From contig CALBEE010000172.1 in NCBI GenBank assembly GCA_937927575.1, positions 1-42,908 on the forward strand: a DNA stretch of 42,908 nt, written 5' to 3'. Of the stretch, positions 1 to 42,908 are shown in pieces; positions within the stretch are counted from its first letter, which is position 1, and every line of letters begins with the position of its first letter. This stretch comes from an uncultured Saprospiraceae bacterium. GTDB lineage: Bacteria > Bacteroidota > Bacteroidia > Chitinophagales > Saprospiraceae. The position numbers and the translations under genes were made by a program. Under the pieces are notes generated by a model. That model searched no databases and had not been told where the DNA came from. It saw only the letters and a list, made by a program, of their open reading frames with translations.

Positions 1-76
1 GATTCAAAACTATCGGTTCTAAAGTATCATAGCCCCATATCTTTATTTATAGAAGGGCGTTTTATGGATTTTGCGT

Positions 77-337
77 CGTGGCGCATTGTACGCGTTTGTA
101 ATTAAATTATTCTGTGATTTTGAGGATGTCATATTATGTGCCTTATCAGTGAAGTTACTTTTTAACTTTCATTGTGGCTTGTTATATATGTTTTTAGATG
201 AGTTGTTCTATGGTTTTTATCGTGGCGCATGGTACGCGTTTGTAATGTAGTTATTCTACGGTTTTCTTTGTGGCGTATTGTTTTCGTTTGTAATGTTGTT
301 GTTCTACGGCTTACATCGTGGCGCATTGTACGCGTTT
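77..337. repeat. Degenerate 48-bp tandem repeat array
   Basis: Units begin at 77, 125, 173, 221, 269 and 317, all in exact 48-bp register. The best copies (77, 221, 269, 317) share a core beginning GTGGCGCATTGTACGCG, and the tail TTCTACGGTTTT or similar recurs. The copies at 125 and 173 are strongly eroded. Because 48 is divisible by three, the complement reads as a 16-residue repeat with cores TRTMRHD, RRTTTLQ and TKTIRHK, open from about 356 to 162. That reading starts only at TTG and runs into stops in the eroded copies, so I treat the array as a repeat and not as a gene. It lies just downstream of the DUF5916 gene. Confidence 0.8.
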
Positions 338-361
338 TTGCAAAACGCTGCCACAATGCGC
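321..361. other. Imperfect hairpin built from the last repeat unit
   Basis: GCGCATTGT (321-329) pairs with ACAATGCGC (353-361), and inside it GCGTTTT pairs with AAAACGC around position 339. The left arm is the core of the last 48-bp repeat and the right arm is an inverted partial copy of that core. It would fold in the 3' region of the DUF5916 transcript, but no T-run follows on either strand, so it is not a standard terminator. Confidence 0.5.
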
Positions 362-386
362 AGTACGCGCTTTCTGCGAAAACGCT

Positions 387-2603
387 TTAATACCAATAAT
401 TGATTTTACAGACAAGCGCACGATTATTGGTTTGTACTTGTCTTCCGATTGCGCCATTGAAAACATCGTAATTATCAATATATACTAAGAAGATATCTGA
501 CATTGGGGCAAACCGCCATTGTAATCTACTATTGATACCCATAAATTCATTTTGATCTTGAAATTGAAATAGGGTAGTCCAAAGAACATTTGTGTTAAAT
601 CCAATTTCCATTTTTCCTAACATAGCAGATATTGTACCTTCTCCATATTCATCAGGAAAGCTAAGTTCGTTATGTTGATAACCTATACCTAGATTTCCCC
701 ATGGAGTAACTCGGTAATTAGTATTGATTGCTATTTGGTTTAATGATCCATTATAGAAGGCACCAGCTCGCCCTTCTACACTGTAGGAAAAAGCTTTGCG
801 ATCGTCGGATGTAAAGCGTCCATTGATAAATGAGAAATTGTATTTCTGCGAAGGTAAGGGCACTCCATCGGAAAGAAATGAAAAAGGGAATACTAAGTCT
901 AATTCTGTATTGCCTAAGGTTATACCTATTTCGGCTCTCGATCTCAAAACTACTAAATAGCTCATGTTTGAGTTACGTTCATTAAAGCTGCCATCGGTGT
1001 TGAGTATAATTTCATTGCCAGCGCCAAAGTTATGCCTAGCTATGCTTCCATCTTTGGGTCTAAATGTATAATCGACGAAAGTGCTATTTTGTATATATCC
1101 TAATCTTACAATTTCATTGTTTTCGGCGTCAAAATTTTCAATTCTAGCAACGAAGCCCATGTCTGCATAGTAGTTTTTTTGCATGAAGACATTGTCCGTA
1201 CCTATCTCCCAATTTTGATTGGTAAAGCCTGCAAAAGCCGTATAAAATCCTTGATCACCTCTAATGTTTTCTTTGAAGGAATGATGCATACTACCGGCCA
1301 AAACATATTTGCCATTATCCGAAGTATAGATAGCTTCTAGACTTGTGTTTCTTCCATAATCTCCTGATATCGTCTTATTATCATCAAAGGCTTGTCTATT
1401 TAAAAACATACCTTGTATTATCGATCTACCAAATCTTTTTTGATAGCTAACGGCACTTTGGTTTTGTGCCGCGGTATTATCGCTTTTCAGTGAATGTACA
1501 TTCATTACACCGATTCTAGAGGAAGGAGTGATGTTACCTGTGAGCCGCATTCCGTATAGTATAGGTACGGCTTGTCGTTTGCTGTCTAGTCCTATGGTTC
1601 TAGAGAAAAACGGCCTAGCGCCACCTACTCCGAAATCTGCGAAAAGATCACTGTTTTCCAAAAAGAATGTTCTTTTTTCAGGAAGAAAAATATTGAATCT
1701 AGTAAGATTGGTTTGTAATTCATCCACTTCTATATTTGAGAAATCAGGATTTAGAGTAAGATCAAGATTAAGAGTAGAAGTAACACTTGCTCTAGCATCT
1801 AATCCTGTATTGAAATTAAAATTTGTATCTATATTTCTAATCTTTTCAATACCTCCGGACACGTATGGTATCAAATTGAAATTTCCTTTCGAAGCTTTAG
1901 GTGCCTCATCCCACACAAGGCTTCCGGCAAATGCTGGATCTGGTGGCCAAAATGATTCTGGCACTGCGGTCCAGTTGTGATATTCACTATCATTCAGATG
2001 GTTTCTTACAAAGTTCATTCCCCACTCAGTGCTATTAGGATCAAATCTCAATATCCTAAGCGGTATGGCCATTTCCATACTCCAGTAATCATCAGCCACA
2101 TATACTGCAGAAGACCATTTATTGCTCCAATCTGGATTTATACCACTGGTCTGTGATCTGAGTGCATCCCATTGGGCACCTGCAGCAGTTACTCCGAATA
2201 GAAATGCATTTGTCCTTGTATTGAGTGGATCTAGTATAATGGCTATTCCATCATTGTCCCAGTATTCGTCTCGCTTTAAGGATTGTATAATTGGTTTTTT
2301 GGACTGATAACACTTTGCAGAGACATAAAGCGTTTGTTCGTCGTGTGTTAATCTTATTTCAGTACGCGGATCTGCCCCTTCAGCAAAGTAAGGCACCTTT
2401 TGCCAAAAATCACTGCCGACCTCAGTCTTTTTCCAAGCTTCTTCATTTAATCTTCCATCAATAATAATCTCACCTGCTGCCGAAGTCATATCGAACTTAA
2501 AGACTTTCTTGAAATCTTCAACCGCAGGTTGCGCATTAATGCCAATGGCCAAAATCAAAAGAGCAGCTAAAGTTGTAGCTTTACATATATAGCTATTTAC
2601 CAT
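387..2603 (-). CDS. DUF5916 / CBM9-like outer-membrane protein
   Basis: This 738-aa protein begins with a Sec signal peptide of about 24 residues ending GINA before QPA. Residues about 35-240 resemble the carbohydrate-binding family 9-like (DOMON-type) module that opens DUF5916 proteins, with a DGRLNEEAW motif. The remainder has the DUF5916 signature FFLENSDLF followed by many alternating short strands and ends in the aromatic INYWY, as expected of an outer-membrane barrel. Length is typical of the family. Members are common in Bacteroidota, often annotated as hydrolase or carbohydrate-binding, but no substrate or catalytic activity can be assigned here. The ATG at 2603 gives a clean signal peptide. 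It is transcribed alone and ends next to the 48-bp repeat array. Confidence 0.85.
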   Translation of the reverse strand: MVNSYICKATTLAALLILAIGINAQPAVEDFKKVFKFDMTSAAGEIIIDGRLNEEAWKKTEVGSDFWQKVPYFAEGADPRTEIRLTHDEQTLYVSAKCYQSKKPIIQSLKRDEYWDNDGIAIILDPLNTRTNAFLFGVTAAGAQWDALRSQTSGINPDWSNKWSSAVYVADDYWSMEMAIPLRILRFDPNSTEWGMNFVRNHLNDSEYHNWTAVPESFWPPDPAFAGSLVWDEAPKASKGNFNLIPYVSGGIEKIRNIDTNFNFNTGLDARASVTSTLNLDLTLNPDFSNIEVDELQTNLTRFNIFLPEKRTFFLENSDLFADFGVGGARPFFSRTIGLDSKRQAVPILYGMRLTGNITPSSRIGVMNVHSLKSDNTAAQNQSAVSYQKRFGRSIIQGMFLNRQAFDDNKTISGDYGRNTSLEAIYTSDNGKYVLAGSMHHSFKENIRGDQGFYTAFAGFTNQNWEIGTDNVFMQKNYYADMGFVARIENFDAENNEIVRLGYIQNSTFVDYTFRPKDGSIARHNFGAGNEIILNTDGSFNERNSNMSYLVVLRSRAEIGITLGNTELDLVFPFSFLSDGVPLPSQKYNFSFINGRFTSDDRKAFSYSVEGRAGAFYNGSLNQIAINTNYRVTPWGNLGIGYQHNELSFPDEYGEGTISAMLGKMEIGFNTNVLWTTLFQFQDQNEFMGINSRLQWRFAPMSDIFLVYIDNYDVFNGAIGRQVQTNNRALVCKINYWY

Positions 2604-2607
2604 ATGA

Positions 2608-2615
2608 CAAAGGTA
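2608..2615 (-). promoter_or_regulatory. TAnnTTTG-like -7 box abutting the DUF5916 start
   Basis: The complement reads TACCTTTG, matching the Bacteroidota -7 consensus TAnnTTTG, and ends only 4 bases before the ATG. If used, the mRNA would be nearly leaderless. No convincing -33 TTTG was found at the usual spacing, so this could be chance. Confidence 0.3.
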
Positions 2616-2782
2616 GTTTTCCTGCTCATAATTCTGGTAGTAATTTTATCTAATGATCTGTTAATTAGAAGATTTTGAGATGTCTTGATTTATTGTAAAA
2701 GTTAATTCGTTTTTTGAATTTACTATATTTATACTCTAAGATATGTTAACTCTTCAATAATTTTTTGGGCAAAAGCAGTAGG

Positions 2783-3400
2783 ATGAGAATTAAGCGATTA
2801 CATTTCATATCAGGAATTACCATCTCCATTTTCATAGCATTACATCTCCTTAATCATTTATCGTCGATTTTTGGAATAGAATATCATATTGATCTTATGG
2901 ATCGATTGAGATTAATATATCGTAATGTATGGATAGAAACGATTCTTTTACTAGCGGTACTGATTCAAATATTTTCTGGGATAAAGTTGTTTCTTTCTAC
3001 ACGCAAAAAAGGAGTTGGTTTTTATAGAAAATTACAAATTTGGTCTGGCTTGTATTTAGCTTTCTTTTTGATTATCCATGTCACTGCAGTTTTGGTGGGA
3101 AGATATATTCTAGATCTTGATACTAATTTTTATTTTGGTGTAGCGGGATTAAATACCTTTCCCTTTAATCTGTTTTTTATTCCGTACTATAGTGTAGCTA
3201 TTATTGCTTTTTTTGGACATGTTGCGGCTATTCATGCCCAGAAAATGAAGAAATCGATATTTGGTATATCAGTAAATCATCAATCAATGATAATTCTTTG
3301 TATTGGGATATTTGTAAGTATATTAGTATTGTACGGATTGACCAATGGTTTTGCAGGAGTAGAAATTCCTGAAGAATACAATATTATGATTGGAAAGTAA
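2783..3400 (+). CDS. Five-helix membrane protein, cytochrome b-like
   Basis: I chose the ATG at 2783 (205 aa); a TTG six codons upstream is in frame but offers nothing extra. Five hydrophobic segments are visible, near residues 5-30, 50-72, 86-110, 130-152 and 168-190. Several histidines sit in or at the ends of helices: HFISG and HLLNH in helix 1, IIHVTAV in helix 3, and FGHVAAIHA in helix 4. This pattern recalls heme b-binding membrane anchors such as SdhC/FrdC-type or b561-like cytochromes, but no family is firmly recognised, and heme binding is inference. The next gene starts 30 bp downstream on the same strand, suggesting co-transcription with the VOC protein. Confidence 0.75.
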   Translation: MRIKRLHFISGITISIFIALHLLNHLSSIFGIEYHIDLMDRLRLIYRNVWIETILLLAVLIQIFSGIKLFLSTRKKGVGFYRKLQIWSGLYLAFFLIIHVTAVLVGRYILDLDTNFYFGVAGLNTFPFNLFFIPYYSVAIIAFFGHVAAIHAQKMKKSIFGISVNHQSMIILCIGIFVSILVLYGLTNGFAGVEIPEEYNIMIGK

Positions 3401-3430
3401 ACTACATTGTTAATTGGTAAAATTTAGAAA

Positions 3431-3997
3431 ATGAGTAGTAAATGGATTCAAAGTAAAAATTTGAGTAAGTGGATTTCAATATTATTTTTAATTTTTTGTA
3501 TGAGTTATGGTAAATCCATTTCTTATGAATCTAACATTGAAAATTTGCAATTAGATAAGGATAGTTTGAAGCAAATTAATCAAAACGAAAAAACGAGTAA
3601 AATGAACACCATCCATACCTTTCTTACTTTTCAAGATGGAAATGCTGAAAATGCAATGAATTTTTACCTGGAGTTATTCAAAGATTCTAAGGTGATCGAT
3701 GTTAAACGTTGGGGTGCAGGTGGACCAGTAGAAGAAGGCAAAATTATGCATGCGTCATTCCAGTTAAATGGTAGCCTATTTATGTGTAGTGATAGTCCAC
3801 CTATTCATGAATGGGGATTTACTCCAGCGGTTTCTAATTTTGTGAATTGTGAAAGTGAGGTGGAGTTGGAAAGATTATATAATGCACTGTCTGAAAATGG
3901 AAAGGTAATGATGCCTTTGAATAATTATGGATTTAGTAAAAAGTTTGGATTTGTAGAAGATCGATTTAGCGTTTCTTGGCAATTGAATTTGGAGTAG
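3431..3997 (+). CDS. VOC family (PhnB-like) protein with N-terminal hydrophobic extension
   Basis: Residues about 58-188 match the PhnB / '3-demethylubiquinone-9 3-methyltransferase' branch of the vicinal oxygen chelate fold: FLTFQDGNAENAMNFY, an FMCSDSPP turn, and the ending KKFGFVEDRFSVSWQL. Proteins of this branch normally start at the position of the internal ATG at 3602. Here an extra 57 residues precede it, including a hydrophobic stretch (ISILFLIFCMSYG) resembling a signal peptide or membrane anchor. If translation starts at 3431 the VOC domain would be exported or membrane-tethered; if it starts at 3602 the protein is a standard 131-aa cytosolic enzyme. Substrate unknown. It sits 30 bp behind the membrane protein gene. 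Confidence 0.8.
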   Translation: MSSKWIQSKNLSKWISILFLIFCMSYGKSISYESNIENLQLDKDSLKQINQNEKTSKMNTIHTFLTFQDGNAENAMNFYLELFKDSKVIDVKRWGAGGPVEEGKIMHASFQLNGSLFMCSDSPPIHEWGFTPAVSNFVNCESEVELERLYNALSENGKVMMPLNNYGFSKKFGFVEDRFSVSWQLNLE

Positions 3998-4061
3998 GAT
4001 TCTTAGAAATATTATTGCGTGAGAATTTTATAGTTACGTGATTTATACTTAGTAGTTTAGG

Positions 4062-4402
4062 TTATGATTTATTTCCATAGACGCAATGTCTGCATTTATT
4101 TCCACAGCAATAATCTTTTTGATAATGATATAATTCTGTAAATACAAATCTACCTGCATCCATATAATAATGATATTTGCGCACTAAATTTTTATTATCA
4201 GCAGGAAAAGGTACTACTTCAGCAATTCGATCTATTTCTACAAGTTCTTCTAAGCAATTTAGACAAAGGCAATTATCAAAGTGTTTAGCAAGCAATTTTT
4301 GCAAAGTTGAAGAGATCTTTACTTTAGAGCATTGGCATTCTGATATATTTGTCATCTGACATCCGAATGCTTTGTGGCAGGAAGGCAGTTAATAGCTTGC
4401 AT
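4062..4402 (-). pseudogene. Frameshifted second copy of the CWC/DUF5522 gene
   Basis: This is a near-identical duplicate of the gene at 6658-6993. Aligning the two shows the ancestral ATG at 4402 followed by the same first residues (MQA, then NC), but one base is missing near 4380 (GGAAGGCAG here, CGAGGGCAG in the intact copy). The original frame then ends at TGA within about 17 codons. The remaining open frame starts at ATG 4355 and gives 97 aa that lack the first CPRC and FGC cysteines but keep the rest, including FTELYHY and CCGNKCRHC. The truncated product could still be made, but loss of the first metal-ligand pair makes it a probable pseudogene. Confidence 0.8.
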
Positions 4403-4409
4403 AGCATTT

Positions 4410-4690
4410 TATTATTTTCTTTCTCAACGAATGCCTCAACCTCCTTAAATTAATTCAATATTTCTTTTTCATCATTGCTTAAACTAAAAGTAACGTATAA
4501 GATGAATTCTTGTCTTTATGAAGTACCATAGTTTACGACTATTTCTGATTTTTCGTGAAGCTAAGTGCAGATTTCACAGGCTAGAATATTCATCTAATTG
4601 TGGCAGACTCCTATCGATTCTTTAACACTATAGAAGGTGTAATCTTCATGATATGTGATGTAGTTTTGAGCTATATCACTATGGCGAGAC
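4410..4690 (-). pseudogene. Decayed C-terminal remnant of a group II PLP decarboxylase
   Basis: The stretch aligns base for base, with many substitutions and small indels, to the 3' end of the intact decarboxylase gene (about 11130-11400). Shared blocks include CTCAACGAAT near the stop, GTACCATAG, ATTTCTGATTTTTCGT and the region around CTATATC/CTATGTC. Read on the minus strand with frame corrections it gives KSEIVVNYGT, EFILYVTFSLSNDEKEILN and FKEVEAFVEKE, against KSEMMVGYGT, EFIRFVTINYGNDEQDILN and FKQVEEFVENE in the intact protein. Stops and frameshifts exclude function. By eye roughly 70-75% of bases match, clearly less than in the neighbouring CWC duplicate. Homology stops near 4690; the upstream two thirds of the gene are absent. 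Confidence 0.85.
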
Positions 4691-4871
4691 GTTTTTCTAC
4701 TATTGGAAACAATCCTTCAGCCTATTCAATTCAGCTCCCAATTACAGATCTTACGAATCATCTTTTTGCCTTGGCCCACTAGGTTATTATCTTAATGAAA
4801 AATCTAATTATAGACTTACAGTACAAACAGATAATTTGACGTTACTTAATTCATCTTCAAGATTGGTTTGA
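4659..4871 (+). pseudogene. Possible C-terminal fragment of a barrel-type protein
   Basis: A reading frame without a start codon is open to a TGA at 4869-4871. From about 4686 it reads like a genuine outer-membrane beta-barrel tail: GETFFYYWKQSFSLF, then GPLGYYLNEKSNYRLTVQTD. It begins where homology to the decarboxylase remnant ends and overlaps the last codons of the alcohol dehydrogenase gene on the other strand. I know of no specific family match; this is an inference from strand-like composition. Confidence 0.35.
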
Positions 4872-5958
4872 TTACTTTGCCGTCATGCATATCCTTTACA
4901 GCTTTATTGATATCTTCAAATTTATAATATTTCACAAGTTTATCAAAAGGAAATCGGCCTTGTTGATATAACTCGATTAACCTTGGGATATAGACCTTAA
5001 CTACACTATCTCCTTCAACAACGCCAATAACTTTTCTCCCAGATAGAATCATGTCATTAGCATCAAAAGAATATGAAGTTTCCATTGGTGGTGCACCTAC
5101 AATAGCTAGAGTGCCTCTATTAGCTAAAGTAGAAAATGCTTGTTCCGCTACTTCCTTGATGCCAGATGCTTCTACTCCATAATCTACACCTGCTTCATTG
5201 GTGATTTTGTTAATTCTCTTTAAAGGATCATACTTTTTAGAGTTTATAGTATGAGTAGCTCCCAGTTTCTTAGCAAGTCGCAGTCTCTGAGTATTTATAT
5301 CTACCGCTATTATAGAAGCACACCCAGCGTTTTTCGCTGCCATGATAGCAGATAGTCCCACTGATCCTACGCCATACACGGCTATACTTGACCCTGGATT
5401 AGGGTTTAAAGTATTCATTACTGTTCCAGCTCCCGTTTGAATTCCACATCCCAATGGACCCATTAATTTTAGATCAACCTTCTTAGTTATTTTTACGGTA
5501 TTTCGTTCGTGGGCCAAAGCAAACGTTGCAAAAGAAGATTGTTGAAAGAAAGCGCCGTTGACCTTTGTTTTATTGCTTTTCGAAGAATAAATAGATTCGT
5601 TAGAAGATTGTCTTTGATTTAAAAAATTGAGTGGATTAAATTCTTTGCAATATCCTGTGTCTCCTTCCATACATGGACGACAATGTCCACAAGAACCGTA
5701 GGACAACACTACGTGGTCTCCTTTTTTGAGTTTGGTAACATGTTTACCAACTTTCTCAATGACACCAGCTCCTTCATGCCCCAAGACAACAGGATAGTTT
5801 GTTGGTAGGTTGCCATTTTTAACAGATACATCTGTATGGCAAAGGCCAGTAGCCACTATCCTTATTAGAACTTCGTGCGCTTCTGGGTTGGAGATTTCTA
5901 AATCTTTAAATTGAAAGTTAGCTTTCTTTTTATTAATAACTGCAGCTTTTATTTTCAT
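4846..5958 (-). CDS. Zinc-dependent aryl/benzyl-alcohol-type dehydrogenase
   Basis: A 370-aa medium-chain dehydrogenase/reductase that would oxidise an alcohol to the aldehyde with NAD(P)+ in the cytoplasm. Catalytic zinc ligands are C40 (GLCHTD), H61 (LGHEGAG) and C171 (LGCGIQTG). Structural zinc ligands are C90, C93, C96 and C104. The Rossmann loop is GVGSVG (196-201), and D220 at the end of the second strand favours NAD over NADP. The phrase GCGIQTGAGTVMNTL is characteristic of the aryl/benzyl alcohol dehydrogenase branch, but the natural substrate is not determined. Length is normal and the ATG at 5958 is the only sensible start. It stands alone among gene remnants; its last codons overlap a probable pseudogene fragment. 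Confidence 0.88.
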   Translation of the reverse strand: MKIKAAVINKKKANFQFKDLEISNPEAHEVLIRIVATGLCHTDVSVKNGNLPTNYPVVLGHEGAGVIEKVGKHVTKLKKGDHVVLSYGSCGHCRPCMEGDTGYCKEFNPLNFLNQRQSSNESIYSSKSNKTKVNGAFFQQSSFATFALAHERNTVKITKKVDLKLMGPLGCGIQTGAGTVMNTLNPNPGSSIAVYGVGSVGLSAIMAAKNAGCASIIAVDINTQRLRLAKKLGATHTINSKKYDPLKRINKITNEAGVDYGVEASGIKEVAEQAFSTLANRGTLAIVGAPPMETSYSFDANDMILSGRKVIGVVEGDSVVKVYIPRLIELYQQGRFPFDKLVKYYKFEDINKAVKDMHDGKVIKPILKMN

Positions 5959-5985
5959 GTTATTTATTATGTAATACTAAATGTA

Positions 5986-6064
5986 TTGATCAGACGGTCT
6001 ATATTCACCTGATGAAGATAGGTTCTAAATGATTTTCACCTCAGTAATTTTTATTTTGATCAGA
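5986..6064. promoter_or_regulatory. Paired TTGATCAGA repeats upstream of the dehydrogenase
   Basis: The nonamer TTGATCAGA (containing palindromic TGATCA) occurs at 5986-5994 and 6056-6064, exactly 70 bp apart, and a TTCACCT motif occurs twice between them (near 6005 and 6036). They lie 28-106 bp upstream of the dehydrogenase ATG, a plausible place for a regulator site. No regulator gene is adjacent. Confidence 0.25.
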
Positions 6065-6258
6065 TTGTTCGATTTCTTTTTAAAATAATTGAGTAATATG
6101 GTTAATTTATCATATTGAGGCATCAGTATTGTATGGATTAGATATCATACAACTTATACCAAATATCTTAAGGTATGCTTAGCATGTAAAGTTGTTTCTA
6201 AACATTCTTTTTTAGTATTTAATTTTTTGTAATAATAGTATGAATAGAGAAAATTTAA

Positions 6259-6399
6259 CATCTACTCCTGGCTGTCAACATACAAGCAAATGTAGCCGTG
6301 CGAGAAGGTATGATACCTGACATTTCTATATTTGCGTTTTTGGAAACTCGTTTTACAACTGGAACAATAACTTTGAATTATGTTTTTGCAAATACTTAA
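6259..6399 (+). pseudogene. Possible beta-barrel C-terminal fragment; only content of 5959-6657
   Basis: A short frame lacking a start codon and closed by TAA at 6397 reads HLLLAVNIQANVAV, then FLETRFTTGTITLNYVF. Alternating hydrophobic residues and a terminal aromatic strand suggest the tail of an outer-membrane protein. The rest of the 700-bp gap (5959-6657) holds the paired TTGATCAGA motif near the dehydrogenase and otherwise nothing I can identify. It could be chance coding-like sequence. Confidence 0.3.
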
Positions 6400-6657
6400 T
6401 CATCTATTACTAGTTCGCACTTAGTTTTGATGAAAGGTTTTTGAGTATGAGAAAGAATTGTTTTTAGGATAATTAATAAATTTCACCGAACTGAGTGAGT
6501 TTTGACATTCTTAAGCTTAGTAAATGGAATCTTTAAGGCTTTATAGAGTATAGTCTGTTTTAAATTTAATTTACGGATGACGCGAAGTTCATTATTTATT
6601 AGAAGCTGTTTTAAATTTTACATTTAATAGACAAGTAGTTAATTTAAGGCATTAATT

Positions 6658-6993
6658 TTAATTTCCATACACGCAATGCCTACATTTATTTCCACAGCAA
6701 TATCCTTTTTGATAATGATATAATTCTGTAAACACAAATCTACCTGCATCCATATAATAATGATATTTGCGCACTAAATTTTTATTATCAGCCGGAAAAG
6801 GTATTACTTCCGCAATTCGATCTATTTCTACAAGTTCTTCTAAGCAATTTAGACAAAGGCAATTATCAAAGTGTTTAGCGAGCCATTCTCGCAAAGTTGA
6901 AGGAATTTTCACTTTGCTACATTGACATTCGGTTACGTGAGTCATTTGACATCCGAATGCTTTGTGGCAGCGAGGGCAGTTTTTAGCTTGCAT
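6658..6993 (-). CDS. Cysteine-rich CWC + DUF5522 protein
   Basis: A 111-aa cytosolic protein with two metal-binding-looking modules. The N-terminal half matches the cysteine-rich CWC family (C6-x2-C9, C15, C23-x-C25, C45-x-C47-x2-C50). The C-terminal half matches DUF5522, with FTELYHYQKGYCCGNKCRHC (C99, C100, C104, C107). Fusion of the two families is known in Bacteroidota; the function is unknown, and metal binding is inferred from the cysteine spacing. The ATG at 6993 restores both CWC pairs. A near-identical frameshifted duplicate lies at 4062-4402, and in that copy the gene directly follows a decarboxylase remnant on the same strand. Confidence 0.8.
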   Translation of the reverse strand: MQAKNCPRCHKAFGCQMTHVTECQCSKVKIPSTLREWLAKHFDNCLCLNCLEELVEIDRIAEVIPFPADNKNLVRKYHYYMDAGRFVFTELYHYQKGYCCGNKCRHCVYGN

Positions 6994-7276
6994 AGTTTAT
7001 GAATTTCATATGCAATGATAAGAAGGAATTTTGAGTCAATTTATGAAATAGAAGTATTGTACTAAGTGTTGTTCGCTATCTAATTATGAATGTATCAGTG
7101 TTTACCATTATTAATATCGTGTATCTCTAAATAATTGAATATTAATTTGTTATTCAATGCTTGTTTTCTTAAATTGTAAACTTTAAGGGTAATATTTCAA
7201 TTAGTATTAAATTTTTATTTCTGGATTAAGATTTCGCTCCTCAGTAATTGAAGAGTGGTAAAATTCTTAATGTCTA

Positions 7277-7305
7277 AATCTAAGATCGGCCGATCCTTTT
7301 AGATT
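7277..7305. promoter_or_regulatory. Inverted repeat around GATCGGCCGATC
   Basis: The perfect 12-bp palindrome GATCGGCCGATC (7284-7295) is flanked by AATCTAA on the left and TTAGATT on the right, with a 3-base asymmetry. It is one of two structured elements in the 420-bp gap 6994-7413 before the M43 protease gene. It may be an operator or an RNA hairpin. Elsewhere in the gap I see nothing but AT-rich sequence. Confidence 0.55.
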
Positions 7306-7322
7306 ACTATAATTTGATTTTC

Positions 7323-7377
7323 AGGAATGATTTCAATAAGGAGATCCTATGCCTTATTGAAAATTACACTCATTCTT
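7323..7377 (+). terminator. Leader hairpin, possible attenuator of the M43 protease gene
   Basis: TTTCAATAAGG (7331-7341) pairs perfectly with CCTTATTGAAA (7352-7362). Outside it, AGGAATGA (7323-7330) pairs with TCATTCTT (7370-7377) including wobble pairs, and a T-run continues to 7380. The element ends 36 bp before the ATG at 7414, so on the plus strand it looks like an intrinsic terminator inside the leader of the protease gene. Alternatively it ends an unseen upstream transcript. Confidence 0.55.
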
Positions 7378-7413
7378 TTTAGTACAATTATTTAACCATT
7401 AAACACCTAATTT

Positions 7414-10400
7414 ATGAAGAATTTAAATGCAGTTTTAATCAATAGATTTTTGATTTTGTTTGCCAGCTGTGTCATGGCTATTCCTATTTATTCGCAAAAA
7501 GAAAAGTGTTCTCACGACTATGCTAGGGAACAGCTTCTTAGGGACCATCCTGAATTGATTCAGCAAATGAATTTGAATAGAAGCTTATTAAACGAAAAAA
7601 TGCAAGGTGATCGTGATGTCGCAGGCACGAGAATGCCTGATTTATACACTATTCCAGTCGTGATTCATATCATGCATAAAGGAGAAGCAATAGGCGTGCA
7701 ATCCAATATTACAGATGCACAAGCCATCTCTGCGATCGATGCTTTGAACGATCATTTTAGAGCATCCACTACAGGTAATGATTCTTATATAGAATATTGC
7801 TTAGCGCAGCAAGATCCTGATGGAAATTTTACCACCGGTATTAATCGGGTAGATGCATCAGGCGTTTGTGTTTCCGGTGTGGGCTGTTATGACGCAGTAG
7901 GTATTATTCCAGGTCCCCTTGATGTGGCCGTGAAGGCTTTAAGTATATGGCCCAATGACCAGTATTATAATATTTGGGTCGTGGCGGATATCGGAACTGG
8001 TGCTATTGGCTATGCTTATTTACCTCCAGCTCCTTCAAACATTGATGGCTCTGTAGTACAATTCGATGCTTTTGGTACAGTGGGTAATCTCAATCCACAA
8101 ACGAGTGAAAGTAAAACACTGACTCATGAACTTGGTCATGGTATGTCACTCCTGCATACATTTGAGGGAGATAATCAAGGTACATCTTGTCCACCTAATG
8201 CCAATTGTGCTACACAGGGAGATGAATTATGTGATACTCCACCACATATTAGATCTCCTTTTGACTGTAATGATACAGGTACTAATGCATGTGATGGAAA
8301 TTCCTCTAACGCATTATTTGTCCATAACTATATGGATTATTCAAACGAGCCTTGTCGCACGGAATTTACCGATGATCAAATTGATCGAATGCGTGCGGCT
8401 ATCGATTTATTTAGGCCGACACTATTAACCAGTATTGGATGTACTCCTGGTTGTACTTCAGTTATTGCCGGTTTTACTCCCTCAGCGACTAGTGGACCCG
8501 CCGGAACTACTTTTACATTTACTAATACTTCGACTGGAGCCAACAGTTACCTTTGGTTGTATGAGGGTTTGACTGCCACTTCTACAGACTTGACACATAC
8601 CTTTAATACGCCAGGTACATATAATGTTTGTCTTCAGGCCAGTGATGGATCGTGTACAGACCAATACTGTGAATTAATTGAAATTGATTTTACGGAAGCT
8701 TGTGTAGATCTGACACTTCCAATATGTGAATCTCTTTTAAATGGTGGATTTGAGCAGAATAATGTACCAGCAGGAACCTCTTACAATTATGTAATGACTG
8801 ATCAAGAGTTTGATAGAGTTTGTAATTGGGGAAAAATGGCATCTTCACCTTTTTTCTGTTCTGATGATCCTGGTGAAAACACTTTTGGATTATATGGTAT
8901 AGGAGCAGATCAAGAGTCTATTGTCACTGAAAACGAATTGCCTTTGGTTGATGGCCAGACCTGCACTATCACCTTTGAATATTGGGTAGGCGAACAGAAT
9001 AATAACGTTTCAACACCACTGAGATTGCAAGCAGCATTACGAAGTGCAAATGACGTGGTTCCTCTTTCAGTAGGAATGTATGACAATGATGCAATTATTG
9101 CACAGGTTGATCTTCCGGCTATACAAGGACCAATTAGTAACGTACAGTGTCCACCTGATGATGCTGCGTTTATATTCCATAGTCAGACGTTTACTTACAA
9201 TGATGGTGACGGAAGATTTTTATATTTCGCAAATGTTTCCGGTACAGGCAGAACCATAGCTTTTATAAGAAATGTACACATCAATTGCTGTGGTGATATT
9301 TGCGATCCTGATCCAGATTTTACGTTCGAAGTAGACAATTGTTCAGTTACATTTAATGGTACGAATACAGGTGATGCTGGTCCATACGTATGGGATTTTG
9401 GTGACGGAAATGGCGGCACTGGCCAAAATGTAACGCATGATTATGATGATCCAGGTACCTATGAAGTTTGTCTTACAGTGGCCTGCGATGAATTGACTGC
9501 AGAGACGGTTTGTCAAGATGTAGTAATCGAAGGACCGTGTGAAGAAGATTGTTTGACTGTAGAAATTATAGACGTCTTTTGCAAAAACCAAGGAACGACT
9601 AATCCTAACGATGATTATTGGTATTTCACAATGATAGTTACTGATAATTCTGGAGATGGAGTGTATTGGACTACAGATGGAGATATCATGGAAAATGGGT
9701 CTTATGATGAATTGAAGGAAGTGTACCCAGATGGTGGAAATGTATTTGACAATCCGTGTTATACTTTCAAGGTATTTGATGCTGAAAATCCGGAATGCTA
9801 TACAGAAGTAACCGTTTGTGCTCCTCCTCCATGTTCGGAACCTTGTGAGCTAAAAGTAGAATACGAAATAAGCAAATGTCACGATAATAATACGCCTGAT
9901 TATATATCAGATGACTATTACTATGTAACACTTAATATTTCAGGCACTGATGGCCAACCTTGGATGGTGAAACAAAAAATTGAAGATCCGGTCCCAGGAT
10001 ATCCTGATGAAGTTTTATTGGCTTCAGGAACAGGCGATCAAACTATAACATTAGGTCCTTTACTTATTCAAGATGGTGATTGGACCATGTGGGTATTCTT
10101 GAGTGATTATTTCGATTGTATCGTAGATACATTTATTAGAGCACCAAGATTCTGTTCGGGTTGTCATAGGGTAGAGATCGGAAATGTACAATGTTATGAT
10201 AATGGTACTTCTACACCTGAAGATGACTATTGGACATTTGATATCTTGGTATATGGGCCAGGAGACTATTGGTTTACGGATGGTGATGTAAATGAAGCAG
10301 GTCCTTACGGTACAGTAAAAACCATTCATATGGGATCTATTTATGATTATGGCTCGACGATCGAATTTGCCATATTTGATAATAAAGATGAGAAGTGTAT

Positions 10401-11019
10401 TACCAAAGTAACATTAAATGTTCCTCGCGAATGTTCGGACGAATGCAAGATGGAAGCAGAGGTGAAGATTGGTGATTGCAAAGAAAGCGAAGAAGGTGGT
10501 GCTGTATATCCTGTTTGGATCAGTGTACAAGGAACTGGAGATGAAGATTGCTGGATGGTCAAAAAGAAGAATGCTGATGGTTCGGAAGAAATACTAGGTA
10601 CATATTATGGAGATCAAGATGTATTCTTAGGTATGTTCCCTGCGGGAGAAGATTGGACGCTTTGGATTATGATATGTGATCAGTTCGATTGTATTCGAGA
10701 TTTCTACATTTCTGCACCTGATTGCGAGCGCGAAGAGGGTGGTGAAGAAAGAGAAAGGAATACTTACAGAATAGCTTCAGACATATCAATATATCCTAAT
10801 CCTGTTGGCGGCGATATTCTTAGAATTTCTAGTTTGGAGTATATGAATAATATAAGAGTACTAGATACTAATGGTAGACTTTGGATTAATGAATCCACTA
10901 ATTCTAAAGTCAACTACCACGATCTAATTATTGAAAGACTTCCAGATGGGTTGTATTACATCGAATTGGAACTCGAAGGAGGGGCAAAACATATAGATCG
11001 TTTCATAAAAATGAAATAG
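7414..11019 (+). CDS. Secreted M43-family metalloprotease with PKD, A-B repeat region and T9SS domain
   Basis: A 1201-aa exported protease. Order: signal peptide (about 1-28), M43/pappalysin-like catalytic domain (about 75-335) with the metzincin site HELGHGMSLLH (H238, E239, H242, H248) and Met-turn HNYMDYS; PKD domain about 350-425; a jelly-roll-like region opening with NGGFE (about 430-630); second PKD with VWDFGDGNG (about 633-708); four cysteine-bounded modules of roughly 95-105 aa alternating A-B-A-B (714-808, 811-916, 918-1009, 1011-1105); T9SS type A sorting domain from ISIYPNP (about 1122) to the end. A modules share DDYW and TDGD; B modules share WMVK, GDQ and DWT(M/L)W. It is monocistronic, with a hairpin-rich leader and a strong terminator at 11061. 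Export and cell-surface attachment or release through T9SS is inferred from the family. Confidence 0.92.
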   Translation: MKNLNAVLINRFLILFASCVMAIPIYSQKEKCSHDYAREQLLRDHPELIQQMNLNRSLLNEKMQGDRDVAGTRMPDLYTIPVVIHIMHKGEAIGVQSNITDAQAISAIDALNDHFRASTTGNDSYIEYCLAQQDPDGNFTTGINRVDASGVCVSGVGCYDAVGIIPGPLDVAVKALSIWPNDQYYNIWVVADIGTGAIGYAYLPPAPSNIDGSVVQFDAFGTVGNLNPQTSESKTLTHELGHGMSLLHTFEGDNQGTSCPPNANCATQGDELCDTPPHIRSPFDCNDTGTNACDGNSSNALFVHNYMDYSNEPCRTEFTDDQIDRMRAAIDLFRPTLLTSIGCTPGCTSVIAGFTPSATSGPAGTTFTFTNTSTGANSYLWLYEGLTATSTDLTHTFNTPGTYNVCLQASDGSCTDQYCELIEIDFTEACVDLTLPICESLLNGGFEQNNVPAGTSYNYVMTDQEFDRVCNWGKMASSPFFCSDDPGENTFGLYGIGADQESIVTENELPLVDGQTCTITFEYWVGEQNNNVSTPLRLQAALRSANDVVPLSVGMYDNDAIIAQVDLPAIQGPISNVQCPPDDAAFIFHSQTFTYNDGDGRFLYFANVSGTGRTIAFIRNVHINCCGDICDPDPDFTFEVDNCSVTFNGTNTGDAGPYVWDFGDGNGGTGQNVTHDYDDPGTYEVCLTVACDELTAETVCQDVVIEGPCEEDCLTVEIIDVFCKNQGTTNPNDDYWYFTMIVTDNSGDGVYWTTDGDIMENGSYDELKEVYPDGGNVFDNPCYTFKVFDAENPECYTEVTVCAPPPCSEPCELKVEYEISKCHDNNTPDYISDDYYYVTLNISGTDGQPWMVKQKIEDPVPGYPDEVLLASGTGDQTITLGPLLIQDGDWTMWVFLSDYFDCIVDTFIRAPRFCSGCHRVEIGNVQCYDNGTSTPEDDYWTFDILVYGPGDYWFTDGDVNEAGPYGTVKTIHMGSIYDYGSTIEFAIFDNKDEKCITKVTLNVPRECSDECKMEAEVKIGDCKESEEGGAVYPVWISVQGTGDEDCWMVKKKNADGSEEILGTYYGDQDVFLGMFPAGEDWTLWIMICDQFDCIRDFYISAPDCEREEGGEERERNTYRIASDISIYPNPVGGDILRISSLEYMNNIRVLDTNGRLWINESTNSKVNYHDLIIERLPDGLYYIELELEGGAKHIDRFIKMK

Positions 11020-11060
11020 AATCTATGATGTAAATGATCTAAGTGGTGATCAATTTGTGG

Positions 11061-11094
11061 CACATCAGTCAGTAATTGACTGATGTGTTTTTTT
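11061..11094 (+). terminator. Intrinsic terminator of the M43 protease gene
   Basis: CACATCAGTCA (11061-11071) pairs perfectly with TGACTGATGTG (11077-11087) across a 5-base loop, followed by a run of T. It lies 41 bp past the stop and faces the convergent decarboxylase gene. Confidence 0.9.
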
Positions 11095-11127
11095 ATACTA
11101 AGAGCATTTCATTAAAGTCGGTGCTAG

Positions 11128-12486
11128 CTACATTTCATTCTCAACGAATTCTTCTACTTGCTTAAAATAATTCAAAATATCTTGTTCGTCATTACCATAA
11201 TTAATTGTAACAAATCTGATAAATTCTGTTCCTTTAAAAGTACCATAGCCCACCATCATTTCTGATTTTTCGTAAAGCGCAGTGCATATATCTCTAGCAG
11301 GAAAATTTTTATAATTGTAACAGATTCCTATGGATTCATCAAAACTATAAAGAGTATAATCTTTATGATTTCTGATATAGTTTCTGGCTATGTCTCCAAG
11401 GTGAAACTGTTTGTCTACTAATGCACCTAATCCTTTGGTACCTATACTTTTCCATAGTGCCCAAAATTTTAATGCATCATTTCTTCGACCACATTGCAAT
11501 GAAATTTTACCAGGATTGTATTCATCATTATTGGTCTGATAGAGGTAGCTGGCATCATTAGAAAAACTATTATACATATGTTTTTTATGCTTAGTAACTA
11601 TGATAGAACAGCTTAATGGAGTTCCTAGCATTTTGTGAGCATTTACAGTAAAACTATCTGCACGGTTTGCTCCTTTAATGAGATGGCGATATTTATCAGA
11701 AAATAAAGCCGATCCACAATATGCTCCGTCGACATGCATCCAAATCTTAAACTCTTCGCAAATATCTGCAATACCGTCAAATGGATCAAATGCTGCTAAT
11801 ACAGTAGTGCCAGCAGTAGCATTGACCATGATAGGATGTAAACCTTCTGACTTATCTTTAATAATCGCTTCTCGTAATAATTGTACATCCATTTTGCTAA
11901 ACGCATCAGCTGGAATTTTTTGCACATTATCTCTACCTATACCTGCGAAGGCTGCATTTTTAGGAATGCTATAATGAGATTCTTCGGAAGTATAGACTAT
12001 TAGATCATTCCTTCCACCTTTATGTCGTATTTCAGGATCAAAGGCATCTCTTGCCATTAGCATACCTTTGTAATTAGTCATAGATCCCCCAGGAGCTAAT
12101 GTTCCATCTGAATCATCATCCCATTCTAACAAATTACAAATGCTTCTGATGATCTCTTTTTCAATGGCAATCATTGGGCCTCCAGCTTTGTAGGTGTACA
12201 TGCTGTTATTGAGAACCACTGCTAGGAGATCACCTAAAACTGCCGTGTCATTTCGACCACCAAATAATTGATTGAAAAAAGCGTTAGTTGCGGTCTTAGG
12301 AGTAGCCAGAACGAGTTTCTTGAGAGAATTTTTAAAAGACTCTGTATCAATCCCTTCATTTTTTAATTTGAGATCGAGATGGTTATAGATTTCATCTGAA
12401 GGTATATACTCAGTAACGGGATTGTTTTTCTCATCATTGAGTAGTGCTTCTGTAATCTCTTGAAATATATCTAACGCCTTTTGCAT
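11128..12486 (-). CDS. Group II PLP-dependent decarboxylase (glutamate/sulfinoalanine type)
   Basis: A cytosolic fold-type I decarboxylase. I use the ATG at 12486 (452 aa, MQKALDIF); a TTG at 12546 would add 20 residues. The PLP lysine is K285 in VNAHKMLGTP, preceded by the cofactor-ring aspartate in HVDGAY (D253) and the stacking histidine in EESHYS (H171). LQCGRRNDALKFW and the general layout resemble the glutamate decarboxylase / cysteine sulfinate decarboxylase branch rather than aromatic amino acid decarboxylases. Substrate is not determined; aspartate, glutamate or cysteine sulfinate are plausible. A decayed paralogous C-terminus lies at 4410-4690, next to the CWC/DUF5522 duplicate. The gene converges on the M43 protease and its terminator. 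Confidence 0.88.
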   Translation of the reverse strand: MQKALDIFQEITEALLNDEKNNPVTEYIPSDEIYNHLDLKLKNEGIDTESFKNSLKKLVLATPKTATNAFFNQLFGGRNDTAVLGDLLAVVLNNSMYTYKAGGPMIAIEKEIIRSICNLLEWDDDSDGTLAPGGSMTNYKGMLMARDAFDPEIRHKGGRNDLIVYTSEESHYSIPKNAAFAGIGRDNVQKIPADAFSKMDVQLLREAIIKDKSEGLHPIMVNATAGTTVLAAFDPFDGIADICEEFKIWMHVDGAYCGSALFSDKYRHLIKGANRADSFTVNAHKMLGTPLSCSIIVTKHKKHMYNSFSNDASYLYQTNNDEYNPGKISLQCGRRNDALKFWALWKSIGTKGLGALVDKQFHLGDIARNYIRNHKDYTLYSFDESIGICYNYKNFPARDICTALYEKSEMMVGYGTFKGTEFIRFVTINYGNDEQDILNYFKQVEEFVENEM

Positions 12487-12637
12487 ATTATTGGTGTGTA
12501 TAATTTGCTGCAAAGGTAAGATTACATAAGACTCTATCGGCACCAATTCTGATTAGTTAAAAACTATGTACTCAAGCTGATAGTTTGGACTGTTTTAAAT
12601 GAATATCTACTATCGATAATGGTTCTTAGTATCGAAA

Positions 12638-13861
12638 TTATAAGTTGATATGATCCTTGAGATGCTCTAGCGCAATGGCCACTTCTACTTCTTTTGCCAA
12701 GATCTTGGCCTCTAGATGGCTCTCTGTAAATTGGATGTCACTGATTGCGATCAAATTTGCATCTACCTTCAAGTCGAGATAAGGGATTTTATTGGCTATA
12801 GCGAGTCCGTGGCGAATCTGTCCGATCAATATCTCTTCAATATTAATCGGCAACCTATCATCAATATCATCTCTTATGAGTTTTTCGATAATCGGTGCGG
12901 TCATTTTATAGATAAGACTGGGTGTTTGCATATCTACATCAAGATCTTTGAGATGTATTTTTCCATCTTCTATTTCTGGTCGTCCAGTGACGGTTAGATT
13001 AGATTCTATGGGTGATATAATGTTGACCTTTAAATGTAATTGATCTGAGAAGCTGATCTCTACCTTGTCTGATTTTAATGTTTTACCACCGATTACTAGG
13101 CCATCTATCTTAGATCGTACCAGTTCTTCAAGCTTATCGTATTTGAGTGAAATATTGACATCTTGTTGATATTCCAAGGGATCATTGTCAATCCATTGGA
13201 ATGGTGGAACATCCCAATCTGAAGATACTTGATATTCAGTGGTAATTTGATTTTTAATATGAAGATAAAGTGGAAGCTCAATCTTATCTGTATACTCTCT
13301 AAATCCTGGACTATCAAGCCCTTCTAATTGCGCCCTTAAATACAGTTCAGGATCTTGAACAATCCTTTTGCTGTCAATAAGATTAGCCAGTTTTTTATTG
13401 ATCAGATGTTGGAAATCAACCTTTTCGCTAACTGCTTGATCTATTTGCGATGTGATCGAGTCATCCATGCGATTCATGACCAGATTAGCTAATGGAGATA
13501 CAGGTATATTGAGGATTCCCACTTTTACCTTGGGTTCTATAATCCACTTCCATCCATCTATAGTGGTTTTTGTACTGAGATCAAGTGCTTCAGAAATATG
13601 AGTCGTAACCGTGACATTGAGCAAAATTGAGCCATTAGCTTCTATTGAGAACAGGCCATTTGGCTTCTCAATGTGTATGTCCAACGGCAGGTCAAGATAA
13701 ATAGATTTCTTCCTCGCAGTGATATTCAGCGCTCCATTTCTTTTAATCTTTACATCAAAACCATTGTACTCCAATGATTCATTAGCAAGACTTTCATCTA
13801 TGTTTTCAGAAACTATAGTTGATATAAGATGTTTGGGAATGTCTGCTGTAATTCTGATCAT
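12638..13861 (-). CDS. DUF4403 family protein
   Basis: A 407-aa protein from the ATG at 13861 (a TTG at 13897 would add 12 residues). It has the DUF4403 pattern: ITADIPKHLISTIV near the start, many alternating amphipathic strands, and DLSTKTTIDGWKW near residue 100. The family often carries a lipoprotein or Sec signal and is seen as extended lipid-binding-like beta sheet; no signal peptide is visible here with either start, so the protein may be cytosolic or the N-terminus may be misread. Function is unknown. It follows the response regulator on the same strand after 111 bp containing an inverted repeat, so it may be in the same regulon but perhaps not the same transcript. Confidence 0.75.
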   Translation of the reverse strand: MIRITADIPKHLISTIVSENIDESLANESLEYNGFDVKIKRNGALNITARKKSIYLDLPLDIHIEKPNGLFSIEANGSILLNVTVTTHISEALDLSTKTTIDGWKWIIEPKVKVGILNIPVSPLANLVMNRMDDSITSQIDQAVSEKVDFQHLINKKLANLIDSKRIVQDPELYLRAQLEGLDSPGFREYTDKIELPLYLHIKNQITTEYQVSSDWDVPPFQWIDNDPLEYQQDVNISLKYDKLEELVRSKIDGLVIGGKTLKSDKVEISFSDQLHLKVNIISPIESNLTVTGRPEIEDGKIHLKDLDVDMQTPSLIYKMTAPIIEKLIRDDIDDRLPINIEEILIGQIRHGLAIANKIPYLDLKVDANLIAISDIQFTESHLEAKILAKEVEVAIALEHLKDHINL

Positions 13862-13913
13862 AAGTTCTGGTATTAGTCTCCACACGAAGAACCTCAAGTA
13901 TACGCAATAAGTT

Positions 13914-13943
13914 TAACATATTAAAAATATTTATAATATGTTA
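13914..13943. promoter_or_regulatory. AT-rich inverted repeat between DUF4403 and the response regulator
   Basis: TAACATATTA (13914-13923) is the exact complement of TAATATGTTA (13934-13943) across a 10-base AT spacer. It lies upstream of the DUF4403 gene and has no T-run on the minus strand, so an operator is more likely than a terminator. Confidence 0.45.
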
Positions 13944-13972
13944 ACTTTTGCGTTACAGCAATTATACAAACT

Positions 13973-14659
13973 CTACCAATCGTTGTTTTTGACTTTAACT
14001 TGGTAATATCCTTTTTCTATCGCATAGATAATGAGACCCGCTGTATTTTTAGAATTCGTTTTTTCTAGCAACTTATTTCTATGGCCCTCTACTGTACGCG
14101 GGCTTATAAATAGCTCTTGGCCTATTTCTTTATTCGTCTTTTGATCACATATCAAGGATAGAATTTCTTTTTCACGTCGAGTTAATACGGTTAAGTCCAC
14201 CACTTTACTTTTGGCACCAAAGAGCATTTTCTCTCGGATCAGTTTCACTACAAAATCATTATAGTGAAACCCTTTTTCGATGACATTAAGTATGGTATCA
14301 TAAAATTCTAAAGTTTCTTCGTTTTTAGGCATAAATGCAGATGCGCCTATTTCCATCATCTTAAGAATCAGTGCTGATTCATAATGAGAGGAGAGGATAA
14401 TGATTTTGATGTGAGGATACAGTTCGGCTACTTTGCGCGTCACATCTACTCCATCTATATTGGGCATTTCTAGATCGCAAAGTAAAACATCAGGTAAGTC
14501 CGCCGTAGAAGCGCTTAGTTGATCAAGTAGATCACGACCGTCGGAGGCCATAATATGTGTAGTCAATCTTTCATGATCATTGATCAACATATGCAAGCCT
14601 CTTCTGAAGAGGGCTTCGTCATCAGCGACGGCGATTTTAAATTTTGGCTTAGATTCCAT
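13973..14659 (-). CDS. NarL/FixJ-type response regulator
   Basis: A 228-aa transcription factor. The receiver domain (about 8-125) has the acidic pair in VADDEA (D13, D14 region), phospho-acceptor D62 in LLCDLEMPNIDG, conserved S90 and K112 (MPKNEE). A LuxR-type helix-turn-helix follows at about 157-216, with LTRREKEIL and NKEIGQELFISPRTVEGHR. It is the last gene of a probable operon with the histidine kinase 26 bp upstream, its likely phosphodonor. Targets are unknown; the inverted repeat at 13914 in front of DUF4403 is a candidate site. Confidence 0.93.
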   Translation of the reverse strand: MESKPKFKIAVADDEALFRRGLHMLINDHERLTTHIMASDGRDLLDQLSASTADLPDVLLCDLEMPNIDGVDVTRKVAELYPHIKIIILSSHYESALILKMMEIGASAFMPKNEETLEFYDTILNVIEKGFHYNDFVVKLIREKMLFGAKSKVVDLTVLTRREKEILSLICDQKTNKEIGQELFISPRTVEGHRNKLLEKTNSKNTAGLIIYAIEKGYYQVKVKNNDW

Positions 14660-14685
14660 GATTAGGTTTTTTGTGTTTGGGTACT

Positions 14686-15465
14686 TTAAATAGGTATAGT
14701 AATGTTAAACTGCATTCCTGTAGAAAGTTCAGTATTAAGTTTTGAATCAGCATTAAGTAATTTAGTTCTAGCATTTATATTACTCATACCCAATCCTGAC
14801 ATAAACGTTACTTTATCTTTTATTCCTTTTCCGTCATCTGCATAAGATAGGGTTAATTCATTGTTCTGGACATTTGATTCTATGAAAATATTTTTCGCCT
14901 CAGCGTGCTTTAGGGTATTGGTGGTCAATTCCTGAATGATCCTATAAATATGGAGTTCTTGCATTTTATCAAGAGTACCCCAATCCTCATTTATATCTAG
15001 TGATACTTCAATTTGTCCAGTTCTTTTGATAGAAGTGGCAAATGAGCTTAATGCACTATGGATTCCAAATTTTGTCAAGATGGGTGGCATAAGTTCATGT
15101 GATATTTCTCTGGTGCGTTCGATACTAGACTTCAAGGCAGTATTGATGTGATCTAGTACAACTTCTGGATCTTTTCCTTTTTCATAGATACTTGTAAGCA
15201 TCCGAACATTTAATCCGATTACATTTAATTTTGAGCCGATATCATCATGTAATTCTCTGGCTATTCTCGTTCTTTCTTTCTCTTGTGTTTCGATGTTGCT
15301 GTTTAATAATTTCTTCTGAAAAGCAAGTTCGTTTTCATGGGCAATGGCTTGTTCCGAAAGAATTCTTTTTTGCGATAAATTAAATAATATGATCATGGCA
15401 ACCGCTAAGCCGATCATGACTATTGTTGAAATGAGTACCGTATTAAAAATAGTTTCTTGTTCCAT
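14686..15465 (-). CDS. HisKA_3-type sensor histidine kinase
   Basis: A 259-aa kinase with one N-terminal membrane helix (about 8-30), a short coiled-coil-like linker, the HisKA_3 phosphorylation motif RIARELHDDIGSKLN (H73), and a HATPase_c domain with N-box HIYRIIQELTTNTLKHA and G1 box YADDGKGI. There is no recognisable extracellular sensor domain, so the signal must come through the membrane segment, the linker or a partner. The multi-pass membrane protein encoded 10 bp upstream is the obvious candidate partner. The cognate regulator starts 26 bp downstream. Confidence 0.93.
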   Translation of the reverse strand: MEQETIFNTVLISTIVMIGLAVAMIILFNLSQKRILSEQAIAHENELAFQKKLLNSNIETQEKERTRIARELHDDIGSKLNVIGLNVRMLTSIYEKGKDPEVVLDHINTALKSSIERTREISHELMPPILTKFGIHSALSSFATSIKRTGQIEVSLDINEDWGTLDKMQELHIYRIIQELTTNTLKHAEAKNIFIESNVQNNELTLSYADDGKGIKDKVTFMSGLGMSNINARTKLLNADSKLNTELSTGMQFNITIPI

Positions 15466-15475
15466 AAGCTTCTAA

Positions 15476-16144
15476 TTAGATGATGTCTCCATCTTTTCTT
15501 TTAATGATATAAAATACTCCAGTAAGTAGAATTAAACTCGCTAAAAAAGACGTACTATTTTTCAGTATAGATAATTGATCGTATAAAATGGGTTCCAGCT
15601 CTATTGTTTTATTACTATACATGTACCACGTAACGGAAGTGCAACCACTTAAGAATAGTCCCGTAAAAAAGTATACACTAGGTCTTATTTCTACTATCGA
15701 ATATTTCTTTGTTGCCAAGACACGATAGAAAAATAAAATACTCATGGTAATAGTAAATAATTTTACTGCAGTTACACTTATACTATTATAGGTGTAAATA
15801 TTTTGTTCCAATATTGAATTGTCAATTATAAATACAACGCCAAAAAAAAATATGTAGCGAGTCAACTTACTCGTCAGAATGGGTAAGTTTCTATGACTAA
15901 ACCAAAGAATAAATATAAATTCTAATAAAGTGTATAAGTGAAGTCCTGGTAAATTATTACTTACTCTAAACCAATCTAGACTTATCACAGCGATGGCTTC
16001 AAAAATCACATTGAGTACTAAGAAATATCCAAAAACTTTTTCTTGTGGATTAAAAGAATTTCTACAAAGAATAAATAGTATAGCAAGAAAAAATGACATA
16101 CCGACAACACCATTCACCAGTATGTCACTTATTGCCCTATACAT
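15476..16144 (-). CDS. Multi-pass membrane protein, putative sensor partner
   Basis: A 222-aa protein with six or seven hydrophobic helices spread over its whole length and almost no soluble part; it ends in a short basic tail (KRKDGD). I do not recognise a named family. Its stop is 10 bp from the kinase start, so the two are almost certainly co-transcribed. Because the kinase has only one membrane helix and no sensor domain, I infer that this protein may supply or modulate the input signal. It could equally be unrelated to signalling. Confidence 0.75.
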   Translation of the reverse strand: MYRAISDILVNGVVGMSFFLAILFILCRNSFNPQEKVFGYFLVLNVIFEAIAVISLDWFRVSNNLPGLHLYTLLEFIFILWFSHRNLPILTSKLTRYIFFFGVVFIIDNSILEQNIYTYNSISVTAVKLFTITMSILFFYRVLATKKYSIVEIRPSVYFFTGLFLSGCTSVTWYMYSNKTIELEPILYDQLSILKNSTSFLASLILLTGVFYIIKRKDGDII

Positions 16145-16182
16145 CTAACGAGAAAATGTTGTTAATTCGGATCAAACTGATA

Positions 16183-16617
16183 TTAATTTTGAGGACATTG
16201 CGCTGGACAGGCATTGGTATAATCCATTATCAAGCTAAAGTCTGATTGTCCACTTCTTGTTCCTAAGATCATGAGGTGTGGACGTAAGACTCCGCTTGGG
16301 TCATTCTTCATTCCCATATAGATTCTGACTCCATCGTTTAATGCGGTTTTGTTGTGACTTAAGACTGAGGTCAAATCAGCTAGAGGCATATCAAAATAAT
16401 GCAAAGAATCAGTCGCCATGTAGCTTCGATAATTACTGTCCCATGCTGTTTTCATGGTATTGAATTGTGTAGTTGTAAGTGTATCATTAGGTGCGGCTGT
16501 ATAATAGCCATTAGGATGTCTTTCTGGACATTCTGGACAAGGTGTCGTTTTTGGTTGGCAAGATATTACAACGATCAACATCGCTAAAAGGGTGAAATAT
16601 TTGATTAGGTTTTTCAT
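16183..16617 (-). CDS. Small lipoprotein of unknown function
   Basis: A 144-aa protein with a lipoprotein signal, lipobox VVISC (C20), then a cysteine-containing segment PCPECPE and a C-terminal ACPAQCPQ. The middle contains a well-ordered segment (FDMPLADLTSVLSHN, RIYMGMK, PHLMILGTR) that looks like a conserved Bacteroidota hypothetical domain, but I know no function. The next gene starts 38 bp downstream on the same strand, so it may lead the two-component operon and could be a periplasmic input component. The 295-bp gap in front of it is described separately. Confidence 0.75.
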   Translation of the reverse strand: MKNLIKYFTLLAMLIVVISCQPKTTPCPECPERHPNGYYTAAPNDTLTTTQFNTMKTAWDSNYRSYMATDSLHYFDMPLADLTSVLSHNKTALNDGVRIYMGMKNDPSGVLRPHLMILGTRSGQSDFSLIMDYTNACPAQCPQN

Positions 16618-16912
16618 AAGGTGAAATTAAAAGATTAAAAAAAAATTATTGTTTTGAATTTACAGTAATTGACGGCTCTGCGTATTGGGTTAATGTAATG
16701 GACATTAGTAATTATACTTAGATAAACCCAAGCCACTTGCGAGTGGTCAAGTAGTGTACAACGTAAAGATACTCAATATAAAAAGTCATATGTAGGTGTT
16801 TTTACCTGTTTGTAATTTACACAATTTCACTTGTTTTTTAGTAGTAGTTATCATTCATATTTATTATAACGAATAAGCTACCCTTAATTTACTGAATTTC
16901 AATTGACAATAA
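16618..16912. other. Divergent intergenic region with two small hairpins
   Basis: This gap separates the lipoprotein (minus) from the secreted protein (plus) and must carry promoters for both. Visible structure: TAATGT/ACATTA (16691-16708) and CCACT-TGCG-AGTGG (16733-16746). A run of nine A lies near 16638, just upstream of the lipoprotein start. I found no clear TAnnTTTG box. Confidence 0.5.
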
Positions 16913-17638
16913 ATGAAATCTATACTTAGATTACAAATGCTACTACTTACATCCTTTCTATATTTCTATAGTAATGCGCAGTCAAATAGTATTGCCATTA
17001 GTAAAGGAGCTTTTGCTCCAAAATACAGTTTGCCTAAAGGTGAAATCGTCTATGTAAATAATATACCTATAGCAGCCTCCAAAAGACTCAATATCCAAGT
17101 ATTAGATCAACAAGGAGATTCAATTCATATACTGTTACAAAATCAAGATATGGCCAATATCTTAGCCATTGATTCTTCGCATGATGTTACATCCTTGTTT
17201 GTAGGTAGAGGGGCTAATCTCCATTTAAAATATACTGATTGGGATACGTCTCCTTTATCTATACCCATTAAGATTAGACCTTCTATCGATGATACCCCTT
17301 TGGAGTTTGTAGGTGAATTTACCCTAGGATCTTATATCGGTTTTCAGACTGGTTCTAAATCGATTTCTGATTTTGAGACCTTTCATTATTCCCAGACTTT
17401 TTCTGGTTTTGCCGCTCCCACAATGGTCAAAATTAATCCAGAAGTGGCTGCTACGGATATGTCTAATTTGATTTTGGGATTTTCTGTGGGACTGGGCTAT
17501 ATAGTAAACCTTAATGATTTTCAAATCGGCGTAGTAGGTGGTGCAGATTATATTTCTGGTGATGCATCCAAGACTTGGATATATCAAGGAAAACCATGGT
17601 TTTCTTTTACGGTCGGATTCGATTTTAATGATGAATAA
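16913..17638 (+). CDS. Secreted protein of unknown function
   Basis: A 241-aa protein with a Sec signal peptide ending SNAQ at about residue 23. The mature part has alternating strands, an FVGEFTLGSYIGFQTGS segment and a closing PWFSFTVGFDFNDE that could be strands of a small barrel, but I recognise no family. It lies 125 bp upstream of the tail-collar gene with a bulged hairpin between them, so the two are probably separate transcripts. Confidence 0.7.
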   Translation: MKSILRLQMLLLTSFLYFYSNAQSNSIAISKGAFAPKYSLPKGEIVYVNNIPIAASKRLNIQVLDQQGDSIHILLQNQDMANILAIDSSHDVTSLFVGRGANLHLKYTDWDTSPLSIPIKIRPSIDDTPLEFVGEFTLGSYIGFQTGSKSISDFETFHYSQTFSGFAAPTMVKINPEVAATDMSNLILGFSVGLGYIVNLNDFQIGVVGGADYISGDASKTWIYQGKPWFSFTVGFDFNDE

Positions 17639-17647
17639 TAACCTGAT

Positions 17648-17689
17648 ACGTAGAAATACGTGTGTGATTTTCAGTTAAATCACTCTACG
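17648..17689. repeat. ACGTAGAAATACGT motif (left copy) and bulged hairpin
   Basis: ACGTAGAAATACGT (17648-17661) is itself a small hairpin (ACGTA/TACGT). Its first 13 bases recur in inverted orientation at 18417-18429, on the far side of the tail-collar gene. In addition CGTAGA (17649) pairs with TCTACG (17684-17689), enclosing GTGATTT/AAATCAC, which would form a bulged stem after the secreted-protein gene. Confidence 0.55.
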
Positions 17690-17763
17690 CTGTGCCACTA
17701 TTTCAACGCATCTTTAGTGTATCAATTTACTAATTATTAAATAACCTTAAAAAATTAAAAATC

Positions 17764-18285
17764 ATGGATCCATTTTTAGGAGAAATCATCATGTTCGGAG
17801 GAAATTTCGCACCGAGAGGCTGGGCATTATGCGACGGACAATTATTGCCAATATCTCAGTATTCAGCATTGTTTTCTATATTAGGAACTACCTATGGCGG
17901 TGATGGTAGAACTACTTTTGGTTTGCCAGACCTTAGAGGGAGAGTACCTGTACATGCAGGTAATGGTCCTGGACTTTCTGATAGAAGATTAGGAGGGAAA
18001 GGCGGTACTGAAACGAATACTTTGACTACTGGTCAATTGCCATCACACACACATAATCAAATGGCTTCAAGTAATGGACCAGATGTTAAAAGTCCTACAG
18101 GAGCATTTTTGCCAACTATTGGAAGGTCAGGAGAAGAAACTTATGCTTCAGCTGCTGGGACTGCAACTCCAATGGGTGGAGCTATCGGACATACTGGTTC
18201 TAATCAGGCAGTTAATAATGTTCAACCGTTCCAATGTGTCAACTTTATTATTGCCTTGCAAGGTGTATTCCCTTCAAGAAGCTAA
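17764..18285 (+). CDS. Tail-collar domain (microcystin-dependent-protein-like) protein
   Basis: A 173-aa protein with the phage Tail Collar fold at about residues 5-62: GEIIMFGGNFAPRGWALCDG, then FGLPDLRGRVPVH. A glycine/serine-rich middle follows, with QLPSHTHN, and the conserved end NFIIALQGVFPSRS. This is the full length of the MdpB/'microcystin-dependent protein' family, which is widespread in bacterial genomes outside prophages. No other phage gene is present nearby. There is no signal peptide. Its role is unknown; in phage the fold forms trimeric fibre collars. The gene has its own terminator at 18342. Confidence 0.88.
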   Translation: MDPFLGEIIMFGGNFAPRGWALCDGQLLPISQYSALFSILGTTYGGDGRTTFGLPDLRGRVPVHAGNGPGLSDRRLGGKGGTETNTLTTGQLPSHTHNQMASSNGPDVKSPTGAFLPTIGRSGEETYASAAGTATPMGGAIGHTGSNQAVNNVQPFQCVNFIIALQGVFPSRS

Positions 18286-18341
18286 TTAATGCTTGTGACT
18301 ATCATTTAATACAAACAAATCCATAGTCGATATAATATTAC

Positions 18342-18390
18342 GAGTCAATCTGAGTGAATATAATATTTGCTTTGATTGACTCTTTTTCTT
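18342..18390 (+). terminator. Intrinsic terminator of the tail-collar gene
   Basis: GAGTCAATC (18342-18350) pairs with GATTGACTC (18374-18382) over a 23-base loop and is followed by TTTTTCTT. Confidence 0.8.
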
Positions 18391-18416
18391 AACATTTTTA
18401 ATTGAGAATTGCAATG

Positions 18417-18429
18417 CGTATTTCTACGT
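18417..18429. repeat. Inverted copy of the ACGTAGAAATACG motif
   Basis: CGTATTTCTACGT is the exact complement of 17648-17660, so a 13-bp inverted pair brackets the tail-collar gene and its terminator (span about 780 bp). Confidence 0.6.
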
Positions 18430-18476
18430 GAAATTTATTGAGTAGTAGTTCGTGTAATTACCTGATTTGCGAAAGG

Positions 18477-18484
18477 TAACTTTG
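18477..18484 (+). promoter_or_regulatory. Bacteroidota -7 box of the small-protein/AP/sulfotransferase operon
   Basis: TAACTTTG matches TAnnTTTG and lies 21 bp before the ATG at 18506, giving a start point near 18490. This argues against the in-frame TTG at 18467, which would lie upstream of the transcript. The -33 element is poor. Confidence 0.5.
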
Positions 18485-18505
18485 AAAAACCATAAAATCA
18501 ATGTG

Positions 18506-18694
18506 ATGAACCAATCTAGGGATAAGATATTAAAATCAAAATCTGGTGAATCGATGCCTTTAACTTCTGAAGGCTCATTAGGATTGCTGGCGCTAGGTGA
18601 TGTAGGTCTCGAACTATGGAGAAAAGCGCAAGAAGCCGAGATAGCGTCCATGGAAAAATTATCTTCTAATGATGTCAAAGTGGATGCCATATGA
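18506..18694 (+). CDS. 62-aa small protein coupled to the AP-TPR-sulfotransferase gene
   Basis: The ATG at 18506 gives 62 residues: a polar N-terminus (NQSRDKILKSKSGE), a glycine/leucine-rich centre SLGLLALGDVGLELWRKA, and an acidic end. The stop TGA overlaps the next ATG (ATGA at 18691), so the two are translationally coupled. There is no signal peptide or classic membrane helix, though the centre could insert as an amphipathic helix. I do not recognise a family. Its size, position and overlap suggest an accessory subunit, a small regulator or a substrate/leader peptide for the downstream enzyme; nothing in the sequence decides between these. Confidence 0.7.
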   Translation: MNQSRDKILKSKSGESMPLTSEGSLGLLALGDVGLELWRKAQEAEIASMEKLSSNDVKVDAI

Positions 18695-21264
18695 AGAAGA
18701 GTAAACTAATGCTGATTGGATGGGATGCTGCAGATTGGAAAGTGATTAATCCATTGCTAGATGCAGGATTAATGCCCAATCTTGAAAAAATGGTCAAAAA
18801 AGGTACTATCGGTAATCTAGCAACCATGGATCCAGCATATTCTCCCATGTTATGGACGTCTATCGCTACGGGTAAGCATGCATATAAGCATGGGATACAC
18901 GGTTTTTTAGAACCCACAAAGGATGGTAAATCTGTTAAACCTGTATTGAGTACATCTCGCAAGGTTAAGGCCATTTGGGAAATTTTAAGTGAGCAAGATT
19001 TTAAAACTCACGTAGTGGGATGGTGGCCTAGTCATCCAGCTGAGCCTATGAACGGAATTTCAATTTCTAATTTTTATCAAAAGGCTTCAAATAATCCCAG
19101 CAACAGAAATGAAGTTATGGAGGGATGTATACACCCACCTAAGTATCATGATAGATTTCAAAAGCTTAAGATCAATGCAGAAGAGTTAACAGGTCAACAT
19201 ATTCTACCTTTTATTCCCAAAGCGGATAAAATAGATCAGTCCAAGGAAAAAGGAGTTTATATTGTAGCTAATGAAACCGCTCAAGCAGCATCTATACAAG
19301 CTGCGTTTACTAATATTATTAGAAAAGAAGAATGGGATTTTGCTGCGGTATATTTTGATACTATAGACCATTATTCTCATGGATTTATGAAGTATCATCC
19401 ACCCAAGCAAGATCATATTGGGCAATATGGTTTTGATCTTTACAAAGATGTGGTGACTGCAGGTTATCGTTTTCATGATATGATGCTAGGCAGATTATTA
19501 GATCTTATAGATGATGATACTAATGTTATGTTGATCTCGGATCACGGTTTTGAACCTGATCACTTAAGACCAAAAGAAAGACCTCACGAACCAGGAGGCC
19601 CTGCATATGAACATAGCCCTTATGGAGTAATTGCAATGATGGGCCCAGATGTCAAAAAAGATCACATAATACATGGCGCTACATTGCTTGATATTTGTCC
19701 AACTATATTAGCCATGTTTGATCAGCCGGTAGGTCAAGATATGGATGGTAAGATATTAATGGATGCTTTTCAAAGTAATAAGAAAGTGAATTTTATAGAA
19801 AGTTGGGAAGCCGTAGAATTTACAAAGTTCAAACGGCATACTGACTATGAAATGAATTCTGATGATGAAGATGCTTTAATGGATCAACTGATTGCATTGG
19901 GGTATGTAGAGCCTCTCGAAAAAAACAATCAGAATGATATTGAAGATACTAAATGCTTTAATCGATTTAATCTGGCAAAGAGTTACATGTTTGCAGGGTT
20001 AATGGATGAAGCCATAGTCGAATTAAATGCTTTATGCACACAAAGGCCTAATGTGCCAAGATATCAATTTCAATTGGCCACATGCTATCAGTCTATAAAT
20101 AAGTTATCTGAAGCTCGTGAATTAATAGAATCTTTAAACCGCAAGAAATATTACAATCCTCAGGCTTTACAGATAATGGAAGCCACACTTCTTATTGGCG
20201 AAAAGAAATTTAAAGAAGCTCTTATCATATTAGAATCTTTAGAAAAAAGTGGCACTGTTTTGCAAGCGGAGGTGTATGCAAAATTGGCTAAATGTTATAT
20301 GAAATTTGGCAATAGATCTAAAGCCCAAAAAATACTCGACAAGGGTAAGGCTGTCAATTTTGAAAATGCACAAATTCATTTTTTGCAAGGCCTTTTGTCA
20401 TTTCATAATGAAGAATTAGATAGGTCTATAGATGCATTCTTAACCTCATTGGGACTAGAGTATAATAACCCAATAGCCCATAGGTTTTTAGGAGCTGGAC
20501 TTTATAAGTTAGGACAATACGAACAAGCAGCAAGTGCTCTGGAAGTAGCACTAAAAATGCAACCCAAAAATAATGCTTGTCGAAGCACATTGATTGATAT
20601 TTATAAGATTCACTTGGATGATGTCGTTAAAGCATCTCAGCACAGACAAGCTATGCACCAATATGTAGAGGGTGAAGTAATTATAGTGTCTGGTTTGCCA
20701 AGATCAGGAACTTCAATGATGATGCAGATGATGGAAAGTGGAGGATTAGATATTTACACAGATAAGATTAGAACAGCAGATGACAATAATCCAAAAGGTT
20801 ATTATGAACATGAAAATGTAAAAAGCTTAAAGCATAACAAGAAGTGGATCAGAGAATGTAATAGTAAAGTGGTAAAGGTAATATCTAATTTACTGCCAGA
20901 CCTACCATTGAATACAAGGTATAAGGTGGTAATGATGGAAAGAGATGTCGAAGAAATTCTTGCTTCTCAAAGAAGAATGATTAAGAAATTGGGAAAGAAG
21001 GTGGCTGAAGAAACCTATCCATTACAATTAATTCAAAAATTAAAACAAAGTGTAAAGGATGCGAAGGAGTGGGCTCAAAAGCAGCCTCATGTTGAACTCC
21101 TTATAGTCAATTATAAAGATGTAATTGAGAATCCATTTATTGAAGCCATGAGGGTATCTGATTTTCTCAATAATGCAGTACTTCCAGAGCAAATGGTGAA
21201 TATAGTAGATCCTAATTTATATCGAGAAAAATCAAATAAAACAGAGTTAAAAATTACCCGTTAG
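18691..21264 (+). CDS. Alkaline-phosphatase-superfamily / TPR / sulfotransferase fusion
   Basis: An 857-aa protein without a signal peptide, so probably cytosolic. Residues about 1-370 are a type I phosphodiesterase/nucleotide pyrophosphatase-like domain of the alkaline phosphatase superfamily: metal-site GWDAADW, nucleophile region SPMLWTSIATGK followed by HGIHGF, FDTIDHYSHG, and LISDHGFEPDH. Residues about 420-645 are helical tetratricopeptide-like repeats (NRFNLAKSYMFAGLMDEA and later units). Residues about 665-857 are a sulfotransferase-like domain with the 5'-phosphosulfate-binding loop SGLPRSGTSMMMQ (near 667) and an RDVEEILASQRR helix. The fusion suggests an enzyme acting on sulfated or phosphorylated substrates with TPRs recruiting a partner. 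It is coupled to the 62-aa gene upstream and is followed 38 bp later by a T9SS protein. Confidence 0.85.
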   Translation: MKKSKLMLIGWDAADWKVINPLLDAGLMPNLEKMVKKGTIGNLATMDPAYSPMLWTSIATGKHAYKHGIHGFLEPTKDGKSVKPVLSTSRKVKAIWEILSEQDFKTHVVGWWPSHPAEPMNGISISNFYQKASNNPSNRNEVMEGCIHPPKYHDRFQKLKINAEELTGQHILPFIPKADKIDQSKEKGVYIVANETAQAASIQAAFTNIIRKEEWDFAAVYFDTIDHYSHGFMKYHPPKQDHIGQYGFDLYKDVVTAGYRFHDMMLGRLLDLIDDDTNVMLISDHGFEPDHLRPKERPHEPGGPAYEHSPYGVIAMMGPDVKKDHIIHGATLLDICPTILAMFDQPVGQDMDGKILMDAFQSNKKVNFIESWEAVEFTKFKRHTDYEMNSDDEDALMDQLIALGYVEPLEKNNQNDIEDTKCFNRFNLAKSYMFAGLMDEAIVELNALCTQRPNVPRYQFQLATCYQSINKLSEARELIESLNRKKYYNPQALQIMEATLLIGEKKFKEALIILESLEKSGTVLQAEVYAKLAKCYMKFGNRSKAQKILDKGKAVNFENAQIHFLQGLLSFHNEELDRSIDAFLTSLGLEYNNPIAHRFLGAGLYKLGQYEQAASALEVALKMQPKNNACRSTLIDIYKIHLDDVVKASQHRQAMHQYVEGEVIIVSGLPRSGTSMMMQMMESGGLDIYTDKIRTADDNNPKGYYEHENVKSLKHNKKWIRECNSKVVKVISNLLPDLPLNTRYKVVMMERDVEEILASQRRMIKKLGKKVAEETYPLQLIQKLKQSVKDAKEWAQKQPHVELLIVNYKDVIENPFIEAMRVSDFLNNAVLPEQMVNIVDPNLYREKSNKTELKITR

Positions 21265-21302
21265 TAAAATCAATTTTTCTAAAACTGAGAAATCATAGAA
21301 TT

Positions 21303-22550
21303 ATGAAAAAAATTAAAAAGTATTCTGCCGAGAATCACAATCAAGACGTAGCTGAAAGGTTAAAGTCCTATCAAACACAAGCAAATAGCATTCTTAGAAA
21401 TATGAATGCCCCCTTAAAGAGTAACGGCAAATCTCCCTTATCAACTATAGTACCTTTGGTGGCTGTTGCACTTAGTCCTATAGGAATAAATGCCCAATGT
21501 GGTGTTAGTGTTTTCAATCCTTCAAACACTTTGAATTCTGATATAGGAAATCCCAATATGACCATTGATGTAGATGGAGATGGTACTATAGATTTCGAAT
21601 TGGACCCGCAAACCGATAGCTTATTTCTTTTTCCCCTAAATGGTGCAGAAGTGATTGCTTCAGTAGCGTCGGGTGCTTATCGTTATGTAACTAGACTCAA
21701 TACTGGTGACCCTATAACTAGTGCAGATCCTGATTGGCGTTCTGCCGGAGATTTAATTGCAGGTGCAGCTACCATGGATTACCAAAATTATGGTAACTGG
21801 AATGGAGCAGGAACTGTAGTTGGGTATGTTGGGATTCGAATTAATGGTGATCGTATGGGTTTTATGGAAGTATCATGGAATGATGATGGCGCTGTAGATG
21901 AAGTTACGGTAACTGTAGCATTAACAGGTGCGATGCATCCAGATGATCCTGCCGTTGCTTCTATCGATGCTGGAGATTGTGTTGCATTGCCAGTGGAGTT
22001 AATTGAATTTAAAGGAGAAGTTCGTAATGGTGTTACATCATTACAATGGTCTACTGCTTCAGAAATCAATAATGCAGGATTTGAAGTGCAGAGAAGTACC
22101 GATGGAAAAGATTTCAGAAAATTAGGTTGGGTTGAAGGTGAAATAAATTCTAGCAGAAAACTCTCTTACGAATTTACAGACGATACGGTAATGCCTAATA
22201 GAGAATATTATTATCGACTTAAACAAGTTGATGTTGACGGTGGTTCTCAATTTTCAAATGTGGTCACCTTAACTAATAGAGATGAGTCTCAATTTATGTT
22301 ACATGATATAGCACCTAACCCAGTAACTAATAGTCAGTTGTTTTTACAATTGTCAGCAGGTTCGGAAAATCAATTGATGTTAGAGGTATATAATACGGTT
22401 GGTCAAAGAATACTCGAACAAAATATAAATGCCAAAGAAGGAATGAACCAACACATTCTTGACATAGAATCATTGGCTAATGGTACTTATTTCGTGAAAG
22501 TAAGCGGAGGTGATAATTCATCTTACAAGAAAGTGATCGTGGCGAAGTAG
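21303..22550 (+). CDS. T9SS-exported protein with long pre-signal N-region
   Basis: A 415-aa protein. Its hydrophobic signal segment (STIVPLVAVALSPIGINAQ) starts only at about residue 47, after a polar, lysine-rich stretch (KKIKKYSAENHNQDVAERLK and on), far longer than the usual 5-10 residue n-region. The mature part has a DVDGDGTIDFEL segment resembling calcium-binding repeats (about 83-95), a discoidin-like strand-rich domain with ELIEFKGEV and STASEINNAGFEVQRS (a common module before T9SS tails), and a type A sorting domain from IAPNPV to the end. No internal ATG gives a better signal. It is the last gene of the operon with the sulfotransferase fusion, making it a candidate substrate or client. 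Confidence 0.85.
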   Translation: MKKIKKYSAENHNQDVAERLKSYQTQANSILRNMNAPLKSNGKSPLSTIVPLVAVALSPIGINAQCGVSVFNPSNTLNSDIGNPNMTIDVDGDGTIDFELDPQTDSLFLFPLNGAEVIASVASGAYRYVTRLNTGDPITSADPDWRSAGDLIAGAATMDYQNYGNWNGAGTVVGYVGIRINGDRMGFMEVSWNDDGAVDEVTVTVALTGAMHPDDPAVASIDAGDCVALPVELIEFKGEVRNGVTSLQWSTASEINNAGFEVQRSTDGKDFRKLGWVEGEINSSRKLSYEFTDDTVMPNREYYYRLKQVDVDGGSQFSNVVTLTNRDESQFMLHDIAPNPVTNSQLFLQLSAGSENQLMLEVYNTVGQRILEQNINAKEGMNQHILDIESLANGTYFVKVSGGDNSSYKKVIVAK

Positions 22551-22567
22551 TTGGATGAATATAGGTA

Positions 22568-22607
22568 TTAATACGTGTATCGCAATAGAGAGTTAATACG
22601 CTTATCG
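22568..22607. repeat. Direct repeat in a 364-bp gene-free gap
   Basis: TTAATACGTGTATCG (22568-22582) and TTAATACGCTTATCG (22593-22607) are 25 bp apart and differ at two adjacent bases. The gap 22551-22914 also contains a weak GATGTCC/GGACATC hairpin (22751-22790) and the terminator at 22877. Nothing else was identified there. Confidence 0.5.
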
Positions 22608-22876
22608 ATCCATGTATATATAGCCATATTTGTATTAATCAATTTGTTATGCTCTAAAGATTTATAATTCTACAATTTAAATCAATGGAGCAGTTAACTA
22701 GGACTAATAGGTGTATACCCCAAGAAACAGCTATAACCCTAGGTGTTGGTGATGTCCTTTCGAGTAAATTAAGGTAATCGATTGGACATCATCACAATTT
22801 TGATTGCTCAATTTTGGCAATCTTAAATTGAAATTAGAAACAAACTTTCAAAGATAATCTTAATCCTAGTTAAGAA

Positions 22877-22916
22877 GGTCTACTCAATCAGAAGTGAATT
22901 TGAGTAGACCATTTTT
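22877..22916. terminator. Terminator hairpin between convergent genes
   Basis: GGTCTACTCAA (22877-22887) pairs perfectly with TTGAGTAGACC (22900-22910), followed on the plus strand by ATTTTTA. It sits directly after the stop of the convergent VOC gene (minus), so it may serve both directions, with a better T-run for the plus strand. Confidence 0.75.
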
Positions 22917-23979
22917 ATGGATATACGTTTTTACTAACTCTCCCCAAGGACATCGCCCATAGTAAAAATCTGGGCAAAGGTTTGGTAGGATTTCTTTTTG
23001 ATAAATCTAGATACCAATTCAATTTTTTTATAATAGGTATCTTATGTGCTTCGACAAATTCTATCAAAGTGCCATCAGGATCTTCAATGTATGCAAATCT
23101 ACCTGCAGCCTCACCCATGTCAAAACTTTCAGCAGAATCTACGGTAAAAGGATGATTCAGTTCCTGACATTTATTTTCTAGTAAAGACATATTGCGCACA
23201 TCAAAACAAAGATGAATATAGCCGACATCACCCCACATGCGATTAAGAAATATTTTCTTGGGAATATAATCTAAAGCTTGTATAAGTTCGATATAGGTAG
23301 AACCAAGAAGTTGGCTAAATGGTCCAACCCGTGGTTGGCTATGTGTGAGTAGGACGCGACGATATTTTTTAGAATCAATAGTTATGTCTATGTTGTCAGA
23401 AGGTTTGTCTGAAAGTACTTTATCATATCCCAGTAAAGTCTGATAAAAATATAGAGATTGCTCGATATCACTTACTCCGATCGTACAACCCACGATACCG
23501 CCAATATTTGAAATGCCTTTATGATTCCAATCTATTCCTTCTGTGATTTCAAACCAATTACCATTCAGATCCTCACCATAAAAATGTTTTAAATTGGCGA
23601 TATTGAGACTGACTTCTGATAGCAAGGTTACTCCTGATAATTTTAATTCCTTATAAGCTTTATCGACATCTTGAGCTTTATACTTTATGATCTGAATCCC
23701 TAGATCTCCTAGCTCAATCGGTTGATCTGGCCATTGCGATTTTCGTGAAGTATGTTTCCAGATTTCCAGACCGCCGCCGCCTGCATAATTCATGGCTAAT
23801 ACAGCATGTCGACTTTTAGGTTTGCCTCCAGTATAAGGAAGCATTAAATTGGCTTCTGCCTTTTCATCAAATATTGGAAGATCAAATCCTAAATGTTTTC
23901 TGTACCATTCCCAAGTTTCATAAACATTATCATTACCTAATCCTATTTGTTGAATTCCAGATATGATATAATTTTTCAT
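22915..23979 (-). CDS. Two-domain VOC family protein
   Basis: A 354-aa cytosolic protein made of two vicinal-oxygen-chelate modules: about 5-150 (GIQQIGLGNDNVYETWEWY, ending GEDLNGNWFEITEG) and about 160-312 (IGGIVGCTIGVSDIEQSLYF, with IHLCFDVRN and a final AYIEDPDGTLIEFVEAHKI). The second module keeps the usual H (YIHLCFD) and E (IEFVEA) of the metal site. The overall plan recalls dioxygenases of the 4-hydroxyphenylpyruvate dioxygenase/glyoxalase type, but I cannot assign a reaction. Its start overlaps the stop of the oxoamine synthase gene (ATGA), so the two are translationally coupled and probably act on one pathway. Confidence 0.8.
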   Translation of the reverse strand: MKNYIISGIQQIGLGNDNVYETWEWYRKHLGFDLPIFDEKAEANLMLPYTGGKPKSRHAVLAMNYAGGGGLEIWKHTSRKSQWPDQPIELGDLGIQIIKYKAQDVDKAYKELKLSGVTLLSEVSLNIANLKHFYGEDLNGNWFEITEGIDWNHKGISNIGGIVGCTIGVSDIEQSLYFYQTLLGYDKVLSDKPSDNIDITIDSKKYRRVLLTHSQPRVGPFSQLLGSTYIELIQALDYIPKKIFLNRMWGDVGYIHLCFDVRNMSLLENKCQELNHPFTVDSAESFDMGEAAGRFAYIEDPDGTLIEFVEAHKIPIIKKLNWYLDLSKRNPTKPLPRFLLWAMSLGRVSKNVYP

Positions 23980-25226
23980 GCCATAGCAGGATTTTCGATG
24001 GTGTTTTTTCGATAGGCACCTTCGCTTAGTTTAGATCTGATATTACTAAATGCTTTTATAGTCTGATCTATGTCTTCGGTCGTATGTGAAGCCGTTGGGA
24101 TGAGTCGTAATAGTATCATTCCCTTAGGAATAACAGGATAGACCACAATCGAACAGAATATCGAATGATTTTGACGTAAATCCATGACTAAGGAAGTGGC
24201 TTCTTCCACTGATCCTTGTAGAAATACGGGAGTGACACAAGAATTAGTATTTCCTAGATTAAATCCTGCAGCTTTTAAGCCTTTTTGAATCGCATTTACG
24301 TTATCCCATAATTTGGCTTTGTGCTTAGGTTGCGTTCTAAGTAATTCTAATCTTTTTATATTTCCTATTACTTGAGTTATAGGCATAGACTTGGCAAATA
24401 TCTGTGATCGCATATTATACTTTAGAAACCTTACAATATCCTTATTGCCGGCTAAAAAAGCTCCGATACTTCCCATAGATTTAGCAAAAGTGGCGAAATA
24501 AACATCGATAGAATCTTGTACACCTTGCTCTTCACCAGCACCAGCACCAGTAGCTCCTAAAGTTGCAAATCCATGTGCATCGTCTACCATCAGCATGAAA
24601 TCATACTTTGTTTTAAGCTTTGCGATTTCTTTTAATTTACCTTGATCGCCTTGCATACCAAATACGCCTTCAGATATCACCATGACACCTCCATCTTGAT
24701 CTTTAGCTATATTTGTCGCAGCCTCTAAATGTTTCTCTAAACTCTCAATATCATTATGTAGGAAGGTAAATCTTTTGCCACTATGCAGACGGACACCATC
24801 TACGATACAGGCATGACAGTTTTTATCATAAACAACAACATCTCTACGGGTAAGCAAACAATCTATGGCTGACATAATACCTTGATAACCAAAATTGACA
24901 AGTACTGCTCCTTCTTTCTTAACGAAGTCAGCTAACTGTACTTCTAGCTCTCCGTGAAGATCAGTATTGCCAGACATCATGCGAGATCCCATAGGGTAGG
25001 CAAGTCCCCAATCAGCAGAGGCTTGTGCATCTATCGCTCTCACTTCTGGATGATTAGCAAGACCGAGATAATCATTGATTGACCACATAATTACTTCCTT
25101 ACCGCCAAATTGCATCCTATTGCCTAATTCGCCTGTTAGTTTGGGAAAAATATAATATCCTTCGGCGCTCTCAGCGTATTGTCCTAATGGACCTTTATTC
25201 ACTTTAATTCGTTCTTCTATATTCAC
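23976..25226 (-). CDS. Alpha-oxoamine synthase, serine-palmitoyltransferase-like
   Basis: A 416-aa PLP enzyme of the family that condenses an amino acid with an acyl-CoA (SPT, KBL, BioF, HemA). Visible sites: MGSRMMSGNTDLH substrate-binding loop, the stacking histidine H138 (DKNCHACIVDG), cofactor-binding DDAHG (215-219), and the Schiff-base lysine K249 in TFAKSMGSIG. The TFAKS version is closer to serine palmitoyltransferases than to BioF or KBL, and Bacteroidota commonly make sphingolipids, so an SPT role is the first guess. Coupling to a double VOC protein rather than to sphingolipid genes is a caution: a different 3-oxo-amine product is possible. ATG at 25226; short C-terminal tail. Confidence 0.8.
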   Translation of the reverse strand: MNIEERIKVNKGPLGQYAESAEGYYIFPKLTGELGNRMQFGGKEVIMWSINDYLGLANHPEVRAIDAQASADWGLAYPMGSRMMSGNTDLHGELEVQLADFVKKEGAVLVNFGYQGIMSAIDCLLTRRDVVVYDKNCHACIVDGVRLHSGKRFTFLHNDIESLEKHLEAATNIAKDQDGGVMVISEGVFGMQGDQGKLKEIAKLKTKYDFMLMVDDAHGFATLGATGAGAGEEQGVQDSIDVYFATFAKSMGSIGAFLAGNKDIVRFLKYNMRSQIFAKSMPITQVIGNIKRLELLRTQPKHKAKLWDNVNAIQKGLKAAGFNLGNTNSCVTPVFLQGSVEEATSLVMDLRQNHSIFCSIVVYPVIPKGMILLRLIPTASHTTEDIDQTIKAFSNIRSKLSEGAYRKNTIENPAMA

Positions 25227-25392
25227 GTTGACTCATTTTCTGGTTTAAAGGTATAATTATCAAGTTGTAATGAAAGAGAAGCAGCCATTATTGTTGAGCC
25301 TTTTTTATTTTACGTATACTTTAATGGTAAGACTAGTGTTAGGATTAAAATGTTTTACTGCAAATTAAAACGCTTATTTGACTTTGATATTA

Positions 25393-25430
25393 ATAAAAAT
25401 ACCCAAATTAAGCGAAGTCAATTTGGGTAT
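25393..25430 (-). terminator. Intrinsic terminator of the duplicated-domain secreted protein gene
   Basis: ATACCCAAATT (25399-25409) pairs with AATTTGGGTAT (25420-25430). On the minus strand the stem is followed by TTTTTATT. It lies 18 bp after the stop at 25449. Confidence 0.88.
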
Positions 25431-25448
25431 AAGATGGATTAATAAATT

Positions 25449-26249
25449 CTAAAAAGTAGTACCACTTATTTTCTCAAGTTTTAATACACGCTTATTATTG
25501 TTACCTTTCCAGTAAAGTGATTGCTTTGCCATTTGATATAAATTTCCATGGTCATCAATAAGAGATTTACGATCTGAAGACAGTCTATATCTATGCCACT
25601 TATCATTGGTAGTATCCTTTACTTTGATACCATCTCGAGTAGATACTACAATGACCTTTTTGCCATTTCGACCTGCGCTCTTCCAAGTTCCCTCTATCGA
25701 TCTTAATCTATTTTCATCAATACGAAGCGGAGTATAGCTCAGTGAATTATCGCTACCATTGTTGTCAAATGATCCACTTTGATTACTTTGAGATTCGCCG
25801 CGGTAATATCCGCCTTGAGGATTAGCGTCTCTATATTGGTTTCCGTAATAACCTTCTTGGTTATCATTACCATAATGATCATAATATTTACGTCGGTAAT
25901 GGTCGCGATTAGAAGGTCTAACGTTATCGTAGTTTCGAATTGAAGCTCTTCTAAATGGCGTGATAAGACGATTATATCTATTTACAAATTCGATTCGATT
26001 TCTATTGCGAATCACTAATTTATTTCCTCTCGAATCTCTGTATTGCCCACGATTATTTCTTCGAAATTTTGTCCATCTATGAGAATCGTACAGCCCTTTG
26101 ACTTTAAATCCATATCGCTTGGCTTTGACCCTTATGGTAGTTTGAGTCTGACAATTATTCCAGAAGCCTTCGAGATTTCTTTCGATGTGATTGGCTTGTG
26201 CTAACATAGGTAGTACAGCCATTGCGAGTGTGTATAGTAATATTCTCAT
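25449..26249 (-). CDS. Secreted basic protein with duplicated domain
   Basis: A 266-aa exported protein with a signal peptide ending AQA (about residue 19). Two related modules of about 65 residues flank a low-complexity linker: the first (about 27-92) runs LEGFWNNCQ to IEFVNRYN, the second (about 184-260) IEGTWKSAG to LYWKGNNN. Both share the pattern [L/I]EG.W ... [F/I]KVK ... W..[F/Y]R ... G..L. The linker (about 105-170) is rich in Arg, Tyr, Asn and Gly. I do not recognise a family; the fold could be a small beta barrel or surface adhesive module. It is monocistronic with its own terminator. Confidence 0.75.
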   Translation of the reverse strand: MRILLYTLAMAVLPMLAQANHIERNLEGFWNNCQTQTTIRVKAKRYGFKVKGLYDSHRWTKFRRNNRGQYRDSRGNKLVIRNRNRIEFVNRYNRLITPFRRASIRNYDNVRPSNRDHYRRKYYDHYGNDNQEGYYGNQYRDANPQGGYYRGESQSNQSGSFDNNGSDNSLSYTPLRIDENRLRSIEGTWKSAGRNGKKVIVVSTRDGIKVKDTTNDKWHRYRLSSDRKSLIDDHGNLYQMAKQSLYWKGNNNKRVLKLEKISGTTF

Positions 26250-26406
26250 AACAGTACTTGTTTGGTGTATATATAGATCGTATTGAGGTATGTTAATTAG
26301 TACTAATGTGAGATTAAGAGTGTGTTAAATAAATTTTGTTAATTAGTAAAAGTGATTTTCAATACCTAGACATCACTAAGTTTAATCGGTCTTCTTTTTG
26401 AAAACT

Positions 26407-26437
26407 AAATAAAAAGAGCCCATCAAACGATGAGCCC
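26407..26437 (-). terminator. Intrinsic terminator of the choice-of-anchor-B gene
   Basis: On the minus strand GGGCTCATC pairs with GATGGGCTC (two G-U pairs) across GTTT, spanning 26437-26416, followed by TTTTTATTT. It lies 31 bp beyond the stop. Confidence 0.85.
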
Positions 26438-26467
26438 TTCATGAAATTTTTAGTGTGCAATCTAAAA

Positions 26468-28888
26468 CTATCGCTTCACTACTTTTTGTACAGAACTCAA
26501 TCTTTCTTGCGAACGTAATTGGACGAAGTACATTCCAGAATTCCAGTCTTTTGTACTGATCGTTTCGGTGGTACTAAATCGTTGATTGATTAAAACTCTG
26601 CCAGTCAAATCAGTCACTACTAATAGTGATTCCTCATCTCCATTCGCTTCAATAGATATTTGATCATTAAATGGGTTAGGACCTACATTTAATATCCATG
26701 TAGGATCGATATTTACCGTGCTCTCTACAATGTCAGTAGTAGCGCTAAAATTATCAAAACCCGCTTCTATGATATTTCCTGCACCTTCGTCACTAGCTCT
26801 AATTCGAACATACATATTTTCGGTAAACTCTATTTCATCACTAAAAACTTGATAGCTCCATGAAGTCCATTCTAAGCTTCTTTCTGTTTCTCTATGGATC
26901 ATAATCTCTTCAACACCATTGCCAACATAAACGAATAATGAATCATCTACTGGATCACCATTAACCATAATAGCAGCATACCAAGTTTCAAACTCTACTT
27001 TATAGGATTCTGCATTAGTCCAGTTCATTGGTGGAGATTGTAACATTGTAAATCCATTGTCAATGTCATCATCCGTCCAGCCAGCGTTTTCAGTGTTGCC
27101 TGTAATAAATGCAGCATCTCCAATATCATTCTCAGAATCTACTCCAGGGTTAATTATCAGTAGATTGGGTCCACTTTGAACGCTTGTCTCGTTTGGAATT
27201 CCTCTACTCCATAATCCTGCAGAAGCCGTACTGTTTACTTCCCAACCTAGGTCTACAAAAAAGTCGTCTTCATAGCCTTCACTCAGAACGAGGGTGATGG
27301 CATCTGCGCCACCATCGAAAAATAGGTCATTCAATTCATTTCCTTGATATCTCCATTTTGCAGCTTGCAAGGTGTAGTTTTCATTAGCTCTAACGCCAAT
27401 ACTTGCTGCACCATTTTCATCTGTCGAAATTTCATTCATGACACCAATGTCGGATGAAACAGATATTTTGACATCTTCAAGTTTATTACCGCTAGTATCT
27501 TCTACTTCTATATTCATGATACTCTGGTTCAACTCTACATCAAGAATAGTGACTTCACCACTTACTAATGTTGCCATAGCTGTAGCAATTTCATAGTTAG
27601 GGTGTGCGATTTCGATTTCGAAAGTTCCTTCTGCAATTTGCCCTGTTTTATAATTTCCTGCAGGATTACTCATTTCTCTGTTAGGCGTGCTTTCTAAAAT
27701 AGTCACTTGAGCATTGACCACAGGAAGTCCAGTATCAGCATTGGTTATCTTACCTTCTAAATAGCTTGCTCTTTTAAAGTCTACGTCTAAAATATATAAG
27801 CCGCTATTGATATCACTCGCTAGCATTTTACCGCTTTCAAAAAATGGGTAAGCACCCCAACATCCGTTAAATCCTTCCTCTGGTGAATCAATTCCATCTG
27901 CACCTTGCCATGTATCATACTTTGCTACTTCCACTAAATTATCAGGTTTGTTGGCGTCTATCACTTTAAATCCATCTGTATACCAACTTGTAATTAAATA
28001 TCCATTAAGATAATGAGTGTTATGAGGAATCACCCCTCTTCCTTCTGTGTCAATAGGTCTATAGCTATCTATTTTTTGAATATCCATAGGGTCGGATATA
28101 TCAAATGCATCAACATAAGCATTCGCTCTTTCGTCGGTTGTAAATAGATAATTGCCATCATCAGAAAGCCAAGCATTATGAGTAAAATCGAAGGAGGTAG
28201 GCGCACTATTGATTAATATTGGGTTCGAACGATCCCTAATATCATACATCGAAAATATCCCAGAAAAGATTTCAGATGAATATAAAATAGAATCCCTCAC
28301 AAAAACATCATGGCTGTACCTCGTGTCTACAGCACCTACAAATTCTGGATTGTCTTTATCGGCTAAATCCAAGATAAGTACACCTTCTTCGCCTACATTA
28401 CATCCAGATAGATAAGCATATCCATCTTCGTCGATATAGATATTATGACAGCTACCTAATTGTTCGTCGCCATTCCCCAGATTAAATAAATTTCGTTCAA
28501 ATTCCCAACTAATAATTTCAGGAGCCTGACTCATATCGATGATTAGTAATCCATCAAAAACCTGATTATTTTGTCGATTATCTGCCGTTACATAAATATG
28601 GTCTTCCCATACTTTCATATCTCTCCAGATCGTAGTAGTACCTTCGATTGCTGCTCTTTGTATAGGATTTTCATAATCTTCCAAAGACCATATATAGGTA
28701 TGCGAGGCGCCACCCATGATGGCATATTCAAGGCCGTTTTCATCAGTATAGCCCCAGCAGTCATTTCCTTCTTCTCCATTTGGTAGTTCAATGTTAGCTA
28801 CTAAGCTAGTATTAACTGGGTTTTGATCTGGTTGAGCAAACAAGCTTAAAGCGGTAAAAGAAAGTATTGCTAGTAATAATAATCTCAT
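26468..28888 (-). CDS. Choice-of-anchor B family protein with T9SS sorting domain
   Basis: An 806-aa secreted protein. After a signal peptide ending LFAQ (about 19), residues 25-390 form the choice-of-anchor B/LVIVD-type repeat propeller: repeated blades such as LLIIDMSQAPEI, VLILDLADKDNPEFVG, FDISDPMDIQ and FKVIDANKPDNLVEV, with a HNTHYLNGYLITSWYTDG segment typical of the family. A carboxypeptidase-regulatory-like domain follows (about 373-460, EGKITNADTGLPVVNAQVTI), a second similar module (about 463-540), a jelly-roll-like region with paired acidic strands (about 545-720), and a type A sorting domain from LNVGPNPFNDQ. No enzymatic residues are recognised; function is unknown. It is monocistronic between a -7 box at 28928 and a terminator. 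Confidence 0.9.
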   Translation of the reverse strand: MRLLLLAILSFTALSLFAQPDQNPVNTSLVANIELPNGEEGNDCWGYTDENGLEYAIMGGASHTYIWSLEDYENPIQRAAIEGTTTIWRDMKVWEDHIYVTADNRQNNQVFDGLLIIDMSQAPEIISWEFERNLFNLGNGDEQLGSCHNIYIDEDGYAYLSGCNVGEEGVLILDLADKDNPEFVGAVDTRYSHDVFVRDSILYSSEIFSGIFSMYDIRDRSNPILINSAPTSFDFTHNAWLSDDGNYLFTTDERANAYVDAFDISDPMDIQKIDSYRPIDTEGRGVIPHNTHYLNGYLITSWYTDGFKVIDANKPDNLVEVAKYDTWQGADGIDSPEEGFNGCWGAYPFFESGKMLASDINSGLYILDVDFKRASYLEGKITNADTGLPVVNAQVTILESTPNREMSNPAGNYKTGQIAEGTFEIEIAHPNYEIATAMATLVSGEVTILDVELNQSIMNIEVEDTSGNKLEDVKISVSSDIGVMNEISTDENGAASIGVRANENYTLQAAKWRYQGNELNDLFFDGGADAITLVLSEGYEDDFFVDLGWEVNSTASAGLWSRGIPNETSVQSGPNLLIINPGVDSENDIGDAAFITGNTENAGWTDDDIDNGFTMLQSPPMNWTNAESYKVEFETWYAAIMVNGDPVDDSLFVYVGNGVEEIMIHRETERSLEWTSWSYQVFSDEIEFTENMYVRIRASDEGAGNIIEAGFDNFSATTDIVESTVNIDPTWILNVGPNPFNDQISIEANGDEESLLVVTDLTGRVLINQRFSTTETISTKDWNSGMYFVQLRSQERLSSVQKVVKR

Positions 28889-28927
28889 ATTTCTATTTAG
28901 TTTTTTAATTCATTTTCTATTAACGGC

Positions 28928-28935
28928 CAAATATA
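28928..28935 (-). promoter_or_regulatory. -7 box of the choice-of-anchor-B gene
   Basis: The complement reads TATATTTG, matching TAnnTTTG, 39 bp upstream of the ATG at 28888. No clear -33 element was seen. Confidence 0.45.
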
Positions 28936-29087
28936 GCCTTCTATTAAGTATATATATTATATGTCTCTGCGGTATAAGCAAATTTACTTTGAGAGGACAA
29001 TTCTTAGTCTACTGGATTTAGTGCGCTATGCTTAATGTATGGTAGTTTGGTAGTATACTGAATAGAGAAGGTAATTCCGTAATAAGG

Positions 29088-29513
29088 TCAATTATCAATG
29101 ATCATGGTGGTTAATCGACTAGTGCAAATCAATTTGCCTTCATCATCATGAATATCAGTATTCCAGACCTGTAACCTTCTACCTAATTTTATAGGCTTAG
29201 TGGTGGCATAAACAAATCCATTTTTTGCTGATCTCAAGTGATTCGCGTTGATTTCTACACCTACGATACTTTGCTTGCTAGGATCTTCTATAATGAGTAC
29301 GCCAGCTACACTTCCCATGGTCTCTGAGAGAGCAGCTGAGGCGCCTCCGTGAAGCAGTCCCATAGGTTGTTTAGTTCTTTTATCTACAGGCATTTTGGCT
29401 TTAATATAGTCATCGCCCACTTCGATAAACTCAATTCCTAAATGTCCAGGAAGACTGCTTCTGCCAATGTCGTTTAGTGCTTCTATTGATGGATCGGTTT
29501 TCCAGATGCTCAT
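29088..29513 (-). CDS. Hotdog-fold thioesterase (MenI/PaaI type)
   Basis: A 141-aa cytosolic acyl-CoA thioesterase. The hotdog signature is LLHGGASAALSETMGS, with H55-G-G and the catalytic-type glutamate E64, and VGVEINANHLRSAKNG after it. The layout matches the YdiI/MenI/EntH group, which hydrolyses 1,4-dihydroxy-2-naphthoyl-CoA or related aromatic acyl-CoAs; since Bacteroidota make menaquinone, a MenI role is plausible but unproven, as no other men gene is nearby. Its ATG overlaps the miaA stop (ATGA), so it is translated behind miaA. Confidence 0.88.
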   Translation of the reverse strand: MSIWKTDPSIEALNDIGRSSLPGHLGIEFIEVGDDYIKAKMPVDKRTKQPMGLLHGGASAALSETMGSVAGVLIIEDPSKQSIVGVEINANHLRSAKNGFVYATTKPIKLGRRLQVWNTDIHDDEGKLICTSRLTTMIIDN

Positions 29514-30430
29514 GGTATTTTAATTTGGGTGTGTAAAAAATTAATGATTTCCTCTGAATCGTCAGGATGATATTCATTCCATTGACCATACTTTCGAAAC
29601 CATGTCATTTGACGTTTAGCATATCGTCTACTATGCCTTTGGATAAGTTCAACAGCAGCCACAATATCTATTTCACCTCTTAAATGTCTCATTAACTCAC
29701 TATATCCTACAGTTTGTAAAGATTTTAGTTCACGATACTCAAATAGTGATTGCGCTTCCTTAAGCAGTCCTTTTTTCATCATTTGATGGACCCTAATATT
29801 TATTCGCTCATACAACTCTTCACGGTCTCTTTTAAGTAATATGGGTACCATATGATAGGGTAGGCCATTCTTCTCTTTTTGTTGGAAGCTTGTAAATGTT
29901 TCACCCGTTTCATGGATTACAGATAAGGCTCTAATCAACCTTGCAGGATTTTGTTGATCTACTTTGCTGTAGTATTCTGGGTCGGTTTGTTCTAATTCTT
30001 GCTGTAAAATCCCTATTCCATGCACCTTTAATGTTACTTCAAGATCGTTTACAATTTCTTCACTGACAGAAGGATAACTATTCAGGCCTTCTCTTATGGC
30101 ATGAATATACATACCTGTTCCGCCAGTAAGTATGGCCACATCTTTGGATTCGAAATATGAGGCAAAGGCTTTGGTGATTTCATTATGGTAGTCACCCACA
30201 CTATAGCCTTCATGTATGGATCTATTGTTGATAAAATGGTGTTTGACCTGGCTTAATTCTTTCATTGAAGGCTTGGCCGTACCTATAGACATCTCTCTGT
30301 ATACTTGCCTACTATCAGCGGAGAATATCTCCGAATCATACCTTTTTGCTAGCTCTAAGGCCAGCTCAGTCTTACCTACAGCAGTAGGACCAGCTATGAT
30401 GATGATATATTTTTCTTTTGCTTGACTCAA
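29510..30430 (-). CDS. miaA: tRNA dimethylallyltransferase
   Basis: MiaA adds a dimethylallyl group to N6 of A37 in tRNAs reading UNN codons. The 306-aa protein has the P-loop GPTAVGKT (14-21), the DSRQVYREMSIGTAKP substrate loop, the LTGGTGMYIHAI motif and the C-terminal RYAKRQMTWFRK. Length is normal. The only start that keeps the P-loop is TTG at 30430 (SQAKEK); no in-frame ATG exists upstream before the sequence ceases to be coding-like, and the first internal ATG would remove the P-loop. It is the first gene of a two-gene operon with the thioesterase. Confidence 0.96.
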   Translation of the reverse strand: MSQAKEKYIIIIAGPTAVGKTELALELAKRYDSEIFSADSRQVYREMSIGTAKPSMKELSQVKHHFINNRSIHEGYSVGDYHNEITKAFASYFESKDVAILTGGTGMYIHAIREGLNSYPSVSEEIVNDLEVTLKVHGIGILQQELEQTDPEYYSKVDQQNPARLIRALSVIHETGETFTSFQQKEKNGLPYHMVPILLKRDREELYERINIRVHQMMKKGLLKEAQSLFEYRELKSLQTVGYSELMRHLRGEIDIVAAVELIQRHSRRYAKRQMTWFRKYGQWNEYHPDDSEEIINFLHTQIKIP

Positions 30431-30527
30431 AAATGATACATTTGGAGTATAAAGATATGTTGGATTATGGGCTTATAGGTTCTATTTGTACGACAATATC
30501 TAAATTGGTGACAAAGAGTAAACTATT

Positions 30528-31790
30528 ATGATATACGCTTTCTTGAAAGTGTGGACAAATTGGGTGATTAGAATCTTCTTTAGAAAGATAAATACTAGAG
30601 GTATAGAAAACGTGCCTCGAGACAGAGCTCTATTGATAGCCTCAAATCATCCAAATGGTTTTTTAGAGCCAATTACTATGGCTTGTCTTTTCCCAAAACC
30701 TTTGCATTTTTTAGTGCGAGGCGATGTATTCGAAAAGCCTGGAGCCAGATACATCATGGAACGCACCAATCAGATTCCGATATTTAGATTTAAAGATGGT
30801 TTTGAAAATCTTCGAAAGAACAATAAGAGTATAGAAATCTCTCTTAAAAAGCTTCAGGAAGGCGAGTCTATATTAATATTTGTAGAAGGTGGAACGAAGG
30901 CACAAAAAAGATTGCGACCGCTTCAAAAAGGTTTGTCTAGAATTGCTTTTCAAGTTTTAGATAAAGATCCCAAGCTTAAATTAGATGTTTTACCCGTAGC
31001 GATTAATTATTTCGATAATAGAAAATTTAGGTCAGAATCTATATTGAGTGTAGGCGAACCTATGTCTGCTAATGCGTATTTCGAAAAATACAAAGATGAT
31101 GTCAATCTTGGGATCAGAACGCTGACTGCTGATACTTCGAAAGCTATTAAGAAGAATGTTATTCATTTAGATGATTTGAAAGACACGGATCTGCTTAATA
31201 ATTTACTGCTACTTCGTAAAGCGATGCAGAATCATAGTGCAATACCCATTGTTACTATTGAGCCTCATAGTCTGCCTGCTGATAAAGCCATTGCTAACGA
31301 AATCAATGTGCTCAACGAACAAGAAAAGAAACAATGGTTTGAGAAGTCAAAATCTATTGTGGACAAGTACGGTTATAAACCACTTGTGAATAGGTATCAT
31401 AGTCGCAATTCTATTTTTATGAATGTGATCTTGTTACTTGCATTTGCTTTGCCTGCATTCGTTGGATTGGTGATGAATGCCTTACCATTTTTTGTTTCTA
31501 AAATAATAGCGGATTCTACGGCTAAAAAATCAATCTTTTATATGTCTATTTGGCTTTCGGCCTTTGCGTTGATTAGTATATTCTACTACCTCATCGTCAT
31601 TATCGTTTTTTGCGTAATATGGGGTTGGACTGGTCTTTTAGGATTATTGTCTATTCCTTTATTCTCAATGTCTATGATATGGCTGGATCGTTGGAATGAA
31701 TTCAAATCACAATTAAGCTTCGGTAAATCAAACGACCAAGCAATAGCGGATATTAAATCACTCTTTAGAGAATTAAAATTAAAATTATGA
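30528..31790 (+). CDS. PlsC-type lysophospholipid acyltransferase
   Basis: A 420-aa membrane acyltransferase that would transfer an acyl chain to lysophosphatidate or a related lysolipid. The acceptor motif is NHPNGFLEP (H41; the usual acidic residue is E47, at the spacing found in the long Bacteroidota branch), with IPIFRFKDGFENL and the phosphate-binding FVEGGTK (about 118-124). After a soluble middle part, residues about 300-400 contain three or four membrane helices. The N-terminal 18 residues are also hydrophobic. Longer than E. coli PlsC by the C-terminal membrane region. Its stop overlaps the start of the isoaspartyl peptidase gene (ATGA). Confidence 0.88.
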   Translation: MIYAFLKVWTNWVIRIFFRKINTRGIENVPRDRALLIASNHPNGFLEPITMACLFPKPLHFLVRGDVFEKPGARYIMERTNQIPIFRFKDGFENLRKNNKSIEISLKKLQEGESILIFVEGGTKAQKRLRPLQKGLSRIAFQVLDKDPKLKLDVLPVAINYFDNRKFRSESILSVGEPMSANAYFEKYKDDVNLGIRTLTADTSKAIKKNVIHLDDLKDTDLLNNLLLLRKAMQNHSAIPIVTIEPHSLPADKAIANEINVLNEQEKKQWFEKSKSIVDKYGYKPLVNRYHSRNSIFMNVILLLAFALPAFVGLVMNALPFFVSKIIADSTAKKSIFYMSIWLSAFALISIFYYLIVIIVFCVIWGWTGLLGLLSIPLFSMSMIWLDRWNEFKSQLSFGKSNDQAIADIKSLFRELKLKL

Positions 31791-32833
31791 TTCGTTTATG
31801 GTTGCTCTTTGCAACATTCTGTTTCAGCATTATTTCTTGTAAACCTACTGATGAACATGTACACGAGGCCAAAGTTCTTTTGGAATCTGAAGTAGATATT
31901 CCAGCATATGCAATAGTGATTCATGGAGGAGCAGGTACGATACAACGAGAAAATATGTCTGCGGAAAAAGATTCGAGCTATAGGGCGATGCTGAATGCAG
32001 CATTGGATGTAGGTGAAAATATACTGACAAAGGGTGGTAGTGCTTTGGATGCTGTAGAGGCTACCATTCAGATCATGGAAGATAGTCCATTATTTAATGC
32101 TGGTCGAGGAGCAGTATTTACACATGAAGGTAAAAACGCACATGATGCGTCTATCATGGTAGGTTCGACACAGATGGCTGGAGCAAGTGCTGGAACGAAT
32201 ACCGTAAAGCATCCAATCTCTTTAGCTCGAGCTGTAATGGAGAAAAGTAATCATGTAATGATGTCAGGAGTAGGTGCAGAGTCTTTTGCACAGGAAGTAG
32301 GTCTGGAGCAAGTAGACCCTAAATATTTTCATACAGAGAGAAGATGGAAAAGTCTTCAGCGCATATTAAATAAAGAAGAAGCGAAATTAGAATTATCTGA
32401 GGATGATATAGATAAAAAACATGGAACAGTAGGCTGTGTGGCCTTAGATGGAAACGGAGATATAGTAGCTGGAACTTCAACTGGGGGAATGACCAATAAA
32501 AGATATGACAGGATAGGAGATAGTCCCATCATCGGAGCAGGGACGTTCGCTGATAATGCAAGCTGTGGTGTTTCTTCTACTGGACATGGAGAGTTTTTTA
32601 TTAGGTATACTGTAGCGAGAGATATAGCCGCAATGATGGAGTATGGTGGATATACTTTAGAAGAAGCAGGTGAAAAAATCATAAATGAGAAGCTAGTAGA
32701 AAAAGGAGGCACTGGTGGAGTAGTGGCTCTTGATAAATATGGTAATATCACGATGCCATTTAACACGGAAGGAATGTATCGCGGCTGGAGAAAACCAGAA
32801 GAAAAGTATATAGGAATTTATAAAGGTGAGTAA
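31787..32833 (+). CDS. Lipoprotein isoaspartyl peptidase / plant-type L-asparaginase
   Basis: A 348-aa Ntn-hydrolase that cleaves isoaspartyl dipeptides and asparagine. The lipoprotein signal ends at C18 (FSIISC), placing the enzyme in the cell envelope. IVIHGGAG (44-51) opens the enzyme, FNAGRGAVFT follows, and the autoproteolysis site is KHGTVG with nucleophile T214 after G213. The beta subunit carries GTSTGGMTNKRYDRIGDSPI and the closing GTGGVVALD. All catalytic features are intact. Translation is coupled to the acyltransferase by ATGA overlap. Its stop lies 3 bp from the convergent CHAT gene's stop, with no terminator between. Confidence 0.93.
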   Translation: MIRLWLLFATFCFSIISCKPTDEHVHEAKVLLESEVDIPAYAIVIHGGAGTIQRENMSAEKDSSYRAMLNAALDVGENILTKGGSALDAVEATIQIMEDSPLFNAGRGAVFTHEGKNAHDASIMVGSTQMAGASAGTNTVKHPISLARAVMEKSNHVMMSGVGAESFAQEVGLEQVDPKYFHTERRWKSLQRILNKEEAKLELSEDDIDKKHGTVGCVALDGNGDIVAGTSTGGMTNKRYDRIGDSPIIGAGTFADNASCGVSSTGHGEFFIRYTVARDIAAMMEYGGYTLEEAGEKIINEKLVEKGGTGGVVALDKYGNITMPFNTEGMYRGWRKPEEKYIGIYKGE

Positions 32834-32836
32834 TCG

Positions 32837-35299
32837 TTATTTCTTTAAGTAGATATTGGGATTACCCTCTAATACAAATCCTGCCCAGTAGTATGGGTGT
32901 GAATAATTGTCAGAATTAGCCATATCTCTTTTGGCCAATGTCAAAGCCTCACTCACCGAATGATTTTGGAAGTAGGTGTGAAAAGAAATCATGAGTTCGG
33001 CAGTAGACGCTTCATTTACATTCCAAAGTGATTTAATGACAGATTTTGCACCAGCTGCAAGGAAGTCTCTTGACAGAGAGAATGTCCCTGCGCCAGGCTT
33101 GTATGCTCCGGTTCCAGAATTGCATGAACTTAAAATTACTAAGTCGGCTGTACAAATCGTATTTTTGATTTGGTATCCGTACATTTTTTCTGGATTTCCT
33201 TTTTCATCTCTTACGATTAGGTAGTTGCCAAGAATGTTTTCTGGATTGGAAAAAGAGTGAGTGGAAATGTGTAAGATGTTTGAGTTGAGGTTTTGAAGAA
33301 TTTTTATGTCTGTCATTTCACCTCCACTAAACACATGATGATTTTGATAAATTTTTGATATCGAATTGGCTTCGTGTAATGAATGTGGCAGCTCTGAATA
33401 TTTTAGTTTTGAAGATGTATTTATTGTGTTTTTATCGGTATATGTAAATAAAGTAACTTTATTAGGCGAAATACTTTCTGTGAGGAAGGAGTCGTTATGC
33501 GTCGAGGAGTAATGAATTTGATTTTCATTTTTAATATTTAGAAGTAATTCGAATGGCAAGTCGGATAATTTCCCTTCAGGAATAATTAAAATTTTGTCAA
33601 TGTTTAAGTTAATATTTAGAATGTTTTTCAGTTTTTGAGATGATTTATTGATAGATTCTAAGCTTTCTTTCGAGCTTACTAAATGGATTAGTTTTTTTAC
33701 TTCCTTGTCTATGACATCGGCATTAATCGATTTTATTTCTATATCGTTGAAATTGAATTCAACAAAATAATACTCTTCATGTCCACGAATAATTTCAATT
33801 GTGTATTTGGATGTGGATTTCGTAAGATTATTTGCAATTGAAGATTTATGCTTTTCTGCGGTGCTTGTTAATTTTTGCGCGCTTGATGTTGTTGTTTGAG
33901 TTAGATTATAAAGTTTTTGTTCAGCTAAGTATATCTTCTTGTAGATGTCAGATTGAAATTTTTCTTGAGAGGCTAGTATGGTTAATGAGTCTATTTCTGA
34001 GGAAAGATGTAAATATTCGTGCAATTCACTTTTTCCTCGTTGACTGAATGTATTATATGTATTTGATGTCAAATTTAGAGTGTATGATTTATATTCGGAA
34101 AGCCTATTGTTTAGCAGTTTGATCTTTTTCTTATCGTTTAATAGATTTTTTTTGATTTGAAGTATTTCTAGGAGATTGATAAGATTTTCTAGACGAAGGT
34201 CGGAGAAGTGTAAGTTATCACTTTTTGACAGCTGCTTTTTAGATGCTTCAAGTTCTTTGTAGTTGTATTCAATTGATTTTTCAAGATTAGTGATATTGTT
34301 CTTCTTAAGGTATTTTTGTGATTGAAGTCTAGATAACGAGTTATACAAACGGTAGTCGATATTGGTGTTTTTTTGTTGGTGACAAGTTATATGGTTGTTG
34401 AGTAACCTCTCTGCAATTTCACATTCTCCAATATCAATATAAGTGTCAATTAAATATTTTAAATCTGTAGGATCTTCTTGACATTGGCCTATACCGTCGG
34501 ACTTTGTATTTTTTTTAAGGTAATATATTGCAGAGTCCTTATTTGTTGTAATGTAAGCGTTTGTTGTATTAGTATATTTGTCTATCCAAGGGCTATATAC
34601 CTCAGTGAGTTCGTTAGTGAAAGATTTTCTTTGATTATAGTTGATGATCTTTTCTTGTTCTGATAGCGAATATATATATCGGCATATTGGAATTTTGATT
34701 TTTGCACATATTTCTGTTGCTTTTTCTAAGTGGAAGGCCGCTTGCTTAAATTTTTCTTCTCTAATTTGCAATACTCCAGTACTAAAATGTAAGTTGCATG
34801 TTGTTTTAGGGTTGCTTTGTTTTATTCGTGCTGCGTATTCAAGACATGACAGAGCGTAATTGTTTTGTAGCATATCTCGAAGACACGCAGATTTTTCTAT
34901 AAGAAGTTCTACCTGCTCTTCGGTCGTAAAAGAATATTTATTTAGAATTTGATCTAGTAACTTTATGTTAGGCTTTCGTAGTCTTCTGTTATTTATGGAT
35001 GAAGAAATTGCAAAGTCAATTAACACTGATGTAGGAATATTTTCTTTTATTATTTCTGGAGCGATCAAGTTAAATATACTATCAGCAAGTTGATATTCCA
35101 TTTTTCTATTCTGCCACTTTGCTTTTAATAAATTTGTGTTTATGTTGTTTATTTTGGATATTGCGTCAAAATAATTGTCGCAATATCCGTACTCCGTCAG
35201 ACATTTTTTTGCGGCTCTTTGATCTTTAGTTGATGGAATGTCACTAGCGCAAGAGCAGAGTAATATGAAATAGATGATTGTTTGATATTTGTAAATCAA
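32837..35299 (-). CDS. CHAT-protease / TPR lipoprotein
   Basis: An 820-aa envelope-anchored protein. The signal has a lipobox at FILLCSC (C15/C17), so it is probably lipid-modified. The N-terminal two thirds are helical TPR-like repeats (about 50-400) followed by a coiled region rich in Lys and Ser (about 400-490). The C-terminal 330 residues are a CHAT (caspase-HetF associated with TPRs) domain with catalytic H681 in LHISTHSFS and C726 in ILSSCNSGTG, and the ending SHPYYWAGFVLEGNPN. Both catalytic residues are present, so it should be an active cysteine peptidase. The start must be TTG at 35299: no ATG precedes the signal. Codon use is visibly more AT-rich than in iaaA-like and pruA neighbours. 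Neighbours suggest an accessory block. Confidence 0.9.
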   Translation of the reverse strand: MIYKYQTIIYFILLCSCASDIPSTKDQRAAKKCLTEYGYCDNYFDAISKINNINTNLLKAKWQNRKMEYQLADSIFNLIAPEIIKENIPTSVLIDFAISSSINNRRLRKPNIKLLDQILNKYSFTTEEQVELLIEKSACLRDMLQNNYALSCLEYAARIKQSNPKTTCNLHFSTGVLQIREEKFKQAAFHLEKATEICAKIKIPICRYIYSLSEQEKIINYNQRKSFTNELTEVYSPWIDKYTNTTNAYITTNKDSAIYYLKKNTKSDGIGQCQEDPTDLKYLIDTYIDIGECEIAERLLNNHITCHQQKNTNIDYRLYNSLSRLQSQKYLKKNNITNLEKSIEYNYKELEASKKQLSKSDNLHFSDLRLENLINLLEILQIKKNLLNDKKKIKLLNNRLSEYKSYTLNLTSNTYNTFSQRGKSELHEYLHLSSEIDSLTILASQEKFQSDIYKKIYLAEQKLYNLTQTTTSSAQKLTSTAEKHKSSIANNLTKSTSKYTIEIIRGHEEYYFVEFNFNDIEIKSINADVIDKEVKKLIHLVSSKESLESINKSSQKLKNILNINLNIDKILIIPEGKLSDLPFELLLNIKNENQIHYSSTHNDSFLTESISPNKVTLFTYTDKNTINTSSKLKYSELPHSLHEANSISKIYQNHHVFSGGEMTDIKILQNLNSNILHISTHSFSNPENILGNYLIVRDEKGNPEKMYGYQIKNTICTADLVILSSCNSGTGAYKPGAGTFSLSRDFLAAGAKSVIKSLWNVNEASTAELMISFHTYFQNHSVSEALTLAKRDMANSDNYSHPYYWAGFVLEGNPNIYLKK

Positions 35300-35311
35300 A
35301 ACGGAATAGAT

Positions 35312-36043
35312 ATGTTTGGAAAGTTAGTCATGGCAAGTTTTTTTTTAGCGGTCATATTTGTTATTTCATCATGTTGCTGCTCTCGAAATCCGGAATCATC
35401 TCAATATAGTGATTTTGGTTATTTATCTGCTAGTGTATTAGTTAAAACTAACAGTAAAAACAAAGTAGGTCTTTTGACATTGAATCATTCAAATGTTTCG
35501 TTAGACTTAGCAATGGATCAGATTGTATACGCCGTTCATGCTCAGTTTGATACCACTTATGCAGAGGAGTCTACCGTTTATATTAATTTGGTTTCATTTG
35601 AAGGTGTTATGATTGTAAATGACGTTCTTGTAGTAAAACCAGAAGTGGATCTAATGAGATACAAGACGACACCTGTTACAGGTTTGCCGATAGCGTATCT
35701 TCCTTCAGAGTCTGAGTTGAAAGATGATTTTGGTGATTATTTGATGGATTATCATAGCGCATTTGCAGAATTGAAAGATCATGATGAAACTAATCACAAA
35801 CGCGGACATGTTAATACATGGATTCCTAATTACAACAATTCCGGGTTGGGTTATATAACTTTCCCGTTAGCAACTAGTAATGATACAATGTATTATTATT
35901 CAAGTATTAATATGCAAGAGTATTTTAATACCAAAGAGGAAATATATGTTGAAACTAAAAATGTAATATTCAAGGGGATGTTGGATTCTGTGAAATTAGT
36001 GGTCGATATTATTGATCATGACCATTTTCCTCATAGGCACTAA
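35312..36043 (+). CDS. Lipoprotein of unknown function, first gene of metzincin trio
   Basis: The ATG at 35312 (243 aa) gives a clean lipoprotein signal, MFGKLVMASFFLAVIF then SSCCCS. An in-frame TTG at 35282 would overlap the CHAT start and is not needed. The mature part is mostly beta-like, has no cysteines beyond the start, and ends in a histidine/aspartate-rich tail (DIIDHDHFPHRH) that might bind metal. I recognise no family. It is followed after 10 bp by the metzincin gene. Only 12 bp separate its ATG from the divergent CHAT start, so each promoter must lie within the other's coding region. Confidence 0.72.
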   Translation: MFGKLVMASFFLAVIFVISSCCCSRNPESSQYSDFGYLSASVLVKTNSKNKVGLLTLNHSNVSLDLAMDQIVYAVHAQFDTTYAEESTVYINLVSFEGVMIVNDVLVVKPEVDLMRYKTTPVTGLPIAYLPSESELKDDFGDYLMDYHSAFAELKDHDETNHKRGHVNTWIPNYNNSGLGYITFPLATSNDTMYYYSSINMQEYFNTKEEIYVETKNVIFKGMLDSVKLVVDIIDHDHFPHRH

Positions 36044-36053
36044 ATAAACAAAT

Positions 36054-36770
36054 ATGTTTTTGGATCAAGGAACAATATTCGCAAGAAAAAATACTAGTGG
36101 ATTGTACTCATTTTTTGGAATTCCAGAGTTTATGAATTACGATTTCGATAGTACTACTTTATATTACGTATTTAGTCCAACGGAGTGTCCTTTCGTAATC
36201 GCAGGTGGAGTGCGGGTCTCAAGTGATGAAATAAAGAGAGATACTAGCTTGCCGATGCGTCAAGGCTTAGTTGAACTAAAATTGTATGTTGCAGATAAGA
36301 CTTCTACTTTTGATGTTTCAAGATTATCAGTCATATTGAATCATTACTTTGCAAAAATTCGAGTAGGCCTGAGAATACAATTTGTAGATCATAAGGATCA
36401 TGCTGACTACGAAATTCTTTGGTTAGATGATCCTGATGTTTTAGCTCTTGTTGAGGATAATTCGAATGTAAATGGAAAAGTACATGACGATTCTATTTTA
36501 ATTTATAAGCCAAAAGGTAATAATCAAGGAATGTTTTATACAGTTTTAGCTCATGAGTTGCTTCATGTATTAAACTTTGGGCATAGTAGAAAAGATACGA
36601 ATATAATGTTTCCTGATTATATTGATAGATCAATTTTTATCACACCAAAGCAACTCTTAAATAGTAATAATATTAAAAGTGATGGTCTGTTCGGACCCCC
36701 ACATTTTGATATTAATTTTCCAAATTCTGATTTGTTGTTGAGTGGTAATAGCACGATTTCAGAATCTTAA
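36054..36770 (+). CDS. Metzincin-like metallopeptidase
   Basis: A 238-aa protein with the zinc site AHELLHVLNFGHS (H167, E168, H171, H177) and a Met-turn TNIMFPD (M185), the arrangement of metzincins, although the usual glycine in the middle of the motif is asparagine and a glycine sits before the third histidine. A strand-rich region (about 60-140) precedes the site. There is no signal peptide, unlike the lipoprotein 10 bp upstream, so it is cytosolic or exported by a route not visible here. Active-site residues are complete; I recognise no specific family. The next small gene starts 9 bp downstream. Confidence 0.78.
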   Translation: MFLDQGTIFARKNTSGLYSFFGIPEFMNYDFDSTTLYYVFSPTECPFVIAGGVRVSSDEIKRDTSLPMRQGLVELKLYVADKTSTFDVSRLSVILNHYFAKIRVGLRIQFVDHKDHADYEILWLDDPDVLALVEDNSNVNGKVHDDSILIYKPKGNNQGMFYTVLAHELLHVLNFGHSRKDTNIMFPDYIDRSIFITPKQLLNSNNIKSDGLFGPPHFDINFPNSDLLLSGNSTISES

Positions 36771-36779
36771 TAAGGTGTA

Positions 36780-37133
36780 ATGGATAATAAAGCTTGGAAT
36801 TATTTGTTTTCATTGAATGTAGATCATTCTCATTGCCCACCAAAGACGGATGTCAGGTTTGAGAATCACTTTGAATTTTCGAAAGTAAAGAGTATTTTTC
36901 AAAACTTTTTAAAACCTTCAATCGAGAAAAGAGCGCTAATTGAGTATTATGAATTTGACTTTAGTTCCATAAAGTGGGACAAGAAGGATTATATTCAAAG
37001 TCGAGTAGCTGAAATGTGGAATATTGTGAAAAAGAATTATATCAGGTTTGCGGTTTTTAATTCGCTAGATGTTGATACTTATATGCAAAAAGATCCGCTT
37101 TATATTTATCTGAATAATAAGAAGCGCAATTAA
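36780..37133 (+). CDS. 117-aa orphan protein behind the metzincin
   Basis: A small, charged, soluble-looking protein without a signal peptide. It contains VDHSHCPPKTD near the start, aromatic-rich helices (FEFSKVKSIFQNFLKP, EYYEFDFSSIKWDKKD) and a basic end. I recognise no family. It starts 9 bp after the metzincin stop and is surely co-transcribed. Position and size would fit a specific inhibitor, immunity or chaperone protein for the peptidase, but that is inference only. Confidence 0.65.
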   Translation: MDNKAWNYLFSLNVDHSHCPPKTDVRFENHFEFSKVKSIFQNFLKPSIEKRALIEYYEFDFSSIKWDKKDYIQSRVAEMWNIVKKNYIRFAVFNSLDVDTYMQKDPLYIYLNNKKRN

Positions 37134-37167
37134 ATAAAAACAGCCACTAACTTTTCAGCTAGTGGCT
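37132..37167 (-). terminator. Intrinsic terminator after pruA
   Basis: AGCCACTA (37142-37149) pairs with TAGTGGCT (37160-37167); on the minus strand the stem is followed by GTTTTTATTTAA, so it ends pruA-side transcription about 105 bp past the pruA stop. It also faces the convergent 117-aa gene. Confidence 0.8.
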
Positions 37168-37183
37168 AGTCTTCAATTGGGTT

Positions 37184-37282
37184 TTATACTGCAATGATAG
37201 GTAATTGCTTACAATCTTCATCGCAATCCGACAACTTTTTGGCGATTAGGCCGATGTAGTCGCTATTTTTCCTATTTCTCAC
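37184..37282 (-). CDS. Candidate 32-aa ORF overlapping the pruA stop
   Basis: From a GTG at 37282, in a different frame from pruA, a short frame reads MRNRKNSDYIGLIAKKLSDC, then DEDCKQLPIIAV and TAA. The amino-acid composition looks coding-like, it overlaps the last codons of pruA and ends before the terminator at 37167, so it would be in the same transcript. No family is recognised and it is too short to be sure. Confidence 0.3.
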   Translation of the reverse strand: MRNRKNSDYIGLIAKKLSDCDEDCKQLPIIAV

Positions 37283-38903
37283 CCAAAAATGGATATCTAT
37301 AATCTCTAGGTGGAACAAAGTTTTCTTTCATCGTACGCGCTGATACCCAACGGAATAGATTGAGTATAGATCCTGCTTTATCATTGGTTCCAGAAGCTCT
37401 CGCTCCACCAAATGGCTGTTGTCCTACTACTGCTCCAGTAGGTTTGTCATTGATATAGTAGTTTCCAGCTGCATTACGTAAGGCATAGTTAGCTTCTAAA
37501 GTAGCAGCTCTGTCGTTAGAGAAGACAGCTCCGGTAAGGGCATATGGTGAGGTTTGATCAACTAGTTTCAATGTTTTAGACCAATCTTTATCCTCGTATA
37601 CATGGATGGTCAATACAGGTCCAAAGAGCTCTGTACACATAGTAGTATACTTAGGATCACTGGCTTCTATCACTGTAGGCTCTATGAAATATCCTTTAGA
37701 TTTGGAATATTTACCACCTAGTACAATTTTAGCACCTTTATCTTTTTTGACAGCTTTAATATAGCTTGTGATTTTATCAAAGGCTTTTTCGTCTATTACC
37801 GCATTCACAAAATTAGTAAAGTCTTCGACCGTACCAGTTTTGATCGTTTTGAGATCTGCCGCCATTTTCTTCTTCACAGCTGACCAAAGCGACTTAGGTA
37901 CATAGGCTCTGGATGCTGCACTACATTTCTGACCTTGGAATTCGAATGCTCCTCTTGTCAAGGCTACGGCTACTTCTGTGGCGTTAGCCGATGGGTGAGC
38001 GATTACGAAATCCTTACCTCCTGTCTCACCGACTATACGTGGATAAGACTTATACGTCGGAAGGTTGTTTCCGATAGTTTTCCATAGGTGATTAAATACT
38101 CCAGAGCTTCCTGTGAAGTGTAGTCCTGCAAAATCTGGATGATTGAATATTACTTCTCCAGCAGTAGGTCCACTTACATACACTAAATTGATCACGCCTG
38201 GAGGTAGACCCGCTTCTTCAAATATTTCCATAATGACTTCAGCAGAATAGATCTGTGTCTCACTTGGCTTCCAAACACATACATTACCCAACATTGCAGG
38301 TGCAGCATTGAGGTTTGCAGCTATCGATGTAAAGTTAAATGGTGTCAATGCAAAGATAAATCCTTCTAAAGGTCTATACTCTAGAGTATTCCATATGCCA
38401 TCAACACTTTCTGGTTGCATAGCATACATATCGGTCATGTATTGTACATTGAATCTGAAGAAATCTGCCATCTCGCATACGGCATCGATTTCAGCTTGGT
38501 AGATGTTTTTAGATTGACCTAGCATTGTCGCAGCATTCATACGAGCACGATAAGGACCACAAAGCAAATCAGCCGCTCTAAGAAATATCGCTGCTCTATC
38601 TTGCCATGGTGTAGCGGCCCAAGATTCTTTAGCTGCCAGTGCTGCCTTGATGGCATCGTTGACATGCTTCTTAGTACCTTTGTTGTAATGTCCAAGAGTA
38701 TGCTTAAGTTCATGCGGTGGATGTATGGCTACTTTTGACTTGGTAGTCACTCTCTTACCACCGATAAACATTGGGATGTCTCTTTTTTGTTTCTTAAGCT
38801 TTTTGAGCATCGCCTTTACTTCCTTTTTCTCGGCAGATTTTGGAGCATAGCTTTTTACTGGCTCATTCTTCGGAGTAGGAGTAGTTAAAAATGAATTTGA
38901 CAT
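37272..38903 (-). CDS. pruA: L-glutamate gamma-semialdehyde dehydrogenase
   Basis: This 543-aa aldehyde dehydrogenase oxidises glutamate semialdehyde (from pyrroline-5-carboxylate) to glutamate with NAD+, the second step of proline catabolism. Diagnostic motifs: FALTPFNFTSIAANLNAAPA, the nucleotide-binding FTGSSGVFNHLW, catalytic glutamate in VGETGGKDFV, and the nucleophile in GAFEFQGQKCSAASRAY. QQPFGGARASGTNDKAG closes the domain. Length matches the stand-alone bacterial/mitochondrial-type P5C dehydrogenase. No proline dehydrogenase is in the window. A -7 box lies about 50 bp upstream and a terminator downstream. Confidence 0.96.
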   Translation of the reverse strand: MSNSFLTTPTPKNEPVKSYAPKSAEKKEVKAMLKKLKKQKRDIPMFIGGKRVTTKSKVAIHPPHELKHTLGHYNKGTKKHVNDAIKAALAAKESWAATPWQDRAAIFLRAADLLCGPYRARMNAATMLGQSKNIYQAEIDAVCEMADFFRFNVQYMTDMYAMQPESVDGIWNTLEYRPLEGFIFALTPFNFTSIAANLNAAPAMLGNVCVWKPSETQIYSAEVIMEIFEEAGLPPGVINLVYVSGPTAGEVIFNHPDFAGLHFTGSSGVFNHLWKTIGNNLPTYKSYPRIVGETGGKDFVIAHPSANATEVAVALTRGAFEFQGQKCSAASRAYVPKSLWSAVKKKMAADLKTIKTGTVEDFTNFVNAVIDEKAFDKITSYIKAVKKDKGAKIVLGGKYSKSKGYFIEPTVIEASDPKYTTMCTELFGPVLTIHVYEDKDWSKTLKLVDQTSPYALTGAVFSNDRAATLEANYALRNAAGNYYINDKPTGAVVGQQPFGGARASGTNDKAGSILNLFRWVSARTMKENFVPPRDYRYPFLGEK

Positions 38904-38954
38904 ATTGAATTTGTATCTATTTAAGTAAGTGTTTTATTGTTCTATTAATGATGA

Positions 38955-38962
38955 CAAATGTA
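38955..38962 (-). promoter_or_regulatory. -7 box of pruA
   Basis: The complement reads TACATTTG, matching TAnnTTTG, about 50 bp upstream of the pruA ATG in the gap after coaD. It suggests pruA has its own promoter rather than depending on coaD. Confidence 0.5.
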
Positions 38963-38999
38963 ATTAGGAATTGTTGGAAATTCGTATCCACTTTTCCCC

Positions 39000-39470
39000 T
39001 TAGATGAGATTGACATCTCCTTGAATTTCTTCCGGAATAAACGGCTCTATATTTCCTTTACCTTTAATGATCTCTCTCACGATAGTCGAGCTGATATGTG
39101 AGTATTCAGGCTTACTAATAAGGAAGACTGTTTCGATTTCGTCACCTATAATGTGGTTAAGTTGTGATATGGTTTTTTCATAATCAAAATCCGAAGCGTT
39201 ACGCAAGCCACGAAGTAGATATCGCGCGCCTTCTGCTTTACAGTAATTGACAGTCAATCCTTCAAATTGGCCCACATGTACAGTATCATCATCAGCGAAT
39301 ACCTTTTCTAGCATTTCTAGTCTTTGATCAAGTGAGAAGAGGTACTTCTTTTGAGAATTTACACCCACAGCAACGATGATTTTATCAAAGAGCGGAATGG
39401 CTCTATTCACTAGATCTACATGACCTTTCGTAATTGGATCAAAGGAGCCAGGGAAAACTGCTATTTTCAT
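39000..39470 (-). CDS. coaD: Pantetheine-phosphate adenylyltransferase
   Basis: The 156-aa enzyme transfers AMP from ATP to 4'-phosphopantetheine, the penultimate step of coenzyme A synthesis. It has the nucleotidyltransferase motif FPGSFDPITKGHVDLV (H18), the substrate loop VGVNSQKKYLFS, RYLLRGLRNASDFDYE and the closing ISSTIVREI. Length is standard. ATG at 39470. It is followed on the same strand by pruA after 96 bp that contain a separate promoter-like box. Confidence 0.97.
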   Translation of the reverse strand: MKIAVFPGSFDPITKGHVDLVNRAIPLFDKIIVAVGVNSQKKYLFSLDQRLEMLEKVFADDDTVHVGQFEGLTVNYCKAEGARYLLRGLRNASDFDYEKTISQLNHIIGDEIETVFLISKPEYSHISSTIVREIIKGKGNIEPFIPEEIQGDVNLI

Positions 39471-39680
39471 AATCGTTTATGCTTGTAGATGAAGTAGTAA
39501 ATATAAGTGAATATTGTATGCCAAGGAGAAGAAGAGTAAGCAATAAATATCCTATCATCTAATAATATTCGCAGAATCCTTATATTTAAATGATTTAATT
39601 GATAATTGGGATGAATGCTTGATTGTTCGCTACACGTAATCTCACCGAAAATCAATATTGATAATTTTAAATAATTGATT

Positions 39681-40277
39681 ATGAGATACTTAGTGTTTTT
39701 AGGCTTTTTGTTTTCTTTGGCCGCCTGTTCTTCTAGAGATTTGGAAATAGACAACCCAACCGATAAGGCTATTATGATCAGTTTTGGTGATGAAGCGCCT
39801 ATGGAAATTAAGCGTTATACTAATAAGAAGATTCAAGTAAAACGAGGAATGGTAGAAGTTGCTGTAGATGGAAATTCGATAGGAGAATACGACTTTTCCC
39901 AGAAAGGTGATTTTTTACTAAATCCGACTTTATCAAAGTACTATATTGAGGAAGCTTTATACGGAGACGATCAAAGTGCTTTTCAGCAACAGTTACTCAA
40001 AGACAAAGGCATTGACCTATCGCCCTATGCCTACGATACGCAAATTTTTGTTTTTGGAGAGGTAGTTTATATTGGTCATGCAAAGGTGGATAGCACTTTT
40101 ATGATCAAAGATAATTGGCAATATGGTGTACAGAGCGACCTTCCCACTCAAATAAAAACCACAGGTTCTTCCAAGATGGTTCGTAAAATATACAGAGAAG
40201 AATATTTTATGGAGCATGCGGAAAAGCTGTTTAAAGAGGCTATGCAGGAGATTAAAAGTGAGAAAGCTGCGGAGTAA
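39681..40277 (+). CDS. Small lipoprotein of unknown function
   Basis: The ATG at 39681 (198 aa) gives a lipoprotein signal with lipobox SLAAC (C16); a TTG two codons upstream adds nothing. The first 90 residues of the mature part look like a small beta domain (EIDNPTDKAIMISFGDEAPM, YTNKKIQVKRGMVEVAVDG), the rest is mixed with a helical C-terminus. I recognise no family. It is divergent from coaD and stands alone. Confidence 0.72.
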   Translation: MRYLVFLGFLFSLAACSSRDLEIDNPTDKAIMISFGDEAPMEIKRYTNKKIQVKRGMVEVAVDGNSIGEYDFSQKGDFLLNPTLSKYYIEEALYGDDQSAFQQQLLKDKGIDLSPYAYDTQIFVFGEVVYIGHAKVDSTFMIKDNWQYGVQSDLPTQIKTTGSSKMVRKIYREEYFMEHAEKLFKEAMQEIKSEKAAE

Positions 40278-40724
40278 TATTTAGATCTCGCAGTCTATGA
40301 TTATGTAATATGTAGTACTTCTTATTTCCTGAGGAGTTATGTACTCTATAGATTCTTTACAAGTCATTTTTAGTAAAACTTCTAATTTTTGATAGAATTC
40401 AATTTTGTGCACTTTGGCAGTACCAAGGCACTTCTCATATAAAGAAATTATATCACATCTAATTGTACTCTGATAAGGGTAGAAGAGCTCAATAGAACTA
40501 AAGCGGTATTCCTAAGATCAAAGCTTAAAACCAAAGCGTCCTTTCCAGGACCAATGCGTTTTTGCTCAAAGCGACCTTGAAGAGCAATAAGACTTATAAC
40601 CCAAACGAATCCCAACAATTACATCTTCACTGCATTACATATAGGATGAATAAATTAACTTTGAGCACGTTGAGTATACGCGATGTGTACCAAGTCACTA
40701 ATACCTAATACCGTTAAACGAATA
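40278..40724. other. 447-bp gap with degenerate AAAGCG motifs
   Basis: No gene seen. Between 40500 and 40610 the hexamer AAAGCG or a close variant recurs at 40500, 40520, 40533, 40553, 40568 and 40602, at irregular 13-35 bp spacing, and GTCCT-TTCC-AGGAC (about 40538-40551) can form a small hairpin. The promoter of the carboxylase gene lies at 40656. Confidence 0.4.
40656..40663 (+). promoter_or_regulatory. -7 box of the acyl-CoA carboxylase gene
   Basis: TAACTTTG matches TAnnTTTG. Transcription would begin near 40670, leaving a leader of about 55 bp to the preferred ATG at 40725. No clear -33 element was seen. Confidence 0.5.
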
Positions 40725-42347
40725 ATGGATATAGAATTCAATAAGAACGAAGATCAAATGAATCTCCATATAGGAGAGTTATATCATAAACTAGAGAAGA
40801 TTTATCTCGGTGGTGGACAGAAGAAGATAGATAAGCAGCATAAGAAGGGGAAGATGACCGCCAGAGAACGAGTAGATTTTCTTAAAGATGATGACGCTAC
40901 ATTTTTTGAAATTGCGGCATTCGCGGGTTATGGAATGTATGAGGAGCATGGTGGTTGTCCAGCTGGAGGTACTGTTATGGGTATTTCCAAGGTGCAAGGA
41001 CGAGATGTTATGATTGTTGCCAATGATGCTACTGTCAAGGCCGGAGCATGGTTTCCGATTACTGGAAAGAAGAATCTAAGAGCACAAGAGATTGCCATGG
41101 AAAATCGCCTTCCGATCATCTATCTAGTCGATAGTGCAGGTGTATATCTTCCTATGCAAGATGAGATATTTCCAGATAAAGAGCATTTTGGGCGCATATT
41201 TCGAAATAATGCAAAGATGAGCAGTATGGGTATACCTCAGATTGCGGCCATTATGGGTAGTTGTGTTGCGGGTGGAGCTTATTTGCCAATCATGTCTGAC
41301 GAATCTTTAATCGTAGACGGTACTGGATCGATCTTTTTGGCTGGCCCTTATTTAGTGAAAGCAGCTATAGGGGAGACCGTAGATAAAGAGACTTTGGGAG
41401 GAGCTAAAACACAAACCGAAATGTCTGGAGTGGTAGATTATAATATGCCAGATGATAAGACTTGTTTGACTACTATAAAAGACTTAATATCCAAATTAGG
41501 ACATGAACCGAAGTCTGGCGTGGATAGAATTAAAGCCGCTGCGCCGAAGTTAGATCCAAAGGAAATAATTGGTCATTATCCATCAGCTAATGCGAAGCCA
41601 TACGATATGAGAGAGATCCTCAAGCGTATTGTAGATGACTCAGAGCTTACAGAATATAAAGAAAATTACGGCAAGTCTATCATCACTGCTTATGCACGCA
41701 TCGATGGATGGTCTGTAGGTATAGTTGCTAACGATCGGCAGGTAGTTAAAAATGCCAAAGGAGAAATGCAATTCGGTGGAGTGATCTACTCAGACTCTGC
41801 AGATAAGGCAGCTAGATTTATCATGAATTGTAATCAGAAGAAAATTCCGTTAGTATTTTTCCATGATGTTTCAGGCTTCATGGTTGGTAAAAGATCCGAG
41901 CATGGTGGCATTATTAAAGATGGTGCAAAGATGGTCAACGCGGTATCTAATAGCACAGTGCCTAAGTTTAGTGTAGTTATTGGAAATTCGTATGGTGCAG
42001 GTAATTATGCCATGTGTGGTAAAGCTTATGATCCAAGATTTATAATTGGCTGGCCGACTGCTAAAATTGCAGTAATGGGAGGCGCACAAGCCGCTAAAGT
42101 TTTAACACAGATACAAGTCTCTTCGATGAAAGCTAAGGGTGAAGTAGATGAAGCTGCAGAAGTAGAATTGTATAATAAAATAAAAGATAGGTACGATCAC
42201 CAGACTACACCGTATTATGCAGCAAGTAGATTATGGTTGGACGCCATCATAGATCCTAGAGCGACTAGAGATTGGTTGGCAATGGGACTTCGTGTTACAG
42301 ATAATGCTCAGATCGAAAAATTTAATGTTGGAGTAATACAGACTTAA
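40725..42347 (+). CDS. Acyl-CoA carboxylase, carboxyltransferase (beta) subunit
   Basis: A 540-aa carboxyltransferase that moves CO2 from carboxybiotin to an acyl-CoA. It has the GKMTARERVDFL start of the family, the acyl-CoA-binding crotonase-like half with MGSCVAGGAYLPIMSDE, and the carboxybiotin half with FFHDVSGFMVGKRSEHGGII and GNSYGAGNYAMCGKAYDPRF. The FMVG-SEH-GI phrase and overall layout resemble methylcrotonyl-CoA carboxylase beta chains (leucine breakdown) more than propionyl-CoA types, but no biotin-bearing alpha subunit is in the window. I prefer the ATG at 40725 (MDIEFNKNED); an upstream ATG at 40683 would add 14 residues without family similarity. Confidence 0.9.
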   Translation: MDIEFNKNEDQMNLHIGELYHKLEKIYLGGGQKKIDKQHKKGKMTARERVDFLKDDDATFFEIAAFAGYGMYEEHGGCPAGGTVMGISKVQGRDVMIVANDATVKAGAWFPITGKKNLRAQEIAMENRLPIIYLVDSAGVYLPMQDEIFPDKEHFGRIFRNNAKMSSMGIPQIAAIMGSCVAGGAYLPIMSDESLIVDGTGSIFLAGPYLVKAAIGETVDKETLGGAKTQTEMSGVVDYNMPDDKTCLTTIKDLISKLGHEPKSGVDRIKAAAPKLDPKEIIGHYPSANAKPYDMREILKRIVDDSELTEYKENYGKSIITAYARIDGWSVGIVANDRQVVKNAKGEMQFGGVIYSDSADKAARFIMNCNQKKIPLVFFHDVSGFMVGKRSEHGGIIKDGAKMVNAVSNSTVPKFSVVIGNSYGAGNYAMCGKAYDPRFIIGWPTAKIAVMGGAQAAKVLTQIQVSSMKAKGEVDEAAEVELYNKIKDRYDHQTTPYYAASRLWLDAIIDPRATRDWLAMGLRVTDNAQIEKFNVGVIQT

Positions 42348-42499
42348 AAGAGTAGGCTGTTGCTTTTGAGATTTGAGTATGTCTTCTGATTCGTTTGAGA
42401 ATTTGATCATTGTGGCCTATAAAATTATATGAGTGCATAGATGATACAGAGTAGTAGGTGTCTTATTTCAAGATAGCTTGTTTTTGTAAATTAGTAAAT

Positions 42500-42908
42500 A
42501 TGAAGAATACCCTTTTTATAGTAATGATATTCTGTTCTCTCAATGGATGGAGTCAAAGTATCGATATTTTTGCTGGTTGGAATGATAATCACTTTTTTGA
42601 CTTTAATGATGCAGGTGGACATTATAATTCTTCATATAATTCAGGCGAAGGTTATTCTTTTGGAGTAGCCATAGATGAAGTGAAATTCGATTGGACCACT
42701 ATGCGATTCGCAATAAGATATAATAGTTATGGAGGGGAAATTAGAGTTAGAGATGGCGGATTAGGTGGAAGCATCAACACCATTGCGTCTATAGATAAAT
42801 CTATTTTGGCTATAGGTGTGTTTCCAATTCACTTCGAGATGATAAATAGATTTCACTTAAATTTAGGAATAGAATTTTCAAGGCTAATTACAGAATCCTA
42901 TAAAGGTA
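42500..42908 (+). CDS. Outer-membrane beta-barrel-like protein, 5' part
   Basis: The reading frame starts at ATG 42500 and is open to the window edge (136 codons visible). It has a Sec signal (MKNTLFIVMIFCSLNGWSQ) and then alternating short strands such as GEGYSFGVAIDE, MRFAIRYNSYGG and ILAIGVFPIHFEM, consistent with a small porin-like or PorT-type barrel of Bacteroidota. The C-terminus is beyond the window, so family and length cannot be judged. Confidence 0.7.
   Translation, partial: MKNTLFIVMIFCSLNGWSQSIDIFAGWNDNHFFDFNDAGGHYNSSYNSGEGYSFGVAIDEVKFDWTTMRFAIRYNSYGGEIRVRDGGLGGSINTIASIDKSILAIGVFPIHFEMINRFHLNLGIEFSRLITESYKG

Follow-up and report, generated by a model that had tools for sequence, protein, structure and literature searches.

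Comparisons among genomes indicate that a phosphodiesterase-TPR-sulfotransferase fusion enzyme, a small PEP-CTERM-like protein and exported client proteins carrying the leader motif [KR]-[LI]-x-x-Y form one co-inherited unit. In the window (the whole 42,908-nucleotide stretch of DNA analysed here), the unit lies on one strand as a 62-aa open reading frame, an 857-aa fusion and a 415-aa type IX secretion system (T9SS) protein, in that order. The genome of the window (4.45 Mb, 87% complete, 262 contigs) holds one match to the fusion. The features and the evidence for each are as follows.

18506..18694, + strand: small protein, 62 aa from MNQS, stand-alone, PEP-CTERM-like (open reading frame; 80 kept loci in the family)
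18569-18622, + strand: core of the small protein, EGSLGLLALGDVGLELWR (sequence)
18691..21264, + strand: AP(NPP-like)-TPR-sulfotransferase fusion enzyme, 857 aa (Pfam, conserved residues, fold of the homologue L176)
18709..19770, + strand: type I phosphodiesterase / NPP-like domain, end approximate (Pfam, conserved residues)
19948..20640, + strand: TPR repeats, approximate (Pfam, predicted structure of the homologue L176)
20653..21234, + strand: PAPS-type sulfotransferase domain, approximate (Pfam, conserved residues, profile comparison)
21303..22550, + strand: exported client of 415 aa: long leader, then signal peptide, and a type A T9SS tail (Pfam)
21303..21437, + strand: client leader / extended N-region (sequence, family comparison)
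21306-21323, + strand: KKIKKY element of the client leader (sequence)
21357-21371, + strand: RLKSY element of the client leader, residues 19-23 (sequence)
22314..22541, + strand: T9SS C-terminal sorting domain of the client (Pfam)

The initial annotation had proposed this three-gene layout; all three genes proved real, and their coordinates needed small corrections. The 62-aa gene is present but begins at 18506, downstream of the 18477 first given. Its coupling to the fusion through ATGA was confirmed, with the stop of one gene overlapping the start of the next at 18691, and 38 nt separate the end of the fusion from the start of the client. Pfam bore out the joining of phosphatase-superfamily, TPR and sulfotransferase domains in one chain, and the roughly 45 mostly polar residues said to precede the client's hydrophobic segment are there when read by eye.

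Linkage between the small protein and the enzyme

The small protein of the window matched no Pfam or NCBIfam family. Alignment of 18 members, picked near fusions or through matches among 100 relatives, gave the family core P-x-EGSLGLLALGxxGLxxWRxxR, from which L108 has diverged. The conserved GSL invited a reading as an acyl-carrier-like (ACP-like) protein, which we set aside; the serine is not invariant among the members. Among the 100 relatives, the small protein matched 16 genomes, its own included (E up to 0.01, weaker matches being taken as chance), and all 16 matched the fusion too.

A species-level genome collection was then scanned with a profile of 16 members, solely on the peptide GSLGLLALG[YDA], which yielded 132 stretches and 90 relatives; the best 80 of the 90 were kept as loci. 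At 70 of the 80, the motif is followed on its own strand, within 300 nt, by the start of the fusion (or of its AP part). These 70 take in one locus with AP-TPR and no sulfotransferase (L133), two with the sulfotransferase as a separate gene (L126, L172) and five whose genes are broken or truncated at a contig end (L118, L141, L162, L165, L184). In two further loci (L150, L176) motif and enzyme are fused into one protein, and in another (L111) the motif stands 1.4 kb before the enzyme. The remaining seven have no enzyme near the motif; six of their genomes (L109, L117, L145, L159, L167, L183) hold it elsewhere, with E from 1e-157 to 1e-273, and the genome of the seventh (L173, motif at a contig end) gave no enzyme match. 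Two record labels look wrong by eye: L173 is labelled Bifidobacterium breve and has Bacteroidota-like genes, and L177 is labelled Rokubacteria and its clients are near-copies of those of L178 and L184.

Co-occurrence was assessed in 248 genomes of the order, each at least 80% complete; judging by the genome identifiers listed, every profile was run on the same set. The small-protein profile matched 34 and the fusion profile 35; 33 genomes had both, one the small protein only, two the enzyme only and 212 neither (Fisher p 1.6e-37 on raw counts, kinship ignored). The single small-only match, in G449, falls on a hydrophobic stretch within a protein of 337 aa, in surroundings that we take to be an aerotolerance operon, and we counted it as false. 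As for the enzyme-only genomes, G429 has just a sulfotransferase stretch and the G455 contig begins inside the system. The system is rare across the phylum: 3 of 296 genomes have it, counting that of the window. The initial annotation had named a genome-context search beforehand, with independent occurrence of the parts as the outcome that would count against it; that outcome did not arise. The small protein and the fusion co-occurred, 25 of 27 genomes with a leader-profile match (see below) hold the fusion, and the linkage is far beyond chance.

It is very improbable that the three genes are merely co-transcribed and inherited as a block with no joint function. The linkage of small protein and enzyme is, it is true, mostly adjacency, but the co-occurrence persists in the six genomes where the two are unlinked, clients lie on several contigs per genome, and fusions of the parts recur in different arrangements.

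The PEP-CTERM-like segment and its fusions

The core of the small protein has the same plan as the segment recognised in the PEP-CTERM/exosortase (EpsH) system, which according to PMC1569441 consists of a proline motif, about 14 hydrophobic residues and a basic cluster. Two small proteins were scanned: that of L098 passed the cut-offs of Pfam PEP-CTERM (23.7 versus 20.7 bits) and TIGR02595 (19.8 versus 16), and that of the window gave no PEP-CTERM match. A PEP-CTERM protein carries the segment at the C-terminus of a signal-peptide protein, an arrangement that the small protein lacks; in the Bacteroidota members no signal peptide is visible by eye, and most of them continue beyond the basic cluster. 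Unlike in PEP-CTERM proteins, the segment here stands alone or on the enzyme.

The layout of a tail on a signal-peptide protein was found only in client-type proteins of G106, a genome labelled Chthoniobacterales (verrucomicrobial), in which the small motif is their C-terminal tail. G106 has four small-motif matches at E < 1e-7, all after a DYAW..xG stretch; one lies in a 69-aa open frame and one is cut by a contig end. One tailed client-type protein sits directly upstream of the enzyme. In L218, from this genome, leader, domain and tail are all complete, and the tail of L222 reads as plain PEP-CTERM. Elsewhere the motif is at the N-terminus of the whole enzyme in the two fused loci named above, and at the N-terminus of a sulfotransferase in L126. 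Since it is fused to the enzyme, and in G106 to client-type proteins, we read the small protein as a dock or subunit. The tiny coupled partner of the initial annotation is real and linked to the fusion, and is better read as a docking element or subunit.

We regard it as improbable that the system is a PEP-CTERM/exosortase variant with the small protein as exosortase substrate. The L098 scores and the tailed proteins of G106, a genome with two PF09721 matches, would fit such a variant. However, within the order PF09721 (E up to 0.001) found a match in 13 of 34 genomes that bear the enzyme and in 12 of 30 that lack it, these 30 being hand-picked from the rows listed. The window's own genome (G000) had none, and divergent exosortases could escape this profile in any of the genomes. 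Because both classes of genome match alike, an exosortase is not a required partner as far as PF09721 sees, and dependence on one is disfavoured. The small protein, moreover, has no apparent signal peptide, and in L150, L176 and L126 it forms one chain with the enzyme or its sulfotransferase. The system also differs from PEP-CTERM/exosortase in that the tag tracking the enzyme is an N-terminal leader, and the enzyme, unlike exosortase, is a phosphodiesterase-TPR-sulfotransferase with no apparent membrane segments.

Catalytic sites in single and tandem enzymes

Alignments indicate that single-copy enzymes conserve both catalytic sites and that tandem pairs tend to divide them. In the fusion of the window, Pfam placed Phosphodiest (PF01663) at residues 7-289 (E 3.7e-29) and Sulfotransfer_1 (PF00685) at residues 664-841 (E 2.6e-10); no signal peptide was apparent by eye. 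Residues D12, S51, D226, H230, D284, H285 and H308 are conserved at 97% or more across 35 aligned fusions, and we take them to be the two-metal site and nucleophile of an NPP-like enzyme. The PAPS loops are likewise conserved at 97% or more; in the sulfotransferase domain the GLPRSGTS loop (residues 668-675), R751 and S759 are conserved, and we take these to be the 5'-PSB and 3'-PB motifs. The assignment follows PMC6637879 in part.

In fold and in its conserved metal and nucleophile positions the first domain is like members of the NPP family, and unlike them it is fused to TPR and sulfotransferase domains and has no apparent signal peptide. Foldseek matched NPPs and TPR superhelices to the predicted structure of the naturally fused L176, and the sulfotransferase profile matched SULT1A1 and the PAPS loop of TPST1/2. 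The AlphaFold model of L176, made from an alignment in which only two rows were fused proteins, had a mean pLDDT of 88. The small-motif region is modelled as two short helices (block means 88-92), and the block after the start of the linker has a pLDDT of 52.

In tandem pairs, the first (A) copies examined in full have lost D12, D226, D284, H285 and H308 in eight of eight, with S51 or H230 remaining in some, and keep GLPRSGTS in all eight and also in one fragment. The second (B) copies keep the AP residues in eight of eight and have lost the PAPS-loop proline in every case; the RSGTS core is changed in five and kept in three (L260, L256, L103), and all eight retain the arginine that matches R751. 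B copies have likely lost sulfotransferase activity, a loss that is not certain because of this retained core and arginine. Each copy type forms one clade at 100/100 in the tree, the A copies on a long branch. The pattern suggests a division of labour in which both activities are under selection.

Clients, leaders and a candidate processing route

Genes next to the fusion encode exported proteins whose signal peptide is preceded by a leader some 10-50 residues long. The client of the window is T9SS cargo, with a C-terminal tail by Pfam (Por_Secre_tail, PF18962, E 3.7e-13, 50 bits versus a cut-off of 27) and an N-terminal signal segment by eye; it has the type A C-terminal signal of type IX cargo and, unlike the usual cargo, an extended leader ahead of its signal peptide. 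Most clients seen have such T9SS tails, whereas those of L093 and L103 resemble the XrtH/IPTL-CTERM 'midcut' proteins and pass the Pfam IPTL-CTERM cut-off (PF18203); L103 scored 23.8 bits against NF033207, below the cut-off of 45. Client kin outside Bacteroidota have non-T9SS ends (L218, L133).

Thirty clients, hand-picked among the short-leader ones and so not an unbiased sample, were aligned. The motif [KR]-[LI]-x-x-Y stands just before the hydrophobic segment with few departures; its tyrosine is present in all 30, as is one tryptophan of the mature domain. The KKxKKYS-type N-region highlighted by the initial annotation corresponds to KKIKKY, whose kin recur at the N-terminus of long leaders (L089, L090, L119, L163, L256, L276), but what short and long leaders share is [KR]-[LI]-x-x-Y, in the window RLKSY. 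A mature N-terminal stretch, YTDxDPD, was considered as a sulfation site and is weakened as a candidate: its tyrosine is H, F, W or L in four of the 30 clients and is absent from the client of the window. The mature domain has no Pfam or NCBIfam family name. A fold search gave a single match at E < 0.001, to an interleukin-receptor structure (TM 0.27), which we took as meaningless; other matches were T9SS tails such as 8gl6.

The first neighbour cluster ('72 of 89 loci') overstates the clients because it is joined through the T9SS tail. A stricter count gave 63 genes lying within 400 nt, spread over 61 of the 89 loci. The pattern [KRQ][LIMFWV]..Y occurs in the first 75 residues of 53 of these 63, versus 62 of 609 other genes; of the ten lacking it, two have truncated starts, one is an unrelated protein and seven have leaders, most of them with a tyrosine in a similar place.

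A leader profile of 37 positions, run on the 248 genomes, matched 27, of which 25 hold the fusion (Fisher 4e-24, raw counts), with up to 15 leader matches per genome versus one to three fusion matches. The other two are G457, an 85% complete MAG with eight leader matches and no fusion or small protein by profile search, and G492, a fusion-less genome whose match covers only model positions 20-37, past the tyrosine, and in which an ordinary signal peptide precedes the mature domain. No leader-profile match came from ten of the 35 genomes with the fusion, among them that of the window: seven of the window's family, with longer leaders where seen, plus G085, G467 and G429. A leader-plus-domain profile (at most 13 candidates scored per genome) matched, among the matches listed, 52 genomes, 27 with the fusion and 25 without. 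Among those listed, matches in fusion-less G059, G433, G460, G486, G540, G543 and G569 start at model position 17 or later, and those in G457 include full-length ones. Because 23 of the 25 fusion-less genomes have no leader-profile match, the leader tracks the enzyme better than the mature domain does. This distribution supports the earlier proposal that the N-region could be a recognition tag. The leader may, however, be the N-terminus of a family and not a portable signal, because it mostly travels with one domain: the mature domain was the same in 22 of 25 leader proteins from 16 further stretches.

We tentatively favour, at somewhat less than an even chance, a many-clients-to-one-enzyme processing system acting before or during export. 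Many tagged exports would then be assigned to one dedicated enzyme, as in PEP-CTERM/exosortase, LPXTG/sortase and GlyGly-CTERM/rhombosortase. The small helix protein would be a subunit or dock that keeps the enzyme by the inner membrane or by the client, and in the cytosol the TPR domain would read the leader while the client is still unfolded. With PAPS as donor, the sulfotransferase domain could sulfonate the client or a moiety attached to it, the leader tyrosine being the first candidate acceptor or recognition residue, and the NPP-like domain might subject that target to a second reaction, a hydrolysis or a transfer. From there the client would pass to Sec, lose its leader and be sorted by the terminal machinery of its host through a T9SS tail, IPTL-CTERM or a PEP-CTERM-like tail. 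A modified leader tyrosine would vanish from the mature protein if the leader is cleaved in this way.

The modification before export that the initial annotation suggested fits the PAPS-type sulfotransferase domain and one operon in which an APS kinase (L172:5006-5650; only one of 89 loci has such a neighbour) lies directly upstream of the small protein, AP-TPR and a separate sulfotransferase. The proposed order of events is most like that of RaxX/RaxST/RaxAB of Xanthomonas, in which, according to PMC6637879, a PAPS sulfotransferase acts before export and the leader is removed at export. A PAPS sulfotransferase with 5'-PSB and 3'-PB residues, as in that system, is present here. Unlike RaxX, the clients are many and large and have T9SS tails, and unlike RaxST, the enzyme is fused to NPP-like and TPR domains. 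The Rax system also has a short precursor and a RaxA/RaxB-like exporter beside the sulfotransferase; among the 25 neighbour clusters listed here, one ABC-exporter-like gene, named by eye, was found in 5 of 89 loci at a median of 5.5 kb.

It is rather unlikely that the enzyme instead modifies, by phosphodiester cleavage and sulfation, a lipid or surface glycan that displays or anchors the clients, with the leader only targeting them and clients and enzyme co-inherited as parts of one surface structure. Sulfotransferases and NPP enzymes often act on lipid or surface-glycan substrates, and in L165 the small motif forms the C-terminus of a Stealth_CR2-like protein (L165:1468-2439; 4.8e-9, 36.8 bits, just below the cut-off of 39.4) directly upstream of the enzyme; we take Stealth_CR2 to be a phosphosugar transferase family. 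A sugar-transferase-like gene, named by eye, follows the system in L172. Yet clients and tail-collar proteins make up the largest clusters of recurring neighbours, inspection by eye of the 25 neighbour clusters listed revealed no polysaccharide gene cluster, and a lipid or glycan target leaves unexplained why the leader, not the mature domain, tracks the enzyme.

Unlikely, too, is a targeting or holding system in which the TPR enzyme is a leader-specific export chaperone and its catalytic domains add and remove a group that gates release. The TPR domain, the leader and the PEP-CTERM-like helix would suit such a role, as would two chemistries kept together or split between a tandem pair, but nothing indicates that one site undoes the other.

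Within the favoured processing reading, a more specific version is possible though doubtful: a class of pre-export processing in which clients are marked by an N-terminal leader with a conserved tyrosine, a soluble bifunctional enzyme reads this leader and docks through a PEP-CTERM-like tail, and both chemistries act sequentially on the client, the tail having once been part of the client, as in G106, and having become separate where T9SS needed the C-terminus. In the literature searched, judged by title and the start of the abstract, we found no paper on an AP-TPR-sulfotransferase system. The comparisons describe a definite system of three parts, found in many uncultured marine Bacteroidota and in some cultured ones, propose a function class for two families with no Pfam or NCBIfam name (the small protein and the client domain), and link PEP-CTERM-like tails to a soluble enzyme. 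Protein sulfation before export becomes directly testable in cultured isolates, and those holding the system include Winogradskyella marincola (L185), Psychroserpens algicola (L156) and Mangrovimonas xylaniphaga (L179).

Several neighbours were noted in passing. A chimera in L252 (3560-4513), adjoining a leader client, runs from the first half of a small protein through a signal-peptide-like stretch to an IPTL-CTERM-like end. A spermine-synthase-like gene adjoins the system in L257 (9436-9969), with a similar one by eye in L092. Directly upstream of the system in the window is a phage tail-collar gene (17764-18285); such genes, 17 in all and some in tandem, lie close to the enzyme at 9 of 89 loci. 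Further upstream, window positions 14686-16617 hold genes for a histidine kinase (Pfam), for a membrane protein of 222 aa and for a lipoprotein-like product of 144 aa, and similar sets adjoin the system in L089, L106 and L257.
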